Positions 1 through 64,000 of a stretch of DNA of 64,000 nucleotides are shown here, piece after piece (the stretch's first letter is position 1; every line of letters starts with the position of its first letter). This DNA is from Candidatus Hodarchaeum mangrovi. Lineage in GTDB: Archaea > Asgardarchaeota > Heimdallarchaeia > Hodarchaeales > Hodarchaeaceae. Location of the stretch: the NCBI GenBank assembly GCA_016839515.1, contig JAEOUE010000197.1, positions 1 to 64,000 on the forward strand, given 5' to 3'. The translations under genes were made by a program, and so were the position numbers. The notes under the pieces were generated by a model that saw nothing but the letters and a program-made list of their open reading frames with translations, did not search any database and was not told where the DNA came from.

Positions 1-596
1 AAAACAAATTTATCCCAATTGAATAAATTTTCAATTCCTCCCCAATAGAATAATAAGGGAATTAGTGTAAATAGAAATACGGATGGGCTTAAGACGGCCC
101 ACGGTTGCTGAGAAAAGATTCCAAACGCAATTTTTATATTTTCAATCTCACCAAGAGCAACATTTATACCAATGAATGTTGACGCAAGAATACTAACTCC
201 TGTAATAAAATCCCCAATCTGTCGTAAATTGTTATTTGTTTCTTGAGTTGGTTCATATTTGCTCTTCCAAGAGGTTAAGAAGCCAATAAGATCTTGAAAT
301 AATCCAAAAGGGCATCCCCATGCGCAAAAAAGTCGTCCAAAAATTGATCCAATAATAAAAAATGAAGCTAATGGGATTAATGGTAGTAATCCTGTAGTTA
401 ACATTCTCTCTAACAAATAAAAAGCTCCTTCGGAGCTAGAAGTCAACATTTTTGGCATATCGACAGGTAATACTAACCATGTTGCTCCTATTCCAAAAAA
501 AGTAAGATTCATTAAAATAAACATGATAGTTTGAATAATTGTACGTAAAATCCGTAATTTCGTTAAATTTACCTTTGATTTCTTATGCCATGCCAT
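1..596 (-). CDS. NapH/FixG-like membrane 4Fe-4S binding protein (C-terminus runs off the window)
   Basis: Reverse-strand reading from ATG at 596: MAWHKKSKVNLTKLRILRTIIQTIMFILMNLTFFGIGATW...GRLFCAWGCPFGLFQDL; FCxWxCPFG motif typical of NapH/NosR/FixG proteins plus TM segments. Not in the ORF track. Confidence 0.7.
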   Translation of the reverse strand, partial: MAWHKKSKVNLTKLRILRTIIQTIMFILMNLTFFGIGATWLVLPVDMPKMLTSSSEGAFYLLERMLTTGLLPLIPLASFFIIGSIFGRLFCAWGCPFGLFQDLIGFLTSWKSKYEPTQETNNNLRQIGDFITGVSILASTFIGINVALGEIENIKIAFGIFSQQPWAVLSPSVFLFTLIPLLFYWGGIENLFNWDKFV

Positions 597-606
597 CTTT
601 ATTCAC

Positions 607-753
607 CTATGGTATAGGTATTCCTGCTGTTGCGCTCTCTGTGATTTCTACAATTAAATCTTTAATTAATTCGAACTGATTCGCTGATATTGCAAGTGTT
701 AAGAAAATAAATCCAAGACTTAAGGCAATAAAAGCTTTGGCATTACTCCTCAT
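607..753 (-). CDS. Small (48 aa) single-TM peptide upstream of the NapH-like gene
   Basis: ATG..TAG reading MRSNAKAFIALSLGFIFLTLAISANQFELIKDLIVEITESATAGIPIP; hydrophobic N-terminus; same strand and 10 bp upstream of the NapH-like ORF. Confidence 0.45.
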   Translation of the reverse strand: MRSNAKAFIALSLGFIFLTLAISANQFELIKDLIVEITESATAGIPIP

Positions 754-906
754 TGTATAAATTCCTTCTAATTATTTGAATATAGAAACAATAATGAAAT
801 CGATTATATTTTAGGCTTTTCAGCAAATCTTCTTATTTGTTGTCCTAGCTATTGTTATTTAGATAAGGGATATACAATATCCGTTGCTAGTTTTTTAGAA
901 ATAGTC

Positions 907-2148
907 TTAAAATCCCCAATCTCTACTTTTACTGAATCCATATGCAATTATTCGGGCGTTCCAAAATTTTTTTATCATTGAAGGTTTAGATAAAGCTTTA
1001 AATGATAATAGAAGTTTTTTCCAAATATTCATACGCGTTATATCCCAACCATCAATTAAGGATCCAAAATTCTCTAAGTCATTAGCAGTAAAATCTGAAT
1101 AAAGGATTTGATGAGCTTTTTGAATTATTGGGTCAGCATATGGCATCATTCGGCATTTATACTCATATTCTAACAATTTTTTCTTTGAAAAATTTTTAGA
1201 TTTACATGCTTCTATTGCAGTTTGTGCAGCTAGCCATCCTGAATGAATTCCTATTGCAATACCTCCATAAAAGATTGAATTTGTTAAGCCAGCTGCATCA
1301 CCAGCTACCATATAGTTATCAGTGCATAAATTTGGTATTGGTCCACTTGCAGGAATAATACCAGCAATCCTTTGGATAATATCTTCTTCTTTAACATCAT
1401 TAAAATGAAGATTCATGAATTTTTTAAGAATAGTGTTCGGATTTGAAGCAGGGTCAACAACAATTCCAATATTGGTTGAACTTTTTTTGGGAAAGACCCA
1501 TCCATAATGCATCTTTGGAAATCGATTGAAATCGAAATAAAAGTCTAGTGCATCGGTTAAAATTCCTTTAATATTAAATTCTACTCCTTGAACATATTCT
1601 GATGGTCCTTTGAGTCCTATCATTTTTACACTATGAGCTGAAGGTCCATCACACCCAATCACTAAATTTGCTCTATATGTTTGTGAAGTGGTTTTTACAA
1701 TTACAGAATTACCATCCCTTTTTACCTCATTTACTCGTGACTGTAGAGAAAGATCAACACCATTTTTTTGAGCTTCTTTAGCCATTAAATGATCAAATAA
1801 AGGCCGATTTATAGTTACTGTCTCTAATTGAGATGTAGCTACTCCCGATGTACCAAAAAAAAATCTTTGAGTGCTAAGAATCCGTTCAATCAAATAATTC
1901 TTACGATTTATTATAAAATCGTCGTAAGTTTCTTCTGAATTATATTTTGGCATATTTTCAACGGTTCGCATTTTATCAATAGATAATCCTTCACCGCATG
2001 CAAGGGGGTGACCAATTTTTGGATGTTCTTCAACTATAACAGCATTTAATCCTGCTTTAGCTACAGATATTCCAGTGGATAATCCTGTTGGTCCTCCACC
2101 AATTATTAGAACATCATATTGTTGCATTGCCGTCCAAGTACCTCTCAA
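907..2148 (-). CDS. Geranylgeranyl reductase family FAD-dependent oxidoreductase (probable start at MQQYDVL, ~2127)
   Basis: N-terminal YDVLIIGGGPTGLSTGISVAKAGLNAVIVEE Rossmann motif, MVAGDAAGLTNSIFYGGIAIGIHSG FAD motif typical of archaeal GGR family. Confidence 0.85.
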   Translation of the reverse strand: MRGTWTAMQQYDVLIIGGGPTGLSTGISVAKAGLNAVIVEEHPKIGHPLACGEGLSIDKMRTVENMPKYNSEETYDDFIINRKNYLIERILSTQRFFFGTSGVATSQLETVTINRPLFDHLMAKEAQKNGVDLSLQSRVNEVKRDGNSVIVKTTSQTYRANLVIGCDGPSAHSVKMIGLKGPSEYVQGVEFNIKGILTDALDFYFDFNRFPKMHYGWVFPKKSSTNIGIVVDPASNPNTILKKFMNLHFNDVKEEDIIQRIAGIIPASGPIPNLCTDNYMVAGDAAGLTNSIFYGGIAIGIHSGWLAAQTAIEACKSKNFSKKKLLEYEYKCRMMPYADPIIQKAHQILYSDFTANDLENFGSLIDGWDITRMNIWKKLLLSFKALSKPSMIKKFWNARIIAYGFSKSRDWGF

Positions 2149-2242
2149 GGAATATATAGCATTCTGATCTCTTTAATTATATAATTTGTTAATTCATTTG
2201 AACCAAAAAGAAGTTTTATTTATTTACTACTAAATTGGTTAA

Positions 2243-2563
2243 ATGGGAAAATCAATGAATCATTCTCCAGTAAAAATTGGAACTTGCTTAAATAAAGCTC
2301 AAGGTAAGATAATTGTTCAATTAGAGGGGCCAAATTTACCTAAAATCGGTTCTTATGCTCAGATTAAGGAAAAAGGTCAATTTATCACAATTGGAGAGAT
2401 AACAGAGGCTATAGGATCAACTCAATCACCTTGGATTGTTATCTCGCCTTATAAAGATAGATTAAAAAAGGTGAATGAGATGGAGGAAATCTACAGCCAA
2501 GAGAATTATCGCTCAAAAATAAAGAATAAAAAAACCAAGTATCGGTATAAAAAGAGGGTTTGA
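2243..2563 (+). CDS. gar1: H/ACA RNP protein Gar1-like
   Basis: Gar1 beta-barrel pattern: GTCLNKAQGKIIVQLEGPNLPKIGSYAQIKE...IGEITEAIGSTQSPWIVISP; next to eS8 as commonly seen in archaea. Confidence 0.75.
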   Translation: MGKSMNHSPVKIGTCLNKAQGKIIVQLEGPNLPKIGSYAQIKEKGQFITIGEITEAIGSTQSPWIVISPYKDRLKKVNEMEEIYSQENYRSKIKNKKTKYRYKKRV

Positions 2564-2657
2564 TATATAAAACATTCGTTATATGCCTTTAAATGGTTAG
2601 TTTTGGCGTCTATAGCGATTTTTTCATTTTAAAAGAAATTATTAAGAGGTTAATCAT

Positions 2658-3035
2658 ATGGCAAGGTCACAGAGAAGATCTGTAAGGAAGGCAAGTGGTG
2701 GAAGATACCACATTAGTACTAAAAAGAAAAAAAGGGATTTAGCACGACCAGCAGCCCTGACAATGGTCGGAACAGTACGAAAGAAAGCAATAAGAACCCG
2801 TGGGGGGAATCAAAAAATACGTTTACTTAGCTCTACTTTTGCTAATGTTTCTTCTCTAGATGGAAAAGTGACAACAAAACTTGAGATTGAAGATGTTGAA
2901 GACAATCAAGCAAATAGAGACTTTGCACGAAGAAAAATTGTTACTAAAGGAGCAATCATTCGTACATCTAAAGGCAATGCCCGCGTAACTAGTCGACCAG
3001 GTCAAAATGGAACAGTTGAAGCTGTTTTATTCTAG
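2658..3035 (+). CDS. rps8e: 30S ribosomal protein eS8
   Basis: MARSQRRSVRKASGGRYH...KKKKRDLARPAALTMVG; TKGAIIRTSKGNARVTSRPGQNGTVEAVL is the S8e C-terminal signature. Confidence 0.95.
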   Translation: MARSQRRSVRKASGGRYHISTKKKKRDLARPAALTMVGTVRKKAIRTRGGNQKIRLLSSTFANVSSLDGKVTTKLEIEDVEDNQANRDFARRKIVTKGAIIRTSKGNARVTSRPGQNGTVEAVLF

Positions 3036-3106
3036 TAGAAATTAACTTCTTTTGATTCTAAAATTAATTCTTTTTACTTCTTTTGCAAAATAGGATAAAA
3101 TACTAA

Positions 3107-3955
3107 ATGGAAGAAAGTAAACCCCCTTTGACCCAAGAAAATTCTTCAGAATCGATTTTCAAGAAAAATGTTTCTAAACTTAAAATAGCTATAATACGAA
3201 CTTTTACTGGACATAGTAAAGGAACTTGGATATGGATTGGGGTCTTTTTCTTAATTTTAATTATTAGTGTCATAGTTTTAATTCTTCAGTCTCAAGATGA
3301 AACTTGGTTATTTGATAAAGTTATTAGATGGTTTGTTGGACCAATCCTAAGTTTAGAATTATTAGGACCATTTATTTTCATTATTTTCATGGGAATTCAA
3401 GGGATTATTGTTCCAATTCCTTCTGAATTGGTTTTATTATCAAGTGGTCTAATTTGGGGTATGATTGGAGGGAGTATAATTGGGATTATTGGTTCAATGA
3501 CCGCAGGTATAACCACGTATTATATTGCAATGTATGGTGGTAGACCTATTATTGAAAAATTCTTGGGTGAAGAAAATCTCCTTATTGTAGATAAATATCT
3601 TGATCGATATGGAATTTGGGCTATCGTTTTTGCTCGTGCTTTTCCTTTCATGGCCTTTGATCCTATATCCTATGCGTCTGGATTTTTGAAAATAAAATTG
3701 AGGGATTATCTATTAGCTACTTTCTTTGGTTCAATCATTCGGTGCACATTTTATGCTTGGTTAGGTTCAAATCTAGTAACCCAAACAGACATAAGCGAAT
3801 GGTTAAGGGATCCTGCAAAATATCAAAGTTTCATTAATCAATATTCTGCTAACTTCAATCTTGTACTATTTCTGCTAATTGTTGTTCTTGGACTAGCTTT
3901 TGTTGTATATCAATTCCTTTTATTCCCCTATTTAAAGAAAAAATCTCATGAATAA
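3107..3955 (+). CDS. DedA/VTT-domain family membrane protein
   Basis: Multiple TM segments; IPSELVLLSSGLIWG, YIAMYGGRPIIEKFLG, FARAFPFMAFDPISYASGFLKI pattern of DedA/SNARE-associated (VTT) proteins. Confidence 0.75.
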   Translation: MEESKPPLTQENSSESIFKKNVSKLKIAIIRTFTGHSKGTWIWIGVFFLILIISVIVLILQSQDETWLFDKVIRWFVGPILSLELLGPFIFIIFMGIQGIIVPIPSELVLLSSGLIWGMIGGSIIGIIGSMTAGITTYYIAMYGGRPIIEKFLGEENLLIVDKYLDRYGIWAIVFARAFPFMAFDPISYASGFLKIKLRDYLLATFFGSIIRCTFYAWLGSNLVTQTDISEWLRDPAKYQSFINQYSANFNLVLFLLIVVLGLAFVVYQFLLFPYLKKKSHE

Positions 3956-4116
3956 AGAAAAAATGTAAAAAGAAAACTATTCCATCCTGAAAATTTTATT
4001 TCAAATAGACTCAATTGATTTAATATAGTAATATTTTTGATATAAGATGACTTTCAATATAACTAAAGAATTAATAAATTACATTCTTAGCTCAGTAAAA
4101 TCATGGAGTAAGATGA

Positions 4117-5784
4117 ATGAGTATTCATGAATCAATAAAAAAATCTTCGTCTTCGGAGGATTTGAATCATAAAATCCCTGAATGGTTAAGTGTAGATCAT
4201 TTTCCAGATGAGACAAGAGTTAATTTAACTCCTCGTGGACGTAGGTTTGTGTTTCAAAAAAGTCTAATCATGAAAAATCTTGAACATATTGTAAGTAGAG
4301 CACAGTGGTCTCGTTATCGTTCAAATCCAGAAATGTCGATTCCTGTATCCACACTTCGACTCCTTGTTGAGGATGAAAGAGAACTATTTATGACTTCATT
4401 TACTGTTACGAGTATAGGTAATAAGAAAATCCAATTACCTCTAAAATTACCTATACGAATTAGAAACAATTCTCTAGCGAAATTACTCGCGCTTTTAACC
4501 CTTTCGAAAAACGTCTTTCAAACAGGAACTTATCAAACAGATCAGAGGGAAAAAATTGAATATTTAATCGAAACATTTGACTCAATCTTTGATGTGAACT
4601 TGAGTCCTGATGAAGAAATTACTTATAATCAACGAGGGTATTATCTTAAGATACCACTTCAGATCTGCTCTGCTATTATTAAAGTTTTCACAGGCGAGTA
4701 TACTGCAAGTTTTCCACAGATTATTAGTTCGGTAGCAAAACTTGAAGATGAACAAGATATCTTAGATTTTGTTACAATGTGGTTGAAATTTTCTAGGGTA
4801 TATCGATTTGATAATAGTCAAGAAAACCTATTTATGTTTAGATATAATGATGAAACAAGGGAATTAGTGAAATTAATTGAAATGTTGGGTGTAAAATATG
4901 AAATGGGTTCGATAATAGATGGAGGTAACTTTGTCCCTGTTTACCGAATCCCTAATGTAGCAGATAATGAAATAATTCTTGGAACACCATCATTATTATC
5001 TCGGCTTAAAAGTAAAATAAGGAATCAAACCGCCCGAATTAATGAATTAGAAGCAATAAAGGATGATCTTGAGTCTAAACTAAGAGGAACCACTCGTGGT
5101 ATTGGAGAAAAAGTCACATGGTCTCGTGCAGTGGATGAAAGACTTGCAGAGGACCTTACTGAAAAGCTTGTTGAATTTGAGAGAATATTAATACAAACTC
5201 GGAATGAAAATGAAAAACTTAAGCGTCTTCTCAAAGACAGTGGTGCTATTTTAGAAGTTGAAGAGTCATTTTTTGTTGAAAATAGCAATGGGGAAAAAAT
5301 TGCTGAAGATATTAATCAATTAAGGGAAGAAGTAAATCAACTTAAAGAACGATTGGCAACATTAAATCAACCTACCCAAGGAAAAGAATTAAGCTATAAA
5401 GTAACAAAAGAAATAACAATGAAAGCAGATCATGCTCCTATAGGGATAGATATTGATTTACGTCTAATAATTAAAACTTTTCTTGCACATCCGGACAACT
5501 GGGTTTTATTTATTCTTGGGACTAATCAAAGTTTGACTAAAGAGCAAATTGGAAGAATATTAGGTTTTTCTGCTGATAGAAGGTTAGAATTGCAAAGATG
5601 CTTAAATGATTTCGTTAATCGTCATATTTTAAAAGTTACTGCATCGTCTCATGGTGAGGAAATCTATTCTTTGGATCGTTGGCATTGGTCTGATTTAATT
5701 GGTAGCTACACAACAACTTTATTGGGTGATAAGGATAATGTTCCCCTAGAAGTTCGCCAATTAGTACGAAGTGTTCTTAAATAA
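4117..5784 (+). CDS. Uncharacterised protein with central coiled coil and C-terminal winged-helix-like region
   Basis: Long ORF; coiled-coil heptads around residues 300-430; helix-rich C-terminus (LGTNQSLTKEQIGRILGFSADRRLELQRCLNDFVNRHIL). Confidence 0.6.
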   Translation: MSIHESIKKSSSSEDLNHKIPEWLSVDHFPDETRVNLTPRGRRFVFQKSLIMKNLEHIVSRAQWSRYRSNPEMSIPVSTLRLLVEDERELFMTSFTVTSIGNKKIQLPLKLPIRIRNNSLAKLLALLTLSKNVFQTGTYQTDQREKIEYLIETFDSIFDVNLSPDEEITYNQRGYYLKIPLQICSAIIKVFTGEYTASFPQIISSVAKLEDEQDILDFVTMWLKFSRVYRFDNSQENLFMFRYNDETRELVKLIEMLGVKYEMGSIIDGGNFVPVYRIPNVADNEIILGTPSLLSRLKSKIRNQTARINELEAIKDDLESKLRGTTRGIGEKVTWSRAVDERLAEDLTEKLVEFERILIQTRNENEKLKRLLKDSGAILEVEESFFVENSNGEKIAEDINQLREEVNQLKERLATLNQPTQGKELSYKVTKEITMKADHAPIGIDIDLRLIIKTFLAHPDNWVLFILGTNQSLTKEQIGRILGFSADRRLELQRCLNDFVNRHILKVTASSHGEEIYSLDRWHWSDLIGSYTTTLLGDKDNVPLEVRQLVRSVLK

Positions 5785-5813
5785 AATAAAAATATTAAAA
5801 ATGGATTTATAAT

Positions 5814-6161
5814 TTATAAGTTATCAATAACTTTGAGTGCTTCTAATAAATCTTTAATTTCAGATGTTTTTTTAGATGACTGAACGATTTTTTCTCCCTC
5901 TTTTTTTCCCAAAAATTCTGATATTTGAATATTTGGACTTATTTGGGAATTATTTTCTTTTTTAGTTGATTCTAAAACTGAAATATCTGGGATTTGTTTA
6001 TCTGATGTAAGAGAATTCAATTGTTCTTTGATTTGATTCATTTCCTGTTCTAAACTTGATAATCGATCATTAAAGTCTTTGAATTTCGTTCCAATATCTT
6101 TTATAACTAGTTTTAATGCTTCCTTGACAAAATTTTTCATTTTCTCTTCAATTAAATCCAT
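5814..6161 (-). CDS. Small coiled-coil protein
   Basis: 115-aa ORF with heptad-like segment FKDFNDRLSSLEQEMNQIKEQLNSL. Confidence 0.5.
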   Translation of the reverse strand: MDLIEEKMKNFVKEALKLVIKDIGTKFKDFNDRLSSLEQEMNQIKEQLNSLTSDKQIPDISVLESTKKENNSQISPNIQISEFLGKKEGEKIVQSSKKTSEIKDLLEALKVIDNL

Positions 6162-6542
6162 ATAAAATCACTGTTTGTTCTTAAATTATAAATTTTGTCT
6201 AATTAGATATTTAAAATGTTCTATCTGTCTTTCTACAATATTTTTAATTGGATAATTTGCGTTATAAATTAAATTCAGCTTTTTTGTATTAAAAATGTTG
6301 GAAGATATAAATTATACAAAATCACTCATTGAAATAAAAAAAAGCCAAGACTTGAAAAAAGTTATATGAGACTGATCTCAATCTTCCTACCAAATGTAAT
6401 TCTTCTATTATTAATAGATAAAAATGAACAATTATTTTAATCAAGGCAAATGAATTCTCTTTCTAGTCTCAAAAACTAGAAATATTTCCTTCCTTTAAAT
6501 TAAAATTAATCAAATACAATATATAATGGGGAAATAAACCTA

Positions 6543-9095
6543 ATGAGTGAATTAAAATCCCAACATGATTACTTTCTATTAAGCACAGTTTATGATGCTG
6601 AATCAAATGGAGCTGGAATTAAATTATTTGATGTTTCTAGCCAAAAAGTAATTTATTTCTTAGATCCTTATGGGCATGAACCATATTGTTATAGTTTAGA
6701 ACCATTTTCAGATCTGAAAGCAATTGAAAAAGAATTTCCCCCTAATACAATCAAGAGAATAATTACTACTAATAAAAAGGATATCTTAAATAATACTATT
6801 ATCAATCCTACTCAGATTGTAACTGTTACCCCGAGCGAAGTACCTAAAGTTCGGGATATCTTAAAAACACATGGTTGGGAAACTTGGGAGTCAAGAATAA
6901 AATATCACCGAAATTGGTTATATGATACACAATTAGTTCCAGGGAGAAAGTATTGGTGGGATGAGGTTAATAGGAAATTTATTTCCCCTCAAAGTATAAG
7001 TGAGGGATTGGAGATACCTACTCCTGTTATAGAAAATTTAGCACAATATTCAGGATTAATCCAAGTATTTCAAGATGATTTTCTTCAAGAAATTCCTGAC
7101 CTTCCTATTGTAGCTTGTGATATAGAAACTGAGTATGAGGAAGGTCAGATTCCCCAATCTAGCGATCCTAAATTCCCAGTAATTTGCATTTGTATGTCTG
7201 ATAACAAAAATAATGAAATAGCTTTGATCCTTTCACGGAAAAACATAGAAAAAGGAGAAAGTTGGGTTGAGGTTTCACAAGATCTAAGGGTTGAGTCTTT
7301 TGATGATGAAAAATTACTTTTAAAACGAGCATTTGAGATATTAAAGAAATATTCTGTAATTTGTACTTTTAATGGTGATAATTTCGATTTTCCATATCTT
7401 CATGCAAGAGCAAGACATCTAAAGATTAGTAAATCGAGCCCCATTCTTTGGAACAGAAGAGCAAAAGAATGTAATTTTCGAAATGCTATTCATCTGGATT
7501 TATATCGTTTTTTTCATAATGTAGCAATAAAAACTTATGCGTTTGGAAATAGATATCAAGAAGAGACTTTAGATGCCGTTGCTTCAGCATTGCTAGGAGT
7601 TGGAAAAATTCCTCTGAATAAAGGAATAGCTGAATTAACAGAATGGGAGTTAATAAGATATTGTTTAAGAGACGCCCGAATAACAAGAGATCTCATCTTG
7701 TATGATAACAATACTCCATTAAATCTGATATTTATACTTGCTAGAATTTCAAGAATGCCAATTGATGATCTTGTACGTACAAGTGTTTCAAATTGGGTAC
7801 AAAGCCTATTTTACCATGAACACCGTCGAAGAGGTTATTTCATCCCCAATCAAAGTGATATTCATCTATTAAAAGGTGGTGGAACTAGTACAGAAGCAAT
7901 AATCAAGGGAAAGAAGTACAAAGGTGCTAAAGTAATAGATCCTGTTCCTGGTATTCATTTTAATGTTGCAGTATTGGACTTTGCTTCACTGTATCCCTCT
8001 ATTATTGGGACTAAAAACCTCAGCTATGAAACTTTACTATGCAATCATGTTGAATGTAAAGAAAATATAGTCCCACAAACTAGCTACTGGGTTTGTAATA
8101 AGAATCGTGGGATTATGGCTGACATAATTGGATTTATAAAAGATATTCGTGTGATGTGGCTTAAACCTGCTTCCAAGGAGGAATTGGGCCGAAAAAACTT
8201 TTTCCAAATACTCGAAAGGAGTCTGAAAGTTTTGATCAATGCCTCGTATGGTGTCCTAGGAAGTGATCGATTCCCGTTGTATTGTTTACCCGTTGCTGAC
8301 TCTACAACTGCTTTTGGTCGTGATGCAATAAACAAGACTATTGAAAAAGCTGAAAGTTTAAACATTACAGTTTTATATGGAGATACAGATTCAGTCTTTC
8401 TTCTTTCACCTCCTAAAAAGAAAATTAATGAGATTATACAATGGAGTAAAAAAGAATTAGAAGTAGGACTTGAAATGGAAAAAGTATACAAATATGTAGT
8501 CCTTTCTCAACGGAAAAAGAATTATTTCGGAGTTTATGAGGATGGAAGTGTTGAGGTTAAGGGATTAATGGGTAAAAAACGAAATACTCCTCCATTTTTA
8601 CAGGATGGATTTAATGAGGTATTGCATATATTATCTCAAGTAAATAATCTTGAAGAGTTTTCAAAGGCAAAAGAAAAAGTTAAAGGGTTAATAAAAACTA
8701 TTTATGTGAAATTGGATAAGAATCAATACTCTCCAGAGGATCTCTCAATAACTATGCAGCTTACTCAACCTTTAGGATCATACAAAGTAAATTCACAACA
8801 TGTAAAAGCAGCTCGTCAGCTAGAAAATCATTATCAATCTCGATTTATGTCAAAACACAATGGAAAAAAATATAATGAGGGATTTATCAAAGCAGGACAA
8901 TTAATTAGGTTTGTTAAAACAAAGGAAGGTGATCATGTAACTCCTGTTGAGTTAATGACGAAAGATATCAAACCTGATGTGAAAGCATACAAATCAATGA
9001 TTGAATCAACATTTGATCAGCTATTGGGAGCTCTAGATATAAATCTCGAAGAACTTGCTTCTGGTCAGATAAATCTGATGGAATTTTTTAACTAA
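6543..9095 (+). CDS. polB: Family B DNA polymerase with 3'-5' exonuclease
   Basis: Exo I VACDIETEYEEG, Exo II TFNGDNFDFPYLHAR, Exo III YCLRDARIT; Pol motif A LDFASLYPSII, motif B KVLINASYGVLG, motif C YGDTDSVFL all intact. Confidence 0.95.
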   Translation: MSELKSQHDYFLLSTVYDAESNGAGIKLFDVSSQKVIYFLDPYGHEPYCYSLEPFSDLKAIEKEFPPNTIKRIITTNKKDILNNTIINPTQIVTVTPSEVPKVRDILKTHGWETWESRIKYHRNWLYDTQLVPGRKYWWDEVNRKFISPQSISEGLEIPTPVIENLAQYSGLIQVFQDDFLQEIPDLPIVACDIETEYEEGQIPQSSDPKFPVICICMSDNKNNEIALILSRKNIEKGESWVEVSQDLRVESFDDEKLLLKRAFEILKKYSVICTFNGDNFDFPYLHARARHLKISKSSPILWNRRAKECNFRNAIHLDLYRFFHNVAIKTYAFGNRYQEETLDAVASALLGVGKIPLNKGIAELTEWELIRYCLRDARITRDLILYDNNTPLNLIFILARISRMPIDDLVRTSVSNWVQSLFYHEHRRRGYFIPNQSDIHLLKGGGTSTEAIIKGKKYKGAKVIDPVPGIHFNVAVLDFASLYPSIIGTKNLSYETLLCNHVECKENIVPQTSYWVCNKNRGIMADIIGFIKDIRVMWLKPASKEELGRKNFFQILERSLKVLINASYGVLGSDRFPLYCLPVADSTTAFGRDAINKTIEKAESLNITVLYGDTDSVFLLSPPKKKINEIIQWSKKELEVGLEMEKVYKYVVLSQRKKNYFGVYEDGSVEVKGLMGKKRNTPPFLQDGFNEVLHILSQVNNLEEFSKAKEKVKGLIKTIYVKLDKNQYSPEDLSITMQLTQPLGSYKVNSQHVKAARQLENHYQSRFMSKHNGKKYNEGFIKAGQLIRFVKTKEGDHVTPVELMTKDIKPDVKAYKSMIESTFDQLLGALDINLEELASGQINLMEFFN

Positions 9096-10465
9096 ACTTT
9101 CCACCCCAGTTTAAAAATACTGAAACCATCAGTTTGGGTTATATGTGGAAAGAGTCTTTGACCTAAAGGAAATTGAGGACTTGAAACACCAACTATGATT
9201 TTTTGAGGTTTTAGTTCAAAATTAGGGAAATTCTGTAGAAACCTATGGATTACATGCTCATTTTCAAGAGGGTGTAGTGAACATGTTGAGTAAACAATGA
9301 AACTATTAGAATCGTCTTTAAGAACAGTAGAAACATTTGAAAGGAGAGTATATTGAAGATCACTCAACCATTTTGTTTGGTGTCGGTCAACACGCCATTT
9401 TGAATCAGGTCGTGAGGAAAAAGTTCCAGATCCTGAACAAGGTGCGTCAATAAGGATTTTGTCGAATCTAAAACTGAAATTTGGATGGATTCTTAGATCA
9501 GATATAACAGGGTCTATGCTTTTTAGATCAAATAATTCAATTTTTTTCTTTAATTCTTTCATACGCCTTATGTTGTTATCAATAGCAATTATTCTACCTG
9601 AATCTTGTTGTAAAGAAGCAAGATGAGTTGTTTTCCCTCCTGGAGCTGCACATGCATCTAAAATTAGTTCATGGGGCCTTGGATCGATTATATGGGAAAC
9701 AAGAGCAGATCCTTTATTCTGAACGTAATAGAAATTTTTTTTAAAGGAATTAATACGGGGAATAGGAATTTTCCATGAGATGACCCTAATAACATCATCC
9801 AAATCAGGATCTTCTTTAAATTCAACCTCTTCAGAACTTAATCTTTCTAAAATTTCAGATTTATCATAATGTAATAAGTTTAATCTTAAATATAATGGGA
9901 GATTAAGATTTCCTGCCTTTATTATTTGTTTTGTGGTTTCTAATCCATAAAAATTGATATAGTCACGGACTAACCATGTTGGATGTGCAAATTCAACTCC
10001 TAGTCTTTCTTCTTTGTTTTGAATTAATTGTAAATAAGAATCCCTATCCCATTTTAAAAGATTGGAAATTAAATTTTCTAATAAATTAGTCAGTTGAGGA
10101 TGCTTTATTTTATCAATAATTTGTTTACATGATTGAATCCACTCTGAATCCTTCTTATAAGTATCTGAAATTAGAATATAGGTTATAACTTTTAATAAAT
10201 TTCGTATATACACTGGAATTTTAAAATTAATCCGTTTTTGAACGTACAAATGAATTAATCGATTAATAATATTTTGAAATCTGACTGTTTCAAAAACTAG
10301 CTGATGAACTTGGGAATAATTTTCCTGATTTCCATCCTCCCAGATAATAGAAAATATCTTCATTGCATTTCTTAATGAGACCTGATTTTTTTGATAGTAT
10401 AAGATGATCTTTGCCGCGTTTTCAATTAATAGCAATCTTATTCTTGAATCAATGCCCTGGCTCAA
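9092..10465 (-). CDS. NOL1/NOP2/Sun (NSUN) family RNA m5C methyltransferase
   Basis: ILDACAAPGGKTTHLASL, ILIDAPCSGSGTFSSRPDSKWR, YSTCSLHPLENE motifs. Confidence 0.92.
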   Translation of the reverse strand: MSQGIDSRIRLLLIENAAKIILYYQKNQVSLRNAMKIFSIIWEDGNQENYSQVHQLVFETVRFQNIINRLIHLYVQKRINFKIPVYIRNLLKVITYILISDTYKKDSEWIQSCKQIIDKIKHPQLTNLLENLISNLLKWDRDSYLQLIQNKEERLGVEFAHPTWLVRDYINFYGLETTKQIIKAGNLNLPLYLRLNLLHYDKSEILERLSSEEVEFKEDPDLDDVIRVISWKIPIPRINSFKKNFYYVQNKGSALVSHIIDPRPHELILDACAAPGGKTTHLASLQQDSGRIIAIDNNIRRMKELKKKIELFDLKSIDPVISDLRIHPNFSFRFDKILIDAPCSGSGTFSSRPDSKWRVDRHQTKWLSDLQYTLLSNVSTVLKDDSNSFIVYSTCSLHPLENEHVIHRFLQNFPNFELKPQKIIVGVSSPQFPLGQRLFPHITQTDGFSIFKLGWKV

Positions 10466-11589
10466 ATCCTAACACCTTTTTTCTCTTCAAAGACAAATTT
10501 TTGCTTCATGTTTCTAAAAACTATCCCATTAAACTTTATACCACTAAATTCATCACCTTCCTGAATATCTTCGATATAAAAAGTATCAATATAGGACAGA
10601 TCAAAAGATAACATGTCCATAATTTGTCCCAAATTTTCTTTTGGATCAATATTAATTAATTGATATTTTGTGAGATCTAAGTCTACCTTTTTAGGATTCC
10701 CTTCAATAAAGGATTTTATAGGAATTTTTTCTAATTTTTTCCTTTTAAAGTCCCAATACTCAATTTTTCCGTCTCCTGATGAAATTATTTGTAAAAAATT
10801 GTCATTAATAAGAATAAAATCACCAGTCTCAAAAGGAGGTAGATTAATAAGTACAACAGGTATTCTGGGATATTCTTTCCACTTTGATTTATCAAATCCC
10901 GAAAATTCTGTAGTGATACTTACTATTCCATTATAATTTTTAGCGAAGATTCTTCCAACATTGCTTGCAGAAGGTTTCGTTTGAAATAGAGCGTCTAAAC
11001 CATTTTTGACAAATAAAATTTTTGATAAAGGATTTTTACCATTGGATTGAGGGAAATTTGAACTCAAATTTTCAATTTCTGAGGCCCACTGTTTCAATGT
11101 GTTCTCAGACTCATCCTTTTGACTTCTTATTTGGATTTTAGAGGTATATACATCAGTGAATCTCTCACGACAATCAGGACAATCCCCCCAGTTTATATCA
11201 GCTTCAAAATTATCATTAAATTCTATTAAAGGACTAAATATGTCAGGGTTAGCGAAAAAATGAATTTTACCTATAATACTTATAGGAATATTGTCTTCAT
11301 TGAAGCTTAAATGGACATCTTCAAGAATTATATCTTTTGGACGATAATTAAATTTCCATTCTTTTACAATATATTTTGATAGAGCTGAATCTACTTTTTG
11401 GGAGCCAACATCTGCGAGGAAAAAACTTTTCCAATGTCCATTTATAAAAATTAACTCACAATGGATACAGGATACAATTTTAAGATTTATTTTTTCTCTT
11501 ATTAGTGTATTAGCCTCAATGTAACATTCTTTGCATTGGTGCTTAAAAAATTCTTCTTTTTTGCCACATATAATGCATTGAGAATCCAT
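10462..11589 (-). CDS. nmd3: NMD3-like zinc-binding protein
   Basis: N-terminal CIICGKKEEFFKHQCKECY zinc knuckle; GDCPDCRERFTDVYTSKIQIRSQ resembles the archaeal NMD3 pattern. Confidence 0.8.
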   Translation of the reverse strand: MDSQCIICGKKEEFFKHQCKECYIEANTLIREKINLKIVSCIHCELIFINGHWKSFFLADVGSQKVDSALSKYIVKEWKFNYRPKDIILEDVHLSFNEDNIPISIIGKIHFFANPDIFSPLIEFNDNFEADINWGDCPDCRERFTDVYTSKIQIRSQKDESENTLKQWASEIENLSSNFPQSNGKNPLSKILFVKNGLDALFQTKPSASNVGRIFAKNYNGIVSITTEFSGFDKSKWKEYPRIPVVLINLPPFETGDFILINDNFLQIISSGDGKIEYWDFKRKKLEKIPIKSFIEGNPKKVDLDLTKYQLINIDPKENLGQIMDMLSFDLSYIDTFYIEDIQEGDEFSGIKFNGIVFRNMKQKFVFEEKKGVRI

Positions 11590-11603
11590 TTAAATATCTT
11601 CCT

Positions 11604-11981
11604 TCACAAATATGGCATTGAAAAAATGAGAAGATGAGGCACTTTATCTCCATCTTTGGTTGAGAACCAAATCACTGCGTCTTCTGAGATCAGATTTTTC
11701 TCTAATCCTAGATTAATAACCGAACCAATTATATTAATATTGTTATAGCTTTTCATCAACTGGAGAGCTTCAAAAGCGCTAATTTCTGAGCCTTTATAAA
11801 ATTTTGAGGGGACTTGCATGGATGATTTTTCATTAAAAAGCGTTTTTCCTAAGATATTTTCGTCACAAATAGCTAAAATTTCATTCTTAGCTCTTCGATG
11901 AATTTTAAAAAAGACACGAGGACTATTATTTTTTTTTTCAGATTTATTATTTAACTGCGACACGGGCCCCACAGGCTTCAC
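11604..11981 (-). CDS. DUF424-family protein
   Basis: ILAICDENILGKTLFNE...FYKGSEISAFEALQLMKSYNNINIIGSVINLGLEKNLI resembles DUF424; neighbours aIF2 beta as is common in archaea. Confidence 0.7.
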   Translation of the reverse strand: MKPVGPVSQLNNKSEKKNNSPRVFFKIHRRAKNEILAICDENILGKTLFNEKSSMQVPSKFYKGSEISAFEALQLMKSYNNINIIGSVINLGLEKNLISEDAVIWFSTKDGDKVPHLLIFSMPYL

Positions 11982-12375
11982 ACACTTTTATAAGAATCCG
12001 CCCTTCCTTAACAAGTTTTGTATCAGGTTTGCTACATTCTTCACAAATAACGAATTCCTTCACATAAGTGGAAAGTTCCCTATTTATCATAGATCGAGAA
12101 AATTTACCTTGTAACATTAGACGTCCTCGTTCTTCAGTTGCAGATGTGGCGAAGTTTCCTGCAAGAGTCTTTGCTAAGTGATCCGCATCATTTTCACGGT
12201 TTATAACCTTTAATATTCGCCCCCAATCAGTGATCCAAGTTTTATTTCCTTCTTGAAAAACATCCGCTTGTGGTATTTCAAATCTGGATTTTTCGAATAT
12301 ATGTGCAGGTAGATTTTCTCTCGCACGTTTTAAAGAAGCTAAATAATCTTTTTCTGTTGTCATTTTAGTTATCAT
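11947..12375 (-). CDS. Translation initiation factor aIF2 beta
   Basis: ENLPAHIFEKSRFEIPQADVFQEGNKTWITDWGRI...REFVICEECSKPDTKLVKEGRILIKVCEACGARVAVK: aIF2-beta core and C4 zinc ribbon. Confidence 0.93.
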   Translation of the reverse strand: MITKMTTEKDYLASLKRARENLPAHIFEKSRFEIPQADVFQEGNKTWITDWGRILKVINRENDADHLAKTLAGNFATSATEERGRLMLQGKFSRSMINRELSTYVKEFVICEECSKPDTKLVKEGRILIKVCEACGARVAVK

Positions 12376-12575
12376 CCTTATAATTAAGGCATTAGAAAAT
12401 TACTAATTAGTAATTTACTTAATTTAAGCATCATTTGCTTACCTAACACGTTGATTTACCTAAATTAAAATAAACTTAAATGACTTTGTTAAATGGAAAA
12501 TATGTTGGAAATAATTTTATCTCTGAATTGGTAGAAATTTAAAAATCAATAGATTTAGCATAATGGGTAGCTCAG

Positions 12576-13358
12576 ATGATTAGAAGGAAAAAAGAAATAA
12601 GACAAGTTTTTGAATTAATAAAGAATAGTGATCTTATTCTTGAGGTATTAGATTCTAGGATTCCAAATCTCACAAGAGTTTCTTCAATTGAGAAAGAAGC
12701 TAAAAAACAAAATATTCCATTAATCTTAGTTTTAAACAAATGTGATTTAATCCCCTATCAAATTAGCGAAAAAACCAAAAAGAAGTATAATCGTGAATTT
12801 CCGACATATTATATATCTTCAAGAGAGCGTCAAGGAACAAAAATATTTAGGAATGCAATCCCACGATATTTAAAAAAAAAGAAAGAAAATGTTTTATCCA
12901 TAGTTGGAGTACCAAATACAGGAAAAAGTAGTTTATTAAATATTCTTCGTGGAAAGCATGTTGCAGTTACAGGACAAAAACCAGGAGTAACTCGTAGTCC
13001 TCAGTTAATACGAATTTCACAACGGATCCTTATTTACGATACACCTGGAGTGATCCCTTTCGATTACCCTGAAGACGATCTACAAGTTTTTTTAGGAGCA
13101 TATTCAATCGATAATTTAGATGATCCTATTGGTACAGTAAATTTTTTTATAGATCGAATCCGAGAAAATTATAGCTCTGGGTTTGTCAATTATTACGGAA
13201 TTACTTCAATAAACTTATCTAATGAGGAAATTCTAAAGCAAATTGCAGCTTTAAGGGGCATGAAATCCAAGGGAGGGTTATTAAATCTTTTAGAAACTGC
13301 AAAATTGGTAATGAGGGAATTTACAGCTGGAAAAATCCAATATTGGGAGGAAGTTTGA
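12576..13358 (+). CDS. Circularly permuted GTPase, YlqF/RbgA-MMR1 type
   Basis: NKCD (G4) precedes VGVPNTGKSSLLN (G1) and DTPGV (G3): permuted G4-G1-G3 order. Confidence 0.88.
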   Translation: MIRRKKEIRQVFELIKNSDLILEVLDSRIPNLTRVSSIEKEAKKQNIPLILVLNKCDLIPYQISEKTKKKYNREFPTYYISSRERQGTKIFRNAIPRYLKKKKENVLSIVGVPNTGKSSLLNILRGKHVAVTGQKPGVTRSPQLIRISQRILIYDTPGVIPFDYPEDDLQVFLGAYSIDNLDDPIGTVNFFIDRIRENYSSGFVNYYGITSINLSNEEILKQIAALRGMKSKGGLLNLLETAKLVMREFTAGKIQYWEEV

Positions 13359-13537
13359 CAATTAATCATAGATTAATTTTTTTCATCACAATTTATTTTG
13401 CATAAATGAAAGTAAGATTCCAAATAATTTGATCAAACCTAATTAAATTATTTGATGAATCACTCCTTCCAATTAAATATAAATTAAATATCTAATTCAA
13501 TTTAATACTAGAAGCTTGATAATTAAAGGCGATTTCC

Positions 13538-15088
13538 GTGGATATAGACAAAGAAATGAAACTTTTTCTTGAAAAAATAATAGCCTATGCAAATAAAACT
13601 GGTATAGCACATTTGACTGGGAATATTTATGGAGGATTAGCAGGATTTTGGGATTATGGTCCTATAGGTGTGGAAATTAAAAACCGAATAAAGGAAGCTT
13701 GGTGGAACGATTTTGTAAGAAATCGAGAGGATATCGTGGGTTATGAAGGAGCTATTATAACTCATCCGAAGGTTTGGGAAGCTTCAGGACATGTTTCCAG
13801 CTTTAATGATCCCTTAGTATTTTGTCAGGGTAAATGTATGAAGAAACATCGTTTGGATCATCTTATTGAAGATCTATTAGATCTGAAAACTGAAAACTTA
13901 ACTGTTGATCAGATGTGGGTGATTGCTAAGGAAAAGAAGTTATATTGCCCTGAATGCAAGGGAACTTTAGGAGAGCCAGTTATTTTCAATCTAATGTTCA
14001 GTACACAGGTAGGTTCTACAGAAGACACTTCCTCAATCGCCTATTTAAGACCAGAAAACGCTCAGTTGATTTTTTCAGGATTTAAAAATGTTATTGATTC
14101 AACTAGGGTTAAAATGCCATTTGGAATAGCTCAATCAGGTATAGTTTTTAGAAATGAAATCTCACCTAGAAATTTCTTATTTAGAGTACGAGAATATGAA
14201 TTGATGGAATTTGAATATTTCACGAATCCAGATAAAATTAATGAGTGTCCTCAATTTGATGATATTAAAGGAAGAGAAATCAATATTCGTGATAAAATTG
14301 CTCAAGAAAAAGGGGATAAAGTTGAATTCAAGCGCTTAAACGCCCAAAAGGCATGGGAAAAAAAGATATTTAAAAATAAATGGCAAGCATATTGGCTCAC
14401 AATATTTTTTGAATGGTTTGTCAATAATTTAGCTATTACAGAAGAAAAATTACGTTTAAGACAACACATGGAGTCAGAACTTAGCCATTATGCGTTAGAT
14501 ACATGGGATATTGAATATAGATATCCTTTTGGGTGGAAAGAACTTTTAGGCTGTGCAAATCGAACTCAATATGATCTTCAACAACATAAGGAATATTCCA
14601 ATGTTAAAATAGAATTCATGGAAGATACTGAAGAAGGAATGCAAAGATATATTCCTTATGTAGTAGCTGAACCATCAGTTGGTTTAGGTAGAATATTACT
14701 TACTCTAATTGCAGATGGTTATCAGGAAGATATTGTTAAAGGTAGGAAACGAATAGTTTTGAAAATTCATCCAAGATTTGCTGCATATGATGTAGCAATC
14801 TTCCCATTACAAAAGAATGACAAAATTAATTTAATTGCACGAAAAATATATGAAAAACTAAAAGAAGAGCGATTCGTTGTATATTATGATGATAGCGGAT
14901 CGATAGGGAAACGTTATCGTCGTCAAGACGAAATAGGAACCCCTTATTGTGTTACGATTGATTTTGACACATTAGATGACAATCAAATCACTATTAGGAA
15001 CCGAGATTCAATGGAACAGAAACGAATACCGATTGCTAATCTTGTAAATGAGCTTAAGGATAATCGTGAGCATTATAATAGGCAATAA
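13538..15088 (+). CDS. glyS: Glycyl-tRNA synthetase (class II, alpha2 type)
   Basis: TGIAHLTGNIYGGLAGFWDYGPIGVEIKNRIKEAWW, LRPENAQLIFSGF, FRNEISPRNFLFRVREYELMEFEYF, VVAEPSVGLGRILLTLI. Confidence 0.95.
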   Translation: MDIDKEMKLFLEKIIAYANKTGIAHLTGNIYGGLAGFWDYGPIGVEIKNRIKEAWWNDFVRNREDIVGYEGAIITHPKVWEASGHVSSFNDPLVFCQGKCMKKHRLDHLIEDLLDLKTENLTVDQMWVIAKEKKLYCPECKGTLGEPVIFNLMFSTQVGSTEDTSSIAYLRPENAQLIFSGFKNVIDSTRVKMPFGIAQSGIVFRNEISPRNFLFRVREYELMEFEYFTNPDKINECPQFDDIKGREINIRDKIAQEKGDKVEFKRLNAQKAWEKKIFKNKWQAYWLTIFFEWFVNNLAITEEKLRLRQHMESELSHYALDTWDIEYRYPFGWKELLGCANRTQYDLQQHKEYSNVKIEFMEDTEEGMQRYIPYVVAEPSVGLGRILLTLIADGYQEDIVKGRKRIVLKIHPRFAAYDVAIFPLQKNDKINLIARKIYEKLKEERFVVYYDDSGSIGKRYRRQDEIGTPYCVTIDFDTLDDNQITIRNRDSMEQKRIPIANLVNELKDNREHYNRQ

Positions 15089-15223
15089 TTTAATTAGTAT
15101 AAGTGATCTTAGAAAAAATGATAATCAAAAAAAGATTGGAATCATAATAATTAAATTTCAAACATGATAAAAACAATCATTATTTTATAATTATTTAATT
15201 CAAGAAAATAGAAGGGTTATACA

Positions 15224-15421
15224 GTGGAAAGAGATATTTTAAGGTTTTTCAGAAAGGATTATTTTATTGCAGATTACTTTGAAGAAGAATCTTTCCACCA
15301 AGGTTACCATAAATTCCAAAAAATTTCCCAGATATTAGAATTAGAAAAAATCTTTTTACCAAAAATTTCTGAGGATTCTTCAAAGGGATTTTTTCCAATC
15401 TATAAATGTATACCATGCTGA
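15224..15421 (+). CDS. Short hypothetical ORF (65 aa)
   Basis: GTG-start ORF in an otherwise empty intergenic region; no recognised motif. Confidence 0.25.
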   Translation: MERDILRFFRKDYFIADYFEEESFHQGYHKFQKISQILELEKIFLPKISEDSSKGFFPIYKCIPC

Positions 15422-15613
15422 TCGCAGTAAAAATAAAAAATTGTCAATTAAAGAACTTGAACAATAAATAAAGGTGGATTCTATAAGTTAATGAAGATGA
15501 TTCTTTAATAGGTAATAATTAAATAATCTAATGATCGAAATGAAGAATGTCTTAGATAGAAGTAAAAAAGCACTGGTTTATCAAATTAATACTTTTGAAA
15601 GGTGTATTAATTA

Positions 15614-16867
15614 ATGGTTACATGGAAAAGCGTATTTTCTCTAGGTGGTGTTGAGGATGAAATAATAGAACTTTTTGATGTTGCCTCAATTGTTGATTGG
15701 GATCCAGAATTTAAAGGAAGATATATTAAAGGCTTTTTTGAGACAATTTATACATGGATTATAGCCTTGAAAGAGGTAACACGCAATGAAGTTAATTATT
15801 TGCCATCAAATTTCCTAATGGTTGTTGGAAGAAAATGGGGTGACCAAAAACAAAAATCAATACCCCTTGGAGTTTTATTCGAATTCTCTGAAGGTGATCT
15901 GAACTTACGTGCAATTGGACCAAAAAGTTTGTCTGAAAAGGCGGGAGAAGACAGTAATCTTCTGTTAACTTATATTGATGAGTTATTTGATAAACCAAAC
16001 TTGTGGAGAAGTAAAATTATAATCTCCGCCAAAAGTAAAAGTGAATGGAAAATCTTAGCGGATAGCATCGAAGAAAGGCCATGGGATTTAATTGAACAGG
16101 GGAGAAAGCTTTCAGGAACAGATCCAAAAAGGGCTAGTGATAGTTTTAAGAAAGCGTTAAGTATTTTTGATGTTTTATCTGATAGCAATGGAAGATTCCA
16201 CGCCATTTTTGCATTAGCTGAATTATATTTACAATTGAAGAATTATGATGCTTCAAAAGAACAGCTAGATAAAGCTTGGGAATTAGCATCTCAATTAGGA
16301 GATCCTATGCTTGAGGAAAATGTACTAAGTACAGAAGGAGTTCTTTTGTATGAACAGAAATTTTTTGAACAGGCATCATCTAAATTTATTCAAGCTTTAG
16401 AAAGGGCTAGGAAAGCAAATAAACATAATTTTGTGGTGAATGCTTATTCAAATATTGGAGAATGTTATTATCGAATGAATATGATAGAACGAGCAATGGA
16501 AAATTTCGAGAAATCTCATTCTCTTTCTGAAGAAAGGAATGACAGAAAAAATTTAGCTCGGTCAAAAATAAACCTTGCAAAAACATTAAAAATATACTTC
16601 AAACAAGGGGACAGTTCTAGCCAATCGCAAGCAGAATGGTATTTGAAGGAAGCTATTGACCTCTCAGAAGAGGTTGGTGATAATTTAGGGGTAATGTGTG
16701 CTAGTGGAGAAATCGGGGAGATAGAGGAAATCGCACAGAATTATGAGGGTGCTCTCATGTATTATGAAGCTGCTGCTGAAAAAGCCCGACAAATAACTTC
16801 CCATCAATATCAGGAATATTATAGAAATAAGGCTCAACGAATGAAAAATATGCTATATGATGCATAA
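15614..16867 (+). CDS. TPR-repeat protein
   Basis: Repeated TPR-like helices (HAIFALAELYLQLKNYDASKEQLDKAWELASQLGD; NAYSNIGECYYRMNMIERAMENFEKSHSLSEE; CASGEIGEIEEIAQNYEGALMYYEAAAEKA). Confidence 0.8.
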   Translation: MVTWKSVFSLGGVEDEIIELFDVASIVDWDPEFKGRYIKGFFETIYTWIIALKEVTRNEVNYLPSNFLMVVGRKWGDQKQKSIPLGVLFEFSEGDLNLRAIGPKSLSEKAGEDSNLLLTYIDELFDKPNLWRSKIIISAKSKSEWKILADSIEERPWDLIEQGRKLSGTDPKRASDSFKKALSIFDVLSDSNGRFHAIFALAELYLQLKNYDASKEQLDKAWELASQLGDPMLEENVLSTEGVLLYEQKFFEQASSKFIQALERARKANKHNFVVNAYSNIGECYYRMNMIERAMENFEKSHSLSEERNDRKNLARSKINLAKTLKIYFKQGDSSSQSQAEWYLKEAIDLSEEVGDNLGVMCASGEIGEIEEIAQNYEGALMYYEAAAEKARQITSHQYQEYYRNKAQRMKNMLYDA

Positions 16868-16893
16868 TAAAAACTTTGGATGATTAAGGAAAT

Positions 16894-17298
16894 TTATCCG
16901 AGAATTTCCCCTATTTTTCTTGCAGCTTCCTTTAAATCAAGGAACAATAATCCTAATTTGACAGTTCGATTTGCTGATGCAGTAAGGACAGCTTTTGTAC
17001 CAGCTTGTACTGAAATCAAATAACCACTGTCTCCTTCAACTAATATCCTACTCATTTCTCCTTTACCTGTTTCCATAACTGCTCTCTCTCCTAAACTCAA
17101 TATAGCGGCAGTCATTGCTGCAATACGAACATCATCTAATCCTTGTGGTAATATGGGAGGGAATGAAGAAATTGGTAATCCTTCTAAAGAAACTACACTG
17201 GCAAAATCGATAGCTGGGAGTTTACTAACAAAAGCTTCCAGTACCTCAATGATTTCTTTATGAATTTGGAGGTCTGTTTCAGAATCTGGGATATACAT
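16894..17298 (-). CDS. Roadblock/LC7 domain protein
   Basis: DFASVVSLEGLPISSFPP...RIAAMTAAILSLGERAV...ILVEGDSGYLISVQAGTKAVLTASANRTVKLGLLFLDLKEAARKI. Confidence 0.85.
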   Translation of the reverse strand: MYIPDSETDLQIHKEIIEVLEAFVSKLPAIDFASVVSLEGLPISSFPPILPQGLDDVRIAAMTAAILSLGERAVMETGKGEMSRILVEGDSGYLISVQAGTKAVLTASANRTVKLGLLFLDLKEAARKIGEILG

Positions 17299-17618
17299 CT
17301 TAATAACGCCTTTTAGTCAGATGGAAGTTCCTTTTTTACGTTTTAAAGGGTTTTATGAGTGATAATCTGAATCGAATCAATAAATTGAGATATGCAACTG
17401 CATTTTTCTCAATCTTCTATTTAACTATATCCATTTTCACCTAGAAGACCCTGTATAAATTATATACCTCTAGAATAATAATATAAAATAGCTGTGGAAT
17501 ATACTAATAATATTTGAAGATTAATAATACCATGGGCATTTATACTTTAGGAAAGCTATAAAAAAGAGTAAATATTTTTAGTTAAAATTTGGAAGCAACT
17601 TCAAATATGGGATTGTAA

Positions 17619-17879
17619 TTGAAAGAGATTAAGAAAGAAAGGAAATCCGAATTTACACAAGAACCAGTTCTATTTCAAATCGGAAAGAAAGGAATTACTG
17701 AAAACTTGATAGAAGAGCTAGAAGATCAATTGAAACAAAAAAAATCAGTGAAAGTAAGATTCTTAAAAAATTCGCCCTATAATAATCGTGAGGAAGCATT
17801 CGAAGTATTAAGACAAAGCTTACCTGCAATGGCAAAGATAATTGAAATAAAAGGTTGGACCGCTATAATCAATTCCTAG
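17619..17879 (+). CDS. CRM/YhbY-like RNA-binding protein
   Basis: FQIGKKGITENLIEELEDQLKQKKSVKVRFLKNS...IIEIKGWTAIIN; TTG start. Confidence 0.75.
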   Translation: MKEIKKERKSEFTQEPVLFQIGKKGITENLIEELEDQLKQKKSVKVRFLKNSPYNNREEAFEVLRQSLPAMAKIIEIKGWTAIINS

Positions 17880-17907
17880 GAAATTATCTGGATTTTTTTT
17901 AAATATT

Positions 17908-18498
17908 TTAATTTCCTTTTCTCTCAAAATAAATTTGTGTCATTAGAACTTCTCTTGCAAGAGATTGAAATGCTCTTTTTATACCAATACCTGTCGTAGC
18001 AACGGTTTCATAAATCGGAAAATTGTTCAATTCAAGTTTTTTTATGAGCTCAGTTTTTGAGACTGCATCTGGGACATCTCTTTTATTTAAAGCTATAATT
18101 AATGGTATATTTTTGCCAAGCTGATCATTTAAATGCATTTTTAGTTCTCTGAAGGATTCTATATTCTCATTGAGTTGTGAAGCACTCGAATCTACAACGA
18201 AAAGGACTCCATCAACTCCTTGAAGCACAATTTTACGCTGGTTTTTATGTCTCTCTTGTCCAGCTGTCGTATATACATCAAATACAACTCCTTTAGTTGC
18301 TTGCATTGGCACAAAATCAAAAAACAGCGTTCTTCCCATTGGATCTTCGATTTTTGTGAATTTTCCCTTCTCTAATCCATCAACCATTTTATATAACCAA
18401 GCAAGTGTGGTAGTTTTTCCACAGAGAGAAGGTCCATAGAAAACAATTTTAAATCTCTGTCGACCTTCAGCATCTTTTCGCATCCAAGTCTTCTCCAT
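17908..18498 (-). CDS. MglA-like small GTPase
   Basis: FYGPSLCGKTTTLAWL (G1), YTTAGQERHKNQRKIVLQGVDGVLFVVDS (G3), NKRDV (G4); MglA-type switch II. Confidence 0.88.
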   Translation of the reverse strand: MEKTWMRKDAEGRQRFKIVFYGPSLCGKTTTLAWLYKMVDGLEKGKFTKIEDPMGRTLFFDFVPMQATKGVVFDVYTTAGQERHKNQRKIVLQGVDGVLFVVDSSASQLNENIESFRELKMHLNDQLGKNIPLIIALNKRDVPDAVSKTELIKKLELNNFPIYETVATTGIGIKRAFQSLAREVLMTQIYFERKGN

Positions 18499-18528
18499 TA
18501 AGAAAAGGAGTAGATTAAAGAAGATTTT

Positions 18529-19023
18529 TCAGAATTTTTCTAATTCACGCAATGCTGCTTCTAATTCATCTTTTTCCAAGCTCGTACGAACCTCAGGAAC
18601 AGCAGAGGGTGTTCCTGTTATCTTTCGTGTTGGTCTTCCAGCCAAAAATTCATCTAAAATTGAACTTAGTTCCTCATTCGCCTTTCTCATTAGTAAGCGA
18701 ATCATACCAATATTTACGTCTGCATCCGAAATGATTGTTAAAATACCCCTACCACATGCGCTAGCAAAGATTTTGCCTGTATCAAATTCAGACGTAACAA
18801 TGTCTAATCCACCAATTGTTAGGTTTGATCCTTGTTCTGCTGAAGCCATAAATACTGCGGATGCGATGGCTCCGATCCCGTCTACATCAACTGAAACATA
18901 GCTGAATTTCGAAACATGAGCGATAGTGAGACCAGTTCGATCAACAAGAATAACTTTCTTAATACCTGGCTCGCTTTTTATGATCTTGCTTAGTACTGTG
19001 TCAAATCTCCTAGGATCAATCAA
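18529..19023 (-). CDS. Roadblock/LC7 (MglB-like) protein
   Basis: VLSKIIKSEPGIKKVILVDRTGLTIAHVSKF...IGAIASAVFMASAEQGSNLTIGGLDIVTSEFDTGKIFASACGRGILTIISDADVNIGMIRLLMRKA; same strand and directly upstream of the MglA-like gene. Confidence 0.85.
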   Translation of the reverse strand: MIDPRRFDTVLSKIIKSEPGIKKVILVDRTGLTIAHVSKFSYVSVDVDGIGAIASAVFMASAEQGSNLTIGGLDIVTSEFDTGKIFASACGRGILTIISDADVNIGMIRLLMRKANEELSSILDEFLAGRPTRKITGTPSAVPEVRTSLEKDELEAALRELEKF

Positions 19024-19196
19024 TAACTATAGCTCCTTGTAAATAACTTGCAAGTTAATTGTATAAACTCGCTTTTCATTTCCTTAAATTCATTTCAATA
19101 TTGAATATTAATAAATCTAGCTCATTAACATTTAAGGTTAGTTAATTTTGATTTAAGACCTGTTTAAATGGTATTATAAATTCGATCATAGATTTC

Positions 19197-20015
19197 TTAA
19201 GGGATTAAATAACTCAAAGTAATAAATAAGATGTTTCCAATAAGAATTTCTGTGATGAAGCCAAGTGTAAGGATTAGAATAAAGGGGTAGGATGGTTGAA
19301 CCCAGATAGTTTGTTTCTTTGTGTTTTTTATAGAAGTAATAATTAATTTTTTTCGTTTAAAATCATTTTCAGGATTATCTAAACCTAATCGAAATTTTAT
19401 TCTCCAACCAGTATCTTGATCATATTCTTCTAAAAAGTCAAAATGCCATGGCTTAGTTTCCATTTCAGTACTAATTTTAACCGTATTTCGTGGATATCCA
19501 ATAAATAAAACAGCTATTTTGTTTTTCAGAGATTCTTGTTTAAACTTATATAAATCAGACTGAATTAACAAATGAAAGCAATTATAGAAGAAAAGAATAA
19601 ATGGTACCGGTACAGTAAGCAAGATAGCATTTGACAATAAAGAAAAACTACGGGGTACTATTTTTATTAGTACTTCAACTCTATTATCACCTAGAATAAA
19701 AACAGGAACTGTCATTGGTGAACAAACAGCAATAGCTATTAATGCAAACATATCTGCACCTCCCCATAACCCTCCCAAAAGAAGAATTAGAGCGATTATA
19801 ATTGCAACGATTAAGTTTCCACTCCAGTTTATGAAATAATTAAAAAATGGTTCTTTATTAAGGATAAATGTAAGTATCTGTATTAAATGAAGAATAATCC
19901 CTCCAAAAATCATTATTAACCAAACCCAGTCCGCAACTTCGCGATATTTGATGTCAAAATAGGAAGCAATAAGGAGAAGGAATAATGAAAAGGATATAAG
20001 TATAATACCAATCAT
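19197..20015 (-). CDS. Archaeal prepilin/preflagellin peptidase-like membrane aspartyl protease (A24 type)
   Basis: Multi-TM; first catalytic-type Asp in SYFDIKYREVADW and second in LLGGLWGGADMFALIAIAV. Confidence 0.75.
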   Translation of the reverse strand: MIGIILISFSLFLLLIASYFDIKYREVADWVWLIMIFGGIILHLIQILTFILNKEPFFNYFINWSGNLIVAIIIALILLLGGLWGGADMFALIAIAVCSPMTVPVFILGDNRVEVLIKIVPRSFSLLSNAILLTVPVPFILFFYNCFHLLIQSDLYKFKQESLKNKIAVLFIGYPRNTVKISTEMETKPWHFDFLEEYDQDTGWRIKFRLGLDNPENDFKRKKLIITSIKNTKKQTIWVQPSYPFILILTLGFITEILIGNILFITLSYLIP

Positions 20016-20270
20016 CCGAGTTACCTTTTTAAAAAATTAAGAATAATTACCTTCCTTTACAATATTCTTTTTATTTCTTTAGCTAATGGATTTACTTTAA
20101 CATCCTTTTGTTCTCCTTATAATATTCGAGTAAAAAGAATTTAGAAGGACTAGAAAGAAGAGGACATAAGTTAAAGATTATTATTTAGTCACAATGGTTT
20201 TAAATGTGTAGGATGGGAGAGAGAATTAGAATAATTTTTACTAAAAAAGAATTTTTAGTACAGAACTTTA

Positions 20271-20376
20271 GCCACCGTGGCTTAGCTAGGTTATAGCGCC
20301 TCCTTGGTATTTGTTCCTAGCTTGGTAATGGCAAACAATCAGGAGGATGTCGCGAGTTCAAATCTCGCCGGTGGCT
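20271..20376 (+). tRNA. tRNA-Thr(GGU) with a ~31-nt intron (about 20310..20340) in the anticodon loop
   Basis: Acceptor GCCACCG/CGGTGGC, T-arm GCGAG-TTCAAAT-CTCGC, anticodon stem CCTCC/GGAGG with loop TTGGTA|intron|A; discriminator T. Splice choices that keep 4-6 loop nt in the 5' exon all give anticodon GGT. Confidence 0.85.
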
Positions 20377-20543
20377 TCACTTTATACAATCATCAAAGGT
20401 TATAAATTATCATAAAAAAAGGATAATGTCTTAATATCTTAAAATAGAAGTAAAATCCTTAATTCAATAAAGATTATAATGAAATCATTCTTTTACTAAA
20501 TAATATTTTGAGGAGTCCTCTTTAATATTCTTGAAGTGATTGG

Positions 20544-21167
20544 ATGGATTATATCGATCTTTTAGACCTATGGCGAAAGGAGAGGAAAAGCCATTCGCTT
20601 CAAAAAATCCCCTCTGATTTTTATATTTCCATAGATAGTGAATTAGCTAAGATTTATAGAACTTCCTCTGAGGTACAATGGAGAGAATTAAATGATCTAA
20701 TTATTGAGCGATTCGAATTTTTACGTCAGGATCTTACCAAACTTAGACTTCAAAAAATATTAAATTCGATTATTAATGAATTACCAATAGAGACAGCTTA
20801 TTTAACTTGGGGAGAACAAAAATTAGTGGAGAATTTACAGAAATCGATTAATACATTAAGCATCGAGAAACCAAATTTTTATACTCAGGATATTTCTCTT
20901 AACATGAGTTTACAGGAAGATCCAGACCAAGATACAGATCAAATCGACAAAAATGGCGAGATTAATAATAATACTGTCACATACATAACAGTGAGAATTC
21001 TCGCTGATACTGACCAATTTATTGGTACAGATAATAGGCGGTATGGACCCTTAAAAAAGCATAATGTGGCATACCTACCATTAGAGAATGCAAAAGCATT
21101 AATTGCTAAATCTGTAGCTCGTATTATTGAAAATAACACAAGAACAACTTCAAGTGAAATACAATGA
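20544..21167 (+). CDS. GINS complex subunit (Gins51/Psf1-Sld5 type)
   Basis: N-terminal helical region plus C-terminal B-domain-like VTYITVRILADTDQFIGTDNRRYGPLKKHNVAYLPLENAKALIAKSVARII. Confidence 0.75.
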   Translation: MDYIDLLDLWRKERKSHSLQKIPSDFYISIDSELAKIYRTSSEVQWRELNDLIIERFEFLRQDLTKLRLQKILNSIINELPIETAYLTWGEQKLVENLQKSINTLSIEKPNFYTQDISLNMSLQEDPDQDTDQIDKNGEINNNTVTYITVRILADTDQFIGTDNRRYGPLKKHNVAYLPLENAKALIAKSVARIIENNTRTTSSEIQ

Positions 21168-21352
21168 AGAAAAATTACGTCCCTCAACCTCGTAGTCGAT
21201 TCTTTAAAATTCAATGTGAATGTGGAAATGTTCAAGAGATTTTTTCTCATGCAACAACTTCAGTAGATTGCCGTGTATGCGGAAAGAAATTAACACAACC
21301 TCGTAGTGGAAAAGTTGAAATATTTGCAGAAATAATTGAGGTATTAGAGTAG
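21164..21352 (+). CDS. rps27e: 30S ribosomal protein eS27
   Basis: PQPRSRFFKIQCECGNVQEIFSHATTSVDCRVCGKKLTQPRSGKVEI: S27e zinc ribbon. Confidence 0.92.
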   Translation: MKKNYVPQPRSRFFKIQCECGNVQEIFSHATTSVDCRVCGKKLTQPRSGKVEIFAEIIEVLE

Positions 21353-21367
21353 AATAGGCGATATCGA

Positions 21368-22153
21368 ATGGAAGTTAATTTTCCTGCTGTCGATGAGCTT
21401 GTAATCGGAACATGTACTAAATTAACTCCTCATGGAGCTTATTTTGAAATATTTGATTATGAAAAATTAGGTTCAGAGGCAGGTTTTGTCCATATTTCTG
21501 AATTAAGTCGAACTTGGGTAAGAAATATTCGAAGTCACATACGAGAAGGACAAAAAGCAGTAGTTAAGATACTTCGGGTTGATGAAGCAAGGGGAGAGAT
21601 TGATATGTCAATACGAAGAGTCTCAGAACCCCAAAAACGAGCTAAACTGAATGAGTTCAAGCAAGAAAACCGTGCAAGAGGAATCGTCGCTGTAGCCTGT
21701 GAAAAATCCAACATTAAAACTGAAGAGATTGAAAAGCTAATAATGACCGAGTATGGTTCTATTTATGATGGTTTAATCAATGCCCGAGAAGGCAGTGTTG
21801 ACATTTTAACCAAAATAGGGATTCCAAAGGAAGCTGCAGAAGAGATTTACCAACTTGCAGTGAAAGAATTGGAACCACCCAAAGTTGAATTATTTGGGTA
21901 CATAGATATCACCTGTTACGAAGCTGATGGAGCGCTTCATATAAGAAATTTCTTCAAATCTTATGAAAAAAATTTCTCGAAAAAATTTAAAGGATCAAAT
22001 TTCTTAATTCAAATTATTTCTCCACCTGAATATCGCTGTGTAATTGAAAGTAATGATTGGAAATCAGCTGAAACAATTTGGAAAGACCTCCAAGATGGGG
22101 CTACGGAATTCTTTAAACAATATGATGCTGAAGTTTCCTTTAAACGAAAATAA
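21368..22153 (+). CDS. Translation initiation factor aIF2 alpha
   Basis: S1 domain GTCTKLTPHGAYFEIFDYEKLGSEAGFVHISELSRTWVRNIRSHIREGQKAVVKILRVDEARGEIDMSIRRV. Confidence 0.93.
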   Translation: MEVNFPAVDELVIGTCTKLTPHGAYFEIFDYEKLGSEAGFVHISELSRTWVRNIRSHIREGQKAVVKILRVDEARGEIDMSIRRVSEPQKRAKLNEFKQENRARGIVAVACEKSNIKTEEIEKLIMTEYGSIYDGLINAREGSVDILTKIGIPKEAAEEIYQLAVKELEPPKVELFGYIDITCYEADGALHIRNFFKSYEKNFSKKFKGSNFLIQIISPPEYRCVIESNDWKSAETIWKDLQDGATEFFKQYDAEVSFKRK

Positions 22154-22179
22154 TCTAACTCGAAACTAATGGGGTAAGA

Positions 22180-22356
22180 ATGCGACTCTTAAGAAAATGT
22201 GATTGCACATATACTATTAATCAATCAATAAAAATGTGTGAAAAATGCAAAACATATTTCAGAAGTGCATATCCCCCTAAATTTTCACTTCATGACAAAT
22301 ATGCTACTTATCGAAGGAAAATGAAAGAGATTGCTCGTGAAGGAGAAGAATTATGA
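22180..22356 (+). CDS. nop10: H/ACA RNP protein Nop10
   Basis: 58-aa ORF not in the track: MRLLRKCDCTYTINQSIKMCEKCKTYFRSAYPPKFSLHDKYATYRRKMKEIAREGEEL; matches Nop10 pattern (LRKC..C.. YTL...C..C...S.YPP.FS..DKY..YRR), between aIF2 alpha and RimI. Confidence 0.88.
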   Translation: MRLLRKCDCTYTINQSIKMCEKCKTYFRSAYPPKFSLHDKYATYRRKMKEIAREGEEL

Positions 22357-22853
22357 CCGAACAGACTCCAATACTGATTCAACAATTTCAGTTAAAAGAT
22401 TTGGATCAAGTTATTGAGATTAATAGAGAATGCTTACCAGAAAATTATCCAGAAAGATTCTTTCGAACAATTTATTCAGAATTACCGTCAGCATTCATAG
22501 TAGCTAAAATTGGGGAACAAGTAATTGGGTACACAATGGCACGCGTTGAAACTGGTTTAAGTCATTATTCGATTTTTCATAGGGGAAAAAAGGGGCATAC
22601 TGTTAGTATAGCAGTTAAACCTGAATATCGTCGAAAAGGAATAGCAAAAATGCTTTTAAAGCGGTCAATTGAAGCTATGGTAGAACATGGTGTTAATGAA
22701 TTATTTTTAGAAGTAAGAGTGTCAAATGATGCCGCAGTTAATCTTTATAAAAATTTTGGGTATGAAATTTTAAAAGAAATAAGAAATTATTATAGGGATT
22801 ATGAATCTGCATATCTAATGGCCAAAAAAGTACCAAAAGATAAATTGATTTGA
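22353..22853 (+). CDS. RimI-like GNAT N-acetyltransferase
   Basis: HTVSIAVKPEYRRKGIAKMLLKRSIEAM and LEVRVSNDAAVNLYKNFGYE acetyl-CoA motifs. Confidence 0.9.
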   Translation: MTEQTPILIQQFQLKDLDQVIEINRECLPENYPERFFRTIYSELPSAFIVAKIGEQVIGYTMARVETGLSHYSIFHRGKKGHTVSIAVKPEYRRKGIAKMLLKRSIEAMVEHGVNELFLEVRVSNDAAVNLYKNFGYEILKEIRNYYRDYESAYLMAKKVPKDKLI

Positions 22854-23162
22854 AATCTGAATAAAGAAATTAATTTATCTCTTCAAAAGAAATCAGATTT
22901 AGTGAAAAGATTAAAGCTCACTACTTATTATTCTAATTATCGATAGTTCTCTAAAATGATATTCTAGAACTTATGGGTTTTTTTTAAGTTTGCTGAATTC
23001 TAAAATCATTATTTTAGTAATAAATCTCTTAGGTTCAATTAGAAGGGACCTAAATATAAAGCTTTAAAAAGAACGAAACGTTACCAAAGGTAAAATAAAC
23101 TTATCAGTAATAAAAACTTTTTAAATTATGCTGATAATTTCTGTTGTTCAATTTAATAAAAT

Positions 23163-24164
23163 ATGGTGATCATAAGAATGAAGGATTATCTGTTAAAGGC
23201 TAGTAATGCCTTAACTCAGTTAAATAATACTGTTTCTATTAATGCCCGAAGTATGGCTGACGTAGTTTTAAAGATTTATACTGAGTTCGAAGAATATAGG
23301 TATATTGCTGAAACTATTCCTGATTTTATAATTCGTCCAGATAATACAAAATCAAATCTTAAAGCAAGTGGTGAGATCCGAGTAGCACAGTTATTAACCT
23401 CTATTCTGTGTGATCGAATAACAGAATTGTCTTTAAAGTTATGTGAATCTCTTGAATTCAGAGAGGAAGAAGTTGATGTCAAATTAGAAATCAGGGAGAT
23501 AAAAGATCAAGTATTCCGATTAGGTGAAGTGATCCATGTCCAACAAAAACTAGCTGATGGTGCTCCTGTATCAACAGAGGCGATTCAAGATTTAAGTAAA
23601 CGTTACGAAGCTAGAATAATTCAGCTAGAACAAGAACTCCTTAAAAAAGAGGGACGCGCGTTAACAATTACTGCATTAGATGCCGTTAAAAAGCCTAAAA
23701 TATTTGGTAAAGAGAAATTCAAATCTTCACTAGGAGATCTTATTTTAAGTTTTGGAAAAAATCTTCGTGCTAGCTCTGGGGGGTATATATCTCTTGCAAA
23801 TCTTTATACTGCCCTTAAAGAGCAAGTTCCAGACATTAATTTTTCAACAAAGGATCTAGAAGAAGTTTGTAAGATTCTAGCTAAACAAGACCTAATTTCG
23901 GGTCTTACAAAAAGATCTGGGGTTAAAATAGTAGAATTTATACCTGTTAATTTAGGAGAAGATGCAAAGAAAATATTTTCTTTAGCATCAAAAAAAGGGT
24001 TTGTAACATATGAGGAGGTTATCCTGGGAACAAAATGGGATCAACCACGTGTTGATCGTGTCCTTGAAAGCCTTGTAAATCAGAAAATAGCTCGAAAAGT
24101 ATCTAGTCTTGATTCTGGGGATCAGTATTTCTTCCCTGGATTGTATGGAGAAGATAATTGGTAG
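23163..24164 (+). CDS. Uncharacterised archaeal coiled-coil/winged-helix protein
   Basis: Helical N-terminus; C-terminal SGGYISLANLYTALKEQVPDINFSTKDLEEVCKILAKQDLI and KGFVTYEEVILGTKWDQPRVDRVLESLVNQKIARKV resemble winged helices. Confidence 0.6.
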   Translation: MVIIRMKDYLLKASNALTQLNNTVSINARSMADVVLKIYTEFEEYRYIAETIPDFIIRPDNTKSNLKASGEIRVAQLLTSILCDRITELSLKLCESLEFREEEVDVKLEIREIKDQVFRLGEVIHVQQKLADGAPVSTEAIQDLSKRYEARIIQLEQELLKKEGRALTITALDAVKKPKIFGKEKFKSSLGDLILSFGKNLRASSGGYISLANLYTALKEQVPDINFSTKDLEEVCKILAKQDLISGLTKRSGVKIVEFIPVNLGEDAKKIFSLASKKGFVTYEEVILGTKWDQPRVDRVLESLVNQKIARKVSSLDSGDQYFFPGLYGEDNW

Positions 24165-24174
24165 GTAATGAAAA

Positions 24175-25059
24175 ATGACTGAAGTTGATACAGAAAGATT
24201 TGGTGGATTATTTCGTAAAATCGGGGATGCAGTTCATATTGGTACAAAAACGTTCAAAGGAAAGACAATTCTTGGCTCTCAATTTGGATCTGATGCTTTA
24301 ATATGGAGGATAAAATCTGATGATGTAGAAAATTTTCGTAAAATAGACGGATTCATCGTAAAAGATCCAGAAAATGCTATCCTCCTTCAATCAGGGACTC
24401 TCGTAGGCGTTGCTGGAAGCGGAATATATGAACTTGATAAAGATGCAAAAAAACCTGGTAGTGAAATTATCTGGGTTACAAAACGAGAATTTGTTATTAA
24501 ATGGGGTAGTCCTGGAGTTTATACAACTGATAATATTATGGTTGGATGTTTTGGCATCTCTCGTATGAGAGTAGTAAATCCTCGGAATTTTATTATGAAT
24601 ATTGTATCACATAAACAATATTATACTAGTGAAGAATTAAGAAACTGGGTTAAACAGACAATTACCTCTGCAGTTAAACATGTTATGTCACGTTATACCG
24701 TTCCTGAATTATTAAAGGAAAGAAGGACTTTAGCTATTCAAACGAAATCCGAACTAGCTCCTGAGACATCTAGATGGGGTTTAGAACTTGTAGGATTAGA
24801 TATTGGGGGTTTTAAAGTACCAGATGAGTACCAAGCCCTACTTTCATATGAGATTGAAAAACAGGTTTTAGAAACCCAAAAAGAATTGGATGAAGCACGT
24901 AAATCCATGAATGAAGTTTCTGAACTGATAAAGAAGTATGAACATATGATAGAACAAGCTGATGAAATGTTCTTATCAGGAAAATTATCAGAAGAACGAT
25001 ACAAAGAACTAACAGATAAATATTCAAAAAAATTAGCTAAACTAAAGGCTCAATTTTAA
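24175..25059 (+). CDS. SPFH-domain-like (virion core protein-like) protein
   Basis: GVYTTDNIMVGCFGISRMRVVNPRNFIMNIV...ELAPETSRWGLELVGLDIGGFKVPDEYQALLSYEIEKQVLETQKELDEA: SPFH-like core plus coiled-coil tail. Confidence 0.65.
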   Translation: MTEVDTERFGGLFRKIGDAVHIGTKTFKGKTILGSQFGSDALIWRIKSDDVENFRKIDGFIVKDPENAILLQSGTLVGVAGSGIYELDKDAKKPGSEIIWVTKREFVIKWGSPGVYTTDNIMVGCFGISRMRVVNPRNFIMNIVSHKQYYTSEELRNWVKQTITSAVKHVMSRYTVPELLKERRTLAIQTKSELAPETSRWGLELVGLDIGGFKVPDEYQALLSYEIEKQVLETQKELDEARKSMNEVSELIKKYEHMIEQADEMFLSGKLSEERYKELTDKYSKKLAKLKAQF

Positions 25060-25069
25060 TAACCAGCCT

Positions 25070-26836
25070 TTACATTTTCCGAGTTTGGAGGGAACCTCCA
25101 CAATCTGGACATGTAGTTACCCCTACAGCTTTGATTTCCTCATAACAATTAGCACAGATATTATTTCTGCATGATATGCACTGAAATCCAATTGCTGAAT
25201 GATTAGCTAGATTACATATGCTACAATCGAACTTAAAACCAAGCTTTTCAAGAATGATAGAAGTAGATGGAATGTCAATATACCCATTTATCTCTCCATA
25301 AATAATTAAATCCTCAATTTCTCTTATTATATTAGATTCTGAATCTTTAATCTCTCTAAAAATCTCTTGAAGGGGAACTTTCCTTGTTTTTTTATCTTCT
25401 ATTAAAAATTTTAAATTGAAATTCAAACTAGGGGGCGAGTCAATTTTTGAAAATTCATCTAAATACCATCCATTTTTCAGTGGTCCTTTTTTGCAAAAAT
25501 AACACTGCTCAGCACTAACAAGGTTGAAAGAATGTGTATATGTTATTCTACAGTCAGGACAATTCCTAGGAAGGTCTATAATAAATGCAGCGATATTCCC
25601 GCAAAATGGACATTCATGTTTACTATTTAAGGGTCTGCAATCAGAACATACAATCCTTCGGCAATTTTGACACTCATAATAAAGATTTGGATCTGAATAA
25701 GAAGAAGTATCAATTTGACAAAATACTTCAAACTTCTTCACACCTCGAATGAGAAATGGAGAGGAACTTTCACCAGCAATAATACGAAAACCAAGGACTA
25801 AGGATAAATTTATGATTACATTTAATAATAAATCAGTATCTAAATTAAGATTTCGTGCAATTGATTCTACATCTATTCCTCTATCTAGCCAGATTTCTAA
25901 TCGCGGAGAAATATAGACATTCTCTCTAATAATCCCATCTAAACTTTTATTTATTTTATTTAAAAATGAAATAAACTCTAAATATTCAATATTAAAGCGT
26001 TGTAACCAGAATTCAATCGGAATATGACGATAAATATAGATATCAAAGAGTATTTGCGAAACCATATGGCTTATTGAGTATATATGTTGTTGATCAGAAG
26101 AAAAAAGGAAAGGTATTCCTTTACAATTTTCTTTTAACATTTTTTGGCATTTTTCAATATCAATTCTAAATAACCTGCTAAGAGTCTTTAGAGATATTTC
26201 TGGTTCAAGAATAAAGGTAGTATTGAGAAAACGTTCGAAAAACTTGATATCCTTCTCAATTTGGTTTGGAGTCGAAAAATCTAAAAAAGTTAGATTATAT
26301 ATACGATTATTTAATGGATCTATATATCCGTAAAAGGTTCCTTGTTGTGCCATTAAATCTAAAATGGCTTCTAAGTGTTCTTCGGACCAATTGATTTGTT
26401 TTAAAAGAAATTTGAGGTCTATACTTCCTGTTTTTCCTAGTATATTCTGCAGAAAAATCATAGCTCCATTTGGTGTAAAAAAATATCTTCGAATCCGGTC
26501 AAAGAATCCATCATATTTCTGAAGTGATTGAAACATCACAATCTCTAGGATCTCTCCAGGTAAATTGGTTGCATCAATCAAATCACAAATGTCTACATTT
26601 CCTTTTTGGGTTAAATTATGTTCAATTAATTCATTAATGTAAGAAAGCGGAATGTAAAAATCATCATCTGGTGTTAAAATTCCATTCAACACTTTTTCAC
26701 TAATGCTTTTTCTTATAAAGAGAGCGATTTTTTGAAGGTCTTCTGAGCTATCAAAAGATTGAAGAGACACAGGTTCTGTCAGTTTCTGAGCGAAATCTAG
26801 CCATTTATCCTCTTTTTTTCGAAACATATTATTCAT
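25070..26836 (-). CDS. Tandem winged-helix protein with internal and C-terminal Cys-rich zinc modules; candidate UFL1-like/RING-like E3 component
   Basis: Repeated WH-like segments (INELIEHNLTQKGNVDICDLIDATNLPGEILEIVMFQSL; GSIDLKFLLKQINWSEEHLEAILDLMAQQGTFYGYID) and Cys clusters CQNC..CSDC..CPFC..CPDC..CYFC and C-terminal CSIC..CISC..CANC..CPDC; lies near E1/Ubl/E2 genes. Confidence 0.5.
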   Translation of the reverse strand: MNNMFRKKEDKWLDFAQKLTEPVSLQSFDSSEDLQKIALFIRKSISEKVLNGILTPDDDFYIPLSYINELIEHNLTQKGNVDICDLIDATNLPGEILEIVMFQSLQKYDGFFDRIRRYFFTPNGAMIFLQNILGKTGSIDLKFLLKQINWSEEHLEAILDLMAQQGTFYGYIDPLNNRIYNLTFLDFSTPNQIEKDIKFFERFLNTTFILEPEISLKTLSRLFRIDIEKCQKMLKENCKGIPFLFSSDQQHIYSISHMVSQILFDIYIYRHIPIEFWLQRFNIEYLEFISFLNKINKSLDGIIRENVYISPRLEIWLDRGIDVESIARNLNLDTDLLLNVIINLSLVLGFRIIAGESSSPFLIRGVKKFEVFCQIDTSSYSDPNLYYECQNCRRIVCSDCRPLNSKHECPFCGNIAAFIIDLPRNCPDCRITYTHSFNLVSAEQCYFCKKGPLKNGWYLDEFSKIDSPPSLNFNLKFLIEDKKTRKVPLQEIFREIKDSESNIIREIEDLIIYGEINGYIDIPSTSIILEKLGFKFDCSICNLANHSAIGFQCISCRNNICANCYEEIKAVGVTTCPDCGGSLQTRKM

Positions 26837-27001
26837 CCAATAAGCTCGAGAACATCTTCAAGCAAATCGTCATCTATAATCATTTATATTTTGTTAATTA
26901 AATTCTAAATTATTCTGGATCAATTTTTTTGAATGAAGTTTTTATTTGAAATCTTTTATAAAACTGTAATACATTTTCAAGAATATCTTAGGTTTTGAAA
27001 T

Positions 27002-27322
27002 ATGAGTCATTCAGAATTTAGATGTATAAATTGTGGATATATTCCACATGAGTCTCCTGTATCAGGGAATTGGTATTGTCCCAAATGTGGAAAGCGATCA
27101 ACGATAAAAATTGAACAGCCTCTCCACGTTCGAAGTTATTTACGGCATAAAAGTGTTCATCAACGAAGTAAAGATGAAATATATAATGATATTTATAAAA
27201 AACTTACTCTAGAAGAAAAACAAGAATTGGGTTATAAAGAACCTTATATAAATCCAGTTCTATCTTCAGTAGAACCCAAAAAGAGGGAAACCATTCGTCT
27301 TTTCTTACCCTCTGATAATTAA
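27002..27322 (+). CDS. Small zinc-ribbon protein
   Basis: CINCGYIPHESPVSGNWYCPKCGKRS: paired CxxC. Confidence 0.6.
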   Translation: MSHSEFRCINCGYIPHESPVSGNWYCPKCGKRSTIKIEQPLHVRSYLRHKSVHQRSKDEIYNDIYKKLTLEEKQELGYKEPYINPVLSSVEPKKRETIRLFLPSDN

Positions 27323-28560
27323 TTATTTTTTTTCTCAAATATAACTTTAATTCTTTTGTCTTTTTCACCATATAAGGGTGAAAAAGTTATTCGATCCCCA
27401 TTCGAGAGAATATCCTTTATTATATCTCCCTCATTCAGATGTTTATTTCCTCTAAATGCTAAGAATTCATCTTCATATTTATTATTTACTTCCTGAACAA
27501 TTTCTATGAATCTATTATCTGGATTTACATGGATCATTGATATTTGATCTGAATTTATTCCCCTATTTCCACAAACAAAACAATCGGGATCTGCTAATAG
27601 TTTAAAAGTGGAAAAAGTGCCTGTAAGTCCTGAATAAATAGTTAAAGAAGGAATCTGGAACCTCTCCGATTTTCGTAATCTTCTCAAGATTTTTTGATCT
27701 TTTCTTTTAAGAGAAGACCTTTTTTCAAAAAAAAGTGTGTTAATTATCAATTGAGATTGAATACCACTAATTACTGAATTGACAGTTATTATACTTGGAA
27801 TATGAGTAAGTATGAGTTGTTTTAATTCTTTGATATCATAACTAGGAAATTTGTGATTTTTTGTGCAATTATTTGCAATTTTCTGAAGAAATTTCATATC
27901 TTTATTAGAATTTTCTCTGGGCTCTCGATTATATCTTGTATAAAAGGAATAAAGAGCCTTCCAAGCACAATGTTCACGAATTCTCGGAGTTCCAACCAAT
28001 GTACATGGAGCTGTCCAAATATTTGTTTCATCTGGTGGGGGAGGATTGTCACATGCTAAACAAGATGAAAAATTCTTCTGAATATATTGAACTTGTCCAA
28101 TGTATCCATCAGTAGCAGAATCAATATATGGTTTAGATAATTCAATTGCTAATGAATTAATATATTGACGAGCTAAAAAATTATCGACGCATCCAGCAAT
28201 AATGTCAACTTCTTCAAAAATTTCAGTAGGGATGTCTTGGATTTTAATTGAAAATGCTTCAACATTTACTTGTTTATTGAACATCGTACTAATTCTATCT
28301 TTCGCAACTTCTGCTTTACTCTTTCCAATATCTGTTTCTCGAAAGAGCATTTGACGATTTAGATTTGAATATTCAATTGTATCAACATCAACCAAAATTA
28401 ATTTTCCAACGCCTAGGAGTGACAGATTTTTTATAACCTCACTTCCAGTGCCACCTATGCCCACAACAAGAACTGAACTATTCTGGATTAATTTTTGATC
28501 CCATAAAACTAATCGTTCTTGTCTATCATACCGCAAGTTATATTGATCTTCTTGTGACAT
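27319..28560 (-). CDS. E1-like Ubl-activating enzyme (ThiF/UBA family)
   Basis: VLVVGIGGTGSEVIKNLSLLGVGKLILVDVDTIEYSNLNRQMLFRETDIGKSKAEVA adenylation motif; catalytic-Cys-like APCTLVGTPRIREHCAWKA (UBA2/UBA3-like CT[IL]xxxP); CLAC...CFVC zinc pairs. Confidence 0.9.
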   Translation of the reverse strand: MSQEDQYNLRYDRQERLVLWDQKLIQNSSVLVVGIGGTGSEVIKNLSLLGVGKLILVDVDTIEYSNLNRQMLFRETDIGKSKAEVAKDRISTMFNKQVNVEAFSIKIQDIPTEIFEEVDIIAGCVDNFLARQYINSLAIELSKPYIDSATDGYIGQVQYIQKNFSSCLACDNPPPPDETNIWTAPCTLVGTPRIREHCAWKALYSFYTRYNREPRENSNKDMKFLQKIANNCTKNHKFPSYDIKELKQLILTHIPSIITVNSVISGIQSQLIINTLFFEKRSSLKRKDQKILRRLRKSERFQIPSLTIYSGLTGTFSTFKLLADPDCFVCGNRGINSDQISMIHVNPDNRFIEIVQEVNNKYEDEFLAFRGNKHLNEGDIIKDILSNGDRITFSPLYGEKDKRIKVIFEKKNN

Positions 28561-28593
28561 TGAAATAATCCTTTTAAATAAAAAGAAAAGGTA

Positions 28594-28923
28594 TTATCCA
28601 CCCTTAATCTGATCAGGGACAATCATAAGCATTGCATTTTCTTCAATGTTGTAACTTGATAAGCTATTTGATGGATTCATGCGTCTACCTTTGTATAATA
28701 GAGCAATTGGCACTACTTCAGGAATATTGAACGCATCACGAGCTGCTCCAATAGCTTGAAAAACGCTCCCATTCATATTGATATATTTTTCACGAACGTT
28801 TTGATCTGGAGGGAGCTGAGGATCTTTAAAACGTACTTTCACCATTTTTTCTATACTTGAATCGGAGGGACTTTTTCTGACTGAATTATCCCATATAACA
28901 TCTTTTTTAGACAATATTATCAC
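28594..28923 (-). CDS. Ubiquitin-like modifier with exposed C-terminal Gly-Gly
   Basis: 109 aa ending ...MLMIVPDQIKGG* (verified from nucleotides); beta-grasp-compatible; UFM1-like stretches DPQLP, ARDAFNIP, GRRMNPS, MLMIVPD. Confidence 0.82.
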   Translation of the reverse strand: MIILSKKDVIWDNSVRKSPSDSSIEKMVKVRFKDPQLPPDQNVREKYINMNGSVFQAIGAARDAFNIPEVVPIALLYKGRRMNPSNSLSSYNIEENAMLMIVPDQIKGG

Positions 28924-28934
28924 CTTTTATTAAA

Positions 28935-29735
28935 TTAGACATATAGTAAACGTTCAATTTCGGATAGAGTTGTTAAAAGATCAATTCTACCTTTTGCATA
29001 ATCCTCTAAAGGACCTTTAATGAGCGGATATGTGTTTAGTAGTTCACTTTCGAGCCCTATCGGATAGTTCTTTTTTCTTTTGATAATTAAATTAATGATT
29101 TCCCCATCTTGTGCATAGAATTTTACAATAATATCTTTTGTACTAACCGTTGAATCATAGTTTGTAAGGATTTTTTTGATAAGTGGGTCTTTTTCATATT
29201 CAACTGTTGAAAATTCAGGTTTTTTTATGCTTACATCAACCTCCCCTAAGGCTTTTGGAATTTTATCCTCCGCAAGCTTGTAGATTTCTTCTAATACGTT
29301 GAGAATGCTTGAAGAATTAGGAGTCCAAGATTTCATCGACGGTAAATCGTTGAGTTCACAATCTAGAATTTCTCGAAGTTGACTGGGTCCATCGATATAT
29401 GGACGAGCAGGCAGATCATCTAAAACTACGAGCAATGGAAATGCATAGGCCCCTACTTGCATTTTGATTCTGATTTTTCCAATCTCATCCCCAATATATT
29501 CACCAGGAAAGTTTTCTAATACTTTTTGCCCTTCTTGGTAAATCAAATAGTAAGATTCAGCTTTTAATTCATCATCGACAATCGATTCATTTTCAGCTGT
29601 GAAAGAGGACCGTTTTATGTAATTTGTAAGATCACAATAATCACACTTCACAGGAAATTGAAAAATGGGTTTTTGAGAGAGAGGAGCACCACAACCATTA
29701 CACTGCGCAATATTACTCTGAATTTCGAAATCCAT
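28935..29735 (-). CDS. Zinc-ribbon protein with possible RWD/UBC-like domains, in the Ubl cluster
   Basis: N-terminal CNGCGAPL...VKCDYC zinc ribbon; GKIRIKMQVGAYAFPLLVVLDDLPARPYIDGPSQLREIL...SILNVLEEIYKLAEDK resembles RWD/E2 topology by eye; adjacent to the Ubl gene. Confidence 0.5.
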   Translation of the reverse strand: MDFEIQSNIAQCNGCGAPLSQKPIFQFPVKCDYCDLTNYIKRSSFTAENESIVDDELKAESYYLIYQEGQKVLENFPGEYIGDEIGKIRIKMQVGAYAFPLLVVLDDLPARPYIDGPSQLREILDCELNDLPSMKSWTPNSSSILNVLEEIYKLAEDKIPKALGEVDVSIKKPEFSTVEYEKDPLIKKILTNYDSTVSTKDIIVKFYAQDGEIINLIIKRKKNYPIGLESELLNTYPLIKGPLEDYAKGRIDLLTTLSEIERLLYV

Positions 29736-29983
29736 ACATTCTCACCAAAGATAATTTTATGTGTTTTTTACGGAAGCTAATTTTAAATCTTAATTAATTA
29801 TGACTAAGATATTGTTTTATTTAACTTACAGATTATAGATAGGGTTGAAGGATTTATTAATTAATTCATCTCGGATGAATACGATTCTTTGTATGATGAC
29901 TTAGAATACAGACCTTAAAAAGATAGCTCATTCTGGTGCAATTCAACCATAAATAAGGCAACCTTTTAAATATTGAGGACTGA

Positions 29984-30583
29984 ATGAGTGTTTTAAGAGA
30001 TCCATTATATCGAACTCTAAGTTATTACCGAAGTGAGATAGCTATGCAAGACCTGCATTCAAGAAGGTTAAGAGAAGAATTTAAGAGAATGTTAAAGATA
30101 TTTCCACCAAAATCCAGTCATATTAAATGGAAAATAATCGATAATGACCTTCATCATTATCGTGCGACTATTTTTGGTAAAACTGGGACACCATTTGAAG
30201 GTGGAAAATGGGATATTACAGTAGATTTACCACCCGAGTATCCGTTCAAACCTCCCATTGTTAACTTTATAACACCTATCTGGCATCCGAATATTGCTGT
30301 TGGAAAAACAAAATGGACTTGGGGATCTAATGTATGTTTAAGCTTGGTGAATTGGAATAATTTGGGGAAACCAGGCGGCTGGAAAGAAACGATTACTTTA
30401 CCCAGTGTATTTGAACATATTGAAATGATGTTGGATATATATGAAAGTGTTGATAATGCTGACTTTCCTGAGTATCTTGTTGATCCAGAGGATCCATTTA
30501 ATCCAGAAGCAGGAAAAGAGATGAAAGAAAACTTTCGGGCTTACTGGGAAAAAGCTTCCGATTGGACAAAGAAGCATAGCTGA
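29984..30583 (+). CDS. E2 ubiquitin-conjugating enzyme (UBC fold)
   Basis: GTPFEGGKWDITVDLPPEYPFKPPIVNFITPIWHPNIAVGKTKWTWGSNVCLSLVNW: P-rich strand, HPN tripeptide and active-site-type Cys. Confidence 0.93.
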   Translation: MSVLRDPLYRTLSYYRSEIAMQDLHSRRLREEFKRMLKIFPPKSSHIKWKIIDNDLHHYRATIFGKTGTPFEGGKWDITVDLPPEYPFKPPIVNFITPIWHPNIAVGKTKWTWGSNVCLSLVNWNNLGKPGGWKETITLPSVFEHIEMMLDIYESVDNADFPEYLVDPEDPFNPEAGKEMKENFRAYWEKASDWTKKHS

Positions 30584-30599
30584 ACTAGAGGAAATTCGA

Positions 30600-31178
30600 A
30601 TGCCTTTAGAATCTAGCAACGAAAAAAATAATCAAAAAAATCATCTAAATGAGGTTAAGAAACCTTCATCAAAGAACAAAGACAAGAAAAAGATTGTTAA
30701 ATTAGATATTAAAGTAAAATCGGTTTCGATCTACTGGAAACACATTCAGAAGATGACCGATTTTTCCGTACGATCTATACCTAACGAAGCTATCGGTCTT
30801 CTCGGAGGGAGAGAAATTAGGAAAGGTGAACTTTTGGTAGAAAAAGTAATTCATATATCCACTGGCGACGAAGTCTCAGTATCTTTTTCAGATGATGATT
30901 TCAAGTCTTTTGAGGATCTTCTTAATGAAAATAATCATTGCATTGGATGGTGGCATTCTCATCCAGGATATGGATTGTTTCTTTCTCCAACTGATTTAAC
31001 AACTCATATTTATTCCTTTCAAGTTCATAATCCACTATCTGTGGCACTAGTTTTAGATCCAACAAGAATTAATAATCAATGTGCTGATTTTACATGTTAT
31101 CAAGTAAAAGGAGAAAATGGGATTTCACCCTTTATTTATAACGAAATAGCTAGCTATATCATAAAATCAAAAGACTAA
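30600..31178 (+). CDS. JAMM/MPN+ metalloprotease (Rpn11-like deubiquitinase)
   Basis: NEAIGLLGG and CIGWWHSHPGYGLFLSPTDL: HxHx(10)D JAMM motif intact; upstream Glu present. Confidence 0.93.
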   Translation: MPLESSNEKNNQKNHLNEVKKPSSKNKDKKKIVKLDIKVKSVSIYWKHIQKMTDFSVRSIPNEAIGLLGGREIRKGELLVEKVIHISTGDEVSVSFSDDDFKSFEDLLNENNHCIGWWHSHPGYGLFLSPTDLTTHIYSFQVHNPLSVALVLDPTRINNQCADFTCYQVKGENGISPFIYNEIASYIIKSKD

Positions 31179-31237
31179 TTTAGGTTAAATATAAGTTGTT
31201 TCGAGATATTAATTGTTTTTCAAAGGAATAATAAAAA

Positions 31238-32050
31238 ATGGTGTCCACATCATTATCTTTTAGTTTTTATAAGCGTATTAGTGGTCAAATAGCTCATTTT
31301 TTCCTTCAAAGCGGTTCAGCAACTGATTATACAATAATTGACTATTTTTTTGTTTTTTTAGGTCCAGCTGCAGTACTTTTCTTTACGTTCTACCTTTGGT
31401 GGTCAGGAAAAAGGAAGAATCGCAAGATTATGAGGATAACACAGGAGTCTTTAATCCAAGTATTCTCAAAAGAGTTCGAAGATCTCATTATGGAGCAGAT
31501 GAGTTCAAATGGGGGCCTTTTATTTCCTAAATACAAAAAATCTACTGTAATTCCCTTTAAGGACTTTCGTGTTGTATTTGCTCTCGAAGAACGTCATTTA
31601 ATGCTATCTGTTATTATTTCTTGGTTTTCAGGAGCTAAAGATTATATTGCATTAGAAGCTAATCCTAAACGTGGAAAAACATCAACCAAAATTCAAATAA
31701 TTCCTAAGAAAGAAGAAGGACAAATTAAGAAACACCAAGATTTGCTATTTACTCTCGATGAAATAGAATTAGGGGTGAGACAGCTTGATGAGACATATAT
31801 TTGGAAAGCATCATCAAGCCGATCAGGATTGTATTTTCTTTCAGATAAAACTCTCCTGAAAAATATACATAAATTGCGAAACAATCTTGTTCGAATTTCT
31901 ATAGATTCCTCAGATGATCCTTCTATTCGAATATACGTCAAGATAAATAAGGATTTAGACCTTGAACAGTTATACATAACATTTATGGCTTTGTGTGAGA
32001 GGGTTGACCAAGTATTTGATAAAACTGTAATGAAAAAAACTCGAAATTAG
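31238..32050 (+). CDS. Membrane-anchored uncharacterised protein
   Basis: N-terminal TM (IIDYFFVFLGPAAVLFFTFYLWWSGKRKNRK), soluble C-terminal domain; no known motif. Confidence 0.6.
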   Translation: MVSTSLSFSFYKRISGQIAHFFLQSGSATDYTIIDYFFVFLGPAAVLFFTFYLWWSGKRKNRKIMRITQESLIQVFSKEFEDLIMEQMSSNGGLLFPKYKKSTVIPFKDFRVVFALEERHLMLSVIISWFSGAKDYIALEANPKRGKTSTKIQIIPKKEEGQIKKHQDLLFTLDEIELGVRQLDETYIWKASSSRSGLYFLSDKTLLKNIHKLRNNLVRISIDSSDDPSIRIYVKINKDLDLEQLYITFMALCERVDQVFDKTVMKKTRN

Positions 32051-32073
32051 ATCAGACGAGAAAATTTTAAATT

Positions 32074-32637
32074 CTATAGGGTTTCTAATTTTTCAGTTAC
32101 ACGTTGTCGAAGCCACTCAAGTCCTTCTTCAACATTGAATCCAGTTTTCGCTGAAGTTGGTACAATTGCATAAGAATGTGTGGTAACTTTGTGGAGATTG
32201 AGAGCTCGAGCTACTTCTCCTGCAGAACCAGCATTTTCTAAATCTTGTTTATTAGCTAAAACCAATATAGGAATATTTTGAACGCGATCATTGTTAAGAA
32301 CATACTTCCATAATTCCTTTCTTGCTTCTTCATATCGTGCTTTATCAGCTGAATCAATCACATACACTATTCCCATGGAACCTGCCATGTAACTTTCCCA
32401 CAATGATTCACGGAATGCTTCTTGCCCTCCAATGTCCCACGAAATAAACCTTACATTTCCCGAGCTGAATTCATCAACATTCATTCCGAGAGTTCTAAAT
32501 GTGCTACTGTCAAATTCACCCGATGTAATTCTTTTAACAATCGTTGTTTTACCTGCGTGATCTAGCCCTAACCATGCAATTTTGACTGTTAGACGTTCTT
32601 TGGCAAATTTTGCTCTAAGTTTGGTTAAAAAGCTCAT
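32074..32637 (-). CDS. Arf-family small GTPase
   Basis: GLDHAGKTTIVKR (G1), FRTLGMNVDEF (G2), WDIGGQEAFRESLW (G3), ANKQDL (G4), TSAKTG (G5). Confidence 0.92.
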   Translation of the reverse strand: MSFLTKLRAKFAKERLTVKIAWLGLDHAGKTTIVKRITSGEFDSSTFRTLGMNVDEFSSGNVRFISWDIGGQEAFRESLWESYMAGSMGIVYVIDSADKARYEEARKELWKYVLNNDRVQNIPILVLANKQDLENAGSAGEVARALNLHKVTTHSYAIVPTSAKTGFNVEEGLEWLRQRVTEKLETL

Positions 32638-32647
32638 TTTTGGGCAC

Positions 32648-33199
32648 CTATTTGTTCTTCCGTGTTATTATAATGCGAAATCTTTCACTCATCCACTGCC
32701 ATGGTTCATCAACTCCTTCTCCTGTAAGTGCTGAACAAGGATATACTGCAAATGTCCTTGGTCGCATACTAATTTCTCTTTCTAACCCTAATGATTCAAT
32801 TATCTTCTCTAAAGGCATTGCTTCAGCTAAATCTTGTTTATTAGCTAGGAAAAGAAAAGCTGAGTCCTCTGGGGCCCATTTAATTACTTGTTGCAACCAT
32901 TTCCCTGCTTCTTCAACTTTTGATTTATCTGCTGAATCAAAAACAAACACAATTCCTACTGACTTGGTTACGAAAGGTTCCCATAAACTAGTTGGATATG
33001 TAACCTGACCCCCCAGATCAGCAGCCATGACCTCAATATCTCCAATTTTTAGTGTTTCAATATTCATACCCATCGTAGGAACAGTTTCTAGGTTATCTTG
33101 TCCTTTCAATCTTCTTACTAATGTTGTTTTCCCTGCATTAGCTAATCCAACGAAGGTCATCTGATTTTCTATTTCACGACCGAATATTTTTGTTGGCAT
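32648..33199 (-). CDS. Arf-like small GTPase (second copy, divergent switch II)
   Basis: GLANAGKTTLVRRL, PTMGMNIETL, ADLGGQVTYPTSLWEPF, LANKQDLAEA, CSALTGEGV. Confidence 0.9.
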   Translation of the reverse strand: MPTKIFGREIENQMTFVGLANAGKTTLVRRLKGQDNLETVPTMGMNIETLKIGDIEVMAADLGGQVTYPTSLWEPFVTKSVGIVFVFDSADKSKVEEAGKWLQQVIKWAPEDSAFLFLANKQDLAEAMPLEKIIESLGLEREISMRPRTFAVYPCSALTGEGVDEPWQWMSERFRIIITRKNK

Positions 33200-33432
33200 A
33201 CAAAATCTCCTTTTTTAATCAAAATAATAAATTAATCGATGAATTATTAAAGTAATTAGGTGCTTTACATTGTAAATTTTAAGCGAAATAGGTCGTTTTC
33301 TTGATTTTTTCTTCAATGATTAATGAATTAATCATTAAATAAAGTAAGAGTTTTGACTTAGTTTGTAATTAAGAAATTAAGTCCATCATTAAAAACTGTT
33401 TGTTTTAAAACTAGAAATTCTATCCTTATTTT

Positions 33433-35319
33433 TTATACCTCTCTGGTAAAAATCGGTTGTTTTGAAACCAATTTTGGGAAGACTCTTGCAATAATCGGTT
33501 TATCCTTCACTTGTTCTTTAATTTGCACTTCTAATGCCTTTAATGAAAGTGTTTCTTGTTTTTTCTTTTGACGAGATCTAACATTAACAGTTTTATCTTC
33601 AAATTCCTTTTTTCCAATAACAATTACATAAGGGGTCCAAAGCTTTTCCGCTGCTCTAATTTTTTTATTTAAAGAAAGATCTCTATCATCTATTTCAATA
33701 CGAATCCCTCGACTTTCAAGATACTCTGAGATCTCTAATGCATAAGAAGTAAGATCATCAGTCACAGGAATGATTCTAACTTGAATAGGTGCTAGCCACA
33801 AAGGAAATTGTGGTTTTTGGCCTTTTTCTATTCGTTTAATTTGTTCTTCAAGAATAGCATAAATAACTCGTTCTGTTGAACCAGATAATGAACAATGGAG
33901 TAGTAGAGGATAACTATCCTGCCCCTGATCATTTATATATTTGATATTGAACCTTTCAGCATTTTCAACATCGATCTGAACTGTTGATAATGCTGCTGCC
34001 TTTTTTTGTGCATCTACAACATTAAATTCAAACTTTAGAATAAAATAAGCATACCTAATGTTAAATAGCTCAAGTAATACTGGTTTATTCAGGCTTTGAA
34101 CCATTGCTTTAATCCAATCATGGTTTTCTTCATAGAAATCGTAAGTCATACGAAAGGCAGTCTCAAAAGTAATGTCAATGTCTTTCATATACTTAAAAGC
34201 CATTTTAAATTGTGTCTCGAATTCAGCTTTTGCCATGTCAATGTCTAAAGCGACCGTATGAAGATCAGGCATCGTGAAGGCCCGAAGACGGCGAATTCCC
34301 GCTAATTCTCCACGTTGTTCTCGTCTGAAAGATTGTGCAAGTTCAAAAATTTTAACAGGAAGCTGACGATAACTTATCAGAGCATCTGACAAAGTTAAGA
34401 ATTGACCAAAACAAGCAGCAAAACGTAGGAAGTAATCTTTATCACCAGATTTAACTACATATTGACGTGCAGGGAATCTTTCTAAATATTTTTTAAGAGA
34501 AGGATGTTCATAAGAGTACATTAAAGGTGTTTCAACAATCATAGCTCCATATTGAGCTGCTATCTTCAAAACTTGGTCTTCTATCAATCTTTTTACAACA
34601 AATCCTCTTGGAAGAATTCGAAAGTTTCCCGAATCACTTCCTGATTCATAATCGATTAATTCAAGTTTCTTCATCAGGTCCACATGTTTTGGAGGAGTAC
34701 TTATTGACCTATCTTTAGCAGTTTCATATTTCACAAAAACATCAAGTTCTTTATGTTGGTTATAATTAAAATCTCTGAAATTTACTTTTTCCCCAAATTC
34801 AGTAAGTATAAAAAATTCTGATTTTGTTTGATCTTCAGCTTCCAAAGCTTTGGTAACTTCAATTGAAGATTTAATATCTATATCGCCCAAAATCTCTTTT
34901 GAACGTTCTGCAAGGGCGTGTCCTTTGCAATTTATTGAAAAACTTTTATAGTAACCAAATGGAGCACGAATAATGTTCAGTTTTCGGTTTTTTATTTTTA
35001 TATTTGTAGTTAGTTCCCTTAACATCTCCAAAGCTTCTGATGACCTGGCTGGATTAGTTTTAGTTAGATGCACCCAAGGATAAATAATAACATTAGTTTC
35101 TTTTATATCGTTTAACGCATGTATGATCTCATCTGAACCTTGTAGAATTACTTTATCTCTATTTTTAGTGTCTTCGACTTCAACTGATATAAAGACAATT
35201 AAAACAGAACTCTCTGTACTGTATTCGCCTAAAACTTCATCTAATGGTTCAGGATCTTTGATAGCTTTTTCATTTATTTTCCAAGCAAAACCATGTGAAT
35301 GGATAAGTAAAAGTTGCAT
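33433..35319 (-). CDS. thrS: Threonyl-tRNA synthetase (archaeal type with N-terminal editing domain)
   Basis: MQLLLIHSHGFAWKINEKAIKDPEPLD archaeal N2 domain; YSYEHPSLKKYLERFPARQYVVKSGDKDYFLRFAACFGQF; ELAQSFRREQRGELAGIRRLRAFTMPDLH. Confidence 0.94.
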   Translation of the reverse strand: MQLLLIHSHGFAWKINEKAIKDPEPLDEVLGEYSTESSVLIVFISVEVEDTKNRDKVILQGSDEIIHALNDIKETNVIIYPWVHLTKTNPARSSEALEMLRELTTNIKIKNRKLNIIRAPFGYYKSFSINCKGHALAERSKEILGDIDIKSSIEVTKALEAEDQTKSEFFILTEFGEKVNFRDFNYNQHKELDVFVKYETAKDRSISTPPKHVDLMKKLELIDYESGSDSGNFRILPRGFVVKRLIEDQVLKIAAQYGAMIVETPLMYSYEHPSLKKYLERFPARQYVVKSGDKDYFLRFAACFGQFLTLSDALISYRQLPVKIFELAQSFRREQRGELAGIRRLRAFTMPDLHTVALDIDMAKAEFETQFKMAFKYMKDIDITFETAFRMTYDFYEENHDWIKAMVQSLNKPVLLELFNIRYAYFILKFEFNVVDAQKKAAALSTVQIDVENAERFNIKYINDQGQDSYPLLLHCSLSGSTERVIYAILEEQIKRIEKGQKPQFPLWLAPIQVRIIPVTDDLTSYALEISEYLESRGIRIEIDDRDLSLNKKIRAAEKLWTPYVIVIGKKEFEDKTVNVRSRQKKKQETLSLKALEVQIKEQVKDKPIIARVFPKLVSKQPIFTREV

Positions 35320-35419
35320 AAGATCAACCCTAAATGGATTTATGAGGTATTTATAGTCATTTTATACTTATTTGTCAAATATTCAAAAGCTCTTGTCTCG
35401 TAAGATTACTAAGTTTCCC

Positions 35420-36019
35420 TCACAGAAAATTTTCAACAAAAAAGTTAACAGAAGAATCTGGGATTCCCAGTTCAAGAAATGTTGCCCATGCCCGAGTCTT
35501 ATCATATTGTTCAGAAAGTGTTCGTTCTGTCATAAATTCATAATATTCATGTGGAAAAACAACCCATTCAGTGGATTCCTCTACAAAATAGTCTGGTTTT
35601 ATCTTGGACCAAGGTTTATATAAAAGAGTGGCAATTCTTATTTCTTTTGGACTTTTAAGCTTTAAATATTCCAATGCAATTTCAAGACTTTCACCTGTAT
35701 CTGCTAAATCATCAACCAATAAGATTTTTTTATTATAAATATCAACACCAACATCTTGTGCTATTACAGGGCGAGTATGTGTTTCTGCTATTGCAGTATA
35801 AAATCTAATCTGCATTGTTGCTAGAATTGAAGTGCCTGTTTTTTTCTGGAGAGGAACCTCTGCTTCGAACATATCACTTAGTAATCTAGCTGGTATCCAT
35901 CCCCCTCTACTAATACCAATGATTATTTCTGGGTTGTATCCATCTTTTTTTATCAAATGAAAACACGTTCTTGCTAGTCTATCTATATCTTGCCACTTTA
36001 ATACTTTAAATTTCATCAT
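35420..36019 (-). CDS. Purine-type phosphoribosyltransferase
   Basis: PRPP motif KILLVDDLADTGESLEIAL and IIIGISRGGWIPARLLSD. Confidence 0.85.
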   Translation of the reverse strand: MMKFKVLKWQDIDRLARTCFHLIKKDGYNPEIIIGISRGGWIPARLLSDMFEAEVPLQKKTGTSILATMQIRFYTAIAETHTRPVIAQDVGVDIYNKKILLVDDLADTGESLEIALEYLKLKSPKEIRIATLLYKPWSKIKPDYFVEESTEWVVFPHEYYEFMTERTLSEQYDKTRAWATFLELGIPDSSVNFFVENFL

Positions 36020-36149
36020 GAGTTAAACCAGTGGTATATCTTAATTAATTTTGAAATACGTTTACTTATTTAATTGAATTTAAAATTGTGTTACATGATA
36101 AATTTCCACCTGAAAGTCCTGGAGTGGGTTAATTATAGCTTTATATATT

Positions 36150-36695
36150 TTGAAAAAAATACAAACATATTCAGTGCTAATTTTTGAAGGAGAATTGAAG
36201 TCCAAGATTGAGTTATATTCATTGGGACAAAAACTCAAGGAATTAAGCGACAATAACTCTCTTGTTGCAATCCAAATGCTGGATTCTTTAAATATTTGGA
36301 GCTTGGCGCACATTGAGTCAGCAGTTTGGCATTCGATAAATGCGCTTAAAAATAATCATCTAATTTCTAATACATTGGCAATTGAGTTATTATTATACCT
36401 CGCTGGTGAGAGGCAAATAAGTAAAGCTATTGAGGAGTATGGACTGAAGGAACGTACAAGAAAAGTACTAGGAATTATAATAGGTTCAAATCATCATAAT
36501 ATCCATTTAGCTTTTAATGAATTATTATCTTTATATAGTCTAGAATTAAATAAAAAAATCCTTAATCCCACAGCAGAAAAATATGAATACTTTTCAAAGA
36601 AATTCATCCAAGAAGGTTATATTAAGGATAATTTATCTTATCAGGGAATTGAAACTGTGTTATTGCAAAGAATAGCACTGTTAGCACTGGGATAA
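36150..36695 (+). CDS. KEOPS complex subunit Cgi121 (TPRKB homologue)
   Basis: LVAIQMLDSLNIWSLAHIESAVWHSINALKNNHLISNTLAIELLLYLAGERQISKAIEEYGLKERTRKVLGIIIGSN; TTG start. Confidence 0.8.
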   Translation: MKKIQTYSVLIFEGELKSKIELYSLGQKLKELSDNNSLVAIQMLDSLNIWSLAHIESAVWHSINALKNNHLISNTLAIELLLYLAGERQISKAIEEYGLKERTRKVLGIIIGSNHHNIHLAFNELLSLYSLELNKKILNPTAEKYEYFSKKFIQEGYIKDNLSYQGIETVLLQRIALLALG

Positions 36696-36707
36696 AGCCT
36701 TTTTATA

Positions 36708-37247
36708 CTAGATTCTTCTCAGATAATCTGAAGTCTTGATTTCTGTTTTTGGCTTCATCACACTTATTCCAGATAAATCTCGAATGATTTCTATTCGGAT
36801 TTCATAATCGGGGTCGGTAAGTTTAACAGTTCCCCATGTTATTTTATCAGCAACAGCTGAAATAACTTCCTTTGATCTAAGATTAGTTTGTCGCTTACGT
36901 AATACGATTGCCCAAGTATTTTCTCTTGTAACTTTCTTTTGGACTAATTCATAAGCATGATTAGTGATCTGTAAGATATCAGTCTTAAATAAATGTTCTA
37001 ACGGAGTTATTCTTAAACAGGCAATGAGTGGACCATTTTCTTCAATATATTCACGGATTTTTAAAACTACCTGAAATGGATGGATTTCCTCATCTTGAAG
37101 CGTGAGTAGCGATAAACCTGGTACACGTGATTTTAGAGGTTTTGTTTTATAATCTAAGACATCAGTAATCACATAATAGAGTTCCGAGAGCGCATCACGT
37201 TCTTGGTTTCTTTGTGAGCTAATTAAAAAGCTCATATTCGACACCAC
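36708..37247 (-). CDS. THUMP-domain protein (probable start MSFLISSQ at ~37235)
   Basis: C-terminal YELVQKKVTRENTWAIVLRKRQTNLRSKEVISAVADKITWGTVKLTDPDYEIRIEIIRDLSGISVMK is THUMP-like. Confidence 0.75.
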   Translation of the reverse strand: MVSNMSFLISSQRNQERDALSELYYVITDVLDYKTKPLKSRVPGLSLLTLQDEEIHPFQVVLKIREYIEENGPLIACLRITPLEHLFKTDILQITNHAYELVQKKVTRENTWAIVLRKRQTNLRSKEVISAVADKITWGTVKLTDPDYEIRIEIIRDLSGISVMKPKTEIKTSDYLRRI

Positions 37248-37253
37248 CCTAGG

Positions 37254-37424
37254 TTATTCACGAATTAACCAAGCAGAAGATATAAGATCTGTGGATCCAC
37301 ATTTTGGGCATGAAGGTTTGGTAATATAGATACCATCTTCCTCTAATGTTATAAATTCAGCTTTCTGGAATCTATTTTCACAATTTTTATTCTGACAAAT
37401 ATAAACATCAGGTTTTTCTACCAT
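37254..37424 (-). CDS. 56-aa zinc-ribbon protein
   Basis: Not in ORF track: MVEKPDVYICQNKNCENRFQKAEFITLEEDGIYITKPSCPKCGSTDLISSAWLIRE with CxxxxC / CPKC pairs; between THUMP and GTPase genes on the same strand. Confidence 0.7.
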   Translation of the reverse strand: MVEKPDVYICQNKNCENRFQKAEFITLEEDGIYITKPSCPKCGSTDLISSAWLIRE

Positions 37425-37441
37425 TTTTCCACCAACAATAT

Positions 37442-38143
37442 TTAGATTTGTTTATGACCAAATTCGAGAATATCTGTGATGTTAGCAACTCCTTTAGGTA
37501 AATTAAATATTTGATTATCCCAATCAGCAAGAATAAGACGCCTCCAAGAGGCGAATTGAAGCTGGGAAAGTACTTTATCTTCTGATTGCCGTAGATTTTG
37601 AGCTATATCTTTGAGATTGCCTGTTGAATGTTTAACTGCAAGAAGAACATCATAGTATTGTTTTATTGCATTTAAGACTATCATTCCTAGAGCACGTTCA
37701 ATATTTTCTCCAGATTTCGCAGAAGTTCCAATTACTGTAATTTTATCGGAATTTTTACCTAAAACAGCATTAGCTACTTCATCGGGAGTCTTAGCACCAA
37801 TTATATCTTGTTTGTTTGCACATAAAATTATAGGAACACTTGGAAGGATTTGATTTACCTCTAGTAATAATTTACTTGCCTCTTCAAAGGAGGCCACATT
37901 TACTGAATCGACTACAAATAAAACTCCATCTGCCCCCTTACTCAAGATCTTTCGAATTACTTCAAAACGCTGTAGTCCTGGTGTCCCAAATAAAAAGACT
38001 TTTACACCATAAATTTCGGTTTTACAGTGATCTAATGCAACAGTTGTACCACCATAATCAATAGAAATAGCTGATCCACCGCAAATCTGGTGTACTGTTG
38101 TTGATTTTCCACTGTTATAAGGACCTAATAGAACTATCTTCAT
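37442..38143 (-). CDS. Small GTPase (SRPRB/Arf-like superfamily, COG2229-like) with atypical switch II
   Basis: LLGPYNSGKSTTVHQI (G1), FGTPGLQRFEV (G3), CANKQDI (G4), GTSAKSG (G5). Confidence 0.85.
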   Translation of the reverse strand: MKIVLLGPYNSGKSTTVHQICGGSAISIDYGGTTVALDHCKTEIYGVKVFLFGTPGLQRFEVIRKILSKGADGVLFVVDSVNVASFEEASKLLLEVNQILPSVPIILCANKQDIIGAKTPDEVANAVLGKNSDKITVIGTSAKSGENIERALGMIVLNAIKQYYDVLLAVKHSTGNLKDIAQNLRQSEDKVLSQLQFASWRRLILADWDNQIFNLPKGVANITDILEFGHKQI

Positions 38144-38665
38144 TTTTCAGGGCCACGCAAATTTGACTGCATACGGAGATTTTTATATTCTAAGATCGTT
38201 ACTCTCTATAGCTAAGCAAGATTATTCATAGGGATTAAAGTAAATTAAATATACCTTTCCGATCAAAGACAAAAAGGAGGTCTTTGCTAAGCTTTGCCTA
38301 TTGACTAGTATTTCAATTACTTATAAAGATTCGCTTTCTTTCTTTATTTGCTTCCTTAATTCTTATTGTACCAAGTTTTAAAGGATTTAAGTTTCAAGTT
38401 TAGGATTTTGTATTTTAAAAATTCTGTTTAAAAATATTTTAAGGAATAAAACGTTATATTTTGGCAATACTTTTTGGAATCTGTTTTAATAAGATGGAAA
38501 AATCTTCCTTTAGGGGAATTAAACTTATTTTTAATAAAATTCTACAAAAAGATTTTAGTAAAAATAAAGTATTCGAGAAAACACAAAAGGTACATTCTAA
38601 AGTCGTCCATTATAGGCTCTTTTAATCTGAATGAGAAAATTTTCTTTTAAGAGGACAAGTATAAG

Positions 38666-39088
38666 ATGAAAGTTCTTTATCGAAATCTATGGGCTTCTAG
38701 AGATGCACGCACACTGATTCTGTCCAGTTTAATACTTACAATGTGTGTATTATTTGAATTTTCATTTCTTTTTTTTCCAGATATTCTTGAAAATACGATT
38801 TTCCAATTTATAATGGTGGAAATAATCCTTTTCGAAGGAAATTTTCAGCCATTGCTTGTTCTTCTTCATTTAGCTATTTGGGGAATAATGTTCTTCTCTA
38901 CTCTTCTGGTCTATACAAGTGTTAAAGAATATAGTGGGCGAAGAACAGGACTTTTAGAAATTGGGGCTATTCTAATAGCATTTTTAGTAACTTCGATTCT
39001 GATCTATGATCTATGGTTTACATTATTCCTGCTTTGTCTAAATGGTTTAATTCTTTTGTATTTATACATATTAATGCAGAATGAGTAG
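38666..39088 (+). CDS. Small multi-TM membrane protein
   Basis: 140 aa with several hydrophobic segments; no known motif. Confidence 0.55.
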   Translation: MKVLYRNLWASRDARTLILSSLILTMCVLFEFSFLFFPDILENTIFQFIMVEIILFEGNFQPLLVLLHLAIWGIMFFSTLLVYTSVKEYSGRRTGLLEIGAILIAFLVTSILIYDLWFTLFLLCLNGLILLYLYILMQNE

Positions 39089-39297
39089 TATTTGCCAAAT
39101 TCTCAATAATTCAAGGGCAAAATTAAGAAATCTTTTATCTTTAAATCATGAATAATGTAGATTCATCTTTTTCAGGTTTTGTGGTTAACAATCTTAATTT
39201 AAAAATTAGATATACGGACTAAATTAAGTATAAATTTCTTTAAATTTAAGAATTTCCCTCAAAACACTCAGTCTGGGACGGTGTCATCAAAATCAGA

Positions 39298-39699
39298 TTA
39301 GTAAGAATCATCATTGTGTTTTAAGGGTTCTTCTTGTGTGAGAAGGAGTTCTCGAAGGTTTGAATATATTATTTGGCTTTTAGGATTCTTTAAATATTCT
39401 TTACATTTTTTTAATGTTCCAGAAACATAATCTGAGAATGCATAAAGGTAACGATTATTATAATTGTGGATATAACAAAGTCCTACACGAACATGAGGTA
39501 TACAATTATGAGATGATCGAAAGATTCCAGTTTGAAGGTCAAAATCATAATACGATAGATAAAGTCCTACTCTAGCTGCGCCATAAACTCCATAAAGTTT
39601 CCGAATTTCTGAGGAAACTGCTTTCCATGCGTCCCGTTCATTCATAAGGCTGGAACTAATGAATCTGATAACAATGTAACGGGTACGTTCTTTTATCAC
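39298..39699 (-). CDS. rnp2: RNase P protein Pop5/Rpp14 family
   Basis: RYIVIRFISSSLMNERDAWKAVSSEIRKLYGVYGAARVGLYLSYYDFDLQTGIFRSSHNCIPHVRVGLCYI; next to Rpp30-like gene and eL15. Confidence 0.85.
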   Translation of the reverse strand: MIKERTRYIVIRFISSSLMNERDAWKAVSSEIRKLYGVYGAARVGLYLSYYDFDLQTGIFRSSHNCIPHVRVGLCYIHNYNNRYLYAFSDYVSGTLKKCKEYLKNPKSQIIYSNLRELLLTQEEPLKHNDDSY

Positions 39700-39702
39700 G
39701 AT

Positions 39703-40446
39703 TTATTCTTCCTCGTTTTGATCAATATTAAAACGAAAAACACCTGGCATGATGTAATTTGAATCAATTTTTTTTAGATTGTGCTCTAAAAGCGTGTTTG
39801 GTATAGTACTTATGCCATCTAAAGCTTTCTGAGAGTCTAGACAAAGAATATGCCCCAAAGCGGCTAATTCAAGTGGATTTCGTTGATCAGTTGGTTTAGA
39901 ACCTGATGAATTAAATATAATAGGTATACCTTTTTTAACAGCTCTACTGAGCGCAAATCTTGTTTCGCGTATTATAGGGATATAAGTTCTTTCAGATGAG
40001 GCATATAAAGTTGATAGTGGTACTTCTAAAAATTTATTGAATTTTTGCATTAAATTTCCAACAGAAAGTGAAAAAAGTTTATTAAATTGAAGAACTGGAA
40101 ATTTTAATATATCAATACGATTGTCTTGAGCTGCCCAAGCTGCAATATCTGGAGTTGTACATTCAATACCAATAATAGGATATTTCCTTCTATTTTGCCT
40201 TAATAAATGGACAATATCCTCTTTATTTTCTTTTCTTGTGTCTAGATCAAGTCTTGGATAAATTAAAAAGTTCTTAGTTTGGTAATTTTTTTTGATTTGA
40301 TCAAATAGAGAAGTGGGTAAATTACTTAACCAAATCACTGAAAAATTAAATGCTCTAACCAATTTCACACAAGTAAGTAGTTCAGTTTCTGATGTATATT
40401 GGTTTGGATTTAAAGTGTCAACGAATACGCGAACCATTTTATACAC
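39703..40446 (-). CDS. rnp3: RNase P protein Rpp30 family
   Basis: Candidate Rpp30 barrel; FALSRAVKKGIPIIFNSSGSKPTDQRNPLELAALGHILCLDSQKALDGISTIPNTLLE; operon with Pop5 and eL15. Confidence 0.82.
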   Translation of the reverse strand: MYKMVRVFVDTLNPNQYTSETELLTCVKLVRAFNFSVIWLSNLPTSLFDQIKKNYQTKNFLIYPRLDLDTRKENKEDIVHLLRQNRRKYPIIGIECTTPDIAAWAAQDNRIDILKFPVLQFNKLFSLSVGNLMQKFNKFLEVPLSTLYASSERTYIPIIRETRFALSRAVKKGIPIIFNSSGSKPTDQRNPLELAALGHILCLDSQKALDGISTIPNTLLEHNLKKIDSNYIMPGVFRFNIDQNEEE

Positions 40447-40561
40447 TTTAATTAATGATCTTTCAGGGATCTTTTAAAAAAATTGACAACTATTTTTAAT
40501 TATATTTTTTAATTAAATGCTTTTACCTAAGTAATAGCTCGATAAAGAGTTATTTCTATAA

Positions 40562-41125
40562 TCAACGATCATAAGATGGTCTTAAATGTTCTGATCCTTT
40601 TCCTCTTCGCCTTAAACCTCGAGATTTTTTACCTGCAGAGGTTTTCCCTCGAAACACTCGCCCTTTATGACTCGAATTACATATCCAATTGATTTTAGAA
40701 TCTGAAATTATTTCTGGAGCATTCGGATCTACCATTATTACTTCAAACCATCGTGAAAGACCATCTTCATGTACTGGATAGCTGTTTAAAACTCTTAGAT
40801 TTCTAAAACGACGTGCAGCTCTTTCTTCAGCAATCCATTGTCTTGATTTTTTTGGAGTAAGGCGCTTAACACCCATTCGCTTTGAACGTCTTCCCATTAC
40901 AGGACGTGGTTTTCTTCTTCCACCTCTTGGAACTCGAGTACGAACCAAGATGAAACCTTTTTTCCGACGATATCCTAATGCACGAGCACGATCAACTCGT
41001 GTTGGGTGGTCAATTCTAACCAGACTTGGTTCCCTACGCCATTCGATTAGTCTTGCTATTCGTAATTGTTTAAAATCTTCTTTTTGTTCTTTCCAAAATT
41101 TTGACACATATTTATAAGCATTCAT
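40562..41125 (-). CDS. rpl15e: 50S ribosomal protein eL15
   Basis: [75 protein letters not shown]. Start trimmed from the 207-aa ORF to ATG at 41125, preceded by an AAAGGAGGATTTTCA Shine-Dalgarno-like sequence. Confidence 0.95.
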
Positions 41126-41426
41126 TGAAAATCCTCCTTTAGGTTCTGCGAAAATGAGATTTGTGTTCTCTCCGCAACATTCCAAAGTGGAGATACTTTA
41201 AACTGGCGTTGTTTTGTAGTGTTTTAAACGCTTACTAAGTTTAATTAAAATTTATTATTTAATGATGGATAATGAATATATTTTGAATAAATACGAACAG
41301 ATTTCTTTCAAGCTTTAAAAAGATTAAATAACGTAGAAATATAAATGATTTAAGTTCTTTCTCGAAATCAGATAATTACAATATAAATAACTGTTAAAAA
41401 GATCTGCTCTTATAGGAGATATTAAA

Positions 41427-42374
41427 ATGAAGATATTAATAGCAGATGAAATCGCTAACTCTGCAGTAAAACTTCTTAAAGCTGATTATGACGTAGTAGT
41501 CCATCATTATTCTCCAAATGAATTAATAGATGAAATTTCTAAATTTCATGCACTAATTGTACGAAGCGCAACTAAAGTACCTCGGTTAGTAATTGAAAAA
41601 GGAACTAACCTAAAAGCTATAGGAAGAGCTGGTGTAGGAATAGACAATATCGATGTTGTAGCTGCTACAGAAAGGAAAATTGCTGTAGTTAATTCACCTC
41701 ACGCCTCAACGATTTCTGTTGCTGAAATGTCCCTTGGTTTTATGCTTGCATTAAGTCGTAAATTAGTTGATGCTAATTATCAAACAAAGCTTGGAAGATG
41801 GCCAAAAAATGCTTTAATGGGCACAGAATTATATGCAAAAACATTAGGATTTATAGGCTGTGGTAGGATTGGAGCTGAAGTTGCAAAACGGGCACAATCT
41901 TTTGGGATGAGATGTATTGCCTATGATCCTTATCTCCCTAAAGAAATAGCTAAATCAATTAATGTTGAACTTTTTGATGACCTCAATTATGTTCTTGCAA
42001 CTTCTGACTTTGTTTCAATCCATGCTCTATTGACTGATGAAACATACGGAATGATTGGTGAAAAAGAATTATCTATTATGAAATCCTCCTCTTTTATCAT
42101 AAATTGCGCTCGTGGAGGTATAATTGACGAAAAAGCTTTATATGAAGCTTTAATTGAGCGAAGAATAAAAGGAGTAGCTTTGGACGTATTTGAAATTGAA
42201 CCTGCCAAAGAAAATAAATTATTTGAGTTAGAAAATGTTTATGTATCTCCTCACATTGCTGCTTCAACCATAGAGGCTCAAGAAAGAGCTGGTGAAATTA
42301 TTGCTGAACAGATAAGATTTGTTCTACAAGGAAATCGTCCTGTATTTTGTGTTAATAATGAAATATTTGATTAA
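41427..42374 (+). CDS. D-3-phosphoglycerate dehydrogenase-like D-2-hydroxyacid dehydrogenase
   Basis: LKAIGRAGVGIDNIDVVAATERKIAVVNSPHAST, GFIGCGRIGAEVAKRAQSFGMRCIAYDPY, INCARGGIIDEKALYEAL. Confidence 0.93.
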   Translation: MKILIADEIANSAVKLLKADYDVVVHHYSPNELIDEISKFHALIVRSATKVPRLVIEKGTNLKAIGRAGVGIDNIDVVAATERKIAVVNSPHASTISVAEMSLGFMLALSRKLVDANYQTKLGRWPKNALMGTELYAKTLGFIGCGRIGAEVAKRAQSFGMRCIAYDPYLPKEIAKSINVELFDDLNYVLATSDFVSIHALLTDETYGMIGEKELSIMKSSSFIINCARGGIIDEKALYEALIERRIKGVALDVFEIEPAKENKLFELENVYVSPHIAASTIEAQERAGEIIAEQIRFVLQGNRPVFCVNNEIFD

Positions 42375-42395
42375 ATAATAATTGGAAGGATTTAA

Positions 42396-42896
42396 ATGGG
42401 AAGATCTCCTAAAAAAAAGGATTTCATAGAGAAAACGAATGAAAAAGATGACCTGGAGTTTGAAACTCTATCATTTGAACAAAAAATTCCTCTTGAAAAA
42501 CTCAAGGAGCATTTTCCTGCTCTTTATCAAGAAATCAATAAAGAAGTAATGAAAATAAAGATTGATGAACAAAGTGTTGAAACTAATGGCTTCAAAACTC
42601 AAAATGATTCAACATTTGATCCTTTTACTAATTACGAACCAGATATATTTGATTATTTGGCCAGAGCAAAAACAGAAGCTGAAGGAAACGAGTTAGTTGA
42701 CTTTCTAGAAAACCAAAAGAAAATTACTTCTCAAATTGCTACCGAAATAAGGGAAAAAATAAAAAAAGATGGAATTAGAAGCTTTGGACCTTTGAGAGGA
42801 CCTAATTATTATTTTCAGAAAGCAGGGGAAATATCTACCAAACATGTAATTAAAAAAAGATACTCTTTATCTAGAGACTTAGAAGAATTTGATTGA
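42396..42896 (+). CDS. Conserved archaeal hypothetical protein (possibly DUF2095-like)
   Basis: LEKLKEHFPALYQEINKEVMKI ... EFLENQ...; short coding ORF directly downstream of SerA-like gene. Confidence 0.5.
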   Translation: MGRSPKKKDFIEKTNEKDDLEFETLSFEQKIPLEKLKEHFPALYQEINKEVMKIKIDEQSVETNGFKTQNDSTFDPFTNYEPDIFDYLARAKTEAEGNELVDFLENQKKITSQIATEIREKIKKDGIRSFGPLRGPNYYFQKAGEISTKHVIKKRYSLSRDLEEFD

Positions 42897-42906
42897 ATTT
42901 TTTTTG

Positions 42907-44106
42907 TTATACTGCTGCAACAATACGAATTACATCTCCAAATTTAATCACAGATTTATCAGATAATTTTCTGTTTGTTTTAGCATCGACTCCGTAAATG
43001 AAGTTTTTGAACAAGTCTTGATGAATAATACCAGCAAGTTCCTTAACAGTCGTACCCTCTTTTACTAAAAAAACTTCCGGAAGGATACGGCCATCTTGAT
43101 CACTATAATGCGTGCTATCTGCCACAGGATAGACTGGGATTAATTTTAAAACATCAAAAACAGCCCTGTTAAGAGTCTCAAAAACACCTGTTGTTTTATA
43201 AGGAAGTAATATTTCTTTCTCAATCTTTAATATAATCTGCTGTTCTTTAGTAGATAATTCATCAATAATTTCTAATTTTCCACTTTCAGAGATGTAATTT
43301 ATCTTTCTTTGCGTATTTAAATTCTTTAAAACTAGATCAGTTAGAGCAGTAGTTGGAATAACAAAATTTCCAAACATATTTTGCAGATTTTCAAGATGAG
43401 ACTTGGAAGTTGGTTTATCTATTTTATTTGCTGCAATAAGTATTGGTTTTCCAATTTTTTGAACAGAATTACAAAGTTTAAGAATTTCTTCATCGGTCCA
43501 ATTCTGAACGTTCTTTAAGTCTAAATTTGATTCATTAACTGCGTGTAAAATGTCCGATTTGGTAATTTTTAACCCCGTGAATTTTTCAGTGATAAAATCT
43601 ATTATATTCTTTTGTTCAGTTTGAGCCTTTCTAATAGCCCGATTCCAATCTTTTTTGAGTATTCCGTTCATCCATTGGGTGATTTCATCTTCCAAAAAAG
43701 AAATATCAATCATTGGATCGTGACTTCCTGGTTCTACATTTTCTCCTTCTTCATTAAGAGAACCTGAAGCATCTACTACATGAATTAGGATATCAGCTTG
43801 AGCAAGATCTGCAAGAAACTGATTACCCATCCCCCTTCCTTTATAAGCACCTGGAACTAATCCTGCTACGTCAATAAGTTTTATTGGAATTTTTCGAATT
43901 CTGTCTATACATTCAGAATTTCTAGGTTGACAAGTAACATTTAATTCATTACATACACAGGGTGTTGTGACAAAACCAACTCCTTGGTTTGGATCAATCG
44001 TCGTAAAGGGGTAATCTCCTGTTTTTGCTGATGTCCCACATAATGCATTTAAAAAAGTCGTTTTTCCACTAGACGGTTTTCCTACTATCCCTATTAAGAC
44101 ACCCAT
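42907..44106 (-). CDS. YchF/Obg-family GTPase with TGS domain (archaeal type)
   Basis: IGIVGKPSSGKTTFLNALCGTSAKTGDYPFTTIDPNQGVGFV, LIDVAGLVPGAYKGRGMGNQFLADLAQADILIHVVD, ANKID; C-terminal TGS-like. Confidence 0.9.
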   Translation of the reverse strand: MGVLIGIVGKPSSGKTTFLNALCGTSAKTGDYPFTTIDPNQGVGFVTTPCVCNELNVTCQPRNSECIDRIRKIPIKLIDVAGLVPGAYKGRGMGNQFLADLAQADILIHVVDASGSLNEEGENVEPGSHDPMIDISFLEDEITQWMNGILKKDWNRAIRKAQTEQKNIIDFITEKFTGLKITKSDILHAVNESNLDLKNVQNWTDEEILKLCNSVQKIGKPILIAANKIDKPTSKSHLENLQNMFGNFVIPTTALTDLVLKNLNTQRKINYISESGKLEIIDELSTKEQQIILKIEKEILLPYKTTGVFETLNRAVFDVLKLIPVYPVADSTHYSDQDGRILPEVFLVKEGTTVKELAGIIHQDLFKNFIYGVDAKTNRKLSDKSVIKFGDVIRIVAAV

Positions 44107-44257
44107 TAGAATTAGTTCTCCTTTTACTTTTTTTTTTCTAAATTATTTTGAAGCTAATATTTTACTTTTTAAATACCCTTTATTCGATACAATTTAACTC
44201 AATGTAAAAAATAAAAAAATTATACTGAATTCACTTTACATTGATAGATACGTATAA

Positions 44258-46033
44258 TTGTACGTTAAGGTTTATATTTATTCTCTCATAACGGAAATTG
44301 TGAAAAGTTCTCAAGAAATACCATCTGAAATAGCTCTCATCTTAAATCGATTAACCGATAAGTGGAAAAAAACATTATTGAATAAGAATCGAGAATATTT
44401 CAAGAATGAAATAAAAAATGATTTACTTTCGTGGTATAAATTCCTAAATTACCTAATTTTTAATCATGATTCTTTACCACAAGAGATATGGGCAGCATTA
44501 ATCAAAACTGCGTGGTTGTTTGCTGATATTGAATTTTTCAAAGAATATGGGCAAAAAATTAATACAGAATTAACTGATTCAATATCCTTAATTTATTATG
44601 GGATTGCACAAACTGAATTTTTCAATTTCCAAGATGGGTTTACGTTAATTGAGCAAAATATTGACGTTTTAAATGAAAAAAATGATTGGTTAGGGCTACT
44701 CGAAGTTTCGACGGCTTATGCATTAATTCTCAATAATTCAGAAAAGATTGATCAATTAATTTCATTCAAAAACCAAATAGATGAAATTTTTCTTCAAAAA
44801 TTTCATGGAAATAAAATTTATCAACATTTAACAATCCCAATCACCCAATTTATGCATAAAAAGGATAAAAAAATAATAATCGATGAAGAATTGGATTACT
44901 TGACCATTGCTATTGAAGGAAAGGACAATTTAATTATTGGATTGACATATATATACTATGCAAATCTCCATGAGGATACCAATTATATAGATAATATGAA
45001 AAAAGCAATATATCACTTTAATAAAATTAATGCAAAGCAGCGATTACTAATTGCTTATACAAACTTGGCAAGTCATTACTCGACGAAGCAGTCTCTAGAA
45101 ATGTTACAAGAATATACTAACAAAGCTATAAATTTAGCAGATGAGATTTCACCTGAAGAAAAGAGGTCTCAGCATCTCTATCCGTATTTAATGAAAGGTT
45201 ACATTGAATTAAGAATGGGTCATTTACATAGTTCAGAAGCTTTATTCAAAACAGTTATCATCATTGCTGAAAAATGTTCAAGTAAAATATACCTGGTAAA
45301 ATCATATCATGGATTAGCTCAAGTTTATTTTCTATTAAACCAAAATAAATTAGCAATTGATCAGGCAGAGACTGCTTTTTCTTATTGTACAAATTTTAAA
45401 GACGGTCATTTCTATAAATATTATTTAATTGAGCATATCGATCTTTTAATTGAACTAAATCATTTGGACAATATCAATAACTACCTGAATGAAATTAATC
45501 TTTATATCTCTGATTTAGATTCTTGTATCCAGATTTACTTTAATTTTGTAAAATCGAAATTTGAACTGAAGAAACGAAATATTGGAACAGCTAAAGAAAT
45601 AATTTCTACTTTAATACCTGAATTAAATAAGTGTAAAAAATTACATTCAACAATATTATTAGAATATGGTGAAATATTATTACATGAATTTCGACTCTCT
45701 GAAGATCATGATTTATTATTAGAGGCACAAAAAGTTATTGAAAGGGGTTTAGAGAGAATTGAAGATATACCAAGTCGTATTAAGGGAGAATATTTGTCTG
45801 CTATCCTATTTACTGCTCAAAAAAGATATGATGAAGCAGAAGATTTATTAGAATCACTTATTTCTAATACAAAGGAATCTGTGCCAAGGTTTTTAATTCT
45901 TGCAGAGAAATTATTGGATAATATTCGTGATACCCGTTCTGCAGGAACACCGGTTTCCCCAATGAGTAATCTCAAAGAGGTAATTCAATATCTTCAAGAT
46001 GCTAAATCTGTAACTGAATCACAACCTAGATAG
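44258..46033 (+). CDS. Large TPR-repeat protein
   Basis: Multiple TPR-like helical hairpins (LLIAYTNLASHYSTKQSLEMLQEYTNKAINLADE; LVKSYHGLAQVYFLLNQNKLAIDQAETAFSYCTN). Confidence 0.7.
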   Translation: MYVKVYIYSLITEIVKSSQEIPSEIALILNRLTDKWKKTLLNKNREYFKNEIKNDLLSWYKFLNYLIFNHDSLPQEIWAALIKTAWLFADIEFFKEYGQKINTELTDSISLIYYGIAQTEFFNFQDGFTLIEQNIDVLNEKNDWLGLLEVSTAYALILNNSEKIDQLISFKNQIDEIFLQKFHGNKIYQHLTIPITQFMHKKDKKIIIDEELDYLTIAIEGKDNLIIGLTYIYYANLHEDTNYIDNMKKAIYHFNKINAKQRLLIAYTNLASHYSTKQSLEMLQEYTNKAINLADEISPEEKRSQHLYPYLMKGYIELRMGHLHSSEALFKTVIIIAEKCSSKIYLVKSYHGLAQVYFLLNQNKLAIDQAETAFSYCTNFKDGHFYKYYLIEHIDLLIELNHLDNINNYLNEINLYISDLDSCIQIYFNFVKSKFELKKRNIGTAKEIISTLIPELNKCKKLHSTILLEYGEILLHEFRLSEDHDLLLEAQKVIERGLERIEDIPSRIKGEYLSAILFTAQKRYDEAEDLLESLISNTKESVPRFLILAEKLLDNIRDTRSAGTPVSPMSNLKEVIQYLQDAKSVTESQPR

Positions 46034-46047
46034 CAAGAAAAGATTTT

Positions 46048-47529
46048 TTATTTTTGATAATTTGATTTAAAAAACTCTATAGGGTTACCTTTAAGGATCT
46101 TTTTCCATGATTGAAGAGTGCCACCATTATTAGCTACTGAAGATAATATTGGTGTCAATTCTGGACCTCCTAAAGATAAAATTGCTTGGATTGTAGCCCA
46201 TTCGATTGGAAATGTTTTAAATTGATGTTTAGATTTTAACTTTAATTTTAGATACTCAAGACCCTCTTGAATTGAAGAATAATTAACTGGATGTGAACTA
46301 AGTTTTGTCCCTAATTTAGGAATTAATGGATTAACTGATAATTTGAATCTAATAGAAGGAAAAAGATCCACGAGTTCTTGTGTAAAATCTGCTATTTGTT
46401 GTCCCTCTATTACTGGGTCTTCCGATAATCCTATAATATAATAAAATTTTAGTTCTCTTATTCCATTGCGTTCAGCATTCGTTATAAAATCTTTGATCTG
46501 CTGATTCGACAGATTTTTTCCTATTTTTTTTCGTAATATTTCAGAACCTGTTTCAGGAGCAACAGAAAGATTTTTTTGGCCTGAATAATTTAATTTTTCT
46601 AAAAGTTTTATTCCTGAATCCATTCTAATACTTGGTAAAGTAAATTTTAACTTTTTAGAAGAAAAAAAATCAATTAATTGGTCAATTTTGCTATATTCCG
46701 CTGTACTTGATCCAATAAGAGAAAAAAAATTAGTTTGTGTTTCTATACTTCCTTTATTAATAATTAATTCAAGATTTGCTAAAGAACGTTCTCTCATTGG
46801 ACGAAAAGCTTTTCCAATTAAACAGAAATGACATCCATGCGGACAACCCCTTGTTATTTGCAAAAAAAACCCATTTAAACTACCTTTCTTCTTCTCTTTT
46901 ACTAAAGGTCTAACTTGAGCTGTAGGAAAGGGTACTTTATCAAGATCAGGTGTAATTACTGGAAACCATTTCTCAAATTTAATATCAGGGTAATAAAAAC
47001 CAGATATAGAGGAAATTGAATCCCTTAAACTTTTAAATTTGCTGTTAACAATTGTTTGAAGAAATTCAAGGACAACACTTTCAATTTCCCCTATAAAGAA
47101 AAGATCAAAAATTTTAAGCAGTGGTCCTGGATTTATGGTAACCGTGGGTCCTCCTGCAATAAGAATAGGATAAGATGAAGATCTATCATGTAACAGAATT
47201 GGTATTTTAGACTGTTGAAGCATTCGTATTGCATTAATATAATCCAATTCAAACTGAAACGTGAAAGCAAGGATATCAAATTGATGAAGGTTTTTTTTCG
47301 TTTCTAAGGAAGTGGGCAATCTTGGATCCTTAGCTGAGTAAAATATTCTTTCTGTACTAATATTTGGGTGTTGATTAAGTAAAGAATAAAGTAGCTTAAT
47401 CGTTAGTCCTGACATTCCAACTTGATACGAATTTGGATATACTAGCCCTATTCGCCATTGTATTGATGATTTGGGTTTTTGAATTACATTTATTTCTTTA
47501 ATTTTACTTGTCATTTCTGCTCTTACCAA
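46048..47529 (-). CDS. Radical SAM protein with B12-binding-like N-terminal domain
   Basis: ITRGCPHGCHFCLIG (CxxxCxxC), VAPETGSEILRKKIGKN, PILIAGGPTVTINPGPLLKIFDLFFIGEIE. Confidence 0.88.
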   Translation of the reverse strand: MVRAEMTSKIKEINVIQKPKSSIQWRIGLVYPNSYQVGMSGLTIKLLYSLLNQHPNISTERIFYSAKDPRLPTSLETKKNLHQFDILAFTFQFELDYINAIRMLQQSKIPILLHDRSSSYPILIAGGPTVTINPGPLLKIFDLFFIGEIESVVLEFLQTIVNSKFKSLRDSISSISGFYYPDIKFEKWFPVITPDLDKVPFPTAQVRPLVKEKKKGSLNGFFLQITRGCPHGCHFCLIGKAFRPMRERSLANLELIINKGSIETQTNFFSLIGSSTAEYSKIDQLIDFFSSKKLKFTLPSIRMDSGIKLLEKLNYSGQKNLSVAPETGSEILRKKIGKNLSNQQIKDFITNAERNGIRELKFYYIIGLSEDPVIEGQQIADFTQELVDLFPSIRFKLSVNPLIPKLGTKLSSHPVNYSSIQEGLEYLKLKLKSKHQFKTFPIEWATIQAILSLGGPELTPILSSVANNGGTLQSWKKILKGNPIEFFKSNYQK

Positions 47530-48793
47530 GTTTTTTTATCATTAAACCCTTTTTCGTATCAAAATAATAAATGGTATTTGCTGGAACATCAGTAGTAACG
47601 AGTGTATGAGCTCCAATCTGAGAATTTTCTCCTAAAATAACACCAGGCATTAGGGAGGCATTGATTCCAGTACTAACCCCGTCACCCATGATAATACCTA
47701 GTTTTCTATGACCAGTTTGAAGTCTTTCCCCTTTTATATTCATTTTAATTTCGTTTTTTTCAAGCTTTAAATTTGCCACCTTAGTTCCAGCACCAAAATT
47801 GCAATTTCGACCAATAACCGAATCTCCAATATAGGTGAGATGTCCAATAGTTGTATTATCAAGAATAATACTATTTTTTATTTCTACAGCGTTACCAATT
47901 TTTACATGCTTTCCAATGTAAGAATACGGTCTAATATAACAATTAGGGCCAATAAAGGCACCTTCGTCAATGCATACAGGCCCTTGAATGTAGACACCAG
48001 GTTTTAAATCGACATGATTCTTGATTTCAACTGGACCTTCGATATTTACTCCATTCAATTTAGGTTCGAGAGTTCTTTGAACTAATTCTTTCATAGAAGC
48101 TTCATTAGCTTCTAAAATATGCCAGGGGTATCCAATATCAGTCCAATGCTCTTTGATAAGGAACACTGAAAACTCAAATCCTTTTAAAATGGCCATATTA
48201 ACTATATCAGGTAATTCAATTTCCCCTCTTGGAGAAACTGCAATTCTGGGATATAAATCGAAAATAGCTCTAGGAAGGGTCATAATTCCTGCATTGATCA
48301 TGTTACTAATAGGTTTTGGACTTTTTTCATGTATTTTAACTAATAAATCGTTCTTAAACTCAAGACACCCATAAATTTCTGGATTGGGGACTTTAGCCGC
48401 AGCAAATGTTCCAAGTTTAGGCGCATTTTTTACTGATACTTCAAGGAAGGAAGAAATATCTTTTGAAAGTGCAAAAATATCCCCATAAAACATAAAAAAC
48501 ATTTCTGAATTTATTAAATTTTTACATATTTGTACTGCATGTCCTGTACCAAGTTGTTCTTTCTGATTAACCCATTCGATTTTAAATGGGAAATCGTACT
48601 TTTCCACTCTTCTTTGAATTTGATCTGCCTCAAACCCAATGACTAATATTACCTTATCAACATGGTTTTTGAGATTGTCAAGAATGTGAAATAGAATTGG
48701 TTTCCCACCAATGGGTATCAATGGTTTAGGAAATTTATTTGTGATTGGATTTAATCTCGTCCCTTTCCCCGCTGTAAGGATTAATGCTTCCAA
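47504..48793 (-). CDS. Sugar-1-phosphate nucleotidyltransferase with left-handed beta-helix (GlmU/RmlA-like)
   Basis: ALILTAGKGTRLNPITNKFPKPLIPIGGKPILFHIL; C-terminal hexapeptide repeats (EGAFIGPNCYIRPYSYIGKHVKIGNAVEIKNSIILDNTTIGHLTYIGDSVIGRNCNFGAGTKVANLK). Confidence 0.92.
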   Translation of the reverse strand: MEALILTAGKGTRLNPITNKFPKPLIPIGGKPILFHILDNLKNHVDKVILVIGFEADQIQRRVEKYDFPFKIEWVNQKEQLGTGHAVQICKNLINSEMFFMFYGDIFALSKDISSFLEVSVKNAPKLGTFAAAKVPNPEIYGCLEFKNDLLVKIHEKSPKPISNMINAGIMTLPRAIFDLYPRIAVSPRGEIELPDIVNMAILKGFEFSVFLIKEHWTDIGYPWHILEANEASMKELVQRTLEPKLNGVNIEGPVEIKNHVDLKPGVYIQGPVCIDEGAFIGPNCYIRPYSYIGKHVKIGNAVEIKNSIILDNTTIGHLTYIGDSVIGRNCNFGAGTKVANLKLEKNEIKMNIKGERLQTGHRKLGIIMGDGVSTGINASLMPGVILGENSQIGAHTLVTTDVPANTIYYFDTKKGLMIKKLGKSRNDK

Positions 48794-49402
48794 TTTTTCA
48801 GCCTCAGAACTATTTTACTAATAATCTGAAAGTAGAATTAGTATTGTATTAGTAAAGTTGATCAAATTTTGTAATTCTTTTCTACTACTTCTTTGCTAGA
48901 TTTTAGATATAAAGAAATCGTTCATTCAGTTTAATTGTTAAGAATTAAATAATGAAGATTTAGGAGGTATTTTTAGATTGGAAAACAAATTTCTTAGAAT
49001 AGAACAAAACATTCTATTTTTTTGATTGAAAATATTTTGGAAAATCATTCCACAATATTAGTTAAAATATTATTTAGAGGAGAAAGAAAAAGATTTAGTA
49101 GGATTTAGAGTTTTTTTACAATTTTAAGGATTTCAGTGTCTCTTTTCTAATTTAAAAGTAGATATGTAGAGAAACAATGAAGAAGATCTATTGTTTTAAA
49201 ATGAATTTAGCTGGTTAAAAGAATATAAATTGTAATTATCAGTTTCGTTTTAGAAAGTTTTTTATGTGAACATGATTCAATATTACATGCATATATCACG
49301 GTGTTATAGTCTTTTCAGATATTTTATGCTAAATAAACTTTGATTCAAATTACTGGTCATCCAGTCTTTCGACATATAACAAACCAATAGGAGTGCTTTG
49401 GA

Positions 49403-49930
49403 TTGAACAACACCGAATATCGTACCTCTACTTCTGTATCATCCGAAATAAATCGGTTGGTACGCGATATAGATAAACATCGTGCCATTGCTTCCGATTT
49501 TTATGAGGAATTACTAGGGCACGCTTCCTTCTTTAAATCATCCAAAGAAGGTTCAAATGACTCCGATGAAAGAAAACGTCGTTTTAAACGCATGGGAGTG
49601 ATTTTAGAAGAATTAAAAGAAGAATATTGGGAAATCTGTGATTTAATACTTGAATTAAATGGTGTTGAATTGTTTGAGAGCAAATCAACGGAAGAAGGGC
49701 TACGAATCTCACGAGAATTAATTGAATTTCTTACACAACTTGAACCAACTGTAAGAAATGCTCATAAAACATTACGATCTAATGAACTGGGAACAGTTGG
49801 TTCTGATCTATTATCTAGTATCAAAAATCAGAAATTCTTCACATTAAATGAGGTTCTGCAAAATATATTTACTGAAATAAATGCCTTAAGCGAACAATTC
49901 AAAGATTTACGACAAAAGAGAATAATGTAA
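49403..49930 (+). CDS. Uncharacterised helical protein
   Basis: 175 aa helical ORF, TTG start; no known motif. Confidence 0.55.
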   Translation: MNNTEYRTSTSVSSEINRLVRDIDKHRAIASDFYEELLGHASFFKSSKEGSNDSDERKRRFKRMGVILEELKEEYWEICDLILELNGVELFESKSTEEGLRISRELIEFLTQLEPTVRNAHKTLRSNELGTVGSDLLSSIKNQKFFTLNEVLQNIFTEINALSEQFKDLRQKRIM

Positions 49931-49952
49931 AAGGGGAAATCCCCTTTTTTTT
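49929..49952 (+). terminator. Hairpin plus T-tract between convergent genes
   Basis: AAAAGGGG-AAAT-CCCCTTTT followed by further T's; overlaps the end of the 49403..49930 gene. Confidence 0.65.
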
Positions 49953-49954
49953 AT

Positions 49955-50551
49955 TTATTCTATAACCAGTTCTCCACATTTAGGACAAGAGAAAGCTCCA
50001 GGAGGTATTTTTTCACCACATTTATTACAAATCCATATCTTCTTTGTACTATCCGTTGACCAAATTTTCCGTGTTGGGACTGATTTTGGTACTGGCTTTT
50101 TAACTTTTGTTGCAGAACCTGTTGCATAAGCTGTTATTGTTGCAACAATAGCACATGAAATTGTTCCAAATATAAACTCTGATATTGCACCTAATTCAAT
50201 TGTTGGAACATTTACAATTAAAAGAAATGCTGCTCCTAGTATAGTACCAAAGAATCCAGCGAATCCTCCCCAAAACCCTGATTTAGCCCTTATACCAGCA
50301 ATCAAGCCTGAAATGGCCCAAGCAACGAGAACAGCCCAAAATGAATATAATGTAGTAGCATTTAAGTTCATGCCATAAAACATTTGTTGAATTACGGCAT
50401 TAAAGTCTAAGGCTGTAAGGGAAGCGGCATGACTTGGATCAAATATTAACTGAGTAAGTTCTAATGCTGATAATCCTATGCTCAACACCAATATTGTGTT
50501 TATTATTGGATTTGTAGTTTTATTTGACGAATTTTGTGACATTAATGACAT
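49955..50551 (-). CDS. Multi-TM protein with C-terminal zinc ribbon
   Basis: Several TM stretches; C-terminus WICNKCGEKIPPGAFSCPKCGELVIE. Confidence 0.65.
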   Translation of the reverse strand: MSLMSQNSSNKTTNPIINTILVLSIGLSALELTQLIFDPSHAASLTALDFNAVIQQMFYGMNLNATTLYSFWAVLVAWAISGLIAGIRAKSGFWGGFAGFFGTILGAAFLLIVNVPTIELGAISEFIFGTISCAIVATITAYATGSATKVKKPVPKSVPTRKIWSTDSTKKIWICNKCGEKIPPGAFSCPKCGELVIE

Positions 50552-50780
50552 CCTTCTATTAAATTAATGAATTTAGAGGGGAAATTAAAAAGCAAGTTTA
50601 CAGATTAAAGCTTTCTATGACAATTATTAAATTATATTGAATTAAGGTTAATATTTAGATAGAAGTAAATTTACTGTGATTAGACTAGAATAGTCCAAAA
50701 TTAGAGTTTAAAACCCAATGTCTACAAATAAAACAGTTAAGATCTTTTGATTTGATTTATCAAAGAGTTGTCATACAAAA

Positions 50781-52805
50781 ATGAATAAAATGTCAAATTT
50801 AGATGTATATGCGATTTCAAAGGAACTCCAAGCTCTTGTTGGATATAGAGTAGATAATATTTATCGTGATTCATCGGATAGTTTTTATTTGTTTAAATTT
50901 AAAGGAACTGGGAGTTTTAAAAATCCAATATTATTGATAGAACCAGGAGTCCGTTTTCATTTAACAGAATACAAACATGAAGTACCTCAGCGTCCAACGG
51001 AGAAGATTATGGCAGTAAGAAAACATTTAAAGGGTTCAGAATTAGTTAAAATTTGTCAAGTTGAATTTGATAGAATTATAGAGATGACATTGGTAGGAAA
51101 GCAGAAGTATCGAGTTTATGTTGAGCTTTTTGGGACAAAACCAAATTTTGTTATTGTGGGAGAGGAGAATAAGGTAATTTCAGCTTTGTGGTATAGAAAA
51201 ATGCGTCATCGCGATCTTTTACCAGGTAAGGAGTTTGAATTACCTCCAAGTAGTGGAAAGTCAATATTTCAACTTAGTCTTGAGGAATTAAAATCAAACC
51301 TAGCTTCCAGTGAATATCAAAACGAGGAAATTGTTAGAGTATTAGTACGTAAATTTGGGGGAGGAGGGGGCCTTATGGAAGAAATTTTATACAGAGCTGG
51401 GATTTTAAAATCAATTCACTGCTCTGAAATAACAGAAAAAGAAATTATGACTTTTTTATCTATTTTCAAAGAAATAGAAATAGAATTAATCAACTTAAAT
51501 CCTTCTGTAATTCTTGATAAAGACAATAAACCAGTTTTATATCAACCAATAACTCTAAGATCAATAGATGGTTTTTTAAGAAAGTTTGATACTTTTTCTG
51601 CTGCTATGGACTATTATTACTCTTCTACTCTTCCTCAGATTTCCACAAGTATAATATCAATTGATCGAAAGCGGAAAAAGATACTAGCAATAAAGGAGAA
51701 ACAGGAAAAAGCAATTAAAGAGTTTACAGCGAAGGAAATGAGATACAAATTGCTTGGAGACCGAATTTACGAGAATTTTCATTTAATTGATGATTTATTA
51801 AGTACAATAATGCAGGCACGTAAAAAGAATATATCCTGGGAGGAGATTATGAAAAAATTTGAAAGTGCAGGAACTCACAGCTTTCCTTCTTTGAAAATTC
51901 TCAAAGAAATAGTTCCCGAAAAAGGAAAAATTATTCTAATATTGGATTCAGAAGAAGTTGAAATCGATTTTCGAAAATCTGCTTCAAATATAGCTAATGA
52001 TTTCTATGAAAATGCCAAAAAAGTATCAAGGAAAATTGTACCAGCCCAAGAAGCTCTTGAAAAAACAATTGAGAGACTAAATAACCTATCAGAGGAACTT
52101 ACTATTCAAAAAGAAGCTGCATCGTTGAATTTAAAGAGACGAAAAAGAAAATGGTATGAAAAATTTCATTGGACTTATTCAAAAAATAATTTTCTAATTA
52201 TTGGAGGAAAAGATATTTCAGGAAATGAAGAGTTAGCTAAACGGCGATTAAATGAGACTGACCTATTTTTTCATGCTGAGCTTCAAGGTGCTCCTTATAC
52301 TATATTGAAACGAGAATCCAATGATTTGGATCCTTCAGAAGAAGACATTAAAACTGCTGCTCAATTAGCTGCTTGTTTTTCAAGTGGTTGGAAAGTTGGA
52401 TATGGTGCAGTAGATGTCTATTATGTAACTGGTTCAAATGTGAGTTTTTCAGCACCAAGTGGTGAATATATACCAAAGGGGGGAATAATGATTAAAGGAA
52501 CTAGGAATTATATCAGGGGAGTTGAATTAATTCTAGCAATCGGTATAGAATTTGATGAATATTCCGCTAGAATAATTTATGGAAATGAAGAAAAAATAAA
52601 ACTAGTAAGCCAAAATTACATTTTGATCAAACCTGGTTCCGAACCAAAAGGAAAATTAGCAAAAAAAATCCAAAAAGTCTTTATTGAGAATGCTAACTCA
52701 TCTGAAGAGCAAGCAAAAATACGTGCGATAGATTTGAACGAATTTGTTCACGCCATACCACATAATTCAGTGATCTATAATGTTTTCTTTTCTAAATCAG
52801 TCTAA
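50781..52805 (+). CDS. NFACT family protein (Rqc2/Tae2/RqcH-like ribosome quality control factor)
   Basis: MSNLDVYAISKELQALVGYRVDNIYR N-terminal NFACT-N; coiled coil; RKRKWYEKFHWTYSKNNFLIIGGKDISGNEELAKRRLNETDLFFHAELQGAPYTILK NFACT-R. Confidence 0.92.
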   Translation: MNKMSNLDVYAISKELQALVGYRVDNIYRDSSDSFYLFKFKGTGSFKNPILLIEPGVRFHLTEYKHEVPQRPTEKIMAVRKHLKGSELVKICQVEFDRIIEMTLVGKQKYRVYVELFGTKPNFVIVGEENKVISALWYRKMRHRDLLPGKEFELPPSSGKSIFQLSLEELKSNLASSEYQNEEIVRVLVRKFGGGGGLMEEILYRAGILKSIHCSEITEKEIMTFLSIFKEIEIELINLNPSVILDKDNKPVLYQPITLRSIDGFLRKFDTFSAAMDYYYSSTLPQISTSIISIDRKRKKILAIKEKQEKAIKEFTAKEMRYKLLGDRIYENFHLIDDLLSTIMQARKKNISWEEIMKKFESAGTHSFPSLKILKEIVPEKGKIILILDSEEVEIDFRKSASNIANDFYENAKKVSRKIVPAQEALEKTIERLNNLSEELTIQKEAASLNLKRRKRKWYEKFHWTYSKNNFLIIGGKDISGNEELAKRRLNETDLFFHAELQGAPYTILKRESNDLDPSEEDIKTAAQLAACFSSGWKVGYGAVDVYYVTGSNVSFSAPSGEYIPKGGIMIKGTRNYIRGVELILAIGIEFDEYSARIIYGNEEKIKLVSQNYILIKPGSEPKGKLAKKIQKVFIENANSSEEQAKIRAIDLNEFVHAIPHNSVIYNVFFSKSV

Positions 52806-53429
52806 ATCTTCATTAGAGGTGTCATCCTCAAGATTTGCTTTTATACAATCCGAACATAATGTATAACCATTAGTTACATTTAGAAATTCGGAATAATTAC
52901 CACAATCATCACAAAAGCCTTTAAGTTTTGGGTATTCTAATTCATTTGTTGTATTTTCTATTAAAAGTTGTTCTAGTCTAATTCTCATAAGACCAGGTGC
53001 AAATTTTAAAATATCATTAGTTGACACTATTCCAAGTGGTTTGGATAAATCATTGTTTTCAACAACAAGAATTCGTTCAATATTTCGTTTAGCCATATAT
53101 AACATACAATTCTCCAATGTTTCATCAGATGAAACATAAGCAATTGGATGGGTCATCACATCTTCAACTAAAATTATGCCAGGATCAAGAGCACAGCCAA
53201 CAACTCGATTTATAATATCACCTTTGGTAATAATTCCTAGGATCTGTTCATTTTTTATGACTACTGATCCTACATTATGTTCTTTCATTAGTTTAGCAGC
53301 TTCTGCAACGGGTTGATTTCTTGGCATTGAAATAATCCTAGATTCTTTTTTTAGTAAATGCTTAATTATTACCTCATTTTCTCTTTGAATCACAGTATAA
53401 AGACACTCCTTGATTTCATGATAACTCAT
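52797..53429 (-). CDS. Tandem CBS domain protein with C-terminal zinc-ribbon-like motif
   Basis: AAKLMKEHNVGSVVIKNEQILGIITKGDIINRVV, VEDVMTHPIAYVSSDETLENCMLYMAKRNIERILVV, and CDDCGNYSEF..GYTLCSDC. Confidence 0.88.
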   Translation of the reverse strand: MSYHEIKECLYTVIQRENEVIIKHLLKKESRIISMPRNQPVAEAAKLMKEHNVGSVVIKNEQILGIITKGDIINRVVGCALDPGIILVEDVMTHPIAYVSSDETLENCMLYMAKRNIERILVVENNDLSKPLGIVSTNDILKFAPGLMRIRLEQLLIENTTNELEYPKLKGFCDDCGNYSEFLNVTNGYTLCSDCIKANLEDDTSNEDLD

Positions 53430-53825
53430 CGTAAAAATATAATAGTTTTAATCCCAAAAAAAGGTTTGCATCTATTGTCAACATCTGGACTAATTTTGGT
53501 TATTTGATATAATACTATTGTAATACTTAAAATATTTGAATTATTAATGTTCACAATATAAAGAAAGACATAAAGAAGGTAAAAAGTTGAAAATTTAATC
53601 AAAGAAGGGTCAAAACTATGTGAAGTACCATTTAAATACTGTATTTTAAAATAAGATATTATTTTTATTCAAAAAATAAACGAAAATGTATTAAATTTAT
53701 CATTTTTAATAATATGGTAAAAAAAATATCTTCATGAATGAAATGACCCATTAGATTATTAAAAACTATTCTCATTTGCTATTATAACTTGATTGATATG
53801 ATATTTAATTTTAAGATTTCATCAG

Positions 53826-56800
53826 TTAGAAAAGAGTTGTAGGACGTAATCCAATCTCAAATACCTGACGCTTATTTATTTCTAGTAATTTTATCCAAGA
53901 GTCTAAATATTGCGAAATACTTGAAGCATAATTTTCTTCTAGTTGCGTTATAATTTGTGTGTATCGCAATACCCAGCCTTCAGAAAGAGTTAACCCGATC
54001 TTTTCTTGTCCACAGGATGAACATTTACCTGATAGAGGGATACGTCGGAAGTTTCGGTTACATCTTAGACATCTAAAAGGTTGAGAGAAGAATTTTTCTA
54101 AAGAAGAGTTATATTTTTCTAAAAAATCGTTTTCTAATATTTTTTCAACAAACTCACTCTCTTGAGTACCCTGAATTTTTTTAAGGATTGAAAGACTTGA
54201 TTGAATCTTTGAAATAAGTTTACTCTGTTTAAGCGGATTACTAATATTAAATCCTGAGATGTTGTCAATCTTATGAATTTTTGGATAAGAGTAATTTAAA
54301 TTAGAAATTTTGTAGACCAGAAGATCTTTTTTGGTAGGATTACTTTTTAATTCTCTGAAAAATAGTAGATTCATAGGAATGGATTCACTCATTGCATAGA
54401 ATGACAAATCTTCCCAAGAATCTGGCATATTCAAAACCATAGGGACATCCATTGTTCCCCCTCTAGTAGTGGGAATAAATTCTTCAGAAAAATTAATTAA
54501 AACATCAAGTAGAAGAGTAAACGAGTCTATGTCTCCATTACAGTTACGTCCCTTTAATTTATGCCAAACTGGATGTGCATAAAGAACATCAGTTGTGGTA
54601 GAACCAATAATTCGTCCGATCACTCCAACCTTAGAAAAAGGGGAAATTCCGACAATCAAAGAACCCATTAGATCTTGGAAGGATTTTAATCTGAAATAGG
54701 CTGGCAAATCGTAAAATTCAGTTAATTCATCATCAATAAATTTAGTTAGTTTTAAAAGAAATTTTTCAGATGACTTACTAATAATAACATCATATGGAAA
54801 GAGTTCTATTAATTGATTTTCATTTTCTAGCTGCTTTCCTTCAATATCATGGTCATAACCAAGACGGATAAGATCTTCAATCGATGTTCCTACTTCCAGA
54901 GGTTTGAAACATAATAAGGGGGCATTTGTAGTATCAAACCGACTAGTTCCATCTTTATAGACATATATATCATGTCTTGCTCTCAAAACACCTTTGTTGA
55001 GATTCTCTGGAATTTTATTTTTAGTATTAAGATAAGAAACCGCTTTAAATTTTTCTAAATTTGAAATATCACTTTTATTTACCTTTAGCAGTTCCTCAAA
55101 GGCTACAGAATGTGGTTTAGAAGGAACACCATAATTTCCACATACAGGACAATTTTTTGTTTCAAAAGTATGGTTATTTCTGCACAAAAGTTTTTGAGTT
55201 GTTTCTTGATTACAGTCTGGGCAGTAAACATAATAAACTGTTTTTTGACAGGACGAACAGTATCGGTTCGAAAGGTTAAGAATTACTGCCTTTTCTTTTA
55301 TTACTTTTAATAAATTTCTTTGAGACCCTCCTAAGGATCCGATGGGAAAAAGAACGTGAGATGGAGGATTTATATGACGAGGTTCAGCTTTTTCTACTCG
55401 AACTATCTGAGTACCAAGTCTACGTTTTGATTTTGATCTTATTGGTACTCCGATTAATTTAGATACAATTTCCTCAGTCTCATCCTCAATGGAGAGATTA
55501 TTTATTATTTGATCTAAATCAAGATTTTCATCTTTTAAACGAGTTAAAATGTGCTGAAAATTATCAAATTCAATCCTTTCATTACTAACAGAAAAAGGAA
55601 CACCTAAAAAACTTAGAATCCTTTTCATTTCATCATTATTGGGAATTTTTGGTTCTTCATTCTTAATAATATGGTCTAATAAAAGAATTAAATCACTAAT
55701 AGCTATATTATTCCAATTAAAAGAAAATTTAGGGTGCAAAGGCACTTTTGTTAATTTAGATATCAAATAAACTTTTTCAGGATTCAATTTAAAGACTGAT
55801 GGATTATCAAGACAACTTTTTAAAATATTGAAGTCAACAGATAAAGCTCGTGCTAAATTTTGAATCGAACCAAATTTCCTTATTGAGGCATTAATCACCT
55901 CCATTGCCCACCATTCCTCGGTCCAGGAAGATATATCAAAAGCTTCCTGATCAGGAATATCATCAGGACAAAGTAATAATTCTCCTAATTCCCAGATTTG
56001 TATGATTCTATTTTCATATTCTTTAAATGTTTCAATATTGTCAATCCGTACTAAAGAGCCATCTTCAATTGTTACTAAAGGACCTGTTAAACTAGAAACA
56101 GGAAGTGTTATTAAATTTCGTTCTATTAAGTCAATTTTTATTGACGTTCCTGGCGAAATGATTTTTAAAAGCATCATTGTCGCTGGATTTACACCAACTG
56201 AACCAAATCCAGTATTACGTGTGCGTCCATACCTTAATTGAAACCCCCCTGGACCAGATGATTTTGATAACAATGGTTGAGTACCTCGAATTTCTCGATC
56301 ACCAAAAACTAGTTTATTCTTTTTTACAAAATGAAAACTTCTATCTAACCAGTTCCATTCTGGAATTTCAGCTAAAATTTTATATCGAGTAATCAGGTTT
56401 ATATTATCCATAAAACGTTCTAATGCTACACACATTCCCATTCTTAATTGGTTTGATAGAGGTGGAAGATTTCTATATTTAACAACCTCAATTCTTTCAT
56501 AGGATTCACCTGAGATTTCAATACCAATATTTTGGAGTATTAATTTCGCTAAATCCTTTTTCAAATCAGGAATTCGATCACTTAGCTCATAATAAAGCTC
56601 TAATTCCTCAATATATCTTCCTATCATTTCAGGTGTAGCGTTAAATCGATTTAGATGCAAGATTCTGCGTAGGTAATCCGCAATTAGAACAACTAATCCT
56701 ATTACTTCCCCAGGGACATAACGAATAGTATTGGAAAAAAAAATTGTCAAATGTGAAGTCTTTTCTGAAATAGCTATTTTTGGAATAGCCTCTTCGGGAA

Positions 56801-57146
56801 CAGAAATCAATCCTTGACTTAAGATAACACATGCGCTTTGGAGTGCAATTAGAATTAGCTCCTCTCGAGGCAATTTTAAATAATAACCGTTTACTATCTG
56901 TTTGGCTATTTCTGCTGCAAGTAAAAGTGAGTTCTCATGGAAAACGATGTTTGATGGCAAATTTTCTTCTAAACCAGCAATATTTATGATTGAGGAAATT
57001 CTTAACTTTACAGAATATGTTATTATCGATTCTACGTTACATCTTGGGTCATATTTCCGATTTCGTGCTTGTTGTGCTAAAGAAAATTGATTGTTCAATG
57101 ATTTTTTTATCTGTGTAACATAATTGGTGAATTCTGGAAAAATCAT
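53826..57146 (-). CDS. polC: DNA polymerase D large subunit (DP2) with altered active-site motif
   Basis: GFGSVGVNPATMMLL..., PPSHVLFPIGSLGGSQRNL, zinc modules, VGVIGRIIGSTTTDVLYAHPVWHKLKGRNCNGDIDSFTLLLDVLINFSEEFIPTTRGGTMDVPMVL, C-terminal CLRCNRNFRRIPLSGKCSSCGQEK. Confidence 0.93.
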   Translation of the reverse strand: MIFPEFTNYVTQIKKSLNNQFSLAQQARNRKYDPRCNVESIITYSVKLRISSIINIAGLEENLPSNIVFHENSLLLAAEIAKQIVNGYYLKLPREELILIALQSACVILSQGLISVPEEAIPKIAISEKTSHLTIFFSNTIRYVPGEVIGLVVLIADYLRRILHLNRFNATPEMIGRYIEELELYYELSDRIPDLKKDLAKLILQNIGIEISGESYERIEVVKYRNLPPLSNQLRMGMCVALERFMDNINLITRYKILAEIPEWNWLDRSFHFVKKNKLVFGDREIRGTQPLLSKSSGPGGFQLRYGRTRNTGFGSVGVNPATMMLLKIISPGTSIKIDLIERNLITLPVSSLTGPLVTIEDGSLVRIDNIETFKEYENRIIQIWELGELLLCPDDIPDQEAFDISSWTEEWWAMEVINASIRKFGSIQNLARALSVDFNILKSCLDNPSVFKLNPEKVYLISKLTKVPLHPKFSFNWNNIAISDLILLLDHIIKNEEPKIPNNDEMKRILSFLGVPFSVSNERIEFDNFQHILTRLKDENLDLDQIINNLSIEDETEEIVSKLIGVPIRSKSKRRLGTQIVRVEKAEPRHINPPSHVLFPIGSLGGSQRNLLKVIKEKAVILNLSNRYCSSCQKTVYYVYCPDCNQETTQKLLCRNNHTFETKNCPVCGNYGVPSKPHSVAFEELLKVNKSDISNLEKFKAVSYLNTKNKIPENLNKGVLRARHDIYVYKDGTSRFDTTNAPLLCFKPLEVGTSIEDLIRLGYDHDIEGKQLENENQLIELFPYDVIISKSSEKFLLKLTKFIDDELTEFYDLPAYFRLKSFQDLMGSLIVGISPFSKVGVIGRIIGSTTTDVLYAHPVWHKLKGRNCNGDIDSFTLLLDVLINFSEEFIPTTRGGTMDVPMVLNMPDSWEDLSFYAMSESIPMNLLFFRELKSNPTKKDLLVYKISNLNYSYPKIHKIDNISGFNISNPLKQSKLISKIQSSLSILKKIQGTQESEFVEKILENDFLEKYNSSLEKFFSQPFRCLRCNRNFRRIPLSGKCSSCGQEKIGLTLSEGWVLRYTQIITQLEENYASSISQYLDSWIKLLEINKRQVFEIGLRPTTLF

Positions 57147-57850
57147 GAAAGAATCCTAATCCCATTAGGTAAAGTTACGTTAAGTATACCAATATTATTT
57201 ATTGAAGTAAGTTTATCGAAATAGAACACTCCAGTTTGGTTTAAATATGGATTGGGTATCAATGGTATAGTTCCATTTAAAATAAAGATACTATAGGGAT
57301 TTGTTGGCTGAAAAGATTCTCTTCGTTTACTAAAAATAAAGATCTGATTATCAAATACTTCAACACGAGCATGGAATACTAAATTAAATATCTCTTCTAT
57401 AGTTAGGGAAGTCGTCAAGCTTGTTAATTTTAATTTAAAGTTTGCTGAAACTTCACTAGAATAAATATTTCCATTGGTCACATTTGTATATGGTGGTTGT
57501 TTTGCATTCATTTGAAAAGTTTCTTCAATAAATGAGAATTCCGCTAGTATACCTCTGGTTATTGCCAAATATTCTAAATTTTTCAAAAAATCTTTAATAG
57601 ACAGTTTAGCATTTTCTTGAGACATTCCTGAGTTATTTTGCGTGTATTTGGATAAAATATATTCTAAAAAGTTTTGAATTTCCCTTTTAGAGTCGAAATA
57701 TGGTTCTGAGAGAGATTCTCTATTAAATTCAAGTTGATTTACTTGTATGTTCATTAAAGCTGCAGCCATTGAAACAATATAAATCGCTATAAGCATTGTT
57801 GCTAAAATAAACATTTGCCCCTGTCTTGATTTATTAAATAACTTCTGCAT
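57143..57850 (-). CDS. Pilin-like protein with class III signal peptide
   Basis: MQKLFNKSRQGQMFILATMLIAIYIVSMAAALM: basic n-region, G|Q junction, hydrophobic helix. Confidence 0.72.
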   Translation of the reverse strand: MQKLFNKSRQGQMFILATMLIAIYIVSMAAALMNIQVNQLEFNRESLSEPYFDSKREIQNFLEYILSKYTQNNSGMSQENAKLSIKDFLKNLEYLAITRGILAEFSFIEETFQMNAKQPPYTNVTNGNIYSSEVSANFKLKLTSLTTSLTIEEIFNLVFHARVEVFDNQIFIFSKRRESFQPTNPYSIFILNGTIPLIPNPYLNQTGVFYFDKLTSINNIGILNVTLPNGIRILS

Positions 57851-58372
57851 CTATATTTTCTCCCATAAATAAAGTTTAACTAAATAGCCATTCTGAAATT
57901 GACCATATTCTGCAGATGTGTATGATCCAAGATGATAATTAATAATTACTCCCTCTCCTCCAGTTTGAAGTGCTGCAATATCTGCAGCTGAGCCTAAAAT
58001 CGTGTTATATGAATCAGAAGGCACTCCATTGACTAAATCATGAGCAATAAGTATAAAACCATAATTATCACTCAAAATAGAAGTAATATAGGCATCTAGA
58101 AGACTAAGAAAATAGGTTGCTTCATCTGAATAAATAGGATTGAATTTAAGATAAATAGAAGGTCTAAGATAGCCTGCTTCGTCAGCTGTGCTTAAAATGT
58201 CATAGCCAGTTCGATCTAGAAATTTATATGATTGAGGAGGATTTAAGCTTTGGTCCGCAGCATTAATAAGCAATAGAGCGAGAACTAACATTAAAGAAAC
58301 AGCTACCAATGTTTCAGCAATTTGTAACTGACCACGCTGTCTCCTTTTTTTTAAATATTTCATTTTACTCAC
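57851..58372 (-). CDS. Pilin-like protein with class III signal peptide
   Basis: MSKMKYLKKRRQRGQLQIAETLVAVSLMLVLALLLI: RG|Q junction with E at about +5 and hydrophobic helix. Confidence 0.8.
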   Translation of the reverse strand: MSKMKYLKKRRQRGQLQIAETLVAVSLMLVLALLLINAADQSLNPPQSYKFLDRTGYDILSTADEAGYLRPSIYLKFNPIYSDEATYFLSLLDAYITSILSDNYGFILIAHDLVNGVPSDSYNTILGSAADIAALQTGGEGVIINYHLGSYTSAEYGQFQNGYLVKLYLWEKI

Positions 58373-59537
58373 TCCAAAGAGTTATTTGACATCGCATTAA
58401 TAAACCACGGACAATCACAGGATAAGTTTTACTCAATAAAGCTTTGATTCTAATATTATCACTTATATGACCCAAAGTATTATAATACTGTCCTTGTTCC
58501 TCTGTTTTATCCAAAATAGCTGGATAAGTTCCAATACCAACTCTATAATAATCCGTATATTGTGAAATACTAAGAAGTATGACAAGGCCAGTTTCTGGTA
58601 GTAATATTGTTTCATTTCCATCCCAAGATATAGACCCTAAATCTAGAAAATGTGATGAATATGAATGTAATGTATCTTTGTAGATTATCGAAATGAAATG
58701 ATTAACAGGTGTATCTGTTGTAGGTAAAGTATCGCTTACAAGCAAAGCTGAAGAATTAATGCCACCTCCCCAAATAGTCGTACTTGAAGAAGATCCGATA
58801 AAAGCTTGAGGAAAAACAGAGTCTATGCTTCCCCAATTTACACCCCAAAGAACACCTGTCTCGGCTACTACCAAGATGACATGTTGTCCATCTGGATCAT
58901 TAAAATGCGGAATCTCATACGTATAAGAACTCCCTCCAGTAGAATTCGTGAGTAGATCCTCTCCGTATAGCAATTGTGCATCTTTTAAGTTAACAACTAT
59001 TACTTTAGAATTAGCTTTAGGGATTGGAGTATTGTAAGGATTTGTAACAACAAATTCTACTCTATTATGGGTTTGATTTACACTGATTAGAGTAAGAGAT
59101 ATCTTTAGGCTTTGTTGAAGGGAGATTTGAAATTCTCTCTTTCCAGATAATTTTATAACATCTTTCAAAGTTTCATAATCATAATTATTCATTCCAGAGA
59201 TAGTAGAAATTCCCGTTCCACTAATAAGACGAGCAATTTTGGCAGCATCCAGAGCAAAATATCCATAATAATGACTAGTGGCTAAACCGAAATTATTAGG
59301 TAAATTTTTTAGATATCCCCAATCATCTGTTCCTGATTCCTGTAATATCATACGGCTAAAATTGTCGAGATCATCATATGAGATTGTCCCTACATCAGTA
59401 CGATTAATATTAGATTGAATGTTAATTATAATAAGGAGTAATTGTGAAAGCATTAACAAGAAAAGGAAAAGACTGATGACAAAGTCCACAGCTCTCATTT
59501 GTCCTTTTCGTTTTTTGTTTAAAAGTTGAAATATCAT
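58365..59537 (-). CDS. Large pilin-like/minor pilin protein with class III signal peptide
   Basis: MIFQLLNKKRKGQMRAVDFVISLFLFLLMLSQLLLI: KG|Q junction, hydrophobic helix, extended extracellular-type domain. Confidence 0.75.
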   Translation of the reverse strand: MIFQLLNKKRKGQMRAVDFVISLFLFLLMLSQLLLIIINIQSNINRTDVGTISYDDLDNFSRMILQESGTDDWGYLKNLPNNFGLATSHYYGYFALDAAKIARLISGTGISTISGMNNYDYETLKDVIKLSGKREFQISLQQSLKISLTLISVNQTHNRVEFVVTNPYNTPIPKANSKVIVVNLKDAQLLYGEDLLTNSTGGSSYTYEIPHFNDPDGQHVILVVAETGVLWGVNWGSIDSVFPQAFIGSSSSTTIWGGGINSSALLVSDTLPTTDTPVNHFISIIYKDTLHSYSSHFLDLGSISWDGNETILLPETGLVILLSISQYTDYYRVGIGTYPAILDKTEEQGQYYNTLGHISDNIRIKALLSKTYPVIVRGLLMRCQITLWSE

Positions 59538-59579
59538 TTATGCTTCCCATCATATTGTGATAATTTGTTAATTAACATC

Positions 59580-60026
59580 CTAAGAAATATCATCGGTTGA
59601 TCCAACATTAGAAACTTCTAGCTGAATTACAATTTCCTCCAATTTATCCTTTAATTCAAGTAAGGTGGTTTCTAATTCAGTTAGCTGTAATCCTTTCTCT
59701 AAAAGAGTTGTTGCTTGAGCAATTAACTCATCTGCTTTTTCAGCTTTCTCTGATCTTATATTTGAAGTGATCTCTGATAGTGTATTCACTTTTAAAGTTA
59801 ATTCAGAGATATTTTTTTCCATAATTCCTAATCTTCCTTCAATTGGTGCAAAATCGACTTCTACAGGGCCAACTGCAACATTAGGAGCTGAAGAAGAGAT
59901 TGGTTTTGGTAATGAACCCCCTGAACCCATGCCTTGGACAAGTAGAAATTCCATATTAGTAAGTTTGTCTTCCAAACTAGATATTTTTTCTAATATTTCT
60001 GTTAATACCTTTTCATCTTTACCCAT
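59580..60026 (-). CDS. Coiled-coil protein within pilus operon
   Basis: Heptad-rich (ILEKISSLEDKLTNMEFLL; MEKNISELTLKVNTLSEITSNI; TTLLELKDKLEEIVIQLEVS). Confidence 0.6.
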   Translation of the reverse strand: MGKDEKVLTEILEKISSLEDKLTNMEFLLVQGMGSGGSLPKPISSSAPNVAVGPVEVDFAPIEGRLGIMEKNISELTLKVNTLSEITSNIRSEKAEKADELIAQATTLLEKGLQLTELETTLLELKDKLEEIVIQLEVSNVGSTDDIS

Positions 60027-60042
60027 TATATCACCATTTATC

Positions 60043-60999
60043 CTAGAAAAGCAGAACAGTTATTTTAAAGAAAGCATAGGAGATAATCAATAGAATACAT
60101 GAATGTCTCAAGCCTATTTTAGCATCTCCTTCACCCATTTTTCCTGAAATTAATCCAGCAAATATTGCTTCAATAATCATAAGGTGGAAAAAGAGTAATT
60201 GAAGTCCTGCAACATTCGATGGGAGTTTTGCAGTTGCTACTTGTCCAGCTGAAACAGCATCAACTATTTGAACTGCAAGGGTTTGGAAGAAGGAATAAAG
60301 TAAGATAATCATTACAATCGCAAATACAATGAAAGAGGCATATATTATCCAAGTATAAGGTTTCATTGCTGAAAGTCTTTCCCGTTTTAAACCTAAAATC
60401 TCAGAAACATGGTTATGTGCAGATTCAAATACATCTTCAATGGCTCCACCTGATCGTTCAGCCTCTAAAATCAACAGCGAGGTTCGCTTCATTAAAGGAG
60501 TGTCTGCAGTTTCAGTTAAACTTCGAAGAGCTTTGCTAAAAGGTATTCCCCAACTTATTTTAGCGGCCATTTTTTTTAATTCTGGTGTAAGAGCTCCATA
60601 TTGATGCTTTGAGGATTCCATTATTGCTCTAGGTAATGGTAAACCTGTTTTTTGAGCATCAGAAATCTCTCTAAGAAGAGAAGGAATGTGGTCATCAATA
60701 TTATCCCGCCATTTTTGATTCGAATGATAAGCTAGAGCAGGTATTAAAAGGAGAGCTAGAGCTAGTAATACTGTAATATCTAAAACATCAAAAAACTTGA
60801 AGATAGGATCTAAAGAGACCTCACGTATAGTGAATAAGTAAGGATCATTTTCAATAGGAGGATAAACAGGTTCTGTTCTTTCAACAATATGCTGAATAAC
60901 TGGACTATAGAAAAATAATGAAATCACTAATGTAACAAGAAACAAAAATATTGAGAGTATCCAAATCCTTTGTTCACCTTTTGTAGTAAGTTTTCCCAT
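60043..60999 (-). CDS. TadC/FlaJ-like type IV pilus membrane platform protein
   Basis: IPSLLREISDAQKTGLPLPRAIMESSKHQYGALTPELKKMAAKISWGIPFSKALRSLTETADTPLMKRTSLLILEAERSGGAIEDVFES: T2SF domain. Confidence 0.9.
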   Translation of the reverse strand: MGKLTTKGEQRIWILSIFLFLVTLVISLFFYSPVIQHIVERTEPVYPPIENDPYLFTIREVSLDPIFKFFDVLDITVLLALALLLIPALAYHSNQKWRDNIDDHIPSLLREISDAQKTGLPLPRAIMESSKHQYGALTPELKKMAAKISWGIPFSKALRSLTETADTPLMKRTSLLILEAERSGGAIEDVFESAHNHVSEILGLKRERLSAMKPYTWIIYASFIVFAIVMIILLYSFFQTLAVQIVDAVSAGQVATAKLPSNVAGLQLLFFHLMIIEAIFAGLISGKMGEGDAKIGLRHSCILLIISYAFFKITVLLF

Positions 61000-61015
61000 T
61001 CTTTCTTGCCTCCAT

Positions 61016-61939
61016 TTAAATTTCTCGTGATATTGTTGAAATTAGTAAAAGCATCACTGTTAATAGGATTGGCATCAAAAAATAGGTAAGTAGAACCATA
61101 ATTATTCCACCTACAGTTGCATCCTTAGTGATAACAGCTAAAATAGCAATAATAACAACAAAGAAAAGAGGTGAAACTACTCCGATGATCATAAAAATTT
61201 CTGATAAAACCCCTAATTGTTCAATAAACTCTTTTGTTTCTTCTTCTTTAAGTTTCATTAGCGCTTTACTCTCAGCTGTTAAGAAAAAAGTTAAATCACC
61301 ACCGCTAGTCACTGTTGCAGACATACCATCAAGAAATTTGGAGAATCTTTCTGAAGGAGACCGTTCGCTCGCAGTTCTAAGTGCTTTTAAAATATCATAA
61401 CCAAAAATTTCAATATCACGTGTTATACGTTTACTCTCCTTGGAAATTTCAGGAGCGACTGATTCTTCACCTGCAAGTGAGTAGAATAATCTATCTGGGG
61501 GAACTCCAGAACTTGACATAGCAGACAGATAAGAAGCGGTTGATGGTAAACCAGCTTCAATAAGAATTTTACGATCAGCAGCCTTCATTTGAGGCCAATA
61601 TATGAATGGAATATAGGTTATTATGGCAAAAAATATTCCTAGTATTATGCCTATAATAATACTCAATAATAATTGTCCATTGGCGTTGATTTGAGGAGTT
61701 AATGATTGAACAAGTATTAATACTAATCCTGTACTAAAAAATAAGACTAATAATCCAACAATAATTGAACTGAGTATTGCACTTCCAAGATATGCACGAA
61801 CAGAAATGTCTATTCCTGCTTTTTTTAAACTTCGACCTAATCGCTTAAACTTTCCCCCTTCAATCCATGGTTCTAGATACCTCCCAAAACGGAGATAACC
61901 AACTCGCCTTATAAACTTACTCAAAGTAAAACGCTCCAC
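61016..61939 (-). CDS. TadC/FlaJ-like type IV pilus membrane platform protein (second)
   Basis: ILIEAGLPSTASYLSAMSSSGVPPDRLFYSLA...ALRTASERSPSERFSKFLDGMSATVTSGGDLTFFLTAESKALM: T2SF domain. Confidence 0.88.
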   Translation of the reverse strand: MERFTLSKFIRRVGYLRFGRYLEPWIEGGKFKRLGRSLKKAGIDISVRAYLGSAILSSIIVGLLVLFFSTGLVLILVQSLTPQINANGQLLLSIIIGIILGIFFAIITYIPFIYWPQMKAADRKILIEAGLPSTASYLSAMSSSGVPPDRLFYSLAGEESVAPEISKESKRITRDIEIFGYDILKALRTASERSPSERFSKFLDGMSATVTSGGDLTFFLTAESKALMKLKEEETKEFIEQLGVLSEIFMIIGVVSPLFFVVIIAILAVITKDATVGGIIMVLLTYFLMPILLTVMLLLISTISREI

Positions 61940-61947
61940 AACGATTT

Positions 61948-63456
61948 TTAGACAGCTTTTAGTTCTCTTTTTGCTCGATCTACAGTTTCTAAAGGATTTT
62001 GATAATAATTGTTAATAACTTCAGCAACTTGTGTGTAATGGGCCAATTTTTTCTTTACTTGCCATCTTAAAATGGTTTTTCGCCTCTCAATTTCTTCATA
62101 AACTTGGGAATCTGTCAATCCTTGGCCTTCTTGTATTCCTTCAAGAATATAAGACCTTCCATAATTGATAAAGGCGTCTTCGCGTGCATTCCAACCAAAA
62201 ACTTTATTTGTTATTAACTCTGTGGTTACCGGATCAATTCCCACGATTTCTGTCGCCTCAATAACCCTTCTTACTTGCTTATCCCCACGTCGAACCTTTC
62301 GAAGGACAATAAGCAGATTTAGAGTTTGAATTAATGTTCGAGGAATATTCATGGGTTCATTTTCAAGTCGACGTATAGTTCCTGTAACACTATCTCCGTG
62401 TATTGTACCCATTCCTGTATGTCCTGTTGCCATGGCTTGGAAAAGGTTATAAGCTTCCGAACCACGAACTTCACCAACAAATAAATAATCAGGCCTTTGT
62501 CGCAATGCAGCACGAAGTAGATCATACATTGATACTTCCCCACGTCTAGATCCATCTATTTCTCGTCCACCATATCCTTCTCGAGCCACGGCTGGAATCC
62601 AATTTTCATGTGGTAAATGAAGTTCTGCAGTATCTTCAATAGATACTATTTTCATTCCTGGTCGAATAAACATTGCTAAACTATTAAGAAGTGAAGTTTT
62701 ACCTGCAGCTGTACCTCCAGCGATAACTACTGAATTTCTATTCTCTAAAGCATACCAAAGAAACGCTGCAAGATCTTCATCAATTGTATTGAATGTTATC
62801 ATATCAGTTATGGTTAGTGGATCAGAACGAAATTTTCTGATTGTAAAAGTACTACCCCTTTGAGTAACTTCTCTACCATATGTTAACTGCAGACGACTCC
62901 CATCAGCAAGAGCTGCATCTAATAAAGGTCGTGCAACACTAATATGACGTCCTGAACGCTGAGCAAGCTTAATAATAAAGGCATCCAGATCATCTTCGTT
63001 ATCAAATTTTATATTAGTTTGAATACTTTCAAATTTTCGGTGCCAGATATAAACAGGAATTCCAACCCCATCACACGAAATGTCTTCAACATTATGGTCC
63101 TTTAGCATTGCATCTATAGGTCCAAATCCCACAAAATCTCGTGTTATATGATAATTGATTTTGTCAAATGTTTTCTCATCTAATTTTAAACCGTAATTTT
63201 TAGCAATACCGATGACTTTCTGTCTTAAGTAATCTCGAGCAACCTCAGGGTTTTTAAGAACATTAAAGTCGACATCTAATTCTTCTTCTAATGTACTCTT
63301 GATCATATCCAAAATTTCTTTCTCTTTAGCACTAAGAGGAACTTCAACGACGGTATATTTAGTTTGTTTTGATTCTGGGTCAGTTGCAACTAGTGCGTAA
63401 CTAAATGGGGGGATTAAAGGATATGTTTCACGAATTAAACTACTCGATTCGGACAT
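61948..63456 (-). CDS. Type IV pilus/archaellum-type secretion ATPase (TadA/FlaI family)
   Basis: SVVIAGGTAAGKTSLLNSLAMFI Walker A, SIEDTAELHLPHENWIPAVAREG Asp box, RPDYLFVGEVRGSEAYNLFQAMATGHTGMGTIHGDSV Walker B/His box. Confidence 0.95.
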   Translation of the reverse strand: MSESSSLIRETYPLIPPFSYALVATDPESKQTKYTVVEVPLSAKEKEILDMIKSTLEEELDVDFNVLKNPEVARDYLRQKVIGIAKNYGLKLDEKTFDKINYHITRDFVGFGPIDAMLKDHNVEDISCDGVGIPVYIWHRKFESIQTNIKFDNEDDLDAFIIKLAQRSGRHISVARPLLDAALADGSRLQLTYGREVTQRGSTFTIRKFRSDPLTITDMITFNTIDEDLAAFLWYALENRNSVVIAGGTAAGKTSLLNSLAMFIRPGMKIVSIEDTAELHLPHENWIPAVAREGYGGREIDGSRRGEVSMYDLLRAALRQRPDYLFVGEVRGSEAYNLFQAMATGHTGMGTIHGDSVTGTIRRLENEPMNIPRTLIQTLNLLIVLRKVRRGDKQVRRVIEATEIVGIDPVTTELITNKVFGWNAREDAFINYGRSYILEGIQEGQGLTDSQVYEEIERRKTILRWQVKKKLAHYTQVAEVINNYYQNPLETVDRAKRELKAV

Positions 63457-63600
63457 TTATTCCTAACCTTCTATTTATTAATTAATTAATGGAGTTAAAA
63501 ATTTCTCATTAGGTTAACAATTTTATTTAGATTTTAATTTAATTATTTATGTATTTGATTTTTTAGATGTGATTATTAGGATTATGTAATATCTCAAATA

Positions 63601-63999
63601 TTAAGTTATCTGGATATTAAGATCCAGCCCAATCTTTCCTATAGATAAAATAAGTATCTCATTGACGCTTTGAAAAGCTGTATTTGCCACAATAAGGTTG
63701 AATTTACTGTTGATCATGAACGATTGTATACGATTTACTTCATATTTCGTGGTAAAGCCATGAAGTTGGATTTCATTATTAGATACATTAGTTATTTCAA
63801 TAGAATAACGAAGTCCTTGACCAAGTAGCGATGGGAGATTTATATATTGGTTTATTGTAATATTTCCAGAGTCACAAAGTTGCAATGATTGCTGGATTTG
63901 ACTTTGCAGAAATTCGAGAATTTCTCGCATTTCTAGATTAGCTAAATTATCCCGAAATTCTTCACTTAAAGTAAGAAACATTGAATTAGTCAAAATCAC
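63601..63999 (-). CDS. Probable pilus-associated protein, N-terminus truncated by window edge
   Basis: MFLTLSEEFRDNLANLEMREILEFLQSQIQQSLQLCDSGNITINQYINLPSLLGQGLRYSIEITN resembles extracellular domains of archaeal class III signal-peptide proteins; frame likely continues beyond 64000. Confidence 0.5.
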   Translation of the reverse strand: MILTNSMFLTLSEEFRDNLANLEMREILEFLQSQIQQSLQLCDSGNITINQYINLPSLLGQGLRYSIEITNVSNNEIQLHGFTTKYEVNRIQSFMINSKFNLIVANTAFQSVNEILILSIGKIGLDLNIQIT

Positions 64000-64000
64000 T

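Follow-up and report, generated by a model that had tools for sequence, protein, structure and literature searches.

A PolD large subunit predicted to be non-catalytic is retained across Hodarchaeales

The DP2 locus and its predicted fold

The window analysed here, a 64,000-nucleotide stretch of the Candidatus Hodarchaeum mangrovi genome, carries on its minus strand (positions 53826–57146) a complete, uninterrupted open reading frame of 1106 amino acids. Pfam, NCBIfam and the model fold identify its product as DP2-like, a predicted non-catalytic large subunit of DNA polymerase D (PolD). The Pfam models PolC_DP2_N, PolC_DP2_central and PolC_DP2_cat all match the full-length protein far above their cut-offs (E values of 2e-38 to 2e-79), and NCBIfam TIGR00354 (polC) also exceeds its cut-off. 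The AlphaFold model (pLDDT 87, pTM 0.87) displays the two-barrel PolD fold, and its best structural match is the DP2 subunit of P. abyssi PolD (TM 0.86). In this model, which is predicted with confidence, the whole PolD fold is retained.

The window DP2 shares with P. abyssi PolD DP2 (PDB 9f2a, 8ppt and 6t8h) the complete fold, the three Pfam domains, the zinc modules and the DP1-docking CTD, but lacks the catalytic Asp, E873, R866, H837 and part of the GRPEK motif. In the alignment, the Zn-III module with its DP1-docking residues, of the pattern C..C....RR.P....C..C (positions 54009–54074, minus strand), is intact: C1026, C1029, R1034, R1035, P1037, C1042 and C1045 are each kept in 100% of the 11 DP2s of the window's family. 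The Zn-III and RRxP region of DP2 serves as the interface with DP1 (PMC6355029). At the C-terminal end, a tail terminating in RPTTLF (positions 53829–53891, minus strand) replaces the PIP-like, PCNA-interacting motif, as judged by tail comparison and by the identity figures given below.

The DP2 gene is directly preceded, at positions 57143–59537 on the minus strand, by a row of three small genes that carry pilin-like class III signal motifs (RGQMFILATM, RGQLQIAETL and KGQMRAVDFV) and have no Pfam match. Most genomes of the genus repeat this gene order, and in them CBS and NFACT genes lie on the opposite side. Elsewhere in the window, a tRNA gene of 106 bases (positions 20271–20376, plus strand; Rfam) is long enough for an intron.

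Loss of catalytic residues in the window and in related genomes

The catalytic loop of the window DP2 (amino acids 868–874; positions 54525–54545, minus strand) reads NCNGDID, in place of NCDGDED in active enzymes, and an AAT codon at positions 54537–54539 (minus strand) stands where that of the first catalytic Asp (D870) is expected. The change from NCDGD to NCNGD described in the original prediction is thereby confirmed. Our comparison drew on 48 reference DP2s with canonical motifs, from Asgard, DPANN, Thermoplasmatota, Bathyarchaeota and other archaea; 'active' refers here to the presence of these motifs, a label taken from sequence and not from assayed activity. Position 870, which the original prediction had proposed to examine in related genomes, is Asp in 48 of the 48 active DP2s, in none of the 11 DP2s of the window's family (the window and ten named records, with the partial G011 sequence read separately) and in neither of the two from the sister family. 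The degenerate DPBB-1 motif, RRLGTQIVRVEKAEPRHINPPSHVLFP (amino acids 575–601; positions 55344–55424, minus strand), aligns with GARMGRPEKAK of active enzymes, and its GRPEK block reads GTQIVRVEKAE. This motif had also been called degraded, and it is: R580, M581, G582 and P584 are lost, yet R583, E585 and K586 are kept. In all members of the window's family, 21 of the 95 columns that are at least 95% invariant in the 48 active DP2s have been lost, among them R580, M581, G582, P584, H837, R866, D870 and E873; the invariant zinc cysteines are kept.

Some of these observations would suit a PolD that is still an active polymerase, perhaps slower or of lower fidelity, using D872, D874 and Asn870. 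The second catalytic Asp, D872, is kept in the window and in four other DP2s of its family, K586, R867 and D874 are retained in all 11, and the modelled fold is intact; in principle, weak activity might persist where Asn870 stands together with D872 and D874, as it does in the window's genome. We nevertheless regard continued polymerase activity as quite improbable. Alanine scanning of Pyrococcus PolD found both Asp residues of the loop to be critical for polymerization (PMC4996933), and D872 is replaced by N, A or V in the other six of the 11. Moreover, the loop has become TANGDID or VFLGAV in the sister family, E873, R866 and H837 are lost throughout the window's family, as is the RMG.P part of GRPEK, and the PCNA motif is gone. 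We predict from these residues that the window DP2 is a PolD large subunit that has lost its polymerase chemistry; with several catalytic residues gone, the earlier description of a probably inactive DP2 is well supported.

DP2 was detected in 13 of the 14 Hodarchaeales genomes, each with exactly one copy, and all 13 were tallied without the first catalytic Asp; G009 (1.4 Mb) had no DP2 match. Motifs were read in these 13 DP2s and in one further record, WORE3. The loop is NCNGDID in six, SCNGATD, SCNGVTD, SCNGAND or SCNGVSD in five, and NCSGNID in one; the two sister-family genomes have one or the other of the two forms given above. Heimdallarchaeia of other families have NCDGDED, NADGDED or NCDSDED together with GARMGRPEK. 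The window itself falls within Hodarchaeales, and close homologues of its DP2 are found in public genomes labelled Candidatus Hodarchaeota or Heimdallarchaeota. In the DP2 tree the dead sequences form one clade; their branches are long, and we made no use of its deep placement.

The incompleteness of the window's genome (91% complete, in 348 contigs) could be taken to favour an error of sequencing or assembly, or a paralogue whose intact DP2 counterpart the assembly missed, but we give these explanations practically no credence. Sequencing error is ruled out because independently assembled Hodarchaeales MAGs carry the same change, and the substitution is real, as had been argued from the window. 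The suggestion of a non-catalytic paralogue is not supported: a search for a second DP2 with the N-terminal and catalytic Pfam models found none in the window's genome, and the gene is single-copy in all 13 genomes of the order, including a single-contig one that is 96% complete.

Five further Asgard genomes that scored low for DP2 (G054, G099, G109, G179 and G218) were considered as dead lineages and rejected: their matches end at contig or frame ends, and CDGDED is intact wherever the motif is covered, so that no additional dead lineage was found. In genomes of the class with two DP2 matches, an insert such as an intein seems to interrupt an active DP2; in the single case read from end to end, an intact motif surrounds the insert.

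Selective constraint and the DP1 partner

The dN/dS ratio, which the original prediction had put forward as a test for purifying selection, is about 0.11–0.27 in simple Nei–Gojobori estimates. Hodarchaeales DP2 pairs at dS of 1.1–1.5 gave 0.11–0.12, and a single closely related pair (dS 0.06) gave 0.27; the values for closely related active DP2s are 0.09–0.14. The window's family (n = 11) was also compared with one active family of equal divergence, overall identity being 0.56 in both. Identity in the catalytic loop is 0.70 in Hodarchaeales versus 1.00 in the active family, whereas it is 0.66 versus 0.57 in the CTD and 0.70 versus 0.45 in the C-terminal tail. The Hodarchaeales tail is GPRPTTLI/F or a close variant, and the terminal PIP-like motif of most active DP2s is gone. 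At the level of sequence, these comparisons show that the loss is centred on catalytic residues, and that constraint moved rather than vanished, under purifying selection.

The DP2s of the sister family are far more diverged (E values of 1e-23 and 6e-54, against about 1e-68 to 1e-85), as might be expected of a decaying relic heading for loss without a selected function. For DP2 such a fate seems very improbable, given the dN/dS values in the window's family, the unusual conservation of the CTD and tail, and a reading frame that is intact across this family except in one frameshifted assembly and in two genes cut by contig ends. The frameshifted case is G008, a single-contig assembly in which DP2 is split into two open reading frames, and the split may be a base-calling error.

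A DP1 gene, which had also been proposed as something to look for, is present in the window's genome (G000:C295) and in nine more genomes of the genus (Pfam); a partial copy occurs in G006. Judged against the published list of metal ligands (PMC10721889), DP1 keeps six of the seven, and the catalytic His is kept in nine of the ten (loci L072–L080 and L105). Glu replaces the Asn ligand (N450 of P. abyssi) in 10 of 10, turning GNHD into GEHD (GERD in one of them), and the catalytic His is Arg in one; the exonuclease site of DP1 is therefore also altered. In neither sister-family genome did Pfam and profile search find a DP1, though a DP2 relic is present. A diverged DP1 was reported earlier in LC3, and that of B3 was judged possibly active (Kazlauskas et al. 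2020, PMC7544198).

If DP1 were a stand-alone repair or editing exonuclease, the dead DP2 might be kept mainly to support it, as a DNA-holding clamp and not as a fork tether. The six metal ligands that DP1 retains, and its catalytic His, present in all but one of the ten, point in this direction, as do the conserved DP1-docking residues of DP2 and the possibly active B3 protein (PMC7544198). We consider this role unlikely, as the Asn ligand is Glu in every DP1, one DP1 has lost its catalytic His, and two genomes with a DP2 relic yielded no DP1.

Three genomes from two other Asgard families (G061, G062 and G063; loci L199–L205; 91–96% complete) have a DP1-like gene and no detectable DP2, which suggests another loss of the PolD catalytic subunit.

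B-family polymerases and the proposed scaffold role of DP2

The window's genome has four B-family polymerase genes (Pfam). The one in the window (positions 6510–9095, plus strand) is intact, with Pfam DNA_pol_B (2e-47) and exonuclease domains, an NCBIfam NF004417 match over cut-off, a DTDS motif C and a PIP-like end, QINLMEFF; these features make it a candidate synthesis partner. The B10 PolB (1461 amino acids, contig 34) has a CxxC..CxxC at its C-terminus and intact FDIE, DVTSMYPS, NSIYG and ELDTDGIW motifs, and in the PDB it is matched best by the catalytic subunits of eukaryotic Pol epsilon (1.7e-59; archaeal PolB about 2e-14). At an E value of 1e-20, B10 was found in 13 of 232 Asgard genomes, exactly the 13 with a dead DP2. 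Because these 13 genomes form one clade, B10 and the dead DP2 represent one shared evolutionary association and not 13 independent ones, and this association may be a single historical coincidence. With no other DP2 found and with active-looking PolBs, including the Pol-epsilon-like one, the proposal that the genome replicates with PolB is well supported. As further observations on these genes, a PolB2-like gene of the window's genome (G000:C47, L104) contains an intein, and the B10 genes of G004 (C130, L190) and G006 (C117, L192) are interrupted close to motif C or motif B by a large insertion, in each case likely to be an intein as well.

Kazlauskas et al. (2020) described two MAGs, B3 and LC3, that lack an active DP2 and have B10, a sister of the catalytic half of Pol epsilon, and on this basis proposed that B10 allowed the inactivation of DP1 (PMC7544198). 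The present genomes are of the same lineage as this Heimdall_B3/LC3-like group: the B3_Heim record is among the loci found here, and the window's genome, as far as its sequence indicates, also combines the lack of an active DP2 with an epsilon-like B10 bearing a C-terminal zinc motif. Whereas the earlier report covered two MAGs, the association now extends to 13 genomes, all those of the order with a detectable DP2, and to it we add the selection test, the residue-wise pattern of loss, the loss of the PIP motif and the N-to-E change in DP1. A Pol epsilon homologue was subsequently reported only in Hodarchaeales (Eme et al. 2023, PMC10307638), and a 2025 analysis favours lateral transfer (PMC12395588). 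The order-wide scope, the shift in constraint and the exchange of the tail are, provisionally, new.

We think it likely that synthesis passed to B10, together with another PolB, and that DP2 has been retained as a scaffold for DP1 without catalytic function. A Pol-epsilon-like B10 would have been present in, or acquired by, the Hodarchaeales ancestor, and B10 and another PolB, perhaps that at positions 6510–9095 (plus strand), would then have taken over chain elongation. DP2 would subsequently have lost the metal-binding Asp, the neighbouring active-site residues and the PCNA-binding tail, changes that its present sequence records. The full-length, folded protein would stay because it would still dock DP1 through the Zn-III CTD and probably also hold further proteins of the fork. 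Even a PolD without catalysis could organize a fork, since Thermococcus DP1 associates with GINS (PMC6741145) and the region by which Pyrococcus DP2 contacts RPA lies apart from the active site (PMC11686378). The replacement of a metal ligand in DP1 itself speaks against this reading, and the scaffold role is doubtful at least in the sister family, whose DP2 is very diverged and in whose two genomes DP1 went undetected by profile search.

Archaeal PolB2/Dpo2 offers a parallel, as a polymerase predicted to be inactive yet retained; it differs in being a B-family enzyme and, according to its published description (PMC8764526), in acting as an extender in translesion synthesis, a caution that predicted inactivity can mislead. 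Eukaryotic Pol epsilon provides another analogy: there, the dead C-terminal module and the inactive B subunit (Dpb2/POLE2) tether the active half to the helicase. Both arrangements would pair an active epsilon-type PolB with a dead polymerase whose zinc CTD binds a DP1-type subunit. They differ in that Pol epsilon has its dead PolB module fused with its active one, whereas the dead module of Hodarchaeales is a PolD encoded by a separate gene. By this analogy, the dead DP1–DP2 might tentatively be pictured as a structural replisome subunit holding B10 on the helicase, either parallel to the Pol epsilon tether of eukaryotes or intermediate towards it; we find this doubtful, though worth considering.

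PolD serves most archaea as their main replicase. Eukaryotes lack it and have retained no more than relatives of the DP1 subunit and of the C-terminal zinc domain. The route by which B-family polymerases replaced PolD is an open question, and Hodarchaeales are a proposed, and disputed, sister order of eukaryotes within Asgard archaea. Their state, in which PolD chemistry is predicted to be gone, the protein scaffold is still under selection and a Pol-epsilon-like enzyme is present, means that a route in which the replicase was replaced before it was lost can be tested directly, using a few purified proteins.
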